Of a DNA stretch of 64,000 nucleotides, positions 1-64,000 are shown piece by piece (within the stretch, counting starts at the first letter, position 1; every line of letters starts with the position of its first letter). Made by a program: the position numbers and the translations under genes. This DNA comes from Vallicoccus soli (GTDB taxonomy: Bacteria; Actinomycetota; Actinomycetes; Motilibacterales; Motilibacteraceae), in assembly GCF_003594885.1 (NCBI RefSeq), contig NZ_QZEZ01000002.1:1-64000 (forward strand), given 5' to 3'. Below the pieces are notes generated by a model. It saw only the letters and a list, made by a program, of their open reading frames with translations. It searched no databases and had not been told where the DNA came from.

Positions 1-100
1 AAAAAAAACAACAATTGGCATTGATGTACATGGCACGCTGTTGAGTTCTCAACCACCCGGCGCTCGAGGCTCGGGACCGTCAGGTCCCTCGCCCAGGCAC
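1..100 (-). promoter_or_regulatory. rRNA operon leader with antitermination box; 16S gene lies beyond the left edge
   Basis: Read on the minus strand, the first 60 bases contain GAGAACTCAACAGCGTGCC and then a T-rich tract ending in TTGTTGTTTTTTTT. This closely resembles the boxA-type leader that precedes 16S rRNA in actinobacteria such as mycobacteria (GAGAACTCAATAGTGTG followed by T-rich DNA). A small hairpin (GGGACC/GGTCCC, 73-88) lies upstream of it. No mature 16S sequence is inside the window, so the rRNA gene must begin just to the left on the minus strand. The leader assignment rests on remembered family sequence and was not aligned. Confidence 0.75.
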
Positions 101-107
101 TCGATCA

Positions 108-136
108 AACTTACGCCCTCCGCGGTAGCGGGTCAA
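108..136 (-). promoter_or_regulatory. rRNA operon promoter, proximal (TTGACC-17-TAAGTT)
   Basis: On the minus strand TTGACC (131-136) is followed after exactly 17 bases by TAAGTT (108-113). This is a strong vegetative sigma-factor match reading toward the rRNA leader. Transcription would start near position 101, about 50 bases before the boxA-like element. Confidence 0.72.
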
Positions 137-268
137 ACCCGCCTCCGCGTCCTGCGCCGCCCGCGACGAGGAGCCGGTCTCGAGGACCGGGTCTCCGTGT
201 CGGGGGCGGTCGCCCCGGGACCGGCCACCTCGCGGTGTCCGTTCCTCCCTGCCGAGCGACGGGAAAAA

Positions 269-297
269 ACGTTACGGACACCGGGACGACACGTCAA
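269..297 (-). promoter_or_regulatory. rRNA operon promoter, distal (TTGACG-17-TAACGT)
   Basis: On the minus strand TTGACG (292-297) and TAACGT (269-274) are separated by 17 bases. It lies in the gap after tyrS, reads toward the rRNA operon and sits about 160 bp upstream of the second promoter. Tandem promoters are usual for actinobacterial rrn operons. The 1-361 stretch holds only these promoters, the leader and small hairpins (for example CCGGTC/GACCGG at 174-190); I see no gene in it. Confidence 0.72.
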
Positions 298-361
298 ACC
301 CGTGGCGCGTGACGCCCGCCACCGTCCGGCGGTGCCGGCACCCGCACCCCCGCCGGCCGGC

Positions 362-1635
362 TCAGGCGCCCCCGTCCGCCCCCACGACGACGGCCCCGAC
401 CTGGCGCTTGCCGCGCCGCAGGACGAGGTAGCGCCCGTGCAGCAGCTCCTCGCGCGCGGGCGCCTCGTCGGCGTCGGCGGCCTTGCGGTTGTTGACGTAC
501 GCCCCGCCCTCCTTGACCGCCCGTCGCGCCGCCGACTTGCTGTCGACGAGCCCGGCCCCCGCCAGCAGGTCGACGAGCGGCGGCAGCTCGGGGCCGGGCA
601 CGCGCACCGTGGGGACGCTCTCCAGCGCCGCCCCGAGCGTCGCCGGGTCGAGCTCGGCGAGCTCGCCGCGGCCGAACAGGGCCTGGCTGGCGGCCACCAC
701 GCGCCGCGTCGCGCCCTCGCCGTGCACGAGCGTCGTCACGTCCTCGGCCAGGGCCCGCTGCGCGGCGCGGGCCGCGGGGCGCTCCTGCACGGACCGCTCC
801 AGCTCCTCGAGCTCCTCGCGCGAGCGCGGCGAGAAGACCCGCAGGTAGCGGCTGACGTCGCGGTCGTCCGTGCCGAACCAGAACTGGTAGAAGGCGTAGG
901 GCGAGGTGCGCTCGGGGTCGAGCCAGACCGCGCCGCCCTCCGTCTTGCCGAACTTCGTCCCGTCGGCCCTGGTCAGCAGCGGCGTGGCCAGCGCGTGCAC
1001 CCGCTCCCCCGTCACCCGGCGCACCAGGTCGACGCCGGCGGTCAGGTTGCCCCACTGGTCGCTGCCGCCCAGCTGCAGCGCGCAGGCGTGCCTGCGGTGC
1101 AGCTGGAGGTAGTCGTTGGACTGCAGCAGCACGTAGCTGAACTCGGTGAAGCTGATCCCCTCGCCGGCCAGGCGACGGGCGACCGCCTCGCGGTCCAGCA
1201 TGCGGTTCACGCTGAAGTGCTTGCCCACGTCGCGCAGCAGCTCGATCGCGGTCATCGGCCCGGTCCAGTCGAGGTTGTCGACCATCCGGGCCGCGGCGTC
1301 GCCGTCGAACCGCAGGAACGGCTCGATCTGCCCGCGCAGCCGGTCGACCCACTGCCGGACCACCTGCGGGTCGTTGAGGCTCCGCTCGCCGCTCTCCTTC
1401 GGGTCGCCGATGAGCCCGGTGGCGCCGCCGACGAGGGCCAGGGGTCGGTGCCCGGCCTCCTGCAGCCGCCGCGCGGTGAGGACCTGGACGAGGTGCCCGA
1501 TGTGCAGGCTCGGGGCCGTCGGGTCGAAGCCCACGTAGAACGTGACGGGCCCGGCGTCCATCGCCGCCCGCAGGGCGTCGAGGTCGGTGCTGTGCGCGAC
1601 GAGGCCGCGCCACTCCAGGTCGTCGAGGATGTGCG

Positions 1636-1639
<4 letters not shown>
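362..1639 (-). CDS. tyrS: tyrosyl-tRNA synthetase
   Basis: Charges tRNA-Tyr with tyrosine in the cytoplasm. The 425-residue protein has the class I HIGH motif at residues 46-49 and a KFGKT version of the KMSKS loop at 229-233. The tyrosine-site stretch [10 protein letters not shown] is near 191-200, and an S4 RNA-binding domain occupies the last 70 or so residues. Length is normal for bacterial TyrRS. The GTG start is chosen because it makes a GTGA overlap with the stop of the upstream glycosylase gene, which indicates translational coupling. It is the last gene before the rRNA operon, on the same strand. Identification is certain. Confidence 0.97.
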
Positions 1640-5468
<3,829 letters not shown>

Positions 5469-5472
<4 letters not shown>

Positions 5473-6353
5473 GGCAGCACCATCGTCCCCACGCCCTCGT
5501 CGGTGAAGACCTCGAGCAGCAGCGCGTGCGGCACGCGGCCGTCGAGGACGTGCGCGCGGCGGACGCCGCCGCGCACCGCCCGCAGGCAGGCCTCCATCTT
5601 GGGGACCATGCCCGAGGACAGCGACGGGAGCAGCGCCTCGAGCCGCTCCGCGTCGATCTGGCTGACGACCTCGTCGCTCGCCGGCCAGTCGGCGTACAGG
5701 CCCTCGACGTCGGTGAGGACGACGAGCTTCTCCGCGCCCAGCGCGACGGCGAGCGCCGCCGCCGCGGTGTCGGCGTTGACGTTGTAGACCTGCCCGTCGG
5801 CGCCGCGGGCGACGCTGGACACGACGGGGATGCGCCCGTCCTGCAGCAGCCCGTGCACGACGCCGGGGCGCACCTCGACGACGTCGCCGACGAGCCCGAC
5901 GTCGACCGGCTCGCCGTCGACGACCGCGTGCCGGCGCTCCGCGGTGAAGAGGTTGGCGTCCTCGCCGGACATGCCGACGGCGAAGGGGCCGTGCGCGTTG
6001 ATGAGCCCGACGACGTGCCGCTGCACCTGCCCCACGAGGACCATGCGCACGACGTCCATCGTCTCGGGCGTCGTGACGCGCAGGCCGCCGGTGAAGACCG
6101 ACTCGAGGCCGAGCCGGTCCAGCTGCGCGGAGATCTGCGGGCCGCCGCCGTGCACGACGACCGGCTTGAGCCCGGCGTAGCGCAGGAACACGACGTCCTC
6201 GGCGAACGCCTCCTGCAGCGCGGGCTCGGTCATCGCGTTGCCGCCGTACTTCACGACGACGACGACGCCGTGGAAGCGGGCCAGCCACGGCAGCGCCTCG
6301 GTGAGCGTGCGCGCCTTGGCGAGGGCCGCATCGGGGTCGAGGTGGGTGCTCAC
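5469..6353 (-). CDS. argB: acetylglutamate kinase
   Basis: Phosphorylates N-acetylglutamate, usually the arginine-sensitive control point of the pathway. The 294-residue amino-acid kinase has the nucleotide-binding KYGGNAM near residues 35-41 and the substrate loop [10 protein letters not shown]. The C-terminal LTDVEGLY and SGMVPKMEA motifs are present. The GTG start overlaps the argJ stop by GTGA. Confidence 0.96.
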
Positions 6354-7501
6354 GTCGAGTACGCCGAGTTCTCGTGGACGTAGTCCGCGGTGAGGTCGTT
6401 CGTCCAGACCGTGGCGTGCTCGGTGCCCGCGCCCAGGTCCACCGTGACGGTCACGGCGCGGCCGCTCATGTCGACCTCCGCGCGGTCCTCCCCGACCCCG
6501 CCGTCGCGGCAGACCCAGACGCCGTTGATCGCGACGGCGAGGTCCTGCGGCGCGAAGGCCGCGCCCGTCGTGCCCACCGCGGCCAGCACGCGGCCCCAGT
6601 TGGGGTCCTCGCCGTGGACCGCGCACTTGAAGAGGTTGCTGCGCGTCACCGCGCGCGCGGCCTCCACGGCGTCGTCCTCCGTCGCGGCGTGGACCACCTC
6701 GACCTCGATGGTCTTCGACGCCCCCTCCGCGTCGTCGAGCAGCTGCCCCGCCAGGTCGGCGCACACGGCGCGCACCACGTCGTCGAACGCGACAGGGTCG
6801 GGCCGTGCGCCGCTGGCCCCGGAGGCGAGGAGCAGGACGGTGTCGTTGGTCGACATGCAGCCGTCGCTGTCCACGCGGTCGAACGTCACGCGCGTCGCGC
6901 CGCGGAGAGCGCTGTCCAGCTCCTCCGGCCCGACCTCCGCGTCCGTGGTGAGGACGACCAGCATCGTGGCGAGGCCCGGGGCGAGCATGCCGGCACCCTT
7001 GGCCATCCCACCCACGGACCAGCCGTCGCCCTCGACGAGGGACTGCTTGCTCACCGTGTCGGTGGTCATGATGGCCGTCGCGGCGTCGGGGCCGCCCTCG
7101 GCGTCGAGCGCCGTGGCGGCGGCGGACGCGCCGGCGAGGAGCTCGCCCATGGGCAGCCGCTCGCCGATGAGGCCGGTGGAGCAGACCGCCACGTCGGTGG
7201 CCGACACCCCGAGCAGGCCCGCCACGTGCTCGGCGGTCGCGTGCGTGTCCTGGAAGCCGCCGGGGCCGGTGCAGGCGTTGGCGCCGCCGCAGTTCAGCAC
7301 GACGGCGTCGACCCGCCCGTCGGAGACGACCTGCCGGCTCCACAGCACCGGCGCGGCCTGGACCCGGTTCGCGGTGAACACCGCCGCGGCCGCGTGCGAC
7401 GGCCCGTCGTTGACGACGAGGGCGACGTCCGGCGCGCCGCTCGCCTTGAGCCCGGCGGCGACGCCCGCGGCCCGGAAGCCGGCGGGACCGGTGACGCTCA
7501 C
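6350..7501 (-). CDS. argJ: bifunctional ornithine acetyltransferase / N-acetylglutamate synthase
   Basis: Recycles the acetyl group from acetylornithine to glutamate, and in bifunctional members also makes N-acetylglutamate from acetyl-CoA. The 383-residue precursor has the self-cleavage site IMTTDT, whose Thr becomes the N-terminal nucleophile of the beta chain, and the family stretch NCGGANACTG. The GTG start at 7501 makes the GTGA overlap with argC. Whether it is mono- or bifunctional cannot be told from sequence alone. Confidence 0.95.
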
Positions 7502-8529
7502 GGGGCCACCCCCGCCGCCGACAGGCCCGCCGTCTCCTCGAGGCCGAGGAGCAGGTTCGCGTTCTGCACGGCCTGGCCGGCCGCGCCCTTGCCGAGGTTG
7601 TCGATCGCGACGACGACCGTCGCGCGGCCCGAGCGCGGGTCGGCGGCCGCCTGCAGCTGCACGGCGTTGGAGCCGTACGTCGACGCCGTGGCCGGCCACG
7701 CGCCCTCGGGCAGCAGGTGCACGAACGGCTCGGGGTCGTACGCCGCGGCGAGGACCTCGCGCAGGGCCGCGGTCGTGGTGCCCTGCGCGAGCCGGGCCGT
7801 GCAGGTGGCCAGGATGCCGCGCGGCATCGGCGCGAGCGTCGGGGTGAAGAGCAGCGACACCGGCGCGCCGGCGGCCGCGGAGAGCGTCTGCTCCATCTCC
7901 GGCGTGTGCTGGTGGGCGCCGCCCGCCTTGTACGCCGCCATGCTGCCCATGACCTCGCTGCCCAGCAGGCTGGCCTTGGCCGAGCGCCCCGCCCCGGACG
8001 TGCCGGAGGCCGCGACGACGACCACGTCCTGCGGCTCGACGAGGCCGGCGGCGAGGACCGGGGCCAGGCCGAGCGCGACGGAGGTCGGGTAGCAGCCGGG
8101 GTTGGCGACCCGTACGGCGCCGCGCAGCGCCGCCCGGGCGCCCGGCAGCTCGGGCAGGCCGTACGTCCACGTGCCCGCGTGCGCGCCGCCGTAGAACGCC
8201 TCCCAGTCGGCGGCGCTCGCGAGCCGGTGGTCGGCGCCGAGGTCGACGACGGGCAGCGTCGGCGGCAGCTGGGCGGCGAGCGCGGCGCTCTGCCCGTGCG
8301 GCAGCGCGAGGAGCACGAGGTCCGCGTCGGCGAGCACCGCGGCGCTGGTCCCCCCGAAGGTCGTCCCCGCCAGCTGCGGCAGCTGCGGGTGGACGCTCGT
8401 CACCGGCGCGCCCGCGCTCGTCCCGGCCGTGACCGGGCCGACCTCCAGGTCGGGGTGGGCGAGGAGCAGGCGCAGCAGCTCGCCCCCGGCGTAGCCGCTC
8501 GCCCCCGCCACCGCCACGCGCGTGCCCAC
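7498..8529 (-). CDS. argC: N-acetyl-gamma-glutamyl-phosphate reductase
   Basis: NADPH-dependent reduction of N-acetylglutamyl phosphate, and the first gene of the operon. The 343-residue protein has the Rossmann motif [14 protein letters not shown] and the catalytic Cys in [13 protein letters not shown] start it at the GTG at 8529, which begins [15 protein letters not shown] and has a GAGG-type ribosome site about 6 bases upstream. An in-frame ATG at 8580 would give 17 extra residues, but it lies inside the predicted -10 box and ARG box and is probably not used. Confidence 0.94.
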
Positions 8530-8569
8530 GTACGACCTCGCTCCCCGCGGGCCCGGCGGCCCGACGTCC

Positions 8570-8603
8570 TGCATGACCATACAGGGCGCCGGATGGTGAT
8601 GCG
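8570..8603 (-). promoter_or_regulatory. argC promoter with two ARG boxes (ArgR operator)
   Basis: On the minus strand TGTATGGTCATGCA (8570-8583) has the ArgR half-site layout TGnAT-4-ATnCA. A weaker copy, CGCATCACCATCCG (8590-8603), has its centre exactly 20 bp away, matching the paired-box arrangement of known ArgR operators. A TATGGT -10 hexamer (8576-8581) lies inside the better box, so ArgR binding would block the polymerase. Transcription would start near 8569, leaving a leader of about 40 nt to the argC GTG. No good -35 is visible. Confidence 0.68.
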
Positions 8604-8620
8604 GGCCGGGGTGCGCGGGC

Positions 8621-9448
8621 TCAGGCCAGCGGGTCGTCCGGGCCCCAGGGCACGACGCGCAGCGCGCGCGCCCCGCCCAGGGGTCCCGCGGCCGCGCGCG
8701 CCTCGAGCGCCGCGGGGTCGTCGCGGTCCGCGCGCAGGTAGCGCCCGCTCCACGCGTCGAGCCGCCCCTGCGCGACCGCGGCCACCAGGTCGACCACGCG
8801 CTCCAGCGGCGTGAACCGCTCCGGCGGGGCGTCGGCCCACATCGGCATCGAGCCCGCCATGCCCTCGCGCACCAGCCCCGGCGCCACCTCGAAGCAGCGG
8901 ACGCCGTGCTCCTCCCCCGCGAGCGCGAGCGAGCCGCCGAGGCGCAGCAGGGCCGCCTTGCTCGCGGCGTACGCGCTGTAGGGGACCGTGTCGCGCACCC
9001 CGAAGCCGGAGCTGACGTCCACCACGCGCCCGCCGCCGCGGGCGAGCATCCCCGGCACCACCGCCCGCACCAGGTGGTACGGCCCCCGCACGTTCGCCTC
9101 GACGACCCGCCACCACTCGGCGGGGTCGCCCTCCCACACGGGCACCTCGGCGCCCTCGATGAGCCCCGCGTTGTTGACGAGCAGGTCCACCGGCCCGAGC
9201 GCGGCCTCGAGGGCGGCGACGGCGTCCCGTACGGCCCCCGCGTCCGTCACGTCGGCGACGGCCGTGGCCGCCCGCCCGCCCGCGTCCTCGACCGCGGCCC
9301 GCACCCGCTCGAGCGCGTCGCCCGAGCGGGCCAGCAGGCCCACCCGCGCCCCGCGCCCGGCCAGGCCGAGCGCGAGCGCGCGCCCGATGCCGCGCGAGGC
9401 GCCCGTGACGAGGGCGACCTGCCCCTCGAGCGCGCCGCTGCCGCTCAC
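8621..9448 (-). CDS. SDR-family oxidoreductase
   Basis: NAD(P)-dependent short-chain dehydrogenase/reductase of 275 residues. It has the cofactor motif [10 protein letters not shown] near residues 15-24, NNAG in the central strand, a Ser in VDVSS, and the catalytic Tyr/Lys pair in SAYAASKAA. The substrate is unknown. The GTG start overlaps the pheT stop by GTGA, so it is read through from pheST, though no functional link to tRNA charging is evident. Its 3' end abuts the argC regulatory region. Confidence 0.9.
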
Positions 9449-11927
9449 GCGCCGCGCAGCACGGCGCCGGTGCGCCGGGCCGCCTCCTCGACGGCCGCGT
9501 CGCGGGCCGCGCCCACCTCCTCCGAGGTGAGGGTGCGGTCGGGGGCGCGGAAGCGCAGGCCGTACGCCAGCGAGCGCGAGCCCTCCGGGACCGGCGCCCC
9601 GGTGTAGACGTCGAAGAGGCGCAGCGACTCCAGGAGCGCGCCGGCGCCCTCGCGCAGCGCCGCCTCGACCTCGGCCGCCGGGACGCCCTCGGGCACGACG
9701 AGCGCGACGTCCTGGGTGGCGACCGGGTACGTCGACACGTGCGGGCCCTGCACGAGACCGCCGCGCCCGAGCAGCGCCAGGTCGAGCTCGAGGGCCGCCG
9801 TGCGCTCGGGGACCCCCCAGGCGCGCGCGACGCCGGGGTGCAGCTCGCCCGTGTGGCCGACGAGCCGGCCCTCGACCCGCAGCGCGGCGCAGCGGCCCGG
9901 GTGCCAGGGGGCGTGCTCGTCCGCCACGACCTCGACGACGACGCCGGCGGCCGCGCCCACCTCGCGGGCGAGCTGGACCGCGTCCGCCCAGGCGACCGGG
10001 CGGCCCGGGCCCCACCAGCCGCTGCGCCAGCGCTCGCCGGACAGGACCGCGGCGAGCCGGGTCGGCTGGTCCGGCAGCGCCGCCTGCTGCTCGGCGAGCT
10101 CCTGTGCCGTCGGGCGGCGCAGGGCGCCCAGCGCGGGCGCGGAGGCCGCCTGGCCCGGGCGCGGCCGGAAGACCGTGCCGACCTCGAAGAGGGCGACGTC
10201 GTGGGCGCCGCGGCCGCTGTTGCGCCGCAGCGCGTCGAGCAGCCCCGGCAGGAGGGTGGTGCGCAGCAGCGGCGCCTCGTCCGAGAGCGGGTTGGCCAGG
10301 CGCAGCGCGTGGCGGCGCGCGTCGTCCGCCGGCAGGCCCAGGCGGTCGGCCGCGGACTCCGCCACGAACGGGTACGACGGCGCCTCGACGAGGCCCGCGG
10401 TCGCGAGCAGCCGCCCGACGCGCCGGCGCAGGCGCTGGTCCTCGGTGAGGCCCCGCCCGGCGGGGGCCGCGGGCAGCCGCGAGGGCAGCGTGTCGTAGCC
10501 CTCGAGCCGCAGCACCTCCTCGACGAGGTCGGCCGGGTCCACGAGGTCGGGCCGCCACGACGGGGGCACCACCCGCAGCACCTCGTCGCCGGACACCGCG
10601 CAGCCCACCTGCTCGAGGCGGCGCCGCACGGCCTCGGCGGGGACCTCACGGCCCGCCACGTCGCCCGGGTGGCGCACGGGCAGCGCGACCGGCGCGGGGT
10701 CGGCGACGGTGTCGACCCGGGTCAGCTCCGGCGCGAGCGTCCCGCCCCCGAGCTCGGCGAGCAGCCGCGCCGCGCGCAGGCCTGCGGCGAGCGGCAGGAG
10801 CGGGTCGACGCCGCGCTCGTACCGCCGGGACGCCTCGCTCGGCACGTGGTGGCGCCGGCTCGAGCGCGACACGCTCGCCGCGTCGAAGTGCGCCGCCTCC
10901 AGGACGACCTCGGTGGTGGTCGCGGAGATCTCGGTGTCGGCCCCGCCCATCACGCCCGCGATGCCGATCGGGCCGGAGTCGTCGGTGATGAGCAGGTCGT
11001 GCGGCTCCAGGGCGCGCGCGGTGCCGTCGAGCGTCGTGAGCCGCTCGCCGGGACGGGCGCGGCGCACGACGATCGGGCCCTGCAGGCGCGCCGCGTCGTA
11101 CGCGTGCAGCGGCTGGCCGAGCTCGAGCATGACGTAGTTGGTCACGTCGACCGCGAGCGACACCGACCGCATGCCGGCCAGGGTCACGCGCCGGGCGAGC
11201 CACTCCGGCGACGGGCGGGCCGGGTCGAGGCCGGTGATGCGCAGGGCCACGAAGGCGTCGCAGCCGCCCGGGTCCTCCACGCGCACCGGGTGGCTCCCCG
11301 GCGGTCCCGCGGCCACCAGCTCCCCCGCCGCCGCGTGGTCGACCGGGTCGCGGAAGGGCAGGTCGTACGCCGCCGCGACCTCGCGCGCGAGGCCGCGCAC
11401 GGAGAGCGCGTACCCGCGGTCGGGGGTCGGCTGCACGTCGACGACGGCGTCGTCGAGCCCGAGCAGCGGGCGGGCGTCCTGCCCTGGCGCCGTGCCGGCG
11501 GGCAGCACGATGATGCCGTCGGACTCCTCGGACACCCGCAGCTCCGCGGCCGAGCAGATCATGCCGTCGGAGTGGTGGCCGTAGGTCTTGCGCCGGGCGA
11601 TGGCGAAGCCGCCGGGCAGGACGCTGCCGGGCAGGGCGACGACGACCGCGTCGCCCGCACCGAAGTTGTGCGCGCCGCAGACGATGCCGCGGGGCTCGGC
11701 CTCCCCGACGTCGACCTGGCACCAGGTGATGGTCTTGCCGTTCTTCTGCGGCTCCGGCTCCGCGCTGAGCACCACGCCGGTGACGAGCGGCCCGGTGACC
11801 GACGCGGCGAGGTCGTCGACCCCCTCGACCTCGAGGCCGGCGCGCACCAGCGCGTCCGCGACCTCCGGCGCACCCACCCCCTCCGGCAGCTCGACGTGCT
11901 CGCGCAGCCAGGACATCGGCAGGCGCA

Positions 11928-11928
<1 letters not shown>
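9445..11928 (-). CDS. pheT: phenylalanyl-tRNA synthetase beta subunit
   Basis: Structural and editing subunit of the alpha2-beta2 PheRS. The 827-residue protein carries an N-terminal OB-fold tRNA-binding domain (about 40-150, GIVCGAHNFGAGD), B3/B4 editing and B5 domains, a catalytic-like core, and a C-terminal FDX-ACB anticodon domain (about 730-827, VSTYPVATQDVALVV). The ATG start overlaps the pheS stop as ATGA. Confidence 0.96.
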
Positions 11929-14199
<2,271 letters not shown>

Positions 14200-14259
14200 G
14201 GCCGGATCGTAGCGGCGCGCCGGGCCGCCGAGGAGGGGCGCGACCGGGCGCTGCATCGC

Positions 14260-15129
14260 TCAGCCGCCCGCGCGGCAACCACCGTCAGCGCGCTGTGCAC
14301 GCGCCGTCGCGTAGAGGCACACCGCCGCGGCGGCCGCCAGGTTGAGGCTCTCCGCGCGGCCGTGGATCGGCACCCGGACGACGGCGTCGGCCAGCCGGCG
14401 GGACTCCTCCGGCAAGCCCCACGCCTCGTTGCCGAAGATCCAGGCGACGGGGCCGCCGAGGCCCTGCGCGCCCGGCCGGTCCGCCAGCGCGTCGAGGTCC
14501 TGCTCGCCCGCGCCGTCGGCGGCGAGGACCCGCAGCCCCGCGCCGCGCAGCCCCTCGACGAGGGCGGGCAGCGGGGCGCCGAGGACCACCGGCAGGTGAA
14601 ACAGCGAGCCCGCGCTGGCCCGGACGCACTTGCCGTTGTAGACGTCGACGCTCGCGTCGGTGAGCACCACGGCCTCGGCGCCCGCCGCGTCGGCCGCCCG
14701 CAGGACGGTGCCGGCGTTGCCCGGGTCGCGCACGTTCGCGAGCACCGCGACGAGCCGCGGCCGCTGCTCCAGCACCGCGCCCAGGGGGACGTCGAGCAGG
14801 GTGCACACCGCGACGACGCCCTGCGGCGTCACGGTCTGCGCCAGCGCCGCGAGGACCTCGCCGCTGGCCCGGTGCACGGGCACGCCCGCCGCGGCGGCCG
14901 GCCCGAGGACGTCGTCGTGCCGGGCGAGCGCCTCCGCCGTGGCGAAGACCTCCACCGGGCGCCCGGGGGCGCCCGGCGCCAGCGCGAGCGCCTCGCGGAC
15001 CGCCTGGGGGCCCTCGGCGAGGAACCGCCGGTCCTGGCTGCGGAAGGCGCGCTTGTGCAGCCGGCGCGCCGCGGTGACCCGGGGGCTGCGCGGCGACGTC
15101 AGCTCGACGCCGCCGGCCTCCCCCCTCAC
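14260..15129 (-). CDS. SpoU/TrmH-family RNA 2'-O-methyltransferase
   Basis: SAM-dependent ribose methyltransferase, probably acting on rRNA or tRNA. The 289-residue protein has an N-terminal substrate-binding domain (about 15-100, RRFLAEGPQAVREAL) and a C-terminal SPOUT knot domain. The knot motifs are LANVRDPGNAGTVLRAADAAG, IFGNEAWGLPEE and VRVPIHGRAESLNLAAAAAV. RlmB/TsnR-type 23S methylation is a reasonable guess but is not proven by sequence. The GTG start lies about 15 bp past the rplT terminator hairpin. Confidence 0.92.
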   Translation of the reverse strand: MRGEAGGVELTSPRSPRVTAARRLHKRAFRSQDRRFLAEGPQAVREALALAPGAPGRPVEVFATAEALARHDDVLGPAAAAGVPVHRASGEVLAALAQTVTPQGVVAVCTLLDVPLGAVLEQRPRLVAVLANVRDPGNAGTVLRAADAAGAEAVVLTDASVDVYNGKCVRASAGSLFHLPVVLGAPLPALVEGLRGAGLRVLAADGAGEQDLDALADRPGAQGLGGPVAWIFGNEAWGLPEESRRLADAVVRVPIHGRAESLNLAAAAAVCLYATARAQRADGGCRAGG

Positions 15130-15143
15130 GCCGCCCCCGCGCG

Positions 15144-15181
15144 CCGCGACCCGGGCCCCGACGAGGGGACCCGGGTCGCGG
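15144..15181 (-). terminator. terminator hairpin after infC-rpmI-rplT
   Basis: A 12-bp arm CCGCGACCCGGG (15144-15155) pairs with CCCGGGTCGCGG (15170-15181). The stem continues as CCCC/GGGG around a GACGA loop, with one bulged A. It sits 40 bp beyond the rplT stop and before the methyltransferase start. No U-run follows, as is common in actinobacteria. Confidence 0.7.
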
Positions 15182-15220
15182 GTGCGTGGGGTGCGGGCGC
15201 GTGCCCGTCGCCCACCGGGC

Positions 15221-15610
15221 TCAGGCCGCGGGGGTCTTCGCGGCGTTGCGGTCCGCCGGCAGGGCCGCGCGGGCGACCTCGACCAGGCTGCGGAACGCGG
15301 CCGGGTCGTTCACCGCGAGCTCGGCGAGCATGCGGCGGTCGACCTCGACCTCGGCGGCCTTGAGGCCCTGGATGAAGCGGTTGTACGTGAGCCCCTCGGC
15401 CCGGGCCGCCGCGTTGATCCGCTGGATCCACAGCTGGCGGAAGTCGCCCTTGCGCTGCTTGCGGTCGCGGTAGGCGTAGACGAGGGAGTGGGTGACCTGC
15501 TCCTTCGCCTTGCGGTAGAGCCGCGAGCGCTGGCCGCGGTAGCCGCTGGCGCGCTCGAGGACGACCCGGCGCTTCTTCTGGGCGTTGACGGCGCTCTTGA
15601 CGCGTGCCAC
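15221..15610 (-). CDS. rplT: 50S ribosomal protein L20
   Basis: 23S-rRNA-binding early assembly protein. The N-terminus [20 protein letters not shown] and the core [19 protein letters not shown] are diagnostic. At 129 residues it is slightly longer than the usual 117-120 because of an Ala-rich tail. It uses a GTG start 28 bp after rpmI, as the third gene of the IF3-L35-L20 operon. Confidence 0.97.
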
Positions 15611-15638
15611 TGGTCCTACTCCGTTCGGTGGTTCCGGC

Positions 15639-15833
15639 TCACTTGCCGAGGAGGCGCTTGATCTTCTTCACGTCGGCCGGCGCGACGGAGACGTCCATCG
15701 CCAGGCGCCGGGTGCGCGTCGAGGGCTTGCCCTCGAAGAGGTGGCGGCGGTTGGCCTGCTCGCGCATGACCTTGCCGCTGCCGGTGAGCCGGAAGCGCTT
15801 CTTGGCGCCGCTGTGGGTCTTGTTCTTCGGCAT
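15639..15833 (-). CDS. rpmI: 50S ribosomal protein L35
   Basis: Small basic large-subunit protein of 64 residues, the usual length. It has the family start [20 protein letters not shown] and the C-terminal [10 protein letters not shown]. An upstream in-frame start would add 11 non-conserved residues, so the ATG before PKNKTHSG is preferred. It lies between infC and rplT. Confidence 0.97.
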
Positions 15834-15860
15834 GGGTGCCGTCGTCTCCTCGTCGGGCCC

Positions 15861-15919
15861 CGCCACCGGGGGTGGCGCGGCGGGCTGGACCGGTCGCGGG
15901 GCTCGCGCCCCGCGACCGG
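15861..15919 (-). promoter_or_regulatory. two hairpins in the infC-rpmI intergenic leader
   Basis: Two perfect inverted repeats lie in the 152-bp gap. One is CGCCACC/GGTGGCG with a 3-nt loop (15861-15877). The other is CCGGTCGCGGGG/CCCCGCGACCGG, a 12-bp stem with a 6-nt loop (15890-15919). In other bacteria, L20 or L35 control acts in this region through mRNA structure. The sequence shows the structure but not the mechanism; an attenuator or internal terminator is equally possible. Confidence 0.5.
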
Positions 15920-15985
15920 CTGGCTCGTCGTGCGGGCCGCCCCGCGCGGGCGGGGGGGCCGGGTGCGACCGGCGGGTGCCGGTGC

Positions 15986-16615
15986 TCAGGCCTGCTCGGC
16001 GCCCGCGTCGGCCGTGGCGGGCGCCGCCGCGTCGACCCCGGGGTCGGCGCCGGCGTCGTCGCGCGCGGCCCGCGCGGCCTTCGCCTCGGCCATCGCCTCG
16101 GCCTTCTTCTTGTGCGGGCCCAGCACCATGACCATGTTGCGACCGTCCTGCTTCGGCGAGGACTCGACGAAGCCGAGCTCCTGCACGTCGGTCGCGAGGC
16201 GCTGCAGCAGGCGGAACCCCAGCTCGGGGCGGCTCTGCTCGCGACCGCGGAACATGATCGTGATCTTGACCTTGTCCCCGGCCTTGAGGAACCGCACGAC
16301 GTGACCCTTCTTGGTCTCGTAGTCGTGCGGGTCGATCTTCGGCCGGAGCTTCATCTCCTTGATGATGGTGTGAGCCTGGTTGCGCCGGGACTCACGCTCC
16401 TTCATCGCGGACTCGTACTTGAACTTGCCGAAGTCCATGAGCTTGGCGACCGGCGGGCGCGCCATGGGGGCCACCTCGACGAGGTCGAGGTCGGCGTCCT
16501 GCGCGAGCTGGAGGGCCTTGGCGATGGGGACGATCCCGACCTGCTCGCCGTTGGGCCCGACCAGCCGCACCTCGGGGACGCGGATCCGGTCGTTGATGCG
16601 GGGCTCCGTGCTGAT
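15986..16615 (-). CDS. infC: translation initiation factor IF-3 (AUC start codon)
   Basis: Prevents premature 50S joining and proof-reads start codon selection on the 30S subunit. The 209-residue protein starts at [20 protein letters not shown], has the N-domain [20 protein letters not shown] and the C-domain [20 protein letters not shown], and ends in an Ala/Asp-rich tail. The homologous N-terminus is preceded by ATC, not ATG or GTG, at 16613-16615, with GAGGAGG 4 nt upstream. Rare AUU/AUC starts are the known autoregulatory device of infC, because IF3 itself discriminates against them. No canonical start gives the correct N-terminus. Confidence 0.95.
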
Positions 16616-16667
16616 GCTTCCTCCTCGTGCGGTCTGCGGTGCGCGACCTGCGCGCGGGCACGAGAAA

Positions 16668-16752
16668 GGGGCTCTCGCGCCCATGCATGCGAAAGCCCCG
16701 ACCGGGCGCAGGATGTTCCCGTCCTGCGCGGGCAGGGCGCGGACGCCCTGCC
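16668..16752 (-). promoter_or_regulatory. structured 5' leader of infC with terminator-like hairpin
   Basis: Three inverted repeats follow one another on the transcript: GGCAGGGCG/CGCCCTGCC (9 bp, loop CGGA, 16731-16752), GCGCAGGA/TCCTGCGC (8 bp, 16706-16729), and an 11-bp stem GGGGCTTTCGC/GCGAGAGCCCC (one G-U, 16668-16699) followed by TTTCT. The last looks like an intrinsic attenuator about 40 nt before the infC ribosome site. An alternative stem CCTGC/GCAGG (16723-16736) would be mutually exclusive with the first two, which is the layout of a switching leader. The ligand or protein partner is unknown. Confidence 0.55.
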
Positions 16753-16876
16753 GGACCGGACCCGGCGGCCCGGGGGCCGCGGCGGGTGGGAGGAGACCTC
16801 CGCTTGCGCGCCGCGTCCGGCTCCGGGGGCGGGCCCTGGGGTCGGTGCGCGGCGGGTCGCGTGCCAGGGTAGCAGC

Positions 16877-17317
16877 ATGAGCGCGCCCCCTCCGCACGAC
16901 GGCCCCGACCGCCCCTCCGCCGACGCCGCCGACGCCGCCGGCCCCGGCGACCTCGGCGGCGCGCTGCGCGACATCGCCGACGTCCCCGCCGTCGAGCTCG
17001 TCTCGACCGCCGCGCTGCACCTCATGAGCGCCGCGGCGGTCAAGTGCGGGCTCGGCGAGGACCTGCCGGGCGCCACCGCGGAGCAGCAGAAGGACCTCGC
17101 CGAGGCCCGCGTCCTCATCCAGGCCCTGGCCGGGCTGGTGACCGCGGCCGCGCCCGACCTGGGCAGCCACCACGCCGCGCCGCTGCGCGACGGGCTGAAG
17201 TCGCTGCAGCTCGCCTTCCGCGAGGCGTCGGTGGTCCCCGACCCGCCGGGCAAGGGCCCGGGCGAGGCGCTCACCGGGCCGGTCTGGGGCGGGCGCGGGG
17301 CGGGCCGGGGGCGCTGA
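16877..17317 (+). CDS. DUF1844 family protein
   Basis: 146-residue protein of unknown function, divergent from infC, as is usual in actinobacteria. The conserved core is residues about 30-105: [21 protein letters not shown], then a helical [20 protein letters not shown] segment. It is flanked by disordered Pro/Asp-rich and Gly/Arg-rich ends. No catalytic motif is visible. The ATG at 16877 precedes the conserved region by about 25 residues; its ribosome site is weak. Confidence 0.8.
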
Positions 17318-17391
17318 GCCGGCCGGGCGCGGCGGGCGTACCGGTCGCCGCGGCGGGCACCCCTGGCGGGACGCGCCCGACACGCCCTTGT

Positions 17392-17406
17392 CTTGACTCG
17401 TTCCAG
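17392..17406 (+). promoter_or_regulatory. Fur/CatR-type operator upstream of katA
   Basis: CTTGACTCGTTCCAG here matches CTTGACCCGTTCCAG upstream of the nearby fur-family gene at 14 of 15 positions, in the same orientation to its gene. The element includes a TTGACT -35-like hexamer. It resembles the FurA-controlled furA-katG promoter region of mycobacteria and streptomycetes as I remember it. Binding by the adjacent Fur-family protein is inferred. Confidence 0.68.
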
Positions 17407-17494
17407 GAAAGGGTGTGGGCTGGGCGCGGACGTCGAGCAGTCGTACGACCACCACCGCCGGCGCAGCCGCCGGCAGACGCAGCGAGGAGGACGC

Positions 17495-19153
17495 ATGACC
17501 GACGTGGCGAGCAAGCCGTCCGCACCCGGCGACGAGCGGCCGGTCCTGACCAACCGCCAGGGCCACCCCGTCTACGACAACCAGAACCAGCGCACGGTCG
17601 GCGCACGCGGCCCGGCCACGCTGGAGAACTACCAGTTCCTCGAGAAGATCAGCCACTTCGACCGCGAGCGCATCCCCGAGCGGGTCGTGCACGCGCGCGG
17701 GGCCGTGGCGTACGGCTACTTCGAGGCGTACGGCAAGCTCGGCGACGAGCCCATCGCGCAGTACACCCGGGCCAAGCTCTTCCAGGAGGCCGGCAAGCGC
17801 ACGGACCTGGCGATCCGGTTCTCCACCGTGATCGGCGGCCGGGACTCCTCCGAGGCCGCGCGCGACCCCCGCGGCTTCGCGATCAAGTTCTACACCGAGG
17901 ACGGCAACTGGGACCTCGTCGGGAACAACCTCGCGGTCTTCTTCATCCGCGACGCCATCAAGTTCCCCGACGTCATCCACTCCCTCAAGCCGGACCCCGT
18001 GACGTTCCGCCAGGAGCCGGCCCGCATCTTCGACTTCATGTCGCAGACGCCCGAGGCGATGCACATGCTCGTCAACCTCTTCAGCCCGCGCGGCATCCCC
18101 GCGGACTACCGCCACCAGCAGGGCTTCGGCGTCAACACCTACAAGTGGGTCAACGCCGAGGGCGTGACGCACCTGGTGAAGTACCACTGGATGCCCAAGC
18201 AGGGCGTCAAGAGCCTCACCGAGGCCGACGCCGCCGTCATCCAGGGCCAGGACCTCGGGCACGCCTCGAAGGACCTCTACGAGGCCATCGAGCGCGGCGA
18301 CTACCCCGAGTGGGAGCTGCTCGTGCAGGTCATGAGCGACGACGAGCACCCCGAGCTCGACTTCGACCCGCTCGACGACACCAAGGTGTGGCCGGAGAAC
18401 GAGTTCCCGGCGCGCCCGGTCGGCAAGATGGTGCTCAACGCCAACGTGAAGAACTTCTTCACCGAGAACGAGCAGATCGCGTTCGGCACCGGCGTGCTCG
18501 TCGACGGGCTCGACTTCTCGGACGACAAGATGCTGGTCGGGCGCACGTTCTCGTACAGCGACACCCAGCGCTACCGCGTCGGCCCCAACTACCTGCAGCT
18601 GCCGGTGAACCAGCCGAAGGGCGCCCGGGTCGCCACGAACCAGCAGGGCGGGCAGATGCAGTACTTCGTCGACCAGGTCGGCGAGAACCCGCACGTCAAC
18701 TACGAGCCCTCCATCACCGGCGGGCTGCGCGAGGCGACGTACCCCACGCACGACGAGCAGGGCCCGGAGATCGTCGGCCGCCTCACGCGCAAGCGGATCC
18801 CGCGGACCAACGACTACAAGCAGGCCGGCCAGCGCTACCAGCTCCTCGAGCAGTGGGAGAAGGACGACCTCGTCGCCAACTTCGTCGCGCTCATCGGCCA
18901 GGCCGCCCGCGCGGTGCAGGAGCGCATGGTCTGGCACTTCCTGCTCGTCGACGACGAGCTCGGCCTGCGCGTCGGCGAGGGCCTGGGCATCGGCCCGGAC
19001 GACGTCCGGCACCTCGAGCCGCTGGCCAGCCAGACGCTCACCCCCGAGGACGAGGAGCGCCTCGCCAACCTCGGCAAGAACGGCCCGCGCGACGTCACGG
19101 GCCTGCAGATGACGCACTGCGTGCCCAACGAGCGGGTGGTCCTCGCCTCCTGA
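17495..19153 (+). CDS. katA: monofunctional haem catalase
   Basis: Decomposes hydrogen peroxide. The 552-residue protein has catalytic His66 (RVVHARGA), Asn138 ([11 protein letters not shown]) and the proximal haem ligand Tyr354 within R350-T-F-S-Y354. It is followed by [17 protein letters not shown]. Length and motifs fit a small-subunit catalase with a C-terminal extension of moderate length. The ATG has an excellent GAGGAGG ribosome site 4 nt upstream. Expression is probably peroxide-induced through the Fur-type operator about 90 bp upstream. Confidence 0.96.
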
Positions 19154-19176
19154 GGCGCCCCTGCCAGCGCACCGGA

Positions 19177-19220
19177 CGCACGAGCGCCCGGCCCCCCTCG
19201 GGGGGCCGGGCGCTCGTGCG
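19177..19220. terminator. perfect 21-bp bidirectional terminator between katA and the fur gene
   Basis: The arms 19177-19197 and 19200-19220 are perfectly complementary over 21 bp (outer CGCACGAGCGCCC, inner GGCCCCCC) with a 2-nt spacer. It lies between two convergent stop codons and would serve both genes. Confidence 0.85.
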
Positions 19221-19249
19221 TGCGGGACCGGCGCGCGGGTCGGCGCGCC

Positions 19250-19726
19250 TCAGCGGCAGGAGGGGCAGGTGCCCCAGAAGGTGACCTCGGCCTCGTCGAC
19301 CGTGAAGCCGTGGGTCTGCGACGGGGTGAGGCAGGGCGCCTGGCCCACGACGCAGTCGACGTCGGCGGTGCTGCCGCAGGAGCGGCAGACGACGTGGTGG
19401 TGGTTGTCCCCCACGCGCAGCTCGTAGCGCGAGGGGCTGCCCGCGGGCTCGACGCGGCGCACGAGGCCGGCGCCGGTGAGGGCGCGCAGGACGTCGTACA
19501 CCGCCTGCACCGACACGTGCCCCAGCTCGGCGCGCACCGCCTCGACGACGGTCTCCACGTCGGCGTGCGGGCGCTCGCCGAGGGCGCCGTACACCGCCAG
19601 GCGAGGGCGCGTCACGCGCAGGCCCGCGCCGCGCAGCACGGCGGCGGCGTCGGTGGACGGCTCGGTGGGCGGCCCGTCGTCGGGCTCGACGGCGGGCGCC
19701 ACGGCGGGGACCGGGGACGCGGGCAT
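19250..19726 (-). CDS. furA: Fur-family transcriptional regulator (FurA/CatR-like, peroxide sensing)
   Basis: 158-residue metalloregulator. A winged helix (about 28-95, RVTRPRLAVYGAL) is followed by a dimerisation domain with His109-111 (HHHVVCRSC). Two CxxC pairs, Cys114/117 and Cys154/157, form a structural zinc site. It is convergent with katA and shares an operator-like element with it, so it probably represses both katA and itself and is inactivated by peroxide. The N-terminal 25 residues are a Pro/Ala/Asp-rich extension. GGAGG directly abuts the ATG, and promoter spacing suggests a leaderless mRNA. Confidence 0.88.
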   Translation of the reverse strand: MPASPVPAVAPAVEPDDGPPTEPSTDAAAVLRGAGLRVTRPRLAVYGALGERPHADVETVVEAVRAELGHVSVQAVYDVLRALTGAGLVRRVEPAGSPSRYELRVGDNHHHVVCRSCGSTADVDCVVGQAPCLTPSQTHGFTVDEAEVTFWGTCPSCR

Positions 19727-19732
19727 CCTCCG

Positions 19733-19761
19733 AGGGTAACCCTGATCTGGAACGGGTCAAG
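19733..19761 (-). promoter_or_regulatory. fur promoter (TTGACC-16-TACCCT) with overlapping operator; likely leaderless
   Basis: On the minus strand TTGACC (19755-19760) and TACCCT (19733-19738) are 16 bases apart. The -10 ends 6 nt before the fur ATG, so transcription should begin at or next to the A of ATG. The operator-like CTTGACCCGTTCCAG (19747-19761) covers the -35. It also overlaps the stop codon of the upstream SseB gene. Confidence 0.72.
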
Positions 19762-20542
19762 GATCCGTACGGCGAGCGACCGGCCGGGCACCCGGCGGCG
19801 CCGCGCCCACCAGGGCGACCTCCACCCCCCGGAGCACCCGCGCGCGCACCGCGGGGTCCTCGCGGAGCCGGCCCCCGAGCCGGGCCGCGAGCGCGCGCAC
19901 GGCCGCGGCGTCCGAGGGGTCGGCGACGGCCAGCGAGAGCCGCGCGTCGGACCCGCCGACCGGCCCGACCCACGCGGCGACCACCGCGGGCTCCTCCGCC
20001 AGGAGCGCGCCGAGGGCCGCCAGGGCGGCCGGGTCGTCGTACAGCGGCAGCAGCGGGTCGCCCTCGGCGAGCCGGCGCAAGGCGGCGGACGGCACGACGT
20101 ACCGCACCGGGCCCGCCACGTCGACGACGACGACCGGCGCTCCCTCGGCCGCCGCGGCGAGCGCGGCCCGCGCGGCCTCCACGGGCACGGGCCGCGCGGC
20201 CGGGTCGTACGCGGCGAGGGACGCCAGCCCGGTGAACACCGGCAGCGCCCGGCGGCCGTCCGTCCCCTCGAGCACGACGACGGCCATGTCGGTGCCCGCC
20301 TCGCGGTGCAGGCCGCCGCCGGCGTCCTCGACCCCGGTCGCGACGGCGACCACGGGCACGAGCACCCGCGCCGCGGCGAGCGCCCGCAGCACCTCGGGCT
20401 CGTGCGCCGGGTCCCGCGACCAGGCGGCCAGCGCGGCCGCGAGGCGCGGGTCGGCACCCCCCTCGTCGCCGGCGAACCCGGGGTCGGGGACCGGCGTCCC
20501 GGGCCGTACGGGCGTGCGGGGGGTGGGGTCGGGCCGCTGCAC
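19757..20542 (-). CDS. SseB-family protein
   Basis: 261-residue protein of the SseB N-terminal domain family, named after an E. coli protein of unclear role (the Salmonella SseB effector is unrelated). Two related halves are visible: residues about 45-150 (LVPVVAVATGVE...MAVVVLEGTDGRRALPVFTG) and 170-255. The function in actinobacteria is unknown. The chosen GTG begins VQRPDPTPRTPV; the frame is open further upstream with a basic, low-complexity lead that is unlikely to be translated. Its stop lies inside the fur promoter. Confidence 0.78.
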   Translation of the reverse strand: MQRPDPTPRTPVRPGTPVPDPGFAGDEGGADPRLAAALAAWSRDPAHEPEVLRALAAARVLVPVVAVATGVEDAGGGLHREAGTDMAVVVLEGTDGRRALPVFTGLASLAAYDPAARPVPVEAARAALAAAAEGAPVVVVDVAGPVRYVVPSAALRRLAEGDPLLPLYDDPAALAALGALLAEEPAVVAAWVGPVGGSDARLSLAVADPSDAAAVRALAARLGGRLREDPAVRARVLRGVEVALVGAAPPGARPVARRTDP

Positions 20543-20588
20543 GGGCGGCGACCCTACCCGCCGCGCCGGTCGCGCGGGGCGGCCCGGC

Positions 20589-21707
20589 TCAGGCGCCGTG
20601 GTCGACGATCGCGATGACCGGCCCGCCACCGGACGGGCCCTGGTGCACGGCCGCGACCGAGACGAACACGGCCGGGTCGCCGGTCACGCTCGCGACGACG
20701 CCGCCCACGCAGGCCTTGATCTGGCGGTGCCAGTGCACGTCGGAGTCGTCGAGCATGATGTTGCGCCGCCCGCGGACCCGCCCGGTCGGGTCGGCCTCGC
20801 ACTTGCAGAAGACGTTGACGACGCGGTCGCCGAGGTCCTCGGTGCGCGGGCGCTCGGGCAGGTCGAGCCCCGCCGAGCGGATCGCGTCCCACACCCCGTC
20901 GGCGTCGAGCGCGTCGCGCATCACGCTGTGCCCGACCCGGTAGCGCCCGCCGATCCCCCGCACGTTGCCGACGACGACGATCTGCGCGCGGTCCAGCTCC
21001 ACGCCCGAGGAGCACGAGGCGACCGCGGAGTAGAGCGAGAGGTCCTTGTGGATCTGCTCCGCCGTCGGCGGCTCGATCTCGCCGAGGGCCACCGCGATGC
21101 CGAGGGCCGTCGTGGAGTTCGAGATGTCCATCGACTTCAGCGTGTCCTCGGTGACCACGTCACGGCCGCGGGACTTCGCGTCGGTGATCGTCTCGAGCGT
21201 GAGCAGCGGCGTCTTGGTCTGGACGTAGTGGACGTCGGCGGGGTCGTCGATGCCCGCGCGGGCCATCGCCTCGCGCACGCCGGCGGCGACCTTCTCGACC
21301 ATCGCGGGGCGGCCGATGTCCTCGGGGAGGATCTGCGCGCTCATGGCGTACCCCACGGACACCCGCGGCTCGTCGCTCGGCTCCACGCTGCCGGGCGGGA
21401 GGGTCGCGAACACCGTGGCGTGCGGGGAGATGACGCCGTCGGTGCCCCCGGACCAGACGATGGGGACCTCGCCGACCTCCTCGGGCGTGCGCGTGCCCCG
21501 CGCCAGCAGCACCTCGCGGAAGGCGCGGTCGGCGATGATCCGGGTGTAGTCGTTGACGCCGCCGTTGCCCTCGGTCTTGCCGACCACGGCCACGACGCGG
21601 TCGGCCTCGACGACCCCCTCGTCGATGAGCCGCGCCAGGCCCGAGGCGTCGCTCACGCTCTCGATGGGGACCTTGCGCACCTCGACGGGCTCGACCGCTG
21701 CGCTCAC
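20589..21707 (-). CDS. ring-opening amidohydrolase (barbiturase / cyanuric acid hydrolase family)
   Basis: 372-residue member of the AtzD/TrzD-barbiturase fold, which opens cyclic amides (cyanuric acid or barbituric acid) using three Ser/Lys pairs. All three are visible: Lys44 (GKTEGN) with Ser86 (WSGGTDG), Lys165 (QTKTPLL) with Ser233/234 (CSSGVE), and Lys331 (QIKACVGG) with Ser359 (HQGPSGGG). Length matches the family. The neighbouring carbamate kinase and the uracil-type permease elsewhere in the window favour barbiturate (product ureidomalonate) over cyanurate, but specificity cannot be read with certainty. The GTG start has a GGAGAGG site 8 nt upstream. Confidence 0.9.
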
Positions 21708-21740
21708 TGGGGGCACCTCTCCGCTCTCGTACGGCTCCCG

Positions 21741-21760
21741 CCCGCGCCGGTCGGCGCGGG
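21741..21760 (-). terminator. hairpin between arcC and the barbiturase-family gene
   Basis: An 8-bp perfect stem CCCGCGCC/GGCGCGGG with a GGTC tetraloop lies in the 95-bp gap after arcC. It could attenuate read-through into the downstream gene or mark the end of a processed transcript. It has no U-run. Confidence 0.4.
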
Positions 21761-21802
21761 GGTCCTGCTGCTCGTGCGCGCGCTCCTGCGCGGGTCCCGC
21801 CG

Positions 21803-22735
21803 TCAGGGCACGACGACCGTCCCGGCCCGCCCGCGCACCGCGTCGCCGATCGCGCCCAGCGCCGTGATGGCGGCCAGCGCCCCACCGGCTTCGACGAAGC
21901 GCAGCGCGGCCTCGACCTTCGGGCCCATGCTCCCGCTGGCGAAGGCGCCGCCCGCGGCGTGCGCGCGCAGGTCGGCGGTGGTGACCCGGCCGAGCGGGCG
22001 GGCGTCGGGCGTGCCGTGCCCGAGGACGGCCGCCGGCACGTCGGTGGCGATGACCAGCGCGTCCGCGCCGAGCTGGCGCGCCAGCACGGCCGCCGTGAGG
22101 TCCTTGTCGATGACGGCCTCGACCCCGCGCAGGCGACCGTCGGGCTCGCGGACGGTGGGGATGCCGCCCCCGCCGGCGACGACGACGACGTAGCCGGCCT
22201 CGAGGAGGACCCGGGCCGCCGGGGCGTCGAGCACCTCGACGGGCTCCGGCGAGGCGACCACCCGCCGCCAGCCGCGCTCCCCGCGGTCCTGCCACACCTG
22301 CCCGTGCTCGACCAGCGCCCGCGCCTCGTCGGCCGGCAGGTAGCGGCCCACCGGCTTGCTCGGCGCGTGCAGGCCCGGGTCGTCGCGGTCGACGAGGGTG
22401 CGGCTCACGAGGACGGCGACCCGCGGCGCGAGCCCGTGCGCGGCCAGCGCCGGCTCCAGCGCGTCGAGGACGACCGCGCCGACGGTCCCCTGGGTCTGCG
22501 CGCCGCACCAGTCCAGCGGCACTGGGGGGACGACGTGGGCGGCGAGCTCGTTCTTCACGAGCAGGTTGCCCACCTGCGGGCCGTTGCCGTGGGTGAGCAC
22601 CAGCTCGTGCCCGTCGGCGACCAGCGCGGCGAGGCCCCCCGCCGCGGCGGTGACAGCGGCGATCTGGGCCTGCGGCGTCGCGCTCCCGTCCGGGGCCGTC
22701 ATCGCGTTGCCCCCGAGGGCGACGAGCAGGCGCAT
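21803..22735 (-). CDS. arcC: carbamate kinase
   Basis: Catalyses carbamoyl phosphate + ADP to ATP + carbamate in the catabolic direction. The 310-residue protein has all family blocks: VALGGNAM at 5-12, THGNGPQVG, the DWCGAQTQG loop, [27 protein letters not shown] and [11 protein letters not shown]. No arginine deiminase or ornithine carbamoyltransferase is next to it. Instead it precedes a ring-opening amidohydrolase, implying that its carbamoyl phosphate comes from ureide breakdown. No ribosome site is seen, and a TACGCT hexamer ends 7 nt before the ATG, so the mRNA may be leaderless. Confidence 0.94.
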
Positions 22736-22742
22736 GCCGGGG

Positions 22743-22811
22743 AGCGTAGGGCGGCGCCTCCGGCCCCGGCACGGGCAGGATCTGCCCGGGCGGCCCGGCG
22801 CGCGTTGGCAG
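22743..22811 (-). promoter_or_regulatory. arcC promoter region with palindrome and TGGCAG element
   Basis: TACGCT (minus strand, 22743-22748) could be a -10 for a leaderless arcC mRNA; no -35 is evident. Upstream lies a perfect 7-3-7 palindrome CGGGCAG-GAT-CTGCCCG (22772-22788). Further upstream is TTGGCAGG (TGGCAG at 22806-22811), the same core found before uraA, pucR and the DUF2877 gene. Placement suggests activator binding. This is inference from recurrence only. Confidence 0.4.
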
Positions 22812-22846
22812 GGGTGGCCCGGGTGCGCGGCCCCGTGCTCCACCCA

Positions 22847-23133
22847 TGAGGGGCACCCCCAGGCGCATCCCGCGCCTCGGGGTGCCCCTCAGCAGAGTCG
22901 AGTCTGCTGAGGGTGCCCCTCAGGCGTACGGGCGGCGTGAGGGTGCCCCTCAGGCGTGCGGGCGGCGTGAGGGTGCCCCTCAGGCGTACGGGCGGCGTGA
23001 GGGTGCCCCTCAGGCGTGCGGGCGGCGTGAGGGTGCCCCTCAGCAGAGTCGAGTCTGCTGGGGGTGCCCCTCAGGCGTACGGGCGGCGTGAGGGTGCCCC
23101 TCAGGCGTGCGGGCGGCGTGAGGGTGCCCCTCA
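22847..23133. repeat. 30-bp tandem repeat array with a leading hairpin
   Basis: The 12-mer GGGTGCCCCTCA occurs nine times at 22880, 22911, 22941, 22971, 23001, 23031, 23062, 23092 and 23122 (period 30 or 31 bp), plus one inverted copy at 22847-22858. Spacers alternate between versions containing GGCGTACGG and GGCGTGCGG, interrupted twice by a 19-nt hairpin-forming spacer (arms CAGCAGA/TCTGCTG). The inverted copy and first direct copy form a long stem (TGAGGGGCACCCC with its complement, then AGGCGC/GCGCCT). Because the period is a multiple of three, all frames stay open and give 10-residue peptide repeats; I see no gene. It fills the gap between the carboxyltransferase stop and arcC. The repeated spacers rule out a CRISPR array. 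Confidence 0.9.
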
Positions 23134-23183
23134 GGCGTGGTGCCCCCCGTCAAGGACACCCCCGGGGGGGCGACCGCCGCGCG

Positions 23184-24701
23184 TCAGCCCGGGAGCCCGA
23201 GCCCTCGGTACCGCGCGAGCCGGGCGTCGAGGCGCTCGCCGGCGGGGCGGCGCAGCAGGCGGACGAGCTCCTGCTCCAGCACCCCGCCGAGGCGGGCGAG
23301 GAAGGCGCGGGGCTCGTCGGCGGCGTCGGGGCGCTCGGCGACGATGCGGTCGACGACGCCGTCGCGGAGCAGGTCGAGCGAGCGCACGCCCTGGTCGGCG
23401 GCGATCTCGGGGGCGCGCTCGGTGGTGCGGTGCAGGATGGCCGACGCGCCCTCGGGGGGCAGCGGCGACAGCCAGGCGTGCTGCGCGGCGACCACGCGGT
23501 CGGCGGGGAGCAGCGCGAGCGCGCCGCCGCCGGTGCCCTGGCCGAGGAGCACGCACAGCGTCGGCGCCGGCAGCACGACGAGCTCGGCGAGGCAGCGGGC
23601 GATCTCCCCGGCGAGCCCGCCCTCCTCGGCCTCGCGGGACAGCGCGGCGCCGGCGGTGTCGATGACGCTGACGAGCGGCAGGCCGAGCTCGGCGGCGAGG
23701 CGCATCGCGCGGCGGGCCTCGCGCAGGCTGCCCGGGCCGAGCGGCGCGCCCTCGCTCTGGCGGCGCCGGTCCTGGCCCATGACGAGGCACGGAGCCTGGC
23801 CGAAGCGGGCGAGGGCGACGAGCAGCGTCCCCTCGCTCTCGCCCTGCCCGGTGCCGTGCAGCGGGGTGATGCTGCCCGCCGCGGCCCGCAGCAGCGCCCG
23901 CACCGACGGGCGGTCGGCGCGGCGCGTGATCCGGATGGACTCCCAGGCCGGGACGTCGGGCAGCTCCTCCGGCGCGTCCTCGGGCAGGTCGGGCACCTCG
24001 GGCAGGTCCTCGCGCGGCGCCATGAGCACGTCGAGCGCGTCCGCGGCGGTGCCCCGCAGCTGCTCGGGGGCCAGGACCGCGTCGATGAGGCCCTTCTCGT
24101 AGAGGTTCTCCGAGACCTGCACGCCCTCGGGGAACGCGTCGCCGTAGAGCGCCTCGTACACGCGGGGGCCGAGGAAGCCGACGAGCGCGCCGGGCTCGGC
24201 GACCGTCACGTGCCCGAGCGAGCCCCAGGAGGCGAGGACGCCGCCGGTGGTGGGGTTGCGCAGGTAGACGAGGTACGGCAGCCCCGCCTCCTTGTGCTTG
24301 GCCACCGCCGCGCTGATCTTCACCATCTGCAGGAAGGCGACGGTCCCCTCCTGCATGCGGGTGCCGCCGGAGGTGGGCGAGGCGACGAGCGGCAGCCCCT
24401 CGCGGGTCGCGCGCTCGACCGCGCGGACGAGCCGCTCGGCGGCCGCGACGCCGATGGAGCCGGCGAGGAAGGAGAACTCGCACGCGACGACGGCGACCCG
24501 CCGCCCGCGGATGCGCCCCTCCCCCGTGATGAGCGCCTCGTCCAGGCCCGAGCGCTCGCGCGCGGCCGCCACGTCGGCGCGGTACGCCTCGGACATCGGG
24601 CCGATGTCGACGGGGTCCTCGTCCCACGAGGTCCAGCTGCCGCCGTCGAGGACCCGCCGGGCGAGCTCGAGGGCGCCGACCCGGCGCGGGCGGGCGCTCA
24701 C
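23184..24701 (-). CDS. fused acyl-CoA carboxyltransferase (AccD-like/AccA-like)
   Basis: 505-residue protein of the crotonase-like carboxyltransferase superfamily. The N-terminal half (about 20-260) is beta-like (SPTSGGTRMQEGTVAFLQMVK). The C-terminal half (about 270-500) is alpha-like (MGQDRRRQSE, GQGTGGGALALLPADRVV, SPEGxAxILHR-type region). The Cys4 zinc ribbon of AccD is missing. No biotin carboxylase or carrier gene is nearby. With a CaiB CoA-transferase and a MatC-like carrier upstream, it may act on malonyl-CoA or a related acyl-CoA. Whether it carboxylates or works in the decarboxylating direction is not shown. The start overlaps the CaiB stop by GTGA. Confidence 0.85.
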   Translation of the reverse strand: MSARPRRVGALELARRVLDGGSWTSWDEDPVDIGPMSEAYRADVAAARERSGLDEALITGEGRIRGRRVAVVACEFSFLAGSIGVAAAERLVRAVERATREGLPLVASPTSGGTRMQEGTVAFLQMVKISAAVAKHKEAGLPYLVYLRNPTTGGVLASWGSLGHVTVAEPGALVGFLGPRVYEALYGDAFPEGVQVSENLYEKGLIDAVLAPEQLRGTAADALDVLMAPREDLPEVPDLPEDAPEELPDVPAWESIRITRRADRPSVRALLRAAAGSITPLHGTGQGESEGTLLVALARFGQAPCLVMGQDRRRQSEGAPLGPGSLREARRAMRLAAELGLPLVSVIDTAGAALSREAEEGGLAGEIARCLAELVVLPAPTLCVLLGQGTGGGALALLPADRVVAAQHAWLSPLPPEGASAILHRTTERAPEIAADQGVRSLDLLRDGVVDRIVAERPDAADEPRAFLARLGGVLEQELVRLLRRPAGERLDARLARYRGLGLPG

Positions 24702-25864
24702 TCCCCCGCCTCGAGCTCGTCCAGCCACGCCCGCACCGCCGCGCCGTGCTGGTCCAGCGTCGGCGGCGCGGCGATGCCGTCGTCGCCGAGGAAGCCGTCG
24801 TCGAACCGCAGCGGCGGGCCGGGCAGCGTGACCGTGCCCAGCGTCGGGTGCTCCACGTCGAGCAGCAGCCCCTGCGAGCGGGTCTGCTCCCACGCGTAGA
24901 CGCGGTCCAGCGTGCGCACCTCGCCGGCCGGGATGCCGATCTCCGCGAGCCGCGGCAGCAGGTCGGCCAGCGGCACGGAGGAGAAGGCCTCGTCCACCGC
25001 GGCGATCACCGCGTCGCGGTCGTCGACGCGCTGCGCGTTGGTCGCCCAGTCCTCGCGGTCGAGGCCGAAGGCGGGCGCGAAGCGCCGCCACAGCCCCTCG
25101 CTGCCGACGGCGATCTGCAGCATCCCGTCGGCGGCGTGGAAGAGGCCGTACGGCGTGATGGACGGGTGGTGGTTGCCGATGGCGCGCGGCACCTGCCCGG
25201 CCACCGTCCACCGCGTCCCCTGGAACGCGTGCACCCCGACCACCGCGGCGAGCAGGCTCGTGCGGACGACGCGCCCGCGCCCCGTCCGCTCGCGCTCGTA
25301 GAGCGCGGAGACGACGCCGTACGCGCCGTACATCCCGGCGAGCAGGTCGCCGATCGGGACGCCGACCTTGGTCGGCTCGTCGGGCGACGGGCCGGTGAGC
25401 GCCATGAGCCCGGCCTCGCCCTGCGCGATCTGGTCGTAGCCGGCGCGCCCGCCCTCGGGCCCGTCGTGGCCGAAGCCCGTGATCGAGAGCACGACGAGCC
25501 GCGGGTTGAGCTCGTGCAGGCGCTCGACGGAGAACCCGAGCCGGTCCAGCACCCCGGTGCGGAAGTTCTCCACGAGGACGTCCGCGCGCCGGACCAGCCG
25601 GGTGAGGACGTCCTTGCCGTCCTCGCTCTTGAGGTCGAGCGCGACGGACTCCTTGCCGCGGTTGCACGACAGGAAGTACGTCGACTCGCGCGCGTCCTCG
25701 GGACCGACGAAGGGCGGCCCCCAGCCGCGGGTGTCGTCGCCGGTGCCGGGCGTCTCGACCTTGATGACGCGCGCGCCGAGGTCGGCGAGCATCATCCCCG
25801 CGTGCGGTCCGGCGAGGGCTCGGGACAGGTCGACGACGACGACGCCGTCGAGGGGTCGGGCCAC
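24698..25864 (-). CDS. CaiB/BaiF-family (class III) CoA-transferase
   Basis: Moves CoA between carboxylic acids through an aspartyl-CoA thioester. The 388-residue protein has the N-terminal family block VVDLSRALAGPHAGMMLADLG and KVETPGTGDDTR. Further blocks are SCNRGKESVALDLKS, VENFRTGVLDRLG and the catalytic-Asp region GYDQIAQGEAGLMALTG. The substrate is unknown; malonate or another dicarboxylate is suggested only by the neighbours. The GTG start has GGAGG 8 nt upstream, and the gene is coupled to the carboxyltransferase. Confidence 0.92.
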   Translation of the reverse strand: MARPLDGVVVVDLSRALAGPHAGMMLADLGARVIKVETPGTGDDTRGWGPPFVGPEDARESTYFLSCNRGKESVALDLKSEDGKDVLTRLVRRADVLVENFRTGVLDRLGFSVERLHELNPRLVVLSITGFGHDGPEGGRAGYDQIAQGEAGLMALTGPSPDEPTKVGVPIGDLLAGMYGAYGVVSALYERERTGRGRVVRTSLLAAVVGVHAFQGTRWTVAGQVPRAIGNHHPSITPYGLFHAADGMLQIAVGSEGLWRRFAPAFGLDREDWATNAQRVDDRDAVIAAVDEAFSSVPLADLLPRLAEIGIPAGEVRTLDRVYAWEQTRSQGLLLDVEHPTLGTVTLPGPPLRFDDGFLGDDGIAAPPTLDQHGAAVRAWLDELEAGE

Positions 25865-25898
25865 GGGACGTACCTCCGGGTGCGGGTGCGCGGGCGGG

Positions 25899-27254
25899 TC
25901 AGAGCCAGCCGGGGACGACGAGCACGAGCCAGGTCGCGACCGGCGCGAGGACGACGACCGCCGCGCCGTAGAGCAGCAGCTGGCGGTAGAAGGCGTCGCG
26001 GTCGACGCCCTGGGCGTTGGCGAGGACGAGCGCGCCGTTGGTGGAGAACGGGCTGACGTCGACCATCGTCGAGGAGACGGCGAGGGCCGCGATGAGGCCG
26101 ACGGCCCCGACCTCGCCGGCGAGCAGGAAGGGCACGGCGAGCGGGATCGTCGCGGCGAGGATCGCCGTCGAGGAGGCGAACGCCGAGACGATGCCGCCCA
26201 CGAAGCACAGCAGCAGGGCGACGAGCAGCGGGGCGCCGAGGTCCGAGACGGTCGTGCCGACGTAGTCGATCGTCCCCATCTCCTGCAGCACCGCGACGTA
26301 CGTGACGACGCCGCCGACGAGCAGCACCGTGGACCAGGCGACCTTGTCGACCGCGCCCTTCTGCGAGGCGGGGCTCAGCAGCGCCAGGACGACCGCGACG
26401 GTGACGGCGACGAGGCCGACGTCCAGGTCGAAGCCGAAGGCGGCGACGGCGAGGGCGAGCAGGCCGACGAGGGTGAGCCCCTGGTCGCGGGTGAGCCCCG
26501 GGCCGTCGGACAGCGCGAGCGCGTGCCCGCCCTGCGCCGTCGCCGCCTCGGTGCCCCCGTGCCCGCGCACCGGCACGCTGCGCCCGGGTACGGAGACGCG
26601 GTTGCCGTCGCCGTCGTGGGCGTCGCCGGTCGTGGGGTCGATCCGCAGGGCCATGAGCCGGCGCCCGCCGAGCACGAGGAACAGCCCGACCGCGACGACG
26701 AGGTTGAACAGCAGGCTGGACAGGAAGAGCACCAGCTCGTCCCCGGGCAGCCCGCTGGAGTCGACGATGTCGTTGACCGTGCTGCCGTAGATGCTGATCG
26801 GGGAGAAGCCGCCCGCCTGGGCGCCGTGCACGATGAGCAGGCCCATGAGCAGCGGGCTGATGCCGTACTGCGCCGCGATGCCCAGCGCGACCGGGGCGAG
26901 GATGGCGACGGCGGCCGGGCTCACGGCGCCGACGGCCGTGAGCAGCGCGGCCACCGAGAACATCACCCAGGGGATGAGCCAGACCCGCCCGCGCACGCCG
27001 CGCACCGCGGTCCGCACCAGCCAGTCGATCGTGCCGTTGTTCTGGGCGATCGCGAAGAGGTACGTGATGCCGACGAGGGTCACGAAGAGGCTGCCCGGGA
27101 AGCCGCCCAGGATGTCGTCGGTCTCGAAGCCGGCGACGGCCGTCCCGACGAGGAAGGCGCCGACGAGGGCGAGCAGGCCCATGTTGATGGGCAGGAACGT
27201 CGCGACGACGAACATCGCGACGAGGGCGAGGATGGAGATGAGCTCCGGGGACAT
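25899..27254 (-). CDS. MatC/SLC13-like dicarboxylate carrier
   Basis: 451-residue integral membrane transporter with about 11-12 hydrophobic segments in two halves. A hydrophilic loop of about 60 residues (around 225-285) separates them. The N-terminal segment (SPELISILALVAMFVVATF, LPINMGLLALVGAFLVG) resembles the MatC N-terminal domain of malonate/C4-dicarboxylate carriers. The second half has ASSTAILAATIPLAVPFL and STNGALVLANAQG, typical of this superfamily. The ATG has GGGAG 6 nt upstream. It is the first gene of a minus-strand block with the CoA-transferase and carboxyltransferase. Substrate specificity is inferred. Confidence 0.82.
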   Translation of the reverse strand: MSPELISILALVAMFVVATFLPINMGLLALVGAFLVGTAVAGFETDDILGGFPGSLFVTLVGITYLFAIAQNNGTIDWLVRTAVRGVRGRVWLIPWVMFSVAALLTAVGAVSPAAVAILAPVALGIAAQYGISPLLMGLLIVHGAQAGGFSPISIYGSTVNDIVDSSGLPGDELVLFLSSLLFNLVVAVGLFLVLGGRRLMALRIDPTTGDAHDGDGNRVSVPGRSVPVRGHGGTEAATAQGGHALALSDGPGLTRDQGLTLVGLLALAVAAFGFDLDVGLVAVTVAVVLALLSPASQKGAVDKVAWSTVLLVGGVVTYVAVLQEMGTIDYVGTTVSDLGAPLLVALLLCFVGGIVSAFASSTAILAATIPLAVPFLLAGEVGAVGLIAALAVSSTMVDVSPFSTNGALVLANAQGVDRDAFYRQLLLYGAAVVVLAPVATWLVLVVPGWL

Positions 27255-27325
27255 CGACGTCTCCCTGCGTGCGGGGCTGCGGGGGCGCGCCGCGAGGGGT
27301 GGCGGCGTCTGGACCGGTGGCCTAG

Positions 27326-27353
27326 CCTCTAGGACAGCATCTGTGACTGTCAA
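27326..27353 (-). promoter_or_regulatory. promoter of the carrier operon with GntR-like operator
   Basis: A perfect TTGACA (minus strand, 27348-27353) is followed after 16 bases by TAGAGG (27326-27331). The inverted repeat GACAG/CTGTC (27333-27337 and 27347-27351) lies within the promoter, and TGTG...CACA flanks the -35. This lies between the carrier gene and the divergent GntR gene, so it is the likely GntR binding site. Confidence 0.55.
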
Positions 27354-27438
27354 CACAGCTCGCCGGGGCGCGGGGAGGTCGCGTGAGGGGTCCGACGGGG
27401 GGCCGCGGCGCAGGGCCGGGCGCGGCCGGGCGGCCCGC

Positions 27439-28140
27439 GTGAGCGCGCCGCTGCGGCCGGTGCCGCGGGCCCGGCTCTACGAGCGCCTCGTCGAGCGCCT
27501 GCTCGAGCACGTGGAGGCCGAGGGCCTGCGCCCGGGGGACCGCCTGCCGGGCGAGCGCGAGCTGGCGGTCCGCCTCGGCGTGAGCCGGGCCTCGGTCAGC
27601 CAGGCCCTCGTGGCCCTCGAGGTGCGCGGCGTCGTGGACGTGCGCCACGGGGACGGCGCGGTGCTGCTCGAGCAGGGTCCCGACGCGCGGGTCCTCGCGG
27701 CGCTGCGAGCCCGCCGGCGCGCCCTGTCCGAGGTCATCGACGCGCGCGAGGCGCTCGAGGTGAAGCTCGCCGAGCTCGCCGCCGCGCGGCGCACCGACGA
27801 GGACGTGGCGCGGATCCGGGCCGCGCTCGAGCTCATGGCCCGGGACATCGACGCCGGCGGGCGGGGGCTCGAGGGCGACGAGCGCTTCCACGCGGCCGTG
27901 ACGGCAGCGGCCCACTCCGGGCTGCTCGCCGACCTCATGACCGGGCTGGCCCAGGAGGTCCGGGCCTCGCGCCAGGAGTCCCTCGGGCAGCCCGGGCGCC
28001 CGCACGACTCCCTGGCCGGGCACACCCGCATCGCCGACGCCGTCGAGGCGGGCGACCCGGCCGCGGCGGCCGCGGCCATGCGCGAGCACATCCGGCTCGT
28101 CTCCGACGTCGCCCTGCTGCGCGGCGAGCCCGGGGCGTGA
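27439..28140 (+). CDS. GntR-family regulator (FadR/FCD subfamily)
   Basis: 233-residue ligand-responsive repressor. The winged helix (about 10-75) contains GDRLPGERELAVRLGVSRAS and VALEVRGVVDVRHGDGAVL. The C-terminal all-helical FCD domain (about 90-225) has His-containing stretches ERFHAAV and MREHIRLVSD that could bind metal and a carboxylate ligand. It is divergent from the carrier-CoA-transferase operon, which it probably regulates. The GTG at 27439 is in frame; a better ribosome site further upstream serves a GTG that is out of frame. The stop overlaps the next gene by GTGA. Confidence 0.88.
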   Translation: MSAPLRPVPRARLYERLVERLLEHVEAEGLRPGDRLPGERELAVRLGVSRASVSQALVALEVRGVVDVRHGDGAVLLEQGPDARVLAALRARRRALSEVIDAREALEVKLAELAAARRTDEDVARIRAALELMARDIDAGGRGLEGDERFHAAVTAAAHSGLLADLMTGLAQEVRASRQESLGQPGRPHDSLAGHTRIADAVEAGDPAAAAAAMREHIRLVSDVALLRGEPGA

Positions 28141-28742
28141 GCCCGGCCTCCCTGCGCGACCTCGCCGACCGGGTCCGGGCCCTGCCCCCGCGCGCGGGCG
28201 GCACCGTGGTCGTGGGCGTCGACGGGCGCTCCGGGTCGGGCAAGACGACCTTCGCCCGCCGGCTCGTCGCTGCGCTGCGCGACGCCGGCGCCGACGCGCG
28301 CACGCTGCACCTCGACGACGTCTACCCGGGCTGGGACGGCCTCGCCGCCGGCGCGCGGGCCCTGTGCGCCGACGTCCTCGAGGCTCTCGCCACCGGTCGC
28401 CCCGCCGGGTACCGCCGCTGGTCCTGGGTCCGGTCCGAGCCCGCGGGACGGGCCGAGGTGCGCCCGGGCGGGGTGCTCGTGGTCGAGGGCGTCGGCGCCG
28501 GCGCGCGCTGCGCCCGCCCGCGGCTGTCGCTGCTCGTGTGGCTCGACGCCCCGGCGCCGTTGCGCCGGCAGCGGGCCCTGGCGCGCGACGGGGAGGCGTA
28601 CGCCCCCCACTGGGACCGCTGGGCGGCGCAGGAGGAGGCGCACCACGCCGCGGAGGGGACCCGGGCGGCGGCCGGGCTGCTGCTCGACGGCGCGGCCCCG
28701 CCGCCGGGCCCGGACGACCCGCTGCCCCTGCTCCCCCGCTGA
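28137..28742 (+). CDS. uridine-kinase-like P-loop NTPase
   Basis: 201-residue nucleoside/sugar-kinase-like protein with a Walker A motif GVDGRSGSGKTTFARR (about 25-40). An acidic stretch LHLDDVYPGWD resembles the uridine-kinase substrate Asp region, and VLVVEGVGAG is a Walker B-like strand. The substrate is uncertain; related actinobacterial proteins are annotated uridine kinase. It is coupled to the GntR gene by GTGA, so the two are co-translated. A pyrimidine salvage role would fit the catabolic region but is not shown. Confidence 0.75.
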   Translation: MSPASLRDLADRVRALPPRAGGTVVVGVDGRSGSGKTTFARRLVAALRDAGADARTLHLDDVYPGWDGLAAGARALCADVLEALATGRPAGYRRWSWVRSEPAGRAEVRPGGVLVVEGVGAGARCARPRLSLLVWLDAPAPLRRQRALARDGEAYAPHWDRWAAQEEAHHAAEGTRAAAGLLLDGAAPPPGPDDPLPLLPR

Positions 28743-28747
28743 ACGCG

Positions 28748-28791
28748 CCGCGGCGCCGGCACCCCCCTCGCGGGGGGCGCCGGCGCCGCGG
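28748..28791. terminator. bidirectional terminator hairpin
   Basis: The outer arms CCGCGGCGCCGGC (28748-28760) and GCCGGCGCCGCGG (28779-28791) are perfectly complementary. An inner CCCCCC/GGGGGG stem encloses a TCGC loop, with a single A-C mismatch between the two. It lies between the convergent kinase gene and the giant secreted-protein gene. Confidence 0.82.
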
Positions 28792-28810
28792 GCCGTACGG
28801 GTGGTGCCGC

Positions 28811-31800
28811 TCAGCCGACCGGGACGATCTCGATCGCGCTGACCTTCGCGTTCTCGACCCGGCGGATGAAGTCGATCGTCACCCGCCCGTCGGTGATGGT
28901 CACCGGGAACTCCCTGACGACCGCCCGGTCGATCGCCCCCGCGGCCGCGCGGACGTCGAACCGGCTGAGGACCTCGGTCCCCTCGAGCCGCACGTCGAAG
29001 ACGCGCTGGCCGACGCCGGTCTTGTTGAGCTCCGCGAAGTGCAGCCGGACGGTGTAGGCGCCGTTGGTGACCGGCACGTCGAACCCGAAGGCCCGCGAGC
29101 CGACCGGCACGACGGCGCCGGGGGCCGTCGCGCCGCCCGTCCACTCGGACCGGTAGAGCGCCTGGTTGGTGCCCGCCGGCAGACCGGTGATGGTGTCGTC
29201 CTCGGTGTGGGCGAAGCCGCCGCTCACCCGGCCGCTGCAGGCCGTGGTGGACGAGCACGCCGCCCACGTCGTCCCGCCGACCGTCTGCGCCGGGCCGCCC
29301 GCGTTGATGCGGACGGTCGGGCGCGCCGGCGGGGTCGTGGTGACCGGCAGGACCTCGATCGCCGACACCTTGGCCTGGTTGACCGTGGAGCTGAAGGCGA
29401 TGTCGACCCGGCCGTCGGTGACGGGCACCTGGAACTCGCGGACCACCGCGGTCATCGGCGCGGCCACCGCGTTGAGGTCGAGGTTGGCGACCTCCACGGG
29501 ACCACCCTCGATGTTCGCGCTGAGCACCCGCTTGCCGGTGCCGCCGGCGCCGCCACCCGTCGCGCCGAAGTAGATCTCGGCGAAGTGCAGGCGGACGGTG
29601 TAGGTGCCGTTGGCGACCGGGATGCCGTAGCTGAACGGCACCAGGTTCCCGGTGGCGCTGCGCTCCGTCCGGTACAGCACGTCGTCGGTGGTGCCGGCGA
29701 TCGCGCTGACCTGGGCGTTGCTGTAGCTCTTGCCCCCGGTGAACCACTGGTCGGCCAGCCAGCTGACCCCGCCGGTGGTGACGGCGCCGCCGCCGGCGTT
29801 GATGCGGACCGGCTGCTGCGTCGTCGTCCCCGGCCGGGTGGCCGAGACCGCCGCCGGGCGGGGCGACTCGTTGCCGGCCGTGTCGGTCGCGGTGACCTGG
29901 TACCAGGACGCCGCGCCCGCCGGAGCCGTCGTGTCGGTGAACGTCGTGCCGGTGAGCAGCGCGCCGCCCAGCTTCGTGTACGTCCCCGTGGCCGAGGAGG
30001 CCCGGTAGACCGAGTAGCCGGCCAGGTCGCCCGCCGTGCTCGCGCCCCAGGAGAGCGCGATCCCGGTCTGGGACCCGGTGGCCGTGAGCCCGGTCACCGC
30101 CGCGGGGGCGGTGGTGTCGGGCCGCGTCGCGGACGCCGTCGCCGAGCGGGCGGACTGGTTGCCCGACCGGTCGGTCGCGGTGACCTGGTAGTAGGACGCG
30201 GCGCCCTGCGGGGCGCTCGGGTCGGCGAACGTCGTGCCCGTGATCAGCGACGTCGTCAGCGCCGTCCACGGCCCCGTGGCCGCGGAGGACCGGTAGACCG
30301 TGTAGCCCGCGAGGTCGCCCGCCGTGCTCGCGCTCCAGGAGAGCGCCACGCCGGTGGCCGAGCCCGTGGCCGTGAGGCCCGTGACGACGGCCGGCGGCGT
30401 CGTGTCGGGCGCCGGCCGGGTGGCCGTCGCCGTCGCCGAGCGGGCGGACTCGTTCCCCGCGCGGTCCACCGCGGTGACCTGGTACGACGACGCGGCGTCG
30501 ACCGGGGCGGCGGTGTCGCTGAACGTCGTGCCGGTGAGCAGCGCGCCGTTCAGCTTGGTGTACGTCCCCGTGGGCGAGGACGCCCGGTAGACGTTGTAGC
30601 CCGCGAGGTCGGCCTCGGTCCGCGCCGTCCAGGAGAGCGTGTTCCCGGCGAGGGCGCCGGTGGCCGTCAGGCCGGCCGGGGCGCCCGGTGCCGTCGTGTC
30701 GGGCAGGACGGGGAGGATCTCGATCGCCGAGACCTTCGCGTTCTCCACCCGGCGCAGGAAGTCGATCGTGACCTTCCCGTCGGTGACGGTGACGGGGAAC
30801 TCCCGGACCACGGCCCGGTCGATCCCGCCGGCGGCGGCCCAGACGTCGAAGGCGGTGAGGACCGTGGAGCCCTCGAGCCGGACGTCGAAGGTGCGCTGCC
30901 CCGCGCCGGTCTTGTTCAGCTCGGCGAAGTGCAGGCGGACCGCGTAGGGGCCGTTGACGACCGGGACGTCGAACCCGAAGGCCCGCTGCCCGACCGGGAC
31001 GACCCCGGTGCCGGTGGCGCCGCCGGTCCACTCCGTCTGGAACACCGCGTTGTTGAGCCCGGCGGGGATGCCGGTGACGGTGTCGGCCTCGGAGTAGGCG
31101 AAGCCGCCGCTCACCCAGCCGCTGCACGCCGTGGTGGCCGCGCAGGCGGACCAGGTGGTGCCGCCGACCGTCTGCGCCGCGCCGCCCGCGTTGATGCGGA
31201 CGGAGGTCGGCGCCGGCGGGGCCGGCGTCGTGACCGTGGCGGTCGCGGACGCCGCGGAGGCGTTGTCCGAGCTGTCGAGCGCGACGACGCGGTAGCCGTA
31301 GGCCGTGCTGGGGGCCGCGGTGCTGTCGGTGTAGGCCGAGGCCCGCACCGGCGTCGCGGTCAGCTTGGCGAAGGCGCCGGTGCCGGTGGCGCGGTAGACG
31401 TCGTACCCGACGACGTCGGCCTCGCCGTTGTCGGCCCAGTCGAGGGCCACGCCCGTGGTGGACGCCGTGGCCGCGAGGCCGGTCGGCGCCGCCGGGGCGG
31501 TGGTGTCCACCGGGCAGGTGCCCTGGCAGAGGACCTCGATCGCGGCGATCGACGGGTAGTCGGCCGTGGCCCGGAAGGCCAGGTCGAGGACCCCGTCGGT
31601 CACGGTGACGCCGCGGACCGGGAGGACGACGGCGGTGTTGAGCCCGCCGGCGGCCGCGTAGACGTCGAACCCGCGGCGCACGACCTTGCCCTCGGCCTCG
31701 ATGTCGAACACCCGCCGCCCGACCGCGTTGTTGCCCGCGGCGCGCTCGGCGAAGTGCAGGCGCAGGTCGACCGTGCCGGCCGCCCTCGTCGGCAGCGCGT

Positions 31801-34800
31801 AGGTCAGGACCCGCTGGTCCTGCGCCACGTTGCCCACGTTCCCGCGGTAGGTGCGGTACAGGACGTCGTCCGTCGTGCCCGCGATCTCCTGCGTCGTGCT
31901 CGCGCCCTCGGCGGGAGCCGTCGCCGGCGAGTAGCGCCCGGCGTCGGTCGTCCAGACCTGGCCCTTGCTGTCGGTGTACGGCGCGGAGCCGGCCACGTCC
32001 AGGCGGTGCAGGGCCTCGCGCTGGTCGGCGCCCGCGGTCGGGTCGCCGGCGGTGACCGCGAAGGAGTCGTACGTCGCCGTGAAGGCGGCGCCGCCCTTGT
32101 GGGCCACGATCAGGCCGGCCTTCGACTGGGCGTCGAAGATCGTGCCCCTGGTGCCGGCCGGCACCGTCCACGCCGTCGGCAGCACCTGGAGGGTGCCCCC
32201 GTCGACCCGGTACGCCGCCCGCACGGTCCCGGCGGTGGCGTCGCCGATGAGCACCAGCTCGAGCGAGCCCACCGTCGCCGGGCCCGGGACCGGCACCGCG
32301 GTGCCGACCGTCGCGCCCGTGCCGCCCTGCTCGGCGTACAGCTCGATGCTCGGGACGCCGCTGCGGTTGATGACGGCGACCTTGACGAAGTTGTCCTGGT
32401 TCGCCCCGAGCATCACGCCCGCCTGCTCGCTGCCGGCGTCGAAGCCGGCGACCGGGCCGAGCAGGCGACCGGTGACCGCGAAGGTCCCGGCGGTGCCGTC
32501 GAAGGCCGTCTGCAGGCCGTTGACGAGCGTGTTGTCCGTGCCGGCGTTGCTGCCGGTCGTCGCGCCGCCGTTGGAGGTCACCGCGAGGGTGCCCGGAGCG
32601 GAGGTGACGACGTCCAGCAGCGGCGCCTGGTACGAGCTGGTGGTGCCGGTGGTGTCCTGCTTGTTGCGCTGGACGGAGGTGAAGCCGGTCCCCGTCCCGT
32701 CCTTGTCCGCGACCGTCCCGGGCACCGCGGCGTCGAAGCCGAGCTGCAGGGAGGACGCGCCGGGCACCGGGGCCGGGGCGGCCGGGTCGACGGCCAGCTC
32801 CGGGCGCATGCCCGTCACCAGGTAGACGTTGTCCTGGTAGTCGTAGTTGATCCCGGAGTAGTCCATCGCGACGATCCAGCTGCCCGGCACCACGGCGCCG
32901 GCGCGGTCGCGGACCGGCCAGAACCGCATGTGGTGCCCGCAGGTGCCGACGCAGCCGTTCTCGACGTCCACGGCGCTGTTGTTGCGCGCCGGGTCGCTCC
33001 ACTCGCTGTCGATCCGGAGCCCGAAGGCGCCGGCCGGCGAGAAGGTGCCCGAGGCGTACTGCGTCGTCGAGCCGTTGCGGTGCGGCAGCACCGACTGGCC
33101 GTCGACCCCCGCGTGGGTGACGACGTTCGTCACCGACGACGAGCCCTTGGCGTGCCACCCGATGGTCGCGGTGTTGCCCTGGGTGTGGAAGGCCGCCAGC
33201 TGGCGGACCGTGACCGGCGCCGTGGCGCTGGTGCGGACCCAGTAGGGGCTGAGCACCTCGTCGCCGACGGCGGTGACCAGGCCCTGCTGGTTGATGGACT
33301 GCCCGGCGCTGGTGATCGCCGTGCGGTAGCCGAAGAGCCGCGTGATCTCGGTGAGGTCGGGCTCCTGGCCGCCCTCGGACTGGCTCTGCCAGAAGCCGGC
33401 GAGCTCCACCGGCAGGCTCGGCTCGTCCACGTCGTCCGTCGTGACGGTCAGCGACCCGGTCCAGAGACCGGCGGCGCTGCCCGCCGCCGTGGCGGTGAAG
33501 CGCACGGGCACGTCGAGCGAGGCGCCGGCCGCGACGAGCGCCGGGGCGGCCTGCGGGTCCACGAGGGCGAAGGGCCCGGTGACGGCCAGGCCGGTCACGT
33601 TGAGCGCATCGGTCCCGGTGTTGCGGATCCGCAGGGTGGCGACGTCGTGGACGCCGTTGACGGGGAAGAACGGCCCGGTGACCGGGTCGCAGGCCGCGGT
33701 GTCCCGGCAGCGCTTGCCCGTCTCGGGGTTCTGGATCCGGTTCATGACGAGCCGGTCCGCGAACGGCACCCCGTCGACGTTCTCGAGCACGACGTTCGCC
33801 GTGCTCGGGGCGGCCGTGACGACGCTGAAGGTCGTCGTCGCCGAGGTGGCGATGTTGCCGGCCACGTCGACCGCCCGGGCCCGCACGGTGTGCGCGCCCG
33901 TCGTCGTGACCTCGACCGGGCCGGTGTAGGTCCGGAAGGCCCCGCCGTCGAGGCTGTACGAGGTCGAGGCGACCCCGCTGCCCGCGTCGGTCGCGGTGAC
34001 CGTGACCGTGGCGGTGTTCTTGAAGGTGCCCGCGGACTGCTGCAGGCCGCTGACCGTCGCGGTGACCGTCGGCGCCGTGGTGTCGCCGGTGACCGTGGTG
34101 CGGTCCACGTCGACGTACGTGACCTTCGTGTTGGTGCCGCCGACCGCGTCGACGGTGAGCCGGCCGTCGCTGACCGGGACGGTGACCCGCCCGGTCTGGA
34201 ACGGCGTCGCCGTGGTCGGGACGAAGCCCGCCACCGCGACCTGGCCCTCGACCCGGACCGTGTGGACCGAGTCGGTGAAGGACGCGTCACCGGCCTCGAC
34301 GGTCACGGTGTACGTGCCGTTCGGGACCGCGAGCTCCCAGGCGCCGTCGCCGTTCGGCGACTGGGTCGCCGTCGGCTGCATGAGGACGAGCGTGCGCGAG
34401 CGCTGCTCGGCCGTCCCCGTCCGCTCACGGGTGAGGCTGCCCATGTCGAGCGGGGTGCCCGTGCCGGGGCGGACCCAGCCGCGGCCGGCCGCGTCCGAGT
34501 ACGGCGCGCCGCTGTCGGCGGTGTAGCCCGCCGCCACCGGGCCGGCCGGGGTGGTGAAGTCCACCCGCGCCAGGGCCGTGCCGGTCGCGCTGTCCGCCGC
34601 GGGGCGGACGCCGGTGATCCGGAACAGGTAGTCCTGGTAGTCGCCGTTGGTCGCGTCCTCGAAGCCCACGAGGTACGTGCCCGGGACGACCTTGCCGGAG
34701 CGGTCCTTGGCCGGCCAGGTGCGCGCCGCGTGCACGGTGCGCCCCGCCCCGACGTTGAGCCCGTCCTGCGTGTAGCTGACCCGGCCGAACGACTTGGAGT

Positions 34801-37800
34801 CGACGTACAGGCCGAACGGCGCCGTGCCCGGGTCGAACGAGGCGCTCCCGCCCGGCTGGACCGCCGGGTTGAGGGTCTGCTCGTTGTCGAGCGCGATGAC
34901 GCCGACCTCGCGCAGCTCCGGGTCGCCCGCGGTCGCCGGGTACCACCCGAAGGGCAGCACCTCGTCCGGGGAGTAGCGCGCCACCGGGGTGAGCGTGACC
35001 GGCGCGGTGCCGGCCTTGACGAACTGCTGGGCGGCGACCTCCTCGCCGATCGGCGCGGCGCCCGTGCCCAGGATCAGGCCGGTACCGCCCACGTCGACCG
35101 GGTGGCCGAGGGTGTCCACGACCGCCTTGAGCGGGGGCTCGTTGCCCCCCTGCTCGCCGGGGGTCGCCAGGCCGTGCAGCCCGACCTCGACGAGCGGGCT
35201 GCCCGTGCTGGTCGTGGCGATCCGCAGCGCCGCCTCGAGGTGGCCCAGCGGCTGGGCGCTCGTCGGGGCGAAGCGCACCTGGAACGTCGCCGTCGCGCCC
35301 GCGGCCACCTCCTGCGCGCCGCCGACGAGGGCGAACGCGCCGGCGTGGGTGCCGGTGACGGACGGGGTGACGGTGACCGGCTCGAGCGTCTCGTTGGTCA
35401 CGACCACGGACCGCGTCGGGATCGTCGTCCCGCGGACCCCGCTGAAGACCAGCTCGGGGACGCTCGTCGTGACCTTCCCCTCGACCGGTCCGGTCGTCGT
35501 GGCCGGCTTGACGTTGCGCAGGACCAGCACCGCGTCCTGGTAGTCCACCGGGGACGGGACGTCCTCGGGGGCCACCACGTACGCGTTCGGCACCAGGGCG
35601 CCGGCGGCGTCCTTCAGCGGGTACACGCGCACCTTGTGCGGCGTGGCGCCGCCCCAGGTGTTGAGCGCGTCCTCGCTGTAGGCGACCCGGTTGCTGAGGC
35701 CGTGCCAGGTGAAGTCGAGCCCGAAGGGGGTCTCGAGGTCGTACTCGCCGACGTCGGTGACGGCGGGGAGCAGCTGCTGGTTGGAGCTGTTCGGGCCGCG
35801 GAAGAGCACGGTGCGCTCGGCCGGCCTGCCCGTGGTGTGCGCGGCGACCGTCACGACGTACGGGTTCGCCGCCGGCCCGTCGGGGCCGTAGAGGGACAGC
35901 GGCTGCACCTCGACCGGGTGGTCGAAGGCGGCCTTGGTGAAGGACTGCACCGCGACCTCGTCGCCGAGCATGCCGCTGGTGGCGGGCATGTCGTTGTTCG
36001 TCGGGTCGGGGTCGCCGGTCTGCACCGGGACCTCCAGCGTCTGGAGGATCCACTGCAGGGACGGCTCGTTGCTGCCCCCGGTGCCCAGCGTGCCGAGCCC
36101 GCGCAGGCGCGTGGTCGCGGTGGCCGAGCGGGGGTCGTCGGAGGAGACCGACAGGGTCGCGGTGCGCGGTCCCGCCGTGGTCGGCGCGAACGCGACCGGG
36201 ATGGTCATCGTCTCGCCCGGCTGGAGCACGGCCGGGAAGGGCTTGCTCGGCGTGCCGACGGTGAAGCGCGCCGCGTCGGTGCCGGTGGCGGAGGCCCCGC
36301 CGACGGTGAGCGCGCCGCCGCCGGTGTTCCGGACGGTGACCTGCTGCGCCGCCGAGGCGGCGCCGCCCTGCACGTCGGAGAAGACGAGGCGCTCGGTGAC
36401 CTCGGCGCGGCCGGTGGAGCCGGCCCCGCCCTGCGGCTTGAGCAGGACGATGCCGGTGGTCGCCGGGTTGTCCGTCAGCTCGGTGACGTAGAGGTTGCCG
36501 GTCGCGACGTCCTCCGCGACGTCGAGCGGCTGGCGGAAGCCGGTGAAGCCGGTGAGCCCGGTGACCGGCGCGGACAGCGCCCCCTGGGCGTCGACGTCGA
36601 ACGCGGCCAGCTCCTGGTTGGCGCTGTAGCGGACGACGACGAGCTTGCCGGCGAAGGCGCCGCCGAAGGCCCGGGTGTTCTTGTACTCGATGGTGCCGTT
36701 GGCGCTGGCGTGCAGGCCCGCGTCGTAGACGCCCGCGAGGTCGTAGTTCGGGTCCGCCGCCTGGCCCAGCGGGTAGGCGTTGACCTTGAACAGCGGGTTG
36801 CCGGTGTACCCGTTCGGGTTGCCCGCGTTGAGCACGTACTCGCAGCGCACCGGGTTCGGGTGGCCGTAGTACTTGCCCTTCCTGACGTCGAAGACGTAGT
36901 CCGTCTCCGCCTGGCGGTTGCCCGTGATGGCGGGCGCGGACGGGCCGCTGTAGCCGCCGTCGGGGCGGTTCGCGCAGGACGCCGGCAGCGGGTTCGGCGT
37001 GGCCGGCGTGTTGCCGCCCGCGGCCGAGCCGTTGGTGCCGGAGTAGAGGTGCCCGTTGCTGTGCCACACGAGGTCGTACGCGTTGCGCACGCCCGTCGCG
37101 TAGAGGGTCAGCGGGGCGCCCGGCGCGTACGGGTCGTACGTGCCGGTGTGGGCCGGGACGCCGCTGCGGGCCGGGGCCTGCAGGTCCGGCGTGGCGACGT
37201 CGACCGGCAGCTGGGCCGGCAGCTTGGCCGGGTCCAGCTCGAGGACGGCCGCCGAGAGCAGGTGCTCCGGGCGCTTCCACGTGCCGTCGGTGGCGCCCAT
37301 GGCGTTCATGGAGCCCTGGGTGACGTAGAGCTTGCCGTCGCGGATCGCGATGGAGTTCGTCTCGTGGTCCTTGATCGACCGCGGCAGGTTGACCGCGACC
37401 TCCTGGTAGTTCTCCAGGTTCGGGCCCGAGAGGCGCGAGATCGCGCCGGTCGCGTTCGGCACGTCCTGGCCGAGGTACGCGTAGTTGTCGGTGATCCACA
37501 GGACCGGGTTCGACGGCGTCGACGCGGGGTCGAACGCCATGCCGATCACGGTGCGGTTGGGAGCGCCCTCCCAGCCGCGCTGCACGGCGTGCGTGCGGAC
37601 CGTGTCGATGACCTGCTCGCCCGAGAGCGTGCCGTCCTGCCCGATCGTCCAGCGGTAGATCTGGCCGGTGATGCTGCCGGCGTAGAGCTTGCCGTCGGGG
37701 CCGACGACCACCGAGGTGTACATCTTGCCGGCCGAGGCGCCGGAGGCGGCCTTGTCGAACGCCGCCCGCACGGTGCCGGGGGGCTGCTCGGTCCCGGTGC

Positions 37801-40800
37801 CGCCGGCGGTGGTGAAGACGCTGGAGAAGGGCAGGAAGGAGCGCCCGCCCTTGTCCTTGACCGCCTCGGTGATCTCGAAGCGGTACAGCGTGCTCGGGCT
37901 CAGCGGCGCGTCGGCCTGGAAGGAGACCGTGTCGCCGCCGCCGCTGGTGACGCCGCGGCCGGCGACGGGCGTGCCGTCGAGGACGCGGACCAGGCGGACG
38001 TTGCCCCCGCCGAGGCTGGTCTCGTCGACCGCGCCGTCGGTGGGGTTGAGCGCGTTGTCGGTGGTGACCGACGCGTTGGTCACGACGCCGGTGGCGCCGT
38101 TGGCCGGGGTGACGGCCGTCGAGAACGGCCGCCCGCCGCGGTCGACGCCGACGACGTCGACGTAGTCGATCTTGGTGTTGGTGCCGCCCGCCGGCGACAG
38201 CGTGAGCCGGCCGTCGGACACCACGACGGTGCGGGTCGCCGTGGCGGACTTCGCCGTGGCGGTGGGCACGTGCGCGGCGATCGCGTTCTGGTTCTCGATG
38301 CCGATCCAGTTGGTGCTGTCGACCGGGGTGCCGGCGTCGCCGACCGCCACGGTGACGACGTACGCGCCGTTGGGGACGGCGAGCTCCCAGCTGCCCGGGG
38401 TCTTGACCCCGCCGGTGACGGTGGCCGGCAGCTGCATGTGCAGGAAGGTGGCCATCCGCAGGTCCGCGAGGCCCGCCGCCGGCATGCCGCTGGAGGCGAC
38501 GTTCCGGTTGCGGCCGTTGCCGACCAGCGAGAGCGGGGTGCCGGTGCCGACCCCGACCCAGCCGTACGACTGCCCGGTGCCCTGGCCCGTGCTGGTGCGG
38601 GGGCCGAACGCCTGGCCCCAGTCGGCGAGGTAGCCCGCCGGCGGGGTCGTCGCCTCGTCCTGGAAGTTGACCTTGACGGTGGTGGTGCCGGTGCCGGGGG
38701 CCGGGACGACCGAGCGGACCGCCGAGGCGGCCGACTCGTTGCCGGCCTGGTCGACGGCGGTGACCACGTAGTGGTACGTCGTGCCGTTGGTCAGGCCGGT
38801 GTCGGTGAGGCTCAGGCCCACGACCGGGCTGGTGTTGACCTTCGAGGCCGCGCTGGGCACGACGACGTCGGTCGCGCCGCGGTACACGTTGTACGCCACC
38901 GCGTCGCTGCTCGTGCTCGCGCCCCACGTGAGGGTGGCGCTGCCGTCGCCGGGCAGGGCGGACAGGCCGCTCGGCGCCGCCGGCGGCGTCGTGTCGGGGA
39001 GCACCGGCCCGGCGCTCGCGATGTCGACGAAGCCGAGCTTGGTGTTGTTGCCGCCGACCGCGTCGACGGTGAGCAGGCCGTCGGTGACGTCGACCGTCAC
39101 GGTGCCGGTCTCGTACTCCTGCGCCGCCGTGGCCTGGAAGGCGTCCACCGCGGTGACGCCCTCGACCCGCACCGTGTGGGTGCTGTCGTAGCAGGGCGCG
39201 GGGCAGCCGGTCTTGCCGTTCCCCGGCTGGTCGCCGACCCCGACGGTGACGGTGTAGCGGCCGTTCGGGACGACCTTCTCCCACGCGCCCGACGTCAGGT
39301 TCCCGTTGCCCGTGGGCAGCGGGACGATGTCGCCGTACTGCATGTGGATCACCGAGTCGAGGCGCTCGTCGACCCCGGCGCGCGCCCGGTCGCGGGTGTT
39401 GGCCGACAGGTCCAGCGGGGTGTGGGCGGCGCCCGCCAGGCTGTCCTGGCGGACCCAGCCCTGCCCGGCCGCGACCGAGAAGGCCGCCCCCGTGTCCTTG
39501 GTGTAGCCGGGGGCGGCGGCCCCCGCCGCGGTCTGGAAGTCCACCTTGGCGGACAGGGCCGGCTGGGCCGGCGTCGCCGTGGCGGTACCCGACGCGACGG
39601 ACTCGTTGCCGCTGCGGTCGACGGCGGTGACCACGTACGTCGACGTGCTCCCCGCCGGAGCACCGCTGTCGGTGGCCGAGGTCGCCGTGACCGGCGCCGC
39701 GTTGACCTTGACCCGCGGGGCGGTCCCCGTCGAGCGGTAGACGTTGTAGCCCGCCAGGTCGGTGGCGGTCACCGCGGTCCAGGCCAGGCGCACGTCCGTC
39801 CCGTCGACCGTGGCGGAGAGCCCGGTCGGCGCGGCGGGCGCGGTGGTGTCGGCCGGGGCGGTGGGCGTGGCGCTGGCCACCGCGCTGGGCGCGGAGGCGT
39901 TGCGCAGCTGGTCCTCCGCGGTGAGCACGTAGTGGTACGTCGTGCCCGGCTCGAGGTCGCTGTCGAGGAACGTGCGCCCGGTGCGCCCGGTGAGCAGGCC
40001 GACGAGGTGCTCTTCGTCGGTCGGCACGGACGCGGTGGTGCTCCGGTAGATCCGGTAGCCGCGCAGGTCGGGCTCGGTGTTCGCCGTCCAGCGCAGCGTG
40101 ACGCTGGCGGGCCCCGCCGTGGCGGTGACGCCCCGGGGCGCGGCGGGCGCGGTGGTGTCGCGCGGCGTCGCGCTCGCGACCCCGCTGCGCCCGGACGCGT
40201 TGCCGGCCAGGTCGGACGCGGTGACGTAGTAGTGGTACGTCGTGCCGTTGAGCGCCGTGGCGTCGGTGAACGCGGTGGCGGTCAGCGGCAGCGCGTTGAG
40301 CTTCGTCCCGGCGCCGTCGGCGGTGGCCGCGCGGAAGACGTCGTAGCCGACGACGTCGCCGCTGGTGCTCGCGGTCCAGGCGAGCTCGACGCGCGCATCG
40401 CCGGCGGTCGCGGCGAGGCCGGTCGGGGCGGCGGGCGCCTCGGTGTCCGGCGCGGCGGTCGGCGTGGCCTCGACGCCGGCGGGCAGGGCCGAGACGTTGC
40501 CGGCGGTGTCGACCGCGACGACGACGTAGTGGTACGTCGTGCCGTTGGTGAGCCCCTCGTCCAGGTACGCCGGCGTCGGCGAGGAGCCGACGTGCTCGGC
40601 GTCCGTGAGCTCGCGGATCGGGCCGGTGGCGCGGTAGACCCGGTAGCCGCTCACGTCGGTGGCGGTGCTCGGCGTCCAGCGCAGGGCCACGCTCTCGACG
40701 CCGGCGACGGCGACGAGGTCGGCCACGGCGGGCGGCGCGGTGCGGTCGGCCGGGGTGGCGGTGCCGCGGACCGGCGCCGACTCGTTGCCGGCGGCGTCGA

Positions 40801-43342
40801 CCGCGGTGACGGCGTAGCGGTACGACGTGCCGTTCTGCACCGCGCTGTCGTCGTACGTCCTGCCCGTCCGCGGGGCGGGGGTCACGCGGTTCGCGGGGAC
40901 GAGCTCCGGGTCGGAGCCGGTGGCGCGGTAGACGTGGTAGCCCGCGAGGTCGGCGTCCTCGACGGCGTCCCAGGCGAGGTGCACGAGGCCGTCGCGGCCG
41001 TCGGCCACGAAGCCCGCCGGCGCGGCCGGGGCCGCGGTGTCGGCCACCTCGACCTCGAGGTGGGTGATCTTCGTGTTGGTGCCACCGGTCGCGTCGAGCG
41101 TGAGGCGGCCGTCGGCCACCTCGACGACGGCGGTGCGGGTCGCGAACTCCTGGGCGGCGGTCGCCTGGAAGCCGTCCACGACGGGCTCGCCCTCGGCCAG
41201 CACCCGGTGCACCGAGTCGTAGCAGGGCGCCGGGCAGCCGGTCCTGGCCGCGCCGGCCTGGTCGCCGACGCCGACGGTCACCGCGTAGGCGCCGTTCGGG
41301 ACCGCGACCTCGTACGAGCCGTCGGGCGTCGCGTTGGTCGTGAGGCCGCTGCCCTGCATGTGCAGGATCGAGGCCTGCAGCGGGGTCACGCCCGCGCGCG
41401 CCGGGCGGGTGCGGCCCGCGGCGGCGAGGCTCAGCGGCTCGTGCGTGCCGGGCTCGACCCAGCCGCTGCCGCGGGCGTTGCCGAACGCCTGGCCGTAGTC
41501 CTTGCGGTAGCCCTCGACCGCCGCGCCGGCCTGGTCGACGAAGTCGACCCTCAGCGGCAGCTCGGCGACGGCGGGCGCCGCGGCGTCCGGGGTGGCGGTC
41601 ACGGTCGCCGAGGCCGCGGAGCGCTGCCCGGCACGGTCGACGGCGACGACCGCGTAGCGGTAGGTCGTGTCGTTCGCGGCGGTCGTGTCCTCGAACGCCG
41701 AGGCGCCGAGCGGCTGGTCGCCGTTCAGCGGGGTGCCCGTCGTCGGGACGGTGGTGCCGGTGCTGCGGAAGACGTCGTACCCGGCGAGGTCGTCCTCGCC
41801 GCCGTCGGCCCAGTCGAGCGCGACGCGGGCGTCGCCGGCGGTGGCCGTGAGGCCGGTGGGCGCGGCGGGCTTGGCGTCGGCCGGCGTGGGCGTGACGGTG
41901 ATGTAGTCGATCTTGGTGTTGGTGCCGCCCTCGGCGTCGACGGTGAGGAACCCGTCGGCCACCTGGACGCCGGTCAGCGTCGCGGTCCTGAAGCGGGCGG
42001 CACCGGTGGTCGTGCTGGTCACGGGGAACCTGTCGACCGCGACGGTGCCCTCGACGCGGAGGCGGTGCGTCGTCGGGTCGCTGCCCGGCGACGCGTCGCC
42101 GACGGCCACCTCGACGTCGTAGGAGCCCGCCGGCACGGCGAGCTGCCAGGCGCCCTCCTGCTTGATCGTGCCGGCGGCGGGCGCCGGGACGTCGTCGGCC
42201 TGCATGTGCATGAGCGAGGCCAGGCGCGGGTCGAGCCCCGCCTCGGTCCGCACGCGGCCGTTGCCGACGAGGTTGAGGGGGACCCGGGTGCCGGGGACGA
42301 CCCAGCCGTACCCGCGGTCGTTCGCGTAGTTCTGGCCGTGGTCCTTGAGGTAGCCGGTGACGGCGGGGCCGGCCTGGCTGCTGAAGTTCACCTGCACGGG
42401 CAGGGGCAGCGCGGTCGGCTCGGCGGCGTCGGGCATCCCCCACGCGAGCGCGGCCGGCGCCTGCACGCCGTCGGCGTCGACCGACGCCACGGCGTAGTAG
42501 CGCACGGTGCCGCGCGGCGCCGTGGTGTCCTCGTACGCGCTGCCGGTCACGGTGGCGGCCGGGGTGCCGGTCGTCGGCACCGGGAGCGTGGCGGAGGTGA
42601 AGACCTCGTACGCCGTCGCGCCCTCGGCGTCGTCCCAGTCGAGGCTCACGCCCGAGGTGCCCGAGGTCGCGGAGACGCTCGCGACCGGGTTCGGCGTGGA
42701 CTCGATGGTGACGTACTGGAGCTTGGTGTTGGTGCCCCCCACGGCGTCGACCGTCAGGACCCCGTCGGTGACGGTGACCGAGGTCGTGCCCGTGGTGAGC
42801 CGCGACGGGGTGCAGTTGGCCGCCGTGGAGCGGGCGAAGCCGGAGACGACCGGGACGCCCTCGACGTTGACGGTGTGCGACTCCGCGTCGTTGCCGAGGT
42901 TGGCGTCGCCGACGCCGACGGTGACCTCGTACGTGCCGTTCGGCAGCGCGTGGTCCCAGGCCACCGGGGTCGCGTTGTTCGTCGCGTTCGTGGCCGGCGC
43001 CTGCATGTGGACGAACGTGCGCTGCTGCGGCGTCAGGGCGGTGCAGGTGCTGCGGTCGCGGGTGTTCAGCGGGACGCCGAAGGGCACGTGGGCGCCCTGC
43101 AGGCTGTCCTGGCGCACCCAGCCGTAGCCCCGCGCGCCGTCGAACGCGGCGCCGGTGTCCTTGGTGAACCCCGCCGGCACGGCGGAGGCGTCGGGCTGGA
43201 AGTTGACCTTCACGCTCAGGTCCGGCGTGACGGCAGCTCGGGCGACGCCGGCGAGCGCGGGCGTCATGGTCGCCAGCATCCCGAGCAGGACGGTGACGAC
43301 CGTGCTCGCGGCGAGCCGCGAGCGCAGGTGTTCGGATGACAT
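28811..43342 (-). CDS. giant secreted multidomain protein (malectin-like, FN3-like and sorbosone-dehydrogenase-like propeller)
   Basis: About 4,843 residues in one uninterrupted frame. A signal peptide (LRSRLAASTVVTVLLGMLAT, cleavage after ...GVARA near residue 36) indicates export. I count eight or nine malectin-like carbohydrate-binding modules (recurring pattern GGTNTKxxYVxV or RVENAKVSAIEI). About a dozen FN3-like repeats follow the pattern PAAPTGLxAT...DLAGYxVYRS. Near residues 1850-2310 a beta-propeller (VVVGPDGKLYAGSITGQIYR, YATGVRNAYDLVW) resembles sorbosone dehydrogenases. Choice-of-anchor-D-like repeats, three copies of an unusual module of about 185 residues, an OmpL47-like segment and a LamG-like region follow. 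There is no sortase motif or C-terminal anchor, so it is probably released or held by carbohydrate binding. The start is uncertain: ATGs at 43342 and 43357 and a GTG at 43381 are in frame, none with a strong ribosome site. Role: extracellular polysaccharide or glycoprotein binding is inferred. Confidence 0.9.
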   Translation of the reverse strand: MSSEHLRSRLAASTVVTVLLGMLATMTPALAGVARAAVTPDLSVKVNFQPDASAVPAGFTKDTGAAFDGARGYGWVRQDSLQGAHVPFGVPLNTRDRSTCTALTPQQRTFVHMQAPATNATNNATPVAWDHALPNGTYEVTVGVGDANLGNDAESHTVNVEGVPVVSGFARSTAANCTPSRLTTGTTSVTVTDGVLTVDAVGGTNTKLQYVTIESTPNPVASVSATSGTSGVSLDWDDAEGATAYEVFTSATLPVPTTGTPAATVTGSAYEDTTAPRGTVRYYAVASVDADGVQAPAALAWGMPDAAEPTALPLPVQVNFSSQAGPAVTGYLKDHGQNYANDRGYGWVVPGTRVPLNLVGNGRVRTEAGLDPRLASLMHMQADDVPAPAAGTIKQEGAWQLAVPAGSYDVEVAVGDASPGSDPTTHRLRVEGTVAVDRFPVTSTTTGAARFRTATLTGVQVADGFLTVDAEGGTNTKIDYITVTPTPADAKPAAPTGLTATAGDARVALDWADGGEDDLAGYDVFRSTGTTVPTTGTPLNGDQPLGASAFEDTTAANDTTYRYAVVAVDRAGQRSAASATVTATPDAAAPAVAELPLRVDFVDQAGAAVEGYRKDYGQAFGNARGSGWVEPGTHEPLSLAAAGRTRPARAGVTPLQASILHMQGSGLTTNATPDGSYEVAVPNGAYAVTVGVGDQAGAARTGCPAPCYDSVHRVLAEGEPVVDGFQATAAQEFATRTAVVEVADGRLTLDATGGTNTKITHLEVEVADTAAPAAPAGFVADGRDGLVHLAWDAVEDADLAGYHVYRATGSDPELVPANRVTPAPRTGRTYDDSAVQNGTSYRYAVTAVDAAGNESAPVRGTATPADRTAPPAVADLVAVAGVESVALRWTPSTATDVSGYRVYRATGPIRELTDAEHVGSSPTPAYLDEGLTNGTTYHYVVVAVDTAGNVSALPAGVEATPTAAPDTEAPAAPTGLAATAGDARVELAWTASTSGDVVGYDVFRAATADGAGTKLNALPLTATAFTDATALNGTTYHYYVTASDLAGNASGRSGVASATPRDTTAPAAPRGVTATAGPASVTLRWTANTEPDLRGYRIYRSTTASVPTDEEHLVGLLTGRTGRTFLDSDLEPGTTYHYVLTAEDQLRNASAPSAVASATPTAPADTTAPAAPTGLSATVDGTDVRLAWTAVTATDLAGYNVYRSTGTAPRVKVNAAPVTATSATDSGAPAGSTSTYVVTAVDRSGNESVASGTATATPAQPALSAKVDFQTAAGAAAPGYTKDTGAAFSVAAGQGWVRQDSLAGAAHTPLDLSANTRDRARAGVDERLDSVIHMQYGDIVPLPTGNGNLTSGAWEKVVPNGRYTVTVGVGDQPGNGKTGCPAPCYDSTHTVRVEGVTAVDAFQATAAQEYETGTVTVDVTDGLLTVDAVGGNNTKLGFVDIASAGPVLPDTTPPAAPSGLSALPGDGSATLTWGASTSSDAVAYNVYRGATDVVVPSAASKVNTSPVVGLSLTDTGLTNGTTYHYVVTAVDQAGNESAASAVRSVVPAPGTGTTTVKVNFQDEATTPPAGYLADWGQAFGPRTSTGQGTGQSYGWVGVGTGTPLSLVGNGRNRNVASSGMPAAGLADLRMATFLHMQLPATVTGGVKTPGSWELAVPNGAYVVTVAVGDAGTPVDSTNWIGIENQNAIAAHVPTATAKSATATRTVVVSDGRLTLSPAGGTNTKIDYVDVVGVDRGGRPFSTAVTPANGATGVVTNASVTTDNALNPTDGAVDETSLGGGNVRLVRVLDGTPVAGRGVTSGGGDTVSFQADAPLSPSTLYRFEITEAVKDKGGRSFLPFSSVFTTAGGTGTEQPPGTVRAAFDKAASGASAGKMYTSVVVGPDGKLYAGSITGQIYRWTIGQDGTLSGEQVIDTVRTHAVQRGWEGAPNRTVIGMAFDPASTPSNPVLWITDNYAYLGQDVPNATGAISRLSGPNLENYQEVAVNLPRSIKDHETNSIAIRDGKLYVTQGSMNAMGATDGTWKRPEHLLSAAVLELDPAKLPAQLPVDVATPDLQAPARSGVPAHTGTYDPYAPGAPLTLYATGVRNAYDLVWHSNGHLYSGTNGSAAGGNTPATPNPLPASCANRPDGGYSGPSAPAITGNRQAETDYVFDVRKGKYYGHPNPVRCEYVLNAGNPNGYTGNPLFKVNAYPLGQAADPNYDLAGVYDAGLHASANGTIEYKNTRAFGGAFAGKLVVVRYSANQELAAFDVDAQGALSAPVTGLTGFTGFRQPLDVAEDVATGNLYVTELTDNPATTGIVLLKPQGGAGSTGRAEVTERLVFSDVQGGAASAAQQVTVRNTGGGALTVGGASATGTDAARFTVGTPSKPFPAVLQPGETMTIPVAFAPTTAGPRTATLSVSSDDPRSATATTRLRGLGTLGTGGSNEPSLQWILQTLEVPVQTGDPDPTNNDMPATSGMLGDEVAVQSFTKAAFDHPVEVQPLSLYGPDGPAANPYVVTVAAHTTGRPAERTVLFRGPNSSNQQLLPAVTDVGEYDLETPFGLDFTWHGLSNRVAYSEDALNTWGGATPHKVRVYPLKDAAGALVPNAYVVAPEDVPSPVDYQDAVLVLRNVKPATTTGPVEGKVTTSVPELVFSGVRGTTIPTRSVVVTNETLEPVTVTPSVTGTHAGAFALVGGAQEVAAGATATFQVRFAPTSAQPLGHLEAALRIATTSTGSPLVEVGLHGLATPGEQGGNEPPLKAVVDTLGHPVDVGGTGLILGTGAAPIGEEVAAQQFVKAGTAPVTLTPVARYSPDEVLPFGWYPATAGDPELREVGVIALDNEQTLNPAVQPGGSASFDPGTAPFGLYVDSKSFGRVSYTQDGLNVGAGRTVHAARTWPAKDRSGKVVPGTYLVGFEDATNGDYQDYLFRITGVRPAADSATGTALARVDFTTPAGPVAAGYTADSGAPYSDAAGRGWVRPGTGTPLDMGSLTRERTGTAEQRSRTLVLMQPTATQSPNGDGAWELAVPNGTYTVTVEAGDASFTDSVHTVRVEGQVAVAGFVPTTATPFQTGRVTVPVSDGRLTVDAVGGTNTKVTYVDVDRTTVTGDTTAPTVTATVSGLQQSAGTFKNTATVTVTATDAGSGVASTSYSLDGGAFRTYTGPVEVTTTGAHTVRARAVDVAGNIATSATTTFSVVTAAPSTANVVLENVDGVPFADRLVMNRIQNPETGKRCRDTAACDPVTGPFFPVNGVHDVATLRIRNTGTDALNVTGLAVTGPFALVDPQAAPALVAAGASLDVPVRFTATAAGSAAGLWTGSLTVTTDDVDEPSLPVELAGFWQSQSEGGQEPDLTEITRLFGYRTAITSAGQSINQQGLVTAVGDEVLSPYWVRTSATAPVTVRQLAAFHTQGNTATIGWHAKGSSSVTNVVTHAGVDGQSVLPHRNGSTTQYASGTFSPAGAFGLRIDSEWSDPARNNSAVDVENGCVGTCGHHMRFWPVRDRAGAVVPGSWIVAMDYSGINYDYQDNVYLVTGMRPELAVDPAAPAPVPGASSLQLGFDAAVPGTVADKDGTGTGFTSVQRNKQDTTGTTSSYQAPLLDVVTSAPGTLAVTSNGGATTGSNAGTDNTLVNGLQTAFDGTAGTFAVTGRLLGPVAGFDAGSEQAGVMLGANQDNFVKVAVINRSGVPSIELYAEQGGTGATVGTAVPVPGPATVGSLELVLIGDATAGTVRAAYRVDGGTLQVLPTAWTVPAGTRGTIFDAQSKAGLIVAHKGGAAFTATYDSFAVTAGDPTAGADQREALHRLDVAGSAPYTDSKGQVWTTDAGRYSPATAPAEGASTTQEIAGTTDDVLYRTYRGNVGNVAQDQRVLTYALPTRAAGTVDLRLHFAERAAGNNAVGRRVFDIEAEGKVVRRGFDVYAAAGGLNTAVVLPVRGVTVTDGVLDLAFRATADYPSIAAIEVLCQGTCPVDTTAPAAPTGLAATASTTGVALDWADNGEADVVGYDVYRATGTGAFAKLTATPVRASAYTDSTAAPSTAYGYRVVALDSSDNASAASATATVTTPAPPAPTSVRINAGGAAQTVGGTTWSACAATTACSGWVSGGFAYSEADTVTGIPAGLNNAVFQTEWTGGATGTGVVPVGQRAFGFDVPVVNGPYAVRLHFAELNKTGAGQRTFDVRLEGSTVLTAFDVWAAAGGIDRAVVREFPVTVTDGKVTIDFLRRVENAKVSAIEILPVLPDTTAPGAPAGLTATGALAGNTLSWTARTEADLAGYNVYRASSPTGTYTKLNGALLTGTTFSDTAAPVDAASSYQVTAVDRAGNESARSATATATRPAPDTTPPAVVTGLTATGSATGVALSWSASTAGDLAGYTVYRSSAATGPWTALTTSLITGTTFADPSAPQGAASYYQVTATDRSGNQSARSATASATRPDTTAPAAVTGLTATGSQTGIALSWGASTAGDLAGYSVYRASSATGTYTKLGGALLTGTTFTDTTAPAGAASWYQVTATDTAGNESPRPAAVSATRPGTTTQQPVRINAGGGAVTTGGVSWLADQWFTGGKSYSNAQVSAIAGTTDDVLYRTERSATGNLVPFSYGIPVANGTYTVRLHFAEIYFGATGGGAGGTGKRVLSANIEGGPVEVANLDLNAVAAPMTAVVREFQVPVTDGRVDIAFSSTVNQAKVSAIEVLPVTTTPPARPTVRINAGGPAQTVGGTTWAACSSTTACSGRVSGGFAHTEDDTITGLPAGTNQALYRSEWTGGATAPGAVVPVGSRAFGFDVPVTNGAYTVRLHFAELNKTGVGQRVFDVRLEGTEVLSRFDVRAAAGAIDRAVVREFPVTITDGRVTIDFIRRVENAKVSAIEIVPVG

Positions 43343-43435
43343 GCGGGAGCCCCCCATGGGCAGGCAGAGACGAGCCTTCACGCTGAGGGTGCGGTGCGGG
43401 AGGGGTCGGGCGACATGCCCCGTCGCGGCTGTTCT

Positions 43436-43455
43436 GCGTTGGGACCGCCCAACGC
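43436..43455 (-). promoter_or_regulatory. 20-bp palindrome upstream of the giant gene
   Basis: GCGTTGGG-ACCG-CCCAACGC is a perfect 8-4-8 inverted repeat about 95 bp upstream of the likely start. It is a candidate operator, possibly for the LuxR-type regulator encoded next door. No convincing -10/-35 pair could be assigned here. Confidence 0.4.
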
Positions 43456-43512
43456 GCCAGGGCCCGTCCGGGGTGGTCCCCTGCCTCGGGATCCCCTGCC
43501 CCGCAACGGCTG

Positions 43513-43589
43513 CGGGCCGCCCTGCCGGATCAGCGGCAGGACGGCCCGTAGTCGGGAAGACGCTGTCCCGTTGCAGCGCGCAGCAACGG
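43513..43589 (-). terminator. two terminator hairpins after the LuxR-type regulator
   Basis: CCGTTGC/GCAACGG (43568-43589) begins immediately after the regulator stop. A second hairpin, CGGGCCG-C-CCTGCCG pairing with CGGCAGG-A-CGGCCCG (43513-43548), follows. Together they should separate the regulator transcript from the giant gene. Confidence 0.62.
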
Positions 43590-44273
43590 TCAGCGGCGGA
43601 GCTGGAGCCCCACGAGCTCCGCGCGCGACCCCACGCCGAGCTTGCGCACGAGCGCGGCGACGTGCCAGCGCACCGTCGCCTCGCTCATCCCGAGCACGAG
43701 CGCCACGTCGCGGGTGGACCCTCCGCCGGACACGGCGGAGAAGACCTCCTGCTCGCGCGGCGTGAGCGCCACCGACCGTCCGTCGCGGAGCACGACGTCG
43801 CCCTGGGTCGAGCGCCGCAGGACCCTCAGCAACCGGGTGACGTGCTTGCGGCTGATGCCGGGCTCGCCGGCGTGCACCGCGCGCAGCGTCCGCCCGAGCA
43901 CCGCCGGGGGCAGGTCGAGCGAGAGCCAGCCGTCCGCGCCGGCGGCCATGACCCGCAGCAGGCTGTCGCCGTCGACCGCGTCGTCGGCCGAGAGGACCAC
44001 GACGACGGTGTCGGGTGACGCCGTGAGCACGGCCTGCACGGCCGCGACGACCCCCCCGGGGAACGGCGCCAGCACCAGGCACAGGTCGGGCCGCTCGACG
44101 GCCGCGGTGCGCGCGAGCGCCGCGGCGGCCTCGGCCTGGCCGACGACGCGCAGGCCGTCGGCCTCCACGGTGTGCCGCACGCCGAGGACCAGCAGCTGCT
44201 GGTCCCCGCCGACGAGCACCCGCAGCGGCGCCGCCGCCGGACCGGGCACCGCACTCGCGCGCGCGCTCGACAT
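43590..44273 (-). CDS. LuxR-type regulator with a degenerate receiver domain
   Basis: 227-residue NarL/LuxR-family protein. The N-terminal receiver-like domain (about 16-130) lacks the usual phosphorylation residues: the strand that normally reads LLDVRMPG is VLAPFPG, so the phospho-acceptor Asp position is Leu, and the usual GYLLK lysine is replaced in DGWLSLD. The C-terminal LuxR HTH (about 163-222, ALTPREQEVFSAVSGG and SEATVRWHVAALVRKLGV) is intact. It likely works without phosphotransfer, through a ligand or constitutively. It lies just upstream of and co-oriented with the giant secreted-protein gene, its probable target. No kinase is adjacent. Confidence 0.85.
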   Translation of the reverse strand: MSSARASAVPGPAAAPLRVLVGGDQQLLVLGVRHTVEADGLRVVGQAEAAAALARTAAVERPDLCLVLAPFPGGVVAAVQAVLTASPDTVVVVLSADDAVDGDSLLRVMAAGADGWLSLDLPPAVLGRTLRAVHAGEPGISRKHVTRLLRVLRRSTQGDVVLRDGRSVALTPREQEVFSAVSGGGSTRDVALVLGMSEATVRWHVAALVRKLGVGSRAELVGLQLRR

Positions 44274-44381
44274 CGAGCCCCCCTACCCCCTCGCCCGTCC
44301 GCGCGGCCCTCCCCCGGGCCGGGCGAGCACGCGCTCGCCGGGACGGGGACATCATGACCCGGCGGTGCCCCGCCGACACAG

Positions 44382-44395
44382 GATCGGCGCCGATC
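44382..44395. promoter_or_regulatory. 14-bp perfect palindrome GATCGGCGCCGATC
   Basis: A 7-7 perfect palindrome lies about 110 bp upstream of the LuxR-type gene and before the hyu terminator. It is a candidate autoregulatory operator. Another inverted repeat (GGCGAGC/GCTCGCC) lies closer to the gene. I see no other features in the 44274-44467 gap. Confidence 0.35.
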
Positions 44396-44467
44396 GGGGC
44401 AGATCCTCACCTGCGCGGCGGGGGCCGGAGGTCCCGGTCGTGACCCGGACGGCCCTACGTCGGCACG

Positions 44468-44508
44468 GAGCGTCCTCGCCCTCACCGACGATGAGGACGA
44501 GGACGCTC
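44468..44508 (-). terminator. terminator after the hydantoinase operon
   Basis: GAGCGTCCTCG pairs perfectly with CGAGGACGCTC. An inner CCTCA/TGAGG stem encloses a 7-nt loop, with one mismatch between the stems. It lies 45 bp beyond the HyuB stop. Confidence 0.8.
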
Positions 44509-44552
44509 AGGGTGAGTGAACAGGCAAGCGCTGTCCGTGAGGAGCTCGCCCG

Positions 44553-46418
44553 TCAGAGGACGTCGACGTCGGCGTGCGGCGCGCCCCCGGAGAGGCGCGC
44601 GTAGCCCGGGCCCCGGTCGAAGAAGGGCTCGTCCCCCGTGCGCGCAGCCCGCAGCGCGGCCCGCAGCGCGTCCGAGGCGGGCACGTCCACCACGGGCCCG
44701 TCCGGGCCGGCCGAGACCACCGCGCCGTAGTCCTCCCGCGCCCCCGCGAGGGAGACCTTCCCCCACGCGACGTCGCGGGCCACGGCCTCGTACGGGCGCT
44801 CGAGCGGGTCGCCCCAGCCGCCGCCGCCAGTGGTGCGGATGCGCACGACCTCTCCGGCGCGCACCGGCGCGGCGTCCTCCAGCGCGTCGACCTCGCGCTC
44901 GTCGGGCCCGCCGGGGTCGATCGTGACCTGGAAGGGCCGGCCCGCACGGCCGCCCTTGACGCCCCAGCACGACAGGATCGAGCGGTCGGCGATGGACATG
45001 AAGCTCGCGTCGCGCAGCATCCGCACGTGCTTCTCGTAGCCGAGGCCGCCCCGGTGCAGCCCGGGGCCGCCGGAGTCCACGGCGAGGGCGAGGCGCTCGA
45101 CCCGGAAGGGGAAGCGCGACTCGCTGAACTCCGTGGGGAGGTTCCGCGAGTCGGGGACCACGTGGATCGTGTCCTCGCCGTCGGCGTAGTAGCGACCGCC
45201 GGAGCCCCCGCCGAGCACCTCGCGCATGAGGTAGCGCTCGCCGCGCTCGTCGACGCCGTGCACCCCCGTGTAGCGGATCGTCTCCTGGTCCGCGGGCATG
45301 CGCCCGTCGACGGCCTTGGCCAGCACGCCGGCGAGCACGCCGAGCAGGCGCAGGATGACGAACGTCCGCGCGTTCGTGGGCGCCGGGAACACCGGGGTCA
45401 GGAGCGTCCCGGGGGGCGGGAACCGCATCTCGATGAGCGGGACGACGCCCTCGTCCACGTCGAGCTCGGCCATCCGCTCCGGCGAGTCGGCGAGGTTGCG
45501 CAGGATCGGCGCGAGCCACTTCTTGAGGAAGTTGCCGTCGGCGTAGTCGCCGCAGTGGTTGATCGGCCCCTTCGCCTGCGGGCCCGTGCCGGTGAAGTCG
45601 ACGAGCAGCCGGCCGCCGTCCTCGTCGGTCTTGGTGAGCGTGATGCGCTGCGCGTGCAGCCGCGGCGCGTCGACGCCGTCGTGCTCGGCGTAGTCCTCCC
45701 AGGTCCAGCTGCCGGCGGGGATCCGCGCCAGCACCTCGCGGCGGTACGTCTGCGTCGTCCGGTCGAGGATGGCGTCGAAGCACGCCTCGACCTCGCTGCG
45801 GCCGTACCGCGCGAAGAGCTCCGCGAGCCGCCGGCTGCCCATGAGGCACGCCGAGCACTCCGCGTCGAGGTCGGCCGCCAGCGCGTCGGGCATGCGCGAG
45901 TTGCGGGTCATGATCGTGAGCGCGGCGCGGTTGGGCACGCCCTGGTCCCAGAGCTTGATGGGCGGGACCATGAGCCCCTCCTCGAAGACGCTCGTCGCCC
46001 CCGAGGGCATGGACCCCGGGCAGCCGCCGCCGATGTCGTCGTGGTGCCCGAAGGCCTGCACGAAGGCGACGACCTCGCCCTCGTGGAAGACGGGCACCGT
46101 GACGCACAGGTCCGGCAGGTGCCCGATCCCGCCCTCGGAGAGGTAGACGTCGTTGTGGAAGAAGACGTCGCCGGGGCGCATCGTCGCCACCGGGTGGTCG
46201 CGCACGACGGGGTGCACCAGCGCGGAGTACGAGCGCCCGGTGAGCTTGCGCAGGCGCCGGTCGTGGATGCCGGCCCGGAAGTCGTGCGCGTCGCGGATCA
46301 TCGGCGAGCGCGAGGTGCGCGCGATCGCGGTCTCCACCTCGCGCTCCACCGCGGCGAGGCTGCCCTGGACGATCTCGACGAGCACCGGGTCGACGGCGCC
46401 GGGGGCCGCGGCGCTCAC
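44553..46418 (-). CDS. hydantoinase/oxoprolinase subunit B (HyuB family)
   Basis: 621-residue partner of the adjacent HyuA-type subunit. It shows HyuB-family blocks: DVFFHNDVYLSEGGIGHLPD, FGHHDDIGG, DFTGTGPQAKGPINH and a C-terminal RIRTTGGGGWGDPLERP. Such pairs perform ATP-dependent opening of hydantoins or 5-oxoproline, or carboxylate ketones such as acetone and acetophenone; the substrate cannot be read from sequence. The GTG start overlaps hyuA by GTGA. The surrounding ureide-catabolic genes make an N-heterocycle or acyl-urea substrate plausible. Confidence 0.92.
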   Translation of the reverse strand: MSAAAPGAVDPVLVEIVQGSLAAVEREVETAIARTSRSPMIRDAHDFRAGIHDRRLRKLTGRSYSALVHPVVRDHPVATMRPGDVFFHNDVYLSEGGIGHLPDLCVTVPVFHEGEVVAFVQAFGHHDDIGGGCPGSMPSGATSVFEEGLMVPPIKLWDQGVPNRAALTIMTRNSRMPDALAADLDAECSACLMGSRRLAELFARYGRSEVEACFDAILDRTTQTYRREVLARIPAGSWTWEDYAEHDGVDAPRLHAQRITLTKTDEDGGRLLVDFTGTGPQAKGPINHCGDYADGNFLKKWLAPILRNLADSPERMAELDVDEGVVPLIEMRFPPPGTLLTPVFPAPTNARTFVILRLLGVLAGVLAKAVDGRMPADQETIRYTGVHGVDERGERYLMREVLGGGSGGRYYADGEDTIHVVPDSRNLPTEFSESRFPFRVERLALAVDSGGPGLHRGGLGYEKHVRMLRDASFMSIADRSILSCWGVKGGRAGRPFQVTIDPGGPDEREVDALEDAAPVRAGEVVRIRTTGGGGWGDPLERPYEAVARDVAWGKVSLAGAREDYGAVVSAGPDGPVVDVPASDALRAALRAARTGDEPFFDRGPGYARLSGGAPHADVDVL

Positions 46419-48565
46419 GCGCCCGCCCCCGCGCGGCGCAGGACGAGGTTGCCGTGGCGGTCGACCGCGGCGCCCACGCCGGGGTGCAGCGGCACGGTGC
46501 TCCCGAACTCCTCGAGGACCGCCGGGCCCGCCACCTCGTCGCCGGGGGCGAGGTCGGGGCGCCAGTAGACGGGGGTGTCGACCCAGGCGTCGAAGAAGAC
46601 CGGGCGGGTGCCCGTACGGGCCCTCGACGGGTCGCCGTCGCCCGGCGGCCGCGGCCGCGGTGCCGGCCGGGCGAGGGGGCCGACGCCGGTCACGCGCAGG
46701 TTCACCCACTCCACCGGCTGGCGCGGGTCGCCCCGGAAGCAGTAGCCGTACAGCTGCTCGTGGGCGGCGTGGAACGCCTCGGCGACCCCGTCGGCCCACG
46801 CCGCGTCGAGCACGGGCCGCTCCTCCCCCGCGGCCTCGCCCGCCGGCACCCGCACCTCGAAGGCCTGCCCGGCGTAGCGCAGGTCGGCGCTGAGCTGGTA
46901 GCGCCGGTCGGCGGGGGCGAAGCCCTCCTGCTCCAGCGCGGCGGAGGCGGCGGCCCGCAGGGCGTCGAGGCGGGCGGCGGTCGCCGGCAGGTCGAGCTCC
47001 GCGTGGCGGGCGACCGCGGTCTGCACGACGTCGTGGCGCACGTCGACCGTGAGCAGCCCGTAGGCGCTCACGGTGCCCGGGTCCTCCGGGACGCAGACCG
47101 CGGCCAGGCCCAGCACGTCGAGCAGCCGGCAGGCCAGCAGGGAGCCGGACCCGCCGAAGGTCGTGAGGACGAAGTCGCGCACGTCGAGGCCGCGCCGCAC
47201 GGTGACCTCGCGCAGCGCGTTGGCCTGGTTCCACGCGCTGATCTCGAGGATGCCGACGGCGCACTGCTCCAGCCCCAGGCCCAGCCGGTCCGCGAGCGCC
47301 GCGAGGCCCTCGCGGGCGGCCGCCACGTCGAGCGGCACCTCGCCGCCGAGCAGGTGCGCAGGGATGCGCCCCAGCACGACGTGCGCGTCCGTCACGGTCG
47401 GCTCGGTGCCGCCGCGGGCGTAGCAGAGCGGGCCCGGGTCGGCGCCCGCGGAGCGCGGGCCCACCTTGAGCGCCCCCTCGGGGGTCGTCCAGGCCACGGA
47501 CCCGCCGCCGGCGCCGACCGTCACCACGTCGATCATGGGGATCTTCGACGGGTACGCCCCGACGGTCCCCTCCGTGGTGAGCGACGGCTCGCCGCCGAGC
47601 ACCACGCACACGTCGGTCGAGGTGCCGCCGCCGTCGCAGGTGAGCACCCGGTCGAAGCCGGCGCGCCCGGCGAGCAGGGCGGCGCCGAGCGCCCCCGCGG
47701 CGGGTCCGGAGAGCACCGTCGTCACCGGCTGGTGCACCACCTCGTCGGCGCTCAGCACGCCGCCGTTCGACTTCATCACCGCGAAGGGGACGCGTGGGCG
47801 GTCGAGGCCCTCGACGAGCGCGTCGAGGCGCTCCCGGATCCCCTGGACGTAGCGCGCCACCCGCGGCTTGACCGCCGCGTCCACGAGGGTCGTCATGCTG
47901 CGCTCGTACTCCCGGTACTCGCGCAGCACCTCGCTGCTGATCGAGACGACCGCCCGCGGGTGCTCGCGCCGCAGCACCTCGAGCATGCGGCGCTCGTGGC
48001 CCGGGTCGGCGTAGGAGTGCAGGAAGCAGACGCCGAGCACGTCGACCCCGCGGTCGCGGAACCACCGCGCGACCTCGACCGCCTGCTCCTCGTCGAACGG
48101 GCGGACCTCCGCACCGGTGTGGTCGAGCCGGCCGCGCACGGTGCGCACGAGGTCCGCCGGGACGATCCGCGGCGGCTTCACCCAGAAGTACGAGTTGCCG
48201 TAGCCGTCGGGCACCGACTGGCGGGCGATCTCCAGCACGTGCTCGTAGCCCTCGGTCGTCACGAAGCCGAGCCGGCCCACCTTCCCCTCGAGCAGGTGGT
48301 TCGTGGCGACCGTGGTGCCGTGCGCGACGGACGCGACGTCCTGCGGCCCCGCGCCGAGCAGGTCGAGCACCTTGCGCACCCCGGTCATGAACCCGTCGGC
48401 GGGGTCCGCGGGCGTCGACGGCGTCTTCGTCGTGACGAGCCGGCCCGTCGCCTCGTCGAGCGCCACCACGTCGGTGAACGTGCCGCCGGTGTCGATGCCG
48501 ATGCGGACCCGGCCCGCGGTGCGGGGGGCGTCCTCGGTGCCAGCCGTCGCAGCCATGCCCGCCAT
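46415..48565 (-). CDS. hydantoinase/oxoprolinase subunit A (HyuA family)
   Basis: 716-residue ASKHA-fold ATP-dependent subunit. The phosphate-binding motif RIGIDTGGTFTDVVALDE is near residues 20-37, with VAHGTTVATNHLLEGK at about 90. KSNGGVLSADE, LTCDGGGTSTDV and a C-terminal GPAVLEEFGSTVPLHPG complete the family pattern. I use the ATG at 48565; another ATG 9 bp downstream and a GTG 15 bp upstream are possible, and no ribosome site clearly decides. It is coupled to hyuB downstream. Confidence 0.92.
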   Translation of the reverse strand: MAGMAATAGTEDAPRTAGRVRIGIDTGGTFTDVVALDEATGRLVTTKTPSTPADPADGFMTGVRKVLDLLGAGPQDVASVAHGTTVATNHLLEGKVGRLGFVTTEGYEHVLEIARQSVPDGYGNSYFWVKPPRIVPADLVRTVRGRLDHTGAEVRPFDEEQAVEVARWFRDRGVDVLGVCFLHSYADPGHERRMLEVLRREHPRAVVSISSEVLREYREYERSMTTLVDAAVKPRVARYVQGIRERLDALVEGLDRPRVPFAVMKSNGGVLSADEVVHQPVTTVLSGPAAGALGAALLAGRAGFDRVLTCDGGGTSTDVCVVLGGEPSLTTEGTVGAYPSKIPMIDVVTVGAGGGSVAWTTPEGALKVGPRSAGADPGPLCYARGGTEPTVTDAHVVLGRIPAHLLGGEVPLDVAAAREGLAALADRLGLGLEQCAVGILEISAWNQANALREVTVRRGLDVRDFVLTTFGGSGSLLACRLLDVLGLAAVCVPEDPGTVSAYGLLTVDVRHDVVQTAVARHAELDLPATAARLDALRAAASAALEQEGFAPADRRYQLSADLRYAGQAFEVRVPAGEAAGEERPVLDAAWADGVAEAFHAAHEQLYGYCFRGDPRQPVEWVNLRVTGVGPLARPAPRPRPPGDGDPSRARTGTRPVFFDAWVDTPVYWRPDLAPGDEVAGPAVLEEFGSTVPLHPGVGAAVDRHGNLVLRRAGAGA

Positions 48566-48597
48566 CCCACGCGAGCGCACCCCGCCGGGGCATCGTC

Positions 48598-48613
48598 AGG
48601 TCCTGCCGGACCT
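48598..48613 (-). promoter_or_regulatory. inverted repeat upstream of hyuA
   Basis: AGGTCC-TGCC-GGACCT is a perfect 6-4-6 repeat about 35-50 bp upstream of the hyuA start. It is a candidate operator for the hyuAB operon. A GC-rich hairpin GCCCGCC/GGCGGGC (48638-48661) just beyond it probably ends the upstream membrane-protein transcript. Confidence 0.35.
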
Positions 48614-48678
48614 CGGGTCCCCCGCTGGTGGGGTCCTGCCCGCCCCGCGGCGCCGGCGGGCGGAGCGCGGGGCCGCCG

Positions 48679-49314
48679 TCAGGCGTCGACCTCCTCGTGG
48701 GTGTTCACCCCGGGGATGCGCCGCACGGACCCCCAGCCCCAGCGCGCCCACACCACGAGCAGGCCCGCGCCGAGCAGCGAGCCGAGGCAGTCCCGGACGA
48801 GGTCGCCGACGGTGTCGTCGTTGTCGATGGACAGCGACGTGCCGAACCACGCGTCGGAGCGCCACTCCACGACCTCCCACAGCGCGCCGAGGGTCGCGCC
48901 GAGCGCGAACGTGACGACGGCGATGCCCGCGTAGTGCCGCCCGTGCGTCTCGTCCTTGGGGTCGGGCACGACGTCGAGGCGGGCGAGGGCGATGTAGAGG
49001 ACCGGTGCGGTGAGCATCGGCAGGGTCACGTGCACGAGGTCGTCGAAGCGCACGAAGCGGTCGTACAGGCCGAGGACCTCGCCCCAGCCCTGCAGGACCA
49101 TCGCGGCGGTGAAGGAGAGGTCGTAGAGGCGCGGCAGCTGCACGAGGCGGGCGAGGAGCGTCAGCGCGCCCAGGGCCGCGAGCGTGGTGGCCGCCCCCGG
49201 GTCGCCGGCGAGCGCGTAGCCCAGGGCGCCGCCGAGCAGGGTGAGGCGCAGCAGGTCGATGCCGTCGCGCACGACGGGCGACCAGTCGCCGAGGACGAGG
49301 GTCCGGGTGTCCAC
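48679..49314 (-). CDS. small integral membrane protein (YjdF/DUF2238-like)
   Basis: 211-residue protein with about five hydrophobic segments. The pattern FDDLVHVTLPML, then GATLGALWEVVEWRSDAWFG and DTVGDLVRDCLGSLLGA, matches the charged membrane-helix layout of YjdF-like (DUF2238) proteins. Their function is unknown. It lies alone between the hyu operon and the divergent GGDEF-EAL gene. Confidence 0.7.
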   Translation of the reverse strand: MDTRTLVLGDWSPVVRDGIDLLRLTLLGGALGYALAGDPGAATTLAALGALTLLARLVQLPRLYDLSFTAAMVLQGWGEVLGLYDRFVRFDDLVHVTLPMLTAPVLYIALARLDVVPDPKDETHGRHYAGIAVVTFALGATLGALWEVVEWRSDAWFGTSLSIDNDDTVGDLVRDCLGSLLGAGLLVVWARWGWGSVRRIPGVNTHEEVDA

Positions 49315-49428
49315 GGGCGCCCCCTACCCCGGCCCGTCGGCGCTCGCACGGGCCCGGTGCGCGCGGGCGGGGCGCCGTCCCCCGACCGGCCGCTCAAGGT
49401 GGCCACCCGTCCTGCCGAGGTGTGCCCG

Positions 49429-51690
49429 GTGACCCCCCTGCCCCCGCCGTCCGCCCCGCGCCCCGTCCGCGCGGCCGTGCTGGCCCTCCTCGCCGGGTAC
49501 GCCGTGCTCGCGCTCCTGCTCGTCGCGGGCGTGCCCGCGCGCGGCGGCGCCACGGCCCTCGCCGTCGGGCTGCTCGGCAGCCTGCTCGCGGTGGCCGGGA
49601 CGCTGCTCGTCCTCGCCCGCGCGCTGCTGCGGCCCCTGCACCGCGGCCCGTGGGCGTGGTTCGGCACGGGGCTGCTCCTCTACACCGCCGGCACGGTGCT
49701 CGGGGCCAGCGGCCTGCCGGACCCCGAGGCCCGGGGGCTGCGGCTGTCCGAGGCCGGCTGGCTCGCGCTCTTCCCCTGCGCGTACGTCGCCCTCATGCTC
49801 CTGCTGCGCCGCCAGGCCCGGCGGGTCCCGCCGAGCATGTGGCTCGACGGCCTGGTCGGCGGGCTGGGCGCGGGCGCCGTCGGGGCGGCGCTGGCCTCCG
49901 GGGCGCTCGCCGAGGCGCAGGGGCGGCTCGTGACGGTCGCGTACCCGCTCGGCGACCTCGTGCTCGTCGCCCTCGTCGGGCTGCTCTTCGCCCTGGCCGG
50001 CTGGCGCCCGTCCCCGGAGCTGCGGTGGACCGGCCTGGGGCTGCTCGCGCACACCAGCGCCGACGGCGTCTGGCTGGCGACGACCGCGAGCGGCACGTAC
50101 TCCCCGGCGTCGCCGTGGCCGGCGCTGCTCTACTGCGCCGCCATGGTGCTCGTGGTGCGCGGCGCGTGGTCGGCCCCGGTCCGCGCCGAGCCCAGGCCGC
50201 TGCGGCCCTGGGCGCTGCTGCTCGTGCCGGCGCTCATGTCGGTCGCCTCGGTCGCGGTCCTCGTCGTCGCGGGGCTGGGCGACCTCGCTCCCGCGGCGGT
50301 CGTCCTGGCGGGCGCGGCCGTGCTCGCCGCCGTGGCCCGCGTCGGGCTCGGGGTGCGCGACGCGGAGGCGGTCGCGGCCAGCCGGCTCGAGGCCCGTACG
50401 GACCCCCTCACCGGCCTGCTGAACCGCCGGGGCTTCGAGGAGGTGGTCGAGCGGCGCCTCGACGACCCCGCCGGTCCCCCGGCGAGCGTCCTGCTGCTGG
50501 ACCTCGACGGCTTCAAGGAGGTCAACGACTCGCTGGGGCACGGCGCCGGCGACGAGCTCCTGGTGGAGCTGGGCCGGCGCTGGGCGCGGCGGCTGCCCGA
50601 GGGCGCCGCGCTGGCGCGGCTCGGGGGCGACGAGTTCGCGGTCCTCGCCGACGGCGAGCGCGACGGGGAGCTGCTCGCCCGGGCCCTGCTCGACCCCCTC
50701 GCCGAGCCGGTGCGCATCGCGGGGATCGCGCTGCAGCCGCGGGTCAGCATCGGCCTGGCCGCCGTGCGCGGCGCCGCCGCGGGCGAGCGGGTGGGGCGCG
50801 AGGAGCTGCTGCGCCGCGCGGACGCCGCGATGTACCGCGCCAAGCGGCGCGGCGGCGGGGTCGCCGCGCACGGCCCGCAGGACGACGACGGGCGGGACCG
50901 GCTGCAGGCGTACGAGGACCTGCACCGCGCGCTCGACGGCGACCCCGCGGGCGGTCGGCTCGTCCTGCGCTACCAGCCGCAGGTGCGCCTCGACGACGGG
51001 CGGGTCGTCGGCGTCGAGGCGCTGCTGCGGTGGGAGCACCCGCGACGGGGCCTCCTCGGCCCGGGCGACGTGCTCCCGGTCGCGGAGCAGACGGGGCGCT
51101 CGGCCGCGGTGACCCGCCTCGTGCTCGGGCTCGCCGTCGCGCAGACCGCGGCCTGGCGGGCCGACGGGCTGGACCTGCGGGTCTCGGTCAACCTCACCGA
51201 CGCCGACCTCATCGACGCCCGGCTGCCCGACGACGTCGACGCGCTGCTGCGGGCGCACGCCCTGCCCGCGGACCGGCTCGTGCTCGAGGTCACCGAGGGC
51301 GCTCTGCTCAAGGACCGGGACTGCGCGGTGCGCGTCCTGGGCGCGCTGCGCTCGCTCGGCCTCGGGGTGTCGCTCGACGACTACGGCACGGGGTACAGCT
51401 CGTTGGCGTACCTGCACCACCTGCCGGCCAGCGAGCTCAAGCTCGACCGCAGCTTCGTGCAGCCGCTCGTGCACGACGAGCGGGCCGGCGCCATCGTGCG
51501 CTCCTCGGTGGGCCTGGCGCACGCGCTCGGGCTGCCCGTGGTCGCCGAGGGCATCGAGACCGAGGCGCAGGCGGCCGCCGCGCTCGCCGCGGGCTGCGAC
51601 ACGGCGCAGGGCTTCCTGTGGTCCCGCCCGCTCGAGCCGGAGGCGCTGCGCGCGCTCGTGCAGGGGGTGCCGCGCCCGGCCGCCGCCTAG
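49429..51690 (+). CDS. membrane-bound GGDEF-EAL protein (cyclic-di-GMP turnover)
   Basis: 753 residues. About eight hydrophobic segments (residues 10-310) form an integral membrane sensor. A GGDEF domain (about 325-480) has an intact LGGDEFAVL and DLDGFKEVNDSLGHGAGD. An EAL domain (about 500-750) has EALLRWEHP, EVTEGAL, DDYGTGYSS, the Lys in LKLDRSF and VAEGIET. Both catalytic sets look complete, so it could be a synthase, a phosphodiesterase or a switchable enzyme. I choose the GTG preceded by GAGGTG about 7 nt upstream; earlier in-frame GTGs exist 9 and 30 bp upstream. Confidence 0.93.
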   Translation: MTPLPPPSAPRPVRAAVLALLAGYAVLALLLVAGVPARGGATALAVGLLGSLLAVAGTLLVLARALLRPLHRGPWAWFGTGLLLYTAGTVLGASGLPDPEARGLRLSEAGWLALFPCAYVALMLLLRRQARRVPPSMWLDGLVGGLGAGAVGAALASGALAEAQGRLVTVAYPLGDLVLVALVGLLFALAGWRPSPELRWTGLGLLAHTSADGVWLATTASGTYSPASPWPALLYCAAMVLVVRGAWSAPVRAEPRPLRPWALLLVPALMSVASVAVLVVAGLGDLAPAAVVLAGAAVLAAVARVGLGVRDAEAVAASRLEARTDPLTGLLNRRGFEEVVERRLDDPAGPPASVLLLDLDGFKEVNDSLGHGAGDELLVELGRRWARRLPEGAALARLGGDEFAVLADGERDGELLARALLDPLAEPVRIAGIALQPRVSIGLAAVRGAAAGERVGREELLRRADAAMYRAKRRGGGVAAHGPQDDDGRDRLQAYEDLHRALDGDPAGGRLVLRYQPQVRLDDGRVVGVEALLRWEHPRRGLLGPGDVLPVAEQTGRSAAVTRLVLGLAVAQTAAWRADGLDLRVSVNLTDADLIDARLPDDVDALLRAHALPADRLVLEVTEGALLKDRDCAVRVLGALRSLGLGVSLDDYGTGYSSLAYLHHLPASELKLDRSFVQPLVHDERAGAIVRSSVGLAHALGLPVVAEGIETEAQAAAALAAGCDTAQGFLWSRPLEPEALRALVQGVPRPAAA

Positions 51691-51710
51691 CCCGGCGCTC
51701 CGGCGACCCC

Positions 51711-52637
51711 TCAGTCCACGACGTCCGTCGGGCGCGGCGCCGCGTGCGGGAACGACGTCGCCGCCGGGCGGACCAGGTCGTCGGCGTAGCGGCGCAGGAG
51801 GTCGAGGTTGCGGTCGGCCAGGTGGTCGAAGACGTGCGGGACGCTCGAGCCCGGGGTCAGCGAGGCCATGGCCCGCTCCGGGTCGAGCCGCGCGCTCACC
51901 CAGCACTCGTGGCTCGCGGCCCGGGCCACGACCTCCGCGGTCGGCGTGACGACGAGGGAGTTGCCGAAGTAGAGGACGCCCGCGGGGTCGGTGCCCGTGC
52001 AGTTCGCGCCGACGACGAAGACGTGGTTGTCGTAGGCGCGCGCCCGGCTCGTGAGCTCCCAGAGGTCCGCCGAGCGCAGCAGCGCCGACGGCCGGGCGAT
52101 GACCTCGGCGCCGCGCACCGCCTGGATCCGGGCCAGCTCCGGGTAGTCGCCGTCGAAGCAGATGACCACGCCCAGCCGCCCCAGGTCGGTCTCCACGACG
52201 ACCACCTCGTCGCCGGGCTCCACCCACCCCCCGCGCGAGCGCATCTCGGTGCAGAACGGGTGCGTCTTGCGGTAGGTGCCCAGCACGTCGCCGGACGGGC
52301 CGATGACCACGGCGGAGTTGTGCACGGTGCCCCGCCGGGCACCGCGCTCGTACGTCCCCCAGACCAGGTGGACGCCGAGGCGGCGCGCCACGTCCTGCAG
52401 CGGCTCGGTCACCGGGCCCGGCACCCCGGACACGAGGTCCCAGAGCTCGTCGGGGCCGACGCCCGGGGTGAACCCGGTCGACGCCGACTCGGGGAGCACG
52501 ACGAGCTCGGCCCCGGTCGCGGCCACGCACCGCTCGACCCACTCCACGGCCTTGGCGCAGTTGGCGGCGACCGAGGCGGCGGTGAGGGGCCCGGGCAGCG
52601 GCGCGATCTGCACGGCCGCGGCGGTGAACGCCCTCAC
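51711..52637 (-). CDS. carbon-nitrogen hydrolase (nitrilase superfamily amidase)
   Basis: 308-residue cytosolic amidase or nitrilase-like hydrolase. The catalytic triad is visible: Glu in VVLPESASTGF, Lys in YRKTHPF and Cys in VICFDGDYPE. N-carbamoyl-amine hydrolases (beta-ureidopropionase type) and short-chain amidases share this layout, so the substrate is not fixed. The gene starts 4 bp after the CoxG-like gene, at the end of the permease/Mo-hydroxylase operon, so it should act on a downstream ureide or amide. Malonamate or a ureido acid are my suggestions. Confidence 0.9.
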   Translation of the reverse strand: MRAFTAAAVQIAPLPGPLTAASVAANCAKAVEWVERCVAATGAELVVLPESASTGFTPGVGPDELWDLVSGVPGPVTEPLQDVARRLGVHLVWGTYERGARRGTVHNSAVVIGPSGDVLGTYRKTHPFCTEMRSRGGWVEPGDEVVVVETDLGRLGVVICFDGDYPELARIQAVRGAEVIARPSALLRSADLWELTSRARAYDNHVFVVGANCTGTDPAGVLYFGNSLVVTPTAEVVARAASHECWVSARLDPERAMASLTPGSSVPHVFDHLADRNLDLLRRYADDLVRPAATSFPHAAPRPTDVVD

Positions 52638-52641
52638 CGCG

Positions 52642-53313
52642 TCACCGCCGCCGCGCCACGAGGCCGCCGACGAGGGCACCCAGCAGCGCCGCGCCGGCCC
52701 CGACGAGGGCGCCGAGGACGAACGGCTGCTGGCCGCCGGCCGCGGCGGGCGGCGGGGGCGGCGGCACGTGCACCGCGGGCCCGGGCGCGGCGGGCGGCGC
52801 GGGCAGCGGGCCGTCCTCGGGCGCGGGCCGCGCGGCCGGCACCGCCGCCGCCGGCTCGGCGGCCCCCTCCTGCGCGCCGCCGGCGAGGACGTCGTCGACG
52901 GCGCGGAAGAACTCCCCGGCGGTCTTGCGGGCCACGCCGGTGAGGACGCGCTGGCCGACGCCCCCGACCGGGCCGCCGACGACCGCGTCGGCGTCGTAGG
53001 CGAGGTGCGTGCCCTCCGGCGCCTCCTCGAGGCGCACCAGCACGTCGGCGCTCACCGTGCCGGGCGCGCCGGAGCCCGACGCCCTGAGCACGAACGAGCC
53101 GGGCCGCTGCTGCTCGGTGAGGGCGACCTCGCCGACGTACGAGCCCTTGATGCTCGCCACGCCCGCGGTCACCGTCATGCGGTAGCGGTCCGGGCCCACC
53201 TCCTCCAGCCGCTCGCAGCCGGGGATGGTCCGCACGAGCACGGCCGGGTCGTTGAGCGCGGACCAGACCCGCTCGACGGGCGCGTGCAGGACGGCGGTCC
53301 CGGTGACCTTCAT
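52642..53313 (-). CDS. CoxG-like SRPBCC protein with C-terminal membrane anchor
   Basis: 223 residues. The N-terminal 150 form an SRPBCC/CoxG (CO dehydrogenase subunit G) domain beginning MKVTGTAVLHAPVERVWSAL with NDPAVLVRTIPGCERLE. Then comes a Pro/Ala-rich linker and a terminal hydrophobic helix ending GGLVARRR. In Oligotropha, CoxG is thought to help anchor CO dehydrogenase to the membrane; here the visible tail anchor fits that idea. The start overlaps the large-subunit stop as ATGA. Confidence 0.88.
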   Translation of the reverse strand: MKVTGTAVLHAPVERVWSALNDPAVLVRTIPGCERLEEVGPDRYRMTVTAGVASIKGSYVGEVALTEQQRPGSFVLRASGSGAPGTVSADVLVRLEEAPEGTHLAYDADAVVGGPVGGVGQRVLTGVARKTAGEFFRAVDDVLAGGAQEGAAEPAAAVPAARPAPEDGPLPAPPAAPGPAVHVPPPPPPAAAGGQQPFVLGALVGAGAALLGALVGGLVARRR

Positions 53314-55787
53314 CAGGCTCCTTCGTCGGAGGGGGCGGGGGTGGCGGGCGTGGCGGGGGTGGCGGGCGCGGCGCCGGCCGGGCCGCCGCGCCGCAGGGCG
53401 GGCACCTCCCCGGCCGCGAAGCGCTCGCGCAGGTGGAACAGCTCGCTGGGCGAGATGGGCATCCGGGAGATGCGGAACCCCTCGGCGTCCTCGATGGCGG
53501 AGGCGAAGAGCGCCGCCGCGGGGATGACGCCCGCCTCGCCGGCGCCCTTGATGCCCAGCGGGTTGAGCGGGGACGGCGTCTCGAGGTGGTCGGTCTCGAC
53601 CGGGGGCACCTCGGTCGCGTAGGGCATGAGGAAGTCCATGAACGAGGCGTTGAGCAGCTGGCCGCTCTCGTCGTAGTGCATGCGCTCGTAGAGCGCGCCG
53701 CCGACGCCCTGCGCGACCCCGCCGAGGATCTGCCCCTCGACGATCATCGGGTTGACCATCGTCCCGCAGTCGTGGACGACGCAGTAGCGCAGCACCCGGA
53801 TCTCCGCCGTCTCCGGGTCGGTCTCGACGACGGCGGCGTGCATGCCGTTGGCGAAGGTGGAGCGCAGCGGGGAGTGGTAGTCGCGGCCCTCGAGGCCCGG
53901 CTCCTCCCCCGGCGCGACCGGCGGCTCGTCGGGCCCGCGCCCGCCGGCGGCGAACTGCGTCGCGGCGCGGGCGGTGTCGTCGAAGGCGTAGCGCAGCGGG
54001 TTGGACAGCACCGCCACCGTGCCGAGCGGCATGCTCGCGCCCGGGTTGCCCTTCACCCGCACGACGCCGTCGACCACCTCCAGGTCGCCGGGGTCGGCCT
54101 CGAGGGCGTCGCCGGCGATCCGCAGCGCCTTGGCCCGCACCCTGCGGGCCGCGAGGGCCACCGCGCTGCCGCTCATCACGGCGCCGCGCGAGGCGAAGGT
54201 GCCGACGGAGTAGCCGAAGCGGCGCGTGTCCCCGGTCGTCACGTGCACGTCCTCGAACGGCACGCCGAGCTCGTCGGCGACGATCTGCGCGAGGATCGTC
54301 TGGTGCCCCTGGCCCTGCGAGGTCAGGCCCGTGGACACGTTGACCCGACCGCTGGTCTCGACGTGCACGTGCCCGCCCTCGTACGGCCCGGGCCCGGTCC
54401 CCTCGACGTAGCAGGCGAGCGCGATCCCGACCCTGCGGCCCTCGGCGCGGGCCCGCGCGCGCTGCTCCTCGAAGCCGTCCCAGCCCACGAGGTCCTTGAG
54501 CTTGCGCAGCGACGCCGGGAAGTCGCCGGAGTCGTAGACCAGCGGGCGCCCGTCCTGGAAGGTGAGGCCGAAGTCGTACGGCATCTCCTCGGGCTGGATG
54601 AAGTTCGCCGCCCGCACGTCGGCCCGGTCCAGGCCGAGGTGGTCGGCGATGGCGTCCATCGTCCGCTCCATGGCGAAGACGCCCTGCGGGCGCCCCGCCC
54701 CGCGGTACGGCGTGACGATGACGGTGTTCGTGTAGAGCGACCAGAACTCCACGCGGTACGCGCCGGGCTTGTACGGCCCGAGCAGCTGCGTCGAGGAGTT
54801 GATGGGGACGATGACGCCGTACGGGATGTAGGCCCCGTGGTCGTGCCACAGCCGCACGTCGAGCCCGAGCACCCGGCCCTCGTCGTCGAAGCCGACGCGC
54901 ACGTGCTGCAGCTGCTGGCGCTCGTGCGCGCTGGAGACGAAGTGCTCGCGCCGGTCCTCGGTCCACTTGACCGGGCGCTCGAGCAGGCGCGCCGCCCAGG
55001 GGACGAGCACCTCCTCGGGCCACGGGTGCATGATCTTGACCCCGAAGCCGCCGCCGACGTCGGGCGCGGTGCACTCGACCTTCGCCAGCGGCAGGCCGAG
55101 CTTCGCGGCGACCGCGGCGCGCACGCCGGTCGTGGTCTGGGTCGAGGACCACAGCCGCAGGCTCTGCTCGTCGGTGTCCCACACCGCGTAGACGCCCTTG
55201 CCCTCCAGCGGGACGCAGGCGCTGCGCTCCACGTCGAGGTCGAGCTCGAGCACGTGGGGCGCGGCGTCGATCGCGGCCCCGGCGTCGCCGTAGCCCTGCA
55301 CGAGGTGGGCGCCGACGTTGCCGGCGGCCTCCTCGTGCACCAGGTGCACGGCCTCGCGCGCCGCGGCGACCCCCACCACGGGGGGCAGCACCTCGTACGT
55401 CACCGCGATCCGCTCGGCGACGTCCTCGGCGACGTAGCGGTCGGTGGCCACCACCATGACCACCGGCTCCCCGACGTGGTTGACCTCCCCGCGGGCCAGC
55501 GCGTAGCCGGTGCGCGGCGCGACGAGCGACGGGTGCGGGATGAGCAGCGGCAGCGGGTCGCGCACCCGCTCGGGCAGGTCCTCCCACGTGTAGACCGCGA
55601 CGAGCCCCTCGACGTCGAGCGCGTCCGTCACGTCCACGTCGAGCACCCGGGCGTGAGCGTGCGGGCTGCGCACGAAGGCGGCCGCGAGCGCGTCGTGGCC
55701 CAGGTCGTCGAGGTAGCGCCCGCCGCCGGTGAGCAGGCGCGCGTCCTCGCGGCGCTGCACCGGCGCGCCGAACATCCTCGTCGTCAC
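53313..55787 (-). CDS. molybdenum hydroxylase large subunit (CoxL/XdhB-like, form II-type motif)
   Basis: 824-residue Mo-cofactor subunit of the xanthine oxidase family. It has DVGGGFGVK, the active-site loop PYRGAGRPQG and the C-terminal GIKGAGEAG containing the catalytic Glu. The loop has the YRGAGR form of type II CoxL proteins rather than the Cys-containing loop of true CO dehydrogenases, so CO is an unlikely substrate. Association with a uracil-type permease suggests hydroxylation of a pyrimidine or other N-heterocycle. The C-terminus has an Ala-Thr-Pro repeat tail. The GTG start overlaps the small subunit by GTGA. Mo-cofactor maturation genes (XdhC/CoxF) are not in the window. Confidence 0.92.
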   Translation of the reverse strand: MTTRMFGAPVQRREDARLLTGGGRYLDDLGHDALAAAFVRSPHAHARVLDVDVTDALDVEGLVAVYTWEDLPERVRDPLPLLIPHPSLVAPRTGYALARGEVNHVGEPVVMVVATDRYVAEDVAERIAVTYEVLPPVVGVAAAREAVHLVHEEAAGNVGAHLVQGYGDAGAAIDAAPHVLELDLDVERSACVPLEGKGVYAVWDTDEQSLRLWSSTQTTTGVRAAVAAKLGLPLAKVECTAPDVGGGFGVKIMHPWPEEVLVPWAARLLERPVKWTEDRREHFVSSAHERQQLQHVRVGFDDEGRVLGLDVRLWHDHGAYIPYGVIVPINSSTQLLGPYKPGAYRVEFWSLYTNTVIVTPYRGAGRPQGVFAMERTMDAIADHLGLDRADVRAANFIQPEEMPYDFGLTFQDGRPLVYDSGDFPASLRKLKDLVGWDGFEEQRARARAEGRRVGIALACYVEGTGPGPYEGGHVHVETSGRVNVSTGLTSQGQGHQTILAQIVADELGVPFEDVHVTTGDTRRFGYSVGTFASRGAVMSGSAVALAARRVRAKALRIAGDALEADPGDLEVVDGVVRVKGNPGASMPLGTVAVLSNPLRYAFDDTARAATQFAAGGRGPDEPPVAPGEEPGLEGRDYHSPLRSTFANGMHAAVVETDPETAEIRVLRYCVVHDCGTMVNPMIVEGQILGGVAQGVGGALYERMHYDESGQLLNASFMDFLMPYATEVPPVETDHLETPSPLNPLGIKGAGEAGVIPAAALFASAIEDAEGFRISRMPISPSELFHLRERFAAGEVPALRRGGPAGAAPATPATPATPAPSDEGA

Positions 55788-56278
55788 GGGGCGACCTCCC
55801 GCTCGCGGCGGATCTCGGCGGCGCGCAGCACGGCCCGCACGATGCCCTGGTAGCCGGTGCACCGGCACAGGTTGCCGGCGACCGCCTCGCGCGCCTCCTC
55901 CTCGGTGGGGTCGGGGTGGTCGTCGAGGTACGCCCTGACCGTCGTGAGGAAGCCGGGGGTGCAGAAGCCGCACTGCAGGGCGTGGCACTCCCGGAACGCC
56001 TGCTGCTCGGGGCTCAGCGCCTCCTCGGTGCCGAGCCCCTCGACCGTGGTGACCTCCGCGCCGTCCGCGCTCGCGGCGAGCACGAGGCAGGAGCGCACGG
56101 GGACCCCGTCGAGCAGGACCGTGCAGGCGCCGCACACGCCGTGCTCGCAGCCGACGTGGGTGCCGGTGAGGCGCAGGTCGTGGCGCAGGCAGTCCGAGAG
56201 CAGCCGGCGCGACGGCACCTGCACCCGGTGCGCCGCGCCGTTGACGGTCAGGGCGACGGGCAGGACCTGCTCAGGCAC
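55784..56278 (-). CDS. molybdenum hydroxylase small [2Fe-2S] subunit (CoxS-like)
   Basis: 164-residue electron-transfer subunit with both iron-sulfur clusters. The plant-ferredoxin type motif is GCEHGVCGACTVLLDG plus the Cys in VRSCLV. The second is QCGFCTPGF with NLCRCTGYQGIV. Length is normal for the family. The GTG start lies 8 bp inside the end of the CoxM-like gene, so translation is coupled. Confidence 0.94.
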   Translation of the reverse strand: MPEQVLPVALTVNGAAHRVQVPSRRLLSDCLRHDLRLTGTHVGCEHGVCGACTVLLDGVPVRSCLVLAASADGAEVTTVEGLGTEEALSPEQQAFRECHALQCGFCTPGFLTTVRAYLDDHPDPTEEEAREAVAGNLCRCTGYQGIVRAVLRAAEIRREREVAP

Positions 56279-57185
56279 GGAGGGCCTCCTCGGGCTCGGG
56301 CGCCCGCGCCGCGGCGCGGGCCCGGCCGGCAGCCTCGGCGAGCGCCCGGGCGGTGAGCACCCGCCCGAGGTGCCGGCGGTAGTCAGCGGTGGCGTGGATG
56401 TCGGCGTCGGGCTCGAGCAGCGCGGCGGTGCGCGCGCCCGCGGCCCGCCAGGCGGCGGAATCCGCGAGGTCGGCGCCGGAGGGGGGCGCGTCCGCGGTGA
56501 GGTCGAGGACCTCGGGGACCGGTCCCATGGAGACGTACGACGTGCGGGCCGAGGCGACCGCGCCCCGCTCGTCGAGGACGACGACGGCGCCCACCCCGCA
56601 CACGGCGTAGTCGCCGTGCCGGCGGGCCAGCTCGACGAACGCCGAGCCGCTGCGCGCCGGAGCGGCCGGGAAGCGCGCCTCCAGCGCCAGCTCCCCCGGG
56701 CGCAGGGCGCTCTCCAGCGGGCCCACGAAGAAGTCGGCCGCGGCGACCTCGCGGCGCCCGGACGCGCTCGCCAGCACGACGCTCCCGCGCAGCAGCGCGA
56801 GCACGGCCGTCATCTCCCCCGAGGGGTCGGCGTGGGCGATGCTGCCGACCGTCGTGCCCCGGTTGCGGATCGTCGGGTGCGCGACGAGCCGCAGCGCCCG
56901 GCGCAGCAGCGGCTGGGCCGCCGCCGCGCCGGCGTCGCGCTCGACCTCGGCGTGCCGGGCCAGCGCCCCCACCCGCACCCCGCCGTCGTCGCGGGTGACG
57001 TGGGCGAGCCCGCGCAGCCGGCCGATGTCCACGAGGTGCGCGGGCGCCGCCAGGCGCATGCTCAGCAGCGGCAGCAGGCTCTGCCCGCCGGCGAGGACCT
57101 TGCCGTCGCCGCCGACGTCGGCGAGCGTCGCGAGCGCCTCCTCGAGGGTCTCGGGCCGGTGGTACGTGAAGGGGCTGGGCTTCAC
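56271..57185 (-). CDS. molybdenum hydroxylase FAD subunit (CoxM-like)
   Basis: 304-residue FAD-binding subunit. It has the two family FAD motifs LAGGQSLLPLLSMRL (about 32-46) and RGTTVGSIAHADPSGE (about 112-127), and a CO-dehydrogenase flavoprotein C-terminal domain. The order FAD, Fe-S, Mo subunit (M-S-L) is the usual one. The GTG start is 40 bp after the permease and has GGGAG just upstream, so it belongs to the permease operon. Confidence 0.93.
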   Translation of the reverse strand: MKPSPFTYHRPETLEEALATLADVGGDGKVLAGGQSLLPLLSMRLAAPAHLVDIGRLRGLAHVTRDDGGVRVGALARHAEVERDAGAAAAQPLLRRALRLVAHPTIRNRGTTVGSIAHADPSGEMTAVLALLRGSVVLASASGRREVAAADFFVGPLESALRPGELALEARFPAAPARSGSAFVELARRHGDYAVCGVGAVVVLDERGAVASARTSYVSMGPVPEVLDLTADAPPSGADLADSAAWRAAGARTAALLEPDADIHATADYRRHLGRVLTARALAEAAGRARAAARAPEPEEALRA

Positions 57186-57225
57186 CGCTCTCCCGTCGCG
57201 GTCGTCGTTCGCGTGCGCGCCGGGC

Positions 57226-58653
57226 TCAGCGGCGGCGGGCGCCGCCGCGGCGCGCGGACGGGCGCCGGCCCTGCGGGGGCACGCCGTCCGCCCCACCCGC
57301 GGTGGCCGGCGCCTGCGCCTCCGCGGCGAGCTGGTCGCGCAGCGGAGCGGGGGCCAGGACGCGCAGCAGGTGCCAGCCGGCGATGGCCACGATGCTGCCC
57401 AGGGCGATGCCGCCGAGCGAGAAGTCGTCGGTGACCTGGAGGTTGACGTTGCCGACGCCGATGATGATCCCCGCGGCGAGCGGCACCAGGTTGATCGGGT
57501 TGCCGAAGTCGACCCGGTTCTCCACCCAGATCTTCGCGCCGAGCAGGCCGATCATCCCGTAGAGCACCACGGTGATCCCGCCGAGCACGCCGCCCGGGAT
57601 CGCGTTGACGAGCGCGCCGAACTTCGGGCAGAGGCCGAAGAGGATCGCGGTGACCGCGGCGACGTAGTAGGCGGCCGTCGAGTAGACCCGGGTCGCGGCC
57701 ATGACGCCGATGTTCTCCGCGTAGGTCGTCGTCGGGGAGCCGCCCACGCTCGAGGAGAGCATGGTGGCGGCGCCGTCGGCGAAGAGCGCGCGCCCGAGGT
57801 AGGGGTCGAGGTCGTCGCGGGTCATCTCCGCGACCGCCTTGACGTGCCCGGCGTTCTCGGCGATGAGCGCGACGACGGCCGGGATGACGAGCAGGCTGAA
57901 GTCGAACGAGAAGGACGGCCCGGTGAGGTCGGGGAAGCCGATCCAGGGCGCGTCGCCGATGGCGGCGAAGGAGACGCGGTCGTGCGTCGTGACCTCGCCC
58001 GCCCCCGTCGGCGCGGTGATCGGCCCGGCGGTCGCGTCGAGCAGCCACGAGAGCAGGAAGCCGGCGACGAGGCCGAGGAGCACCGCGATCCGCCCGAGGA
58101 AGCCCGGCAGCAGCACCGTGGCGAGCAGGACGAAGAGCATGGTCAGCAGCGCGACCCACTGGTCCTGCGGCCAGTACGTCGCGCCGACCACCGGTGCGAG
58201 GTTGAAGCCGATGAGCATGACGACCGCGCCGGTCACCGCCGGCGGCAGGACGCGCGTAACGACCGCGGCCCCGAGGTAGTGCACGACCGCGCCGACGAGC
58301 GCGAGCACCGCGCCGGCTACGAGGATCGCGCCGACCACGTCGGAGCTGTCGCCGCCCTGGCCGCGGATCGCCGCCACCGCGCCGACGAAGGACGCCGACG
58401 TGCCGAGGTAGCTCGGCACCTTCCCCTGCACGACGAGCAGGAAGAGGATCGTGGCGACGCCCGACATCATGATCGCGAGGTTCGGGTCGAGCCCCATGAT
58501 CACGGGGAAGACGAAGGTCGCCCCGAACATCGCGACGACGTGCTGCATCCCGAGGCCCACGGTGCGGCCCCACGACAGGCGCTCCCCGGGGCGCACGACC
58601 TCCCCGGGCGGCGGCGCGGACCCGTCGCCGTACAGCTTCCAGCCCAGCGCCAC
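57226..58653 (-). CDS. uraA: uracil-type nucleobase:proton symporter (NCS2, UraA/RutG-like)
   Basis: 475-residue membrane transporter with about 14 segments. It has MQHVVAMFGATFVFP, VVALIAENAGHVKAV and SPTTTYAENIGVMAATRVYS. The TTYxENIGV form of the tenth helix is that of uracil permeases, whereas purine/xanthine members usually carry a QNxG pattern, so I infer a pyrimidine substrate. A basic Gly/Arg/Pro-rich tail of about 30 residues is unusual. The GTG start has GAGGAGG 6 nt upstream. It is the first gene of an operon with the Mo-hydroxylase and the nitrilase-like gene. Confidence 0.92.
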   Translation of the reverse strand: MALGWKLYGDGSAPPPGEVVRPGERLSWGRTVGLGMQHVVAMFGATFVFPVIMGLDPNLAIMMSGVATILFLLVVQGKVPSYLGTSASFVGAVAAIRGQGGDSSDVVGAILVAGAVLALVGAVVHYLGAAVVTRVLPPAVTGAVVMLIGFNLAPVVGATYWPQDQWVALLTMLFVLLATVLLPGFLGRIAVLLGLVAGFLLSWLLDATAGPITAPTGAGEVTTHDRVSFAAIGDAPWIGFPDLTGPSFSFDFSLLVIPAVVALIAENAGHVKAVAEMTRDDLDPYLGRALFADGAATMLSSSVGGSPTTTYAENIGVMAATRVYSTAAYYVAAVTAILFGLCPKFGALVNAIPGGVLGGITVVLYGMIGLLGAKIWVENRVDFGNPINLVPLAAGIIIGVGNVNLQVTDDFSLGGIALGSIVAIAGWHLLRVLAPAPLRDQLAAEAQAPATAGGADGVPPQGRRPSARRGGARRR

Positions 58654-58684
58654 GGTGTGCCTCCTCGACCTCGGGTGTGCAGGG

Positions 58685-58753
58685 AACCTAGGCGCGGGCG
58701 GGGGTGCCCGCACCGTCGAGACCTGCCAGCGGGGCGCGCGCCCGGCTGGCAGG
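58685..58753 (-). promoter_or_regulatory. uraA promoter with long palindrome, candidate PucR site
   Basis: A near-perfect 32-bp palindrome (58722-58753) has outer arms CCTGCCAGC/GCTGGCAGG, an inner GGGCGC/GCGCCC and one G-G mismatch. It lies about 45-75 bp upstream of the start expected from a TAGGTT -10 (58685-58690). That spacing suits an activator. The same structure could also form a terminator hairpin for pucR, whose stop is 12 bp away; both uses may hold. Confidence 0.5.
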
Positions 58754-58764
58754 GATCGCCGGGG

Positions 58765-60471
58765 TTACCCGGAGCCGCGCATGACGAGGATGCGCAGCGC
58801 GAGCATGAGCCCCAGGCGCAGCTCGTGGTCGGACGTGAAGGGCCCGAGCAGGCGCTCGAGCTTCGCGATCCGGTAGCGCAGCGTGTTGTAGTGGAAGTGC
58901 AGCAGCCGCGCGGTCTCGGCCACGTTGAGCCCGGTCTCGAGGAGCACCTCGAGCGTGCGCAGCAGGTCGCGCGCGTCGGCGTCGTCCGGGCGCGCGAGCG
59001 GGCCGAGCACCTCCGCGACGAACGCGTCGAGCTCGCGCTGGTCGTCCACGAGGCTCAGCAGCCGGAAGACCCCCAGCCCGTCGAAGTGCGCCGTCGCGCC
59101 GGGGCCGTGCGTGCGCCGCCCGACCCGCACCGCCGTGCGGGCCTGCTCGTACGCCTCCCCCAGGGCGGCCGGCGTCGCGGCGACCCGGCCCACCCCGGTG
59201 CTGAAGGGGCGCCGCCCGCCCCCGCCGTCGCCGGACACGGCCCGCACGAGCTCGCGCACCCGCCGCTCCACGTCGCCGTCCTCGGGGACCCCGAGCAGCG
59301 CCACGACCTCCTGGGTGAACCCCACGACCGGCGCGTGCGGGTCGACCGGGCGCACCACCGACTGCCAGGCCGCCGTGAACCGCTCGATGACCGGGCGCAG
59401 GCCGAGCGCCGGGTCCGCGTCGTCCGGCGGCGGGTCGAGCTCGGCGACGACGACCACGAGCGGGCGGTCGAGGTCCCACCCCAGCGCCGCCGCGTGCGAC
59501 ACCGCCGCCTCGGGGTCCACGCGCCCCGCGAGCGCGTCGCGCAGGAAGTCGCCCTGGTACTTGGACTCCACCGCGCGCACCGCGAGCTGGCGGGTGAGCG
59601 CGAGCGCCGCCACCGTGGCCGCCCGCTCCAGGACGTGCACGTCGTCCTCCCCGAGCGCGCCCGCCGGCGAGTGGGCCACGATCCGCCCGTGCTCCACGCC
59701 GGCCGCGACCACGGGCACGACGACGTGGTTGCCCCGCATCCCGGGGTGCCCGTGGGCGCCGGGGCGCTCCCGCTCGGTGCGGAAGCGCCCGGTGCCCTCG
59801 AAGCAGTCCGAGCCGTACGCCGCCTCCAGCGCCGCCTCCGAGCCCGCGTCGGCGAGCACCCGCCCGTCGGCGGTGGTGACGAGGACGGCGCCGCCGAGGA
59901 TCCGTACGAGGGCCCCGACCACCTCGGGGACGCCGCCGCCGTCGAGGACGGCCTCGACGAGGGCGCGCTGGACCTGCTCGCCACGGGCCAGCACCGCGGC
60001 TTGGCGGTTGAGCAGCTCGGTGAGGACCTGCTCGAGCACGTCGTCGAAGGCGACGTCGTCGGGCAGGCGCACGACGGGGAAGCCGCGCCGGTCGGCCTCG
60101 GCCAGCACCTCGGCGGGCACCGCGTCGAGGTAGCGGCCCAGCTTGACCCCGAGCGCCGCGAGGCCCCGGTCGTCCAGGGCCGCGACGAGGTCGACGAGCG
60201 CCCGGGGGTCCGCCGGGGCGCCGGCGCCCTCGCCGCGCAGGGGGTAGCCGGTGGTGAGGAGCAGCTCCTGCGGCTTGACCCACGGCAGGATGTCGGGGAC
60301 CTCCATGACGTTGAGCCGGGTCACCGTGCGGCCCAGGCCGCGCACCCCGGCGAGGACCTGCGCGCCGCCGAGCACGGCGGTCCCGAGCACCTCGGCGACG
60401 GACAGCCCGCCCGTCACCGGGGCTGGCAGATCCGTACCGCTGGGCGGCAGGACGTTGGCAGGTTCTCCCAC
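58765..60471 (-). CDS. pucR: PucR-family transcriptional regulator
   Basis: 568-residue regulator. An N-terminal PucR ligand-sensing domain (about 25-145, SVAEVLGTAVLGGAQVLAGV and LLLTTGYPLRG) is followed by a central GGDEF-like CdaR domain and a C-terminal HTH (about 495-555, LNVAETARLLHFHYNTLRYRIAKLERLL). PucR proteins control purine and related nitrogen-compound catabolism. It is divergent from the DUF2877-fdrA operon and upstream of uraA, so it probably regulates both. The first GTG is preceded by a TACGGT -10 only 6 nt upstream, suggesting a leaderless mRNA. A GTG 18 codons downstream, at 60417, is an alternative that would place two TGGCAG motifs in the leader. Confidence 0.9.
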   Translation of the reverse strand: MGEPANVLPPSGTDLPAPVTGGLSVAEVLGTAVLGGAQVLAGVRGLGRTVTRLNVMEVPDILPWVKPQELLLTTGYPLRGEGAGAPADPRALVDLVAALDDRGLAALGVKLGRYLDAVPAEVLAEADRRGFPVVRLPDDVAFDDVLEQVLTELLNRQAAVLARGEQVQRALVEAVLDGGGVPEVVGALVRILGGAVLVTTADGRVLADAGSEAALEAAYGSDCFEGTGRFRTERERPGAHGHPGMRGNHVVVPVVAAGVEHGRIVAHSPAGALGEDDVHVLERAATVAALALTRQLAVRAVESKYQGDFLRDALAGRVDPEAAVSHAAALGWDLDRPLVVVVAELDPPPDDADPALGLRPVIERFTAAWQSVVRPVDPHAPVVGFTQEVVALLGVPEDGDVERRVRELVRAVSGDGGGGRRPFSTGVGRVAATPAALGEAYEQARTAVRVGRRTHGPGATAHFDGLGVFRLLSLVDDQRELDAFVAEVLGPLARPDDADARDLLRTLEVLLETGLNVAETARLLHFHYNTLRYRIAKLERLLGPFTSDHELRLGLMLALRILVMRGSG

Positions 60472-60499
60472 CCGCGCACCGTAGCGCCGCGGCTAGCGT
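60424..60499. promoter_or_regulatory. divergent pucR / DUF2877 control region with TGGCAG elements
   Basis: Two direct TGGCAG copies (60424-60429 in GGCTGGCAGATCCG; 60456-60461 in CGTTGGCAGGTTC) lie upstream of a possible plus-strand -10 (TAGCGT, 60494-60499), near -45 and -80. They overlap the first codons of pucR if its first GTG is used. The minus-strand TACGGT (60478-60483) is the likely pucR -10. No -35 consensus is seen for either gene, which fits dependence on an activator. Confidence 0.4.
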
Positions 60500-60553
60500 C
60501 GGCGGGGCCGTTCGCCGGTCGGCGCGCGGGCCGGGCGACGGGAGGAGCGGGCG

Positions 60554-61480
60554 GTGGGTGCGCCGGCAGCGGCTCCGCAGCGCGACGCGCTGCCCGACCT
60601 CCCCGCGTGCTCCGGGCGCGCCGTGCGCGACCTCGTCCACGGCCCCGCGCGCCCGGCGCGGCTCCTGTCCGTGCACCGGGCCGCGGGCGCGGCCTACCTC
60701 CGCGTCGAGGGCGCGCCGCCCGGGCGCGACGTCCTGGCGCTGCTGGCCCGCGGGGCCCTCGCGCTGCCGCTGGGGGTGGCGCTCGCCGGCCCCGCCCTGC
60801 CGGACCTGCCCCCGCGGGCGCTGCTCGGGCGCGGGGTCCTCGACCTGGGCGGCGTGCGCGTGCGGGTGGTGCGCGAGCGGGACCACGGGGTGCGCGGGCC
60901 GCTCGCGGCGCCCCCGCCCGGCACGGCGCACCTGCTGCCCGCACCGGTGGTCGACGCGGCGCGCGGGCTCGCCGCGGCCCTGGCCGCGGGCCCGGGCGCG
61001 GTGCAGGGCCCCGTGCGGGGCCTCGTCGGCCTCGGTCCCGGGCTCACCCCGGCGGGCGACGACGTGCTCGCGGGGGCGCTGGTGGCGCTGCGGGCGCGCG
61101 CGGACGCGGCGTGCGGTGGCGGCGCCGCCGGCGTGGCCGGCGCGGCCGGCGCGGCCGGCGCGGCCCGCGCGGCCGGCGCGGCCCGCGCGGGGTCGACGCG
61201 CGACCTCGCCGACGCGCTCGCGGGCGCGGTCGGGGCCGCGCTGGGCCGTACGAGCGCGCTGTCCGCCGCGCTGCTCGTCGCGGCGGCGGACGGGCAGGCG
61301 CTGCCCGAGGTGGCGGCCGTGCTCACCGGGGCGCCCGGCGCGGTGCCGGCGCTGCTGCGGGTGGGCTCGACGAGCGGTGCGGCCCTGTGCCTCGGCCTGC
61401 GGGTGGCCGCGGCGGCGGGCCGGGGCGCGTCGGGCGGGTGCGGGGGGACCGGACGGGCGAGCGCAGGGGAGGCGGCGTGA
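60554..61480 (+). CDS. DUF2877 family protein (AllH/YlbF-like; oxamate carbamoyltransferase component)
   Basis: 308 residues. The family signature GLGPGLTPAGDDVLAGALVA is near 155-175, with a C-terminal VGSTSGAALCLG. In E. coli the homologue forms, with FdrA and the DUF1116 protein, an oxamate carbamoyltransferase that ends allantoin breakdown. An Ala/Gly/Arg low-complexity insert (about 188-215, encoded by GC-rich tandem 9-mers) is unusual. The GTG start has GGAGGAG 6 nt upstream, and the stop overlaps fdrA by GTGA. Confidence 0.88.
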   Translation: MGAPAAAPQRDALPDLPACSGRAVRDLVHGPARPARLLSVHRAAGAAYLRVEGAPPGRDVLALLARGALALPLGVALAGPALPDLPPRALLGRGVLDLGGVRVRVVRERDHGVRGPLAAPPPGTAHLLPAPVVDAARGLAAALAAGPGAVQGPVRGLVGLGPGLTPAGDDVLAGALVALRARADAACGGGAAGVAGAAGAAGAARAAGAARAGSTRDLADALAGAVGAALGRTSALSAALLVAAADGQALPEVAAVLTGAPGAVPALLRVGSTSGAALCLGLRVAAAAGRGASGGCGGTGRASAGEAA

Positions 61481-63024
61481 GCGGCAGCACGAGGGTGCGG
61501 GTGCGCCCGGGGGCGTACCACGACTCGGTGAGCCTCATGCAGGTGAGCGGCGCGGTCGGGCGGGCGCCGGGGGTGAGCGCGGCGCTCGTCGCCATGGCGA
61601 CCCCGCTCAACGTCGAGCTCGCCGCGGGGATGGGGCTGCCCGCCCCCGAGGGCGCGGGGCCGAACGACCTGCTCGTGGCGCTGCGGGGCGAGGACGAGGC
61701 CGCGCTGGACGGGGCGGAGCAGGTGCTGGAGCAGGCGCTGGCCGGCCTGTCCGCGCCGGCGTCGGCGGGGTGGGGCGCTCCCCCGCCGCCGCGGACCACG
61801 GCCGCCGCGGCGGCCCGCGCGGCGGACGCCGGGCTCGCGCTCGTGTCGGTGCCCGGCCCGAGCGCCTGCGCCGAGGCGCTCGACGCGCTGCGGGCCGGGC
61901 TCAGCGTCATGGTCTTCAGCGACAACGTGCCGGTGGAGCAGGAGGTCCTCCTCAAGGACGAGGCGGCCCGGCGCGACCTGCTCGTCATGGGCCCGGACTG
62001 CGGCACCGCCGTCGTGGCCGGCGTGGGGCTCGGCTTCGCGAACGCCGTGCGGCCCGGGCCGGTCGGGCTCGTCGCCGCCTCGGGCACCGGCGCCCAGCAG
62101 GTCATGGCCCTGCTCGACGCCTCGGGCGTCGGGGTCAGCCACTGCCTCGGCCTCGGCGGGCGCGACCTGTCGGCGGCGGTCGGGGGGCGCTCGGCGCGCC
62201 AGGCCCTGCGCGCGCTCGACGCCGACCCGGCGACGGAGCTCGTGGTGCTCGTGTCCAAGCCGCCCGCGCCGGAGGTCGCCGAGGAGGTGGCGGCGCTCGC
62301 CGCCTCGCTCGGCACGCCGGTCCAGCTCGCCCTGCTCGGTCCGGACCGCGACGACCTCACCGCGGCCGCCCGCGCCGCGGTCGAGGCGGTAGGCGGCACG
62401 TGGAGCGCGCCGGAGCGGTGGGACCCCGCGGGCCACGACGACGCCGGGCTGCGCCGTGCCCCGGTCCTGCGGGGCCTCTTCGCGGGCGGCACCCTCTGCG
62501 ACGAGGCCATGGCGGTCGCCGCGCGCGCACTGGGCCCGGTCCGGTCCAACATCCCGCTGGACCCGGCGTGGGCGCTGCCCGACGACCTCGCCACGGCGGG
62601 GGCCGGGCACGCGATGCTCGACCTCGGCGACGACCGGATGACCCAGGGCCGCGCCCACCCGATGATCGACCAGCGCACCCGCCTGGACCGCCTCGCGCAG
62701 GAGGCCGACGACCCCGACGTCGGGGTGCTCCTGCTCGACGTCGTCCTCGGGCACGGCGCGCACCCCGACCCCGCCTCCGAGCTCGCCCCCGCCCTCGGCG
62801 CGGCCGTCGCGCGGGCCGCCGGGCAGGGGCGCCGGCTCGACGTCGTGGTGTCGCTCTGCGGCACCGACGCGGACCCGCAGGGCCTGCGCCAGCAGGCCGC
62901 GGCCCTCGCCGGGGCGGGCGCGCAGGTCCACCGGTCCAACGCCGCGGCCGCTCGTGCCGCCGTCGCGCTGGCCACCGCGCCCGCCACCGCGCCCGCCACC
63001 GCGTCCCCGGAGGTCCCCGCATGA
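61477..63024 (+). CDS. fdrA: FdrA family protein (acyl-CoA synthetase-like; carbamoyltransferase subunit)
   Basis: 515-residue protein related to succinyl-CoA synthetase alpha subunits. It begins RVRPGAYHDSVSLMQVSG, as FdrA does. A CoA-binding-like Rossmann region (about 115-250) includes MVFSDNVPVEQEVLLKDEA, MGPDCGTAV and LGLGGRDLSAAVGG. A ligase-like C-terminal half contains SLCGTDADPQG, with a short Ala-Thr-Pro tail. In E. coli FdrA (AllF) forms an oxamate carbamoyltransferase with AllG and AllH. It is coupled by GTGA upstream and ATGA downstream to both partner genes. Confidence 0.92.
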   Translation: MSGSTRVRVRPGAYHDSVSLMQVSGAVGRAPGVSAALVAMATPLNVELAAGMGLPAPEGAGPNDLLVALRGEDEAALDGAEQVLEQALAGLSAPASAGWGAPPPPRTTAAAAARAADAGLALVSVPGPSACAEALDALRAGLSVMVFSDNVPVEQEVLLKDEAARRDLLVMGPDCGTAVVAGVGLGFANAVRPGPVGLVAASGTGAQQVMALLDASGVGVSHCLGLGGRDLSAAVGGRSARQALRALDADPATELVVLVSKPPAPEVAEEVAALAASLGTPVQLALLGPDRDDLTAAARAAVEAVGGTWSAPERWDPAGHDDAGLRRAPVLRGLFAGGTLCDEAMAVAARALGPVRSNIPLDPAWALPDDLATAGAGHAMLDLGDDRMTQGRAHPMIDQRTRLDRLAQEADDPDVGVLLLDVVLGHGAHPDPASELAPALGAAVARAAGQGRRLDVVVSLCGTDADPQGLRQQAAALAGAGAQVHRSNAAAARAAVALATAPATAPATASPEVPA

Positions 63025-64000
63025 ACCGGGCCACGCCCGCCCCGCTCTCGGGCCTGCTCGCCGGGCCGCCGGCGGCCGTCGTGACGGCGGGGGCCTCCCT
63101 GCTCGCCGACGCGCTGACCGCGCAGGCCGTGGCCGTGGAGCCCGTCGACTGGCGCCCGCCCCTGGCCGCGGACGGGCTCGACGTCCCCGCGGCGCTCGCC
63201 CGCGTGCTCGCCGACCCGCGCCGGGAGGAGGCCGACGCGACGGCCGTCGGGCGGATGCTCGCCGCCGGCGCGCAGCTCGTCGACGTCCGTCCCGCGTCGG
63301 AGGCGCTGGGGCTCGAGCGCGGCACGTTCCTGCACGCCGGGCCGCCCGTGGCGTGGGAGGCCGCCTCGGGGCCCCTGAGGGGCGCCCTCATGGGGGCGGC
63401 CGTGCTCGAGGGCCTCGCCGCCACGCCCGAGGAGGCCGAGCGGGGGCTCGCGGCCGGCGCCTTCGCGTGGGAGCCGTGCCACCACCACCGCGCCGTCGGG
63501 CCGATGGCCGGGGTCGTCAGCCCGTCGATGTGGGTGTTCGAGCTCGAGGACCCGGTCGGGGGCGGGCGGGCGTACTGCTCGCTCAACGAGGGGCTCGGCA
63601 AGGTCCTGCGCTACGGCGCGTACGGCCCGGAGGTCCTCGATCGGCTCCGGTGGATGTCGGCGGTGCTCGGGCCCCTGCTGCAGGGGGCCGTCCGCGCCGC
63701 GGGCCCCGTCGACGTGCGGGCGATCGTCGCGCAGATGCTGCAGATGGGCGACGAGGGGCACAACCGCAACCGCGCCGGCACCCTCATGCTCCTGCGGGAG
63801 CTCCTGCCCGCCCTCATCGACGGCGGGGCGCCGTCCTCGGACGTCGCGCGCGCCGCCGCCTTCGTGTCCGGCAACGACCACTTCTTCCTCAACCTCGTCA
63901 TGCCGGCGTGCAAGCTCGCCACCGACGCCGCCCGCGACGTCCCCGGCTCGTCGCTGGTGGTCGCGATGGCGCGCAACGGCACCGAGTTCGGCATCCAGGT
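63021..64000 (+). CDS. DUF1116 family protein (AllG/YlbE-like), truncated by window end
   Basis: The first 326 codons are open to the window edge, with no stop. Conserved family blocks are plain: LNEGLGKVLRYGAYGPEVL, QMLQMGDEGHNRNRAGT, GNDHFFLNLVMPACK and VAMARNGTEFGIQV. E. coli homologues are about 420-470 residues, so roughly 100 or more residues lie outside. The ATG overlaps the fdrA stop as ATGA. It completes the FdrA/DUF1116/DUF2877 trio assigned as oxamate (carbamoyl) transferase. Confidence 0.92.
   Translation, partial: MNRATPAPLSGLLAGPPAAVVTAGASLLADALTAQAVAVEPVDWRPPLAADGLDVPAALARVLADPRREEADATAVGRMLAAGAQLVDVRPASEALGLERGTFLHAGPPVAWEAASGPLRGALMGAAVLEGLAATPEEAERGLAAGAFAWEPCHHHRAVGPMAGVVSPSMWVFELEDPVGGGRAYCSLNEGLGKVLRYGAYGPEVLDRLRWMSAVLGPLLQGAVRAAGPVDVRAIVAQMLQMGDEGHNRNRAGTLMLLRELLPALIDGGAPSSDVARAAAFVSGNDHFFLNLVMPACKLATDAARDVPGSSLVVAMARNGTEFGIQ

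Follow-up and report, generated by a model that had tools for sequence, protein, structure and literature searches.

A giant protein of Vallicoccus soli carries three copies of a module that we favour, with moderate confidence, as a divergent and unlisted branch of the DUF4114/LecB fold that binds Ca2+ through a DYQD loop and probably carbohydrate with it. The module is not assigned to PF13448 (DUF4114) or to the LecB family; the proposal is limited to a common fold and mode of action. The protein (28814-43381, minus strand, 4856 residues) lies in the 64,000-nucleotide stretch that was analysed, here called the window, and contains malectin, fibronectin III and ASH/choice-of-anchor-D repeats in addition to the three modules. 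Judged by eye, its N-terminus is signal-peptide-like and no LPXTG is seen at its C-terminus; it is apparently secreted. Copy 1 (35501-36070; residues 2438-2627) and copy 3 (32798-33367; residues 3339-3528) comprise 190 residues each and copy 2 (34598-35143; residues 2747-2928) comprises 182, all on the minus strand, and the positions given in the first-pass annotation were off by only a few bases. That annotation also placed a choice-of-anchor-like repeat ahead of each copy, and all three modules indeed directly follow a choice-of-anchor-D (ASH-type) Ig repeat on the same strand, detected with NF012200 at 36128-36412 before copy 1 (E 8.4e-20), at 35201-35500 before copy 2 (E 1.5e-10, 41.6 bits) and, in divergent form, at 33425-33646 before copy 3 (E 1.1e-8, 35.5 bits), the last two scoring under the curated cut-off of 45 bits.

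The earlier view that the three modules are related is upheld by searches and by shuffle-tested alignments. With copy 1 as the sole query, copy 2 (E 8.4e-19) and copy 3 (E 3.5e-7) are recovered from the organism's own genome, and no other place in it is found at E<=0.001. Smith-Waterman scores are 214 for copies 1 and 2, 125 for copies 1 and 3, and 181 for copies 2 and 3, against maxima of 57, 52 and 61, respectively, in 500 shuffles per pair. The motifs first described as shared are less uniform than they seemed: the NEP start becomes QEP in copy 3, the early GDEV is present in copies 1 and 3 and is replaced by GEEV in copy 2, and the late 'YPxKD' reads YPLKD, WPAKD and WPVRD in copies 1, 2 and 3. 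The closing DYQD is exact in every copy, at 35534-35545 in copy 1 (residues 2613-2616, the proposed Ca2+ loop), at 34631-34642 in copy 2 (residues 2914-2917, inside EDATNGDYQD) and at 32831-32842 in copy 3 (residues 3514-3517), all on the minus strand. Outside the three copies, the giant protein has no D[FYW][QN]D.

In total, 39 modules were read, from Actinomycetota, Deinococcota, Bacteroidota and Pseudomonadota; the tree and residue counts refer to 35 of them, the remaining four having been found later. Partial matches in three further genomes (G008, G013 and G095), unconfirmed by the module profile, were dropped. In the tree the three module types form separate groups, each extending across genera, and their divergence is therefore ancient; copy 1 has its own group, and its orthologues are present in three named actinobacteria. 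The gene of the giant protein has orthologues in Nakamurella endophytica and Nocardioides aequoreus. A malectin, NPCBM, CBM6/35 or galactose-binding-like domain is found in nine of the 15 parent proteins scanned (in one of them exactly at the cut-off), and no carbohydrate-binding domain match in the other six. Both Deinococcus plasmid loci of the module sit amid glycosyltransferase genes.

The module can still be called undescribed as far as Pfam, NCBIfam, PHROGs and the literature searched are concerned, no published account having been found there. None of the modules has an accepted match in these collections or among PDB sequences, and no well-described domain was matched significantly by profile, the result named beforehand as refuting the first interpretation. 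Pyridox_oxase_2 (E 0.016; listed for just one of 35 modules) and PPOX (E 0.1) were rejected for copy 1, as only 32-36 residues are covered. Searches of PDB sequences with copy 1 or profile A1 gave nothing useful and no LecB-family chain at E<=10. In PHROGs, copies 1 and 2 had no match and those of copy 3 stood at E 0.16 and 0.45; phage records searched with copy 2 gave no match.

The resemblance to DUF4114 suggested at the outset finds support in predicted fold and loop anatomy, while by sequence alone the link stays below threshold. Only copy 2 of the three matches DUF4114, weakly, at 13.3 bits (Pfam gathering cut-off, 27 bits), and no match is obtained for copies 1 and 3 at E<=10. Across the 35 modules at E<=1, DUF4114 is the commonest Pfam family (seven modules, best E 0.0027), other families being found in one module each; a Salipiger module reaches E 0.0032 with 18.8 bits, again under the cut-off, and E 3.6e-4 in another search. 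Profile-profile comparison gives E 0.0045 for the 35-row profile and 0.021 for profiles A1 and A4. With hhalign (E 0.0049, probability 7%) only the last third of the module, comprising the Asn/His region and the loop, is aligned, at a score of 21.2 that none of 200 column shuffles reaches (best 19.8). As controls, upstream segments compared with DUF4114 reach E 0.34, and the DUF4114 profile when reversed gives E 0.77; a further control, of the module against upstream segments (E 0.019), was set aside as apparently contaminated, because one upstream segment holds the start of a module. In a PDB search with DUF4114 rows, LecB appears only from E 0.21 up, behind a telomerase subunit at 0.15. A DUF4114 search of 148 genomes of the class was blank, as were the control genomes, so that this result shows no absence.

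DUF4114 domains and the modules both occur in extracellular multidomain proteins, and in both an Asn, often followed by His, is conserved ahead of the loop. The DUF4114 loop is of the type E-D...D-x-D-[FY]-[ND]-D, and copy 2 ends likewise with its acidic EDATNGDYQD. The modules differ in that the position of LecB Asp99 is mostly Asn and the third tetrad residue is Gln in 22 of 35; moreover, their NEP...GDEV stretch was not noticed, by eye, in the 110 residues preceding 16 DUF4114 rows. A DUF4114 domain of an Acanthamoeba protein is reported to bind mannose-agarose and has a predicted fold resembling BclA, and the section describing this makes no mention of calcium dependence (PMC11934332). In Myxococcus PilY1.1, the substitution D498A in a putative DUF4114 calcium motif reportedly abolishes colony-level motility (PMC9109919).

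Predicted structures make a beta-sandwich of the LecB-family type fairly well supported. AlphaFold2 models were obtained for copy 2 (pLDDT 77.7, pTM 0.80) and copy 3 (pLDDT 68.7, pTM 0.75), which share alignment rows and are thus not independent. The two-calcium lectins of the LecB/PA-IIL/BclA/thrombocorticin family occupy the first 17 PDB entries for copy 2 (Z 5.8-7.4 over 109-117 residues; next entry 4.8) and again for copy 3 (Z 5.2-6.9; next 4.4), at rmsd 3.4-4.7, the 17 entries representing no more than about six or seven distinct lectins in variant forms. Values of Z < 8 may, by the tool's own warning, reflect a common arrangement. The VIA-align ranking is confined to the chains that Foldseek itself placed on top, and a fold outside that list may match as well. 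Most next-best matches are C2 domains, which are likewise calcium-binding beta-sandwiches, at Z 4.7 and below as against 5.2-7.4 for the lectins. Foldseek alone finds no PDB match below E 0.001 and ranks a phospholipase C first; there the lectins reach TM 0.30-0.42 when normalised by query length. Among viral models (BFVD), an annotated DUF4114 protein is the top match of copy 2 (E 1.4e-4, prob 1.00, TM 0.52; runner-up E 3.2e-2), and the DUF4114 model ranks second for copy 3 (E 0.015).

The loop anatomy makes calcium binding through DYQD likely. D[FYW][QN]D is present in all 35 modules, starting 15-16 residues before the module end, and in the four found later. The calcium ligands of LecB are given as Glu95, Asp99, Asp101, Asn103 and Asp104 (PMC8752737); the Asp101 and Asp104 positions are Asp in all 35 modules, whereas that of Asp99 is Asn in 28, Pro in three, Gly in three, Cys in one and never Asp. 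Acidic residues stand 5-7 positions upstream of the tetrad, usually with an Asn two before it, and by eye Asn21 of LecB has no clear counterpart. EDATNGDYQD of copy 2 equals the LecB calcium loop EDGTDNDYND in length and is identical to it in six of 10 residues, and DYQD of copies 2 and 3 would fall in the register of LecB Asp101-Asp104.

In the mechanism proposed, each copy would be a beta-sandwich of the fold common to DUF4114 proteins and LecB/PA-IIL lectins and would be carried by an ASH-type Ig repeat; its N-terminal stretch of helix and loop (NEP...GDEV) would lie beyond the LecB-aligned part. The invariant Asp pair and the upstream acidic residues would form a calcium site near the domain end, and calcium would order the DYQD loop and create a pocket in which sugar hydroxyls, of a polysaccharide or glycoprotein, are accommodated. 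As predicted shape and acidic loop are like those of calcium-dependent sugar-binding proteins, a grip on sugars outside the cell is possible, and three different modules together with malectin domains could give a multivalent hold on extracellular carbohydrate. Sugar binding, suggested by analogy with lectin relatives and by carbohydrate-binding partner domains, is inferred more weakly than calcium binding. The earlier term 'adhesion domain' is plausible, with calcium-dependent carbohydrate binding favoured as its more specific form.

The main rival, which we consider unlikely though serious, retains the DUF4114/LecB-like fold, but in it the DYQD site would serve only to lock the loop and stiffen the long protein and would bind no sugar, any carbohydrate being bound by the malectin domains. 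It ranks first among rivals because the copies are internal and lack a trans carboxylate, and because the Asp99 position is mostly Asn. Sugar binding of the LecB type is described as depending on two calcium ions and on a C-terminal carboxylate supplied by the neighbour (PMC8752737, PMC9700728), the carboxylate of Gly114 binding the neighbour's calcium in LecB; being internal, the three copies can offer no such counterpart. Consistent with a structural role, one Gly added at the C-terminal end of thrombocorticin reportedly diminished fucose binding (PMC9700728), and Asp99, which is described as hydrogen-bonding fucose O3 in LecB (PMC8752737), is replaced in the modules. However, the mannose-binding Acanthamoeba DUF4114 domain natively precedes further repeats, though what was tested was the domain by itself, as a fusion, and the distinct sequences of the three types across genera are more easily reconciled with different ligands than with a passive spacer. 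The modules resemble the LecB/PA-IIL/BclA/BC2L-C/thrombocorticin lectins in predicted fold and, for copy 2, in loop length and six of 10 loop residues; they are about 70 residues longer and embedded in long chains. Seven related frames finish with the module, 12-17 residues after the last Asp, compared with 10 in LecB (PMC8752737) and 11 in thrombocorticin (PMC9700728). An extended form of the favoured reading, offered only tentatively, is that the modules constitute a separate calcium-lectin branch without the trans C-terminal carboxylate and Asp99, that an ASH-plus-lectin cassette spread horizontally among at least four phyla, that the three sub-types read three matrix-polysaccharide sugars, and that C-terminal modules elsewhere may form a LecB-like dimer site.

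It is improbable that the modules are an unrelated new beta-sandwich family, perhaps for protein-protein adhesion, with a DxxD calcium loop acquired by convergence. The failure of sequence methods to yield a significant domain, the borderline DUF4114 profile comparison confined to the end of the module and the middling Z values are all compatible with convergence, but two models each give one lectin family as the first 17 entries, the DYQD tetrad lies, by range ends, in the 101-104 register of LecB, a DUF4114 protein tops another library for copy 2, and the conserved Asn (often with His) before the loop is common to DUF4114. A catalytic or other non-binding module is very improbable: all that speaks for it is that certain Glu, Gln, His and Arg positions are near-invariant across modules, and against it stand three repeats beside binding domains and fold matches that are lectins first and then mostly C2 domains.

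If the favoured reading is true, an unlisted module of giant secreted proteins in four phyla would gain a function, and the uncharacterised DUF4114 group would be tied to the well-studied LecB lectins via a form without a usable trans carboxylate. The minimum of the two-calcium site that is needed for sugar binding would then become testable in small soluble domains.

The giant protein (4856 residues; ORF on the minus strand at 28814-43381) carries three related modules, all on that strand, at residues 2438-2627 (copy 1; 35501-36070), 2747-2928 (copy 2; 34598-35143) and 3339-3528 (copy 3; 32798-33367). The triplicate described in the first-pass annotation was borne out: as sole query against its own genome (4.04 Mb), copy 1 matches itself and just two other places, copy 2 at E 8.4e-19 and copy 3 at E 3.5e-7; a profile finds the same three, and Smith-Waterman scores for all copy pairs far exceed every one of 500 shuffles each. 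The motifs it had listed as shared are correct save for small exceptions, and a choice_anch_D repeat indeed immediately precedes all three modules. In the wider set, the choice-of-anchor-D profile NF012200 matches 32 of 35 upstream segments at E<=0.001; one of the three misses may be the Persicobacter row L025_3907, for which the start of the module had been placed too late. The protein also holds ASH/HYDIN-type Ig repeats, choice_anch_D stretches, malectin domains (four stretches) and seven fibronectin III repeats. The region ahead of the first ASH repeat (~36450-37810, minus strand) is beta-propeller-like, with a weak SSL_N match at residues 1891-1911, and propeller-type matches also precede the module in two relatives (SSL_N in L081, GSDH in L080), an order that recalls the DUF4114-plus-propeller layout of PilY1. 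Eight of the ten neighbouring frames have Pfam matches (AtzD/TrzD amidohydrolase, carboxyl transferase, GntR regulator, AAA/PRK-type ATPase, hydantoinase B, GGDEF-EAL, CoxG-like and CoA-ligase), and the contents of the ten frames scanned suggest no surrounding system. Antisense to the giant gene lies an open frame of 4991 residues (28364-43339, plus strand), most likely an artefact, as long antisense open frames are common in G+C-rich DNA.

Copy 1 finds matches in seven of 98 related genomes, its own included; those in three of the seven (G008, G013 and G095) are partial and were not confirmed. In one scan of genome contigs, Nakamurella endophytica, Nocardioides aequoreus and a Nocardioides MAG each proved to have an orthologue that also carries all three modules. 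The profile matches four of 396 genomes of a phylum sample (own included), and plasmid records add Deinococcus (two), Persicobacter, Rhizobium (two), Salipiger and Yoonia. The modules read number 39 (35 plus three plus one). The family is therefore rare and patchy within the genomes sampled, and spans four phyla. In a tree of 35 modules, copies 1, 2 and 3, each as a four-row set, form three separate groups (support 100/100, 97/96 and 98/96). The copy-2 type includes rows from both Persicobacter and Deinococcus; other Persicobacter rows fall with copy 1 and other Deinococcus rows with copy 3. Several further rows, among them a third from Persicobacter, branch deeper on the copy-3 side. Since the types separate across genera, the triplication is old and the types have been maintained.

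AlphaFold2 models built from 12-row alignments (window plus L004-L006 sequences) reached pLDDT 77.7 and pTM 0.80 for copy 2, and 68.7 and 0.75 for copy 3. When Foldseek's top 1000 PDB chains were ranked with VIA-align, LecB-family members took the top 17 places for copy 2, led by the BC2L-C C-terminal domain (Z 7.4, rmsd 3.5, 114 aligned) and including CV-IIL (6.8), thrombocorticin (6.7), PA-IIL, RS-IIL, BclA and BC2L-A; BON1 (Z 4.8) and then C2 domains followed. Copy 3 gave the same ranking (Z 6.9 to 5.2, next entry 4.4), the 34 lectin entries not being independent because a given lectin often recurs in mutant or complexed form and both models share alignment rows. Foldseek alone placed phospholipase C gamma 2 first (E 4.1e-3) and lectins directly after, with lectin TM values of 0.30-0.42 by query length. 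The LecB-like portion of the copy 2 model covers residues ~38 to 182 and leaves out the helix and loop at the N-terminus; loops at 21-30 and 121-140 are of low confidence. In BFVD, an Orpheovirus DUF4114 protein is the top match for copy 2 (E 1.4e-4, probability 1.00, TM 0.52) and the second for copy 3 (E 0.015).

A resemblance to DUF4114 had been suggested earlier. PF13448 matches in 11 plasmid records supplied 16 DUF4114 rows, 15 of them above its cut-off. To these, hhalign aligned the loop and the Asn/His region at E 0.0049, scoring 21.2 where the best of 200 column shuffles reached 19.8. Pfam scans list DUF4114 for seven of 35 modules at E<=1, and its match to the second module of a Salipiger protein (E 3.6e-4 or 0.0032) stays below cut-off. 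Homology is thus probable, not proven by sequence. That plasmid-borne protein (L079) unites a true DUF4114 domain with two of the modules in one chain, a natural spot for intermediates. The module had also been proposed as possibly undescribed, and no account of it was found in the open-access papers searched on DUF4114, choice-of-anchor D and LecB/PA-IIL.

Near the module end, the tetrad D[FYW][QN]D occurs in 35 of 35 modules (DYQD 15, DYND 9, DFQD 7, DWND 2, DFND 2), a universality owed partly to selection, since sequences of this kind served to train the profile. Two residues before it stands Asn (28), Pro (3), Gly (3) or Cys (1), and an acidic residue lies 5-9 positions ahead in 30 of 35. 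Over 18 rows, E2, G36, E38, Q98, P102, G157, D176 and D179 (copy 1 numbering) are invariant and F116, N137, H145, R148 and P189 almost so; in the other 17, only P83, F104, D163 and D166 are invariant (numbering of their first row), the last two being tetrad positions. The calcium ligands of LecB are Glu95, Asp99, Asp101, Asn103, Asp104, main-chain Asn21 and the carboxylate of a neighbour's Gly114, and Asp96 forms a hydrogen bond to fucose (PMC8752737); those of thrombocorticin are D117-N119-D120 with G131*, and N107-D115-D117-D120 (PMC9700728). Alignment stops at residue 182 of copy 2 and residue 112 of LecB, which would place D171-YQ-D174 on LecB 101-104 if the last strand is gapless; the range ends of copy 3 (190 and LecB 112; tetrad 179-182) suggest the same register. 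So aligned, EDATNGDYQD of copy 2 equals LecB EDGTDNDYND at Glu95, Asp96, Thr98, Asp101, Tyr102 and Asp104, but Asn replaces Asp99 and Gln replaces Asn103. This pattern makes one calcium site likely; in the window copies the sugar-bridging pair is incomplete. A module lies within six residues of the frame end in seven of 22 related frames; at L083 (G002 contig 14), two neighbouring frames, 969 and 880 residues long, both finish with a module that leaves a single residue ahead of the stop. At such frame ends a carboxylate could become available for a dimer site like that of LecB.

As to function, the calcium might be purely structural, a less likely reading than carbohydrate contact but its main rival. 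Published work reports that a DUF4114 domain from Acanthamoeba binds to corneal cells and to mannose resin, with no elution by mannose and no site mutants made (PMC11934332); that colony motility was lost when a putative calcium motif of PilY1.1 was inactivated (PMC9109919); and that Psl, a matrix polysaccharide, is bound by LecB (PMC6522473). In nine of 15 parent proteins scanned (one, L087, exactly at cut-off), the module is accompanied by malectin, NPCBM, CBM6/35 or galactose-binding-like domains; none was found in the other six (in L081 to L086). The set holds eight further parent frames (in L004, L005, L006, L025, L039, L083, L088 and L090) outside this count. Deinococcus copies sit amid glycosyltransferase and O-antigen ligase genes, and type I secretion genes adjoin the Rhizobium copies. 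On the Deinococcus QL22 plasmid (L024), a glycosyltransferase/O-antigen ligase cluster is flanked by two distinct proteins with the module, one of which has Kelch repeats at its end. On the Yoonia plasmid (L080), a CBM6/35 protein with the module has a Tn3-family transposase on one side and, on the other, two recombinase genes sharing one protein accession, and so may be mobile as transposon cargo. From the DUF4114 and LecB literature, the partner domains and the gene neighbourhoods, we infer that the module would make extracellular, calcium-dependent contact with carbohydrate.
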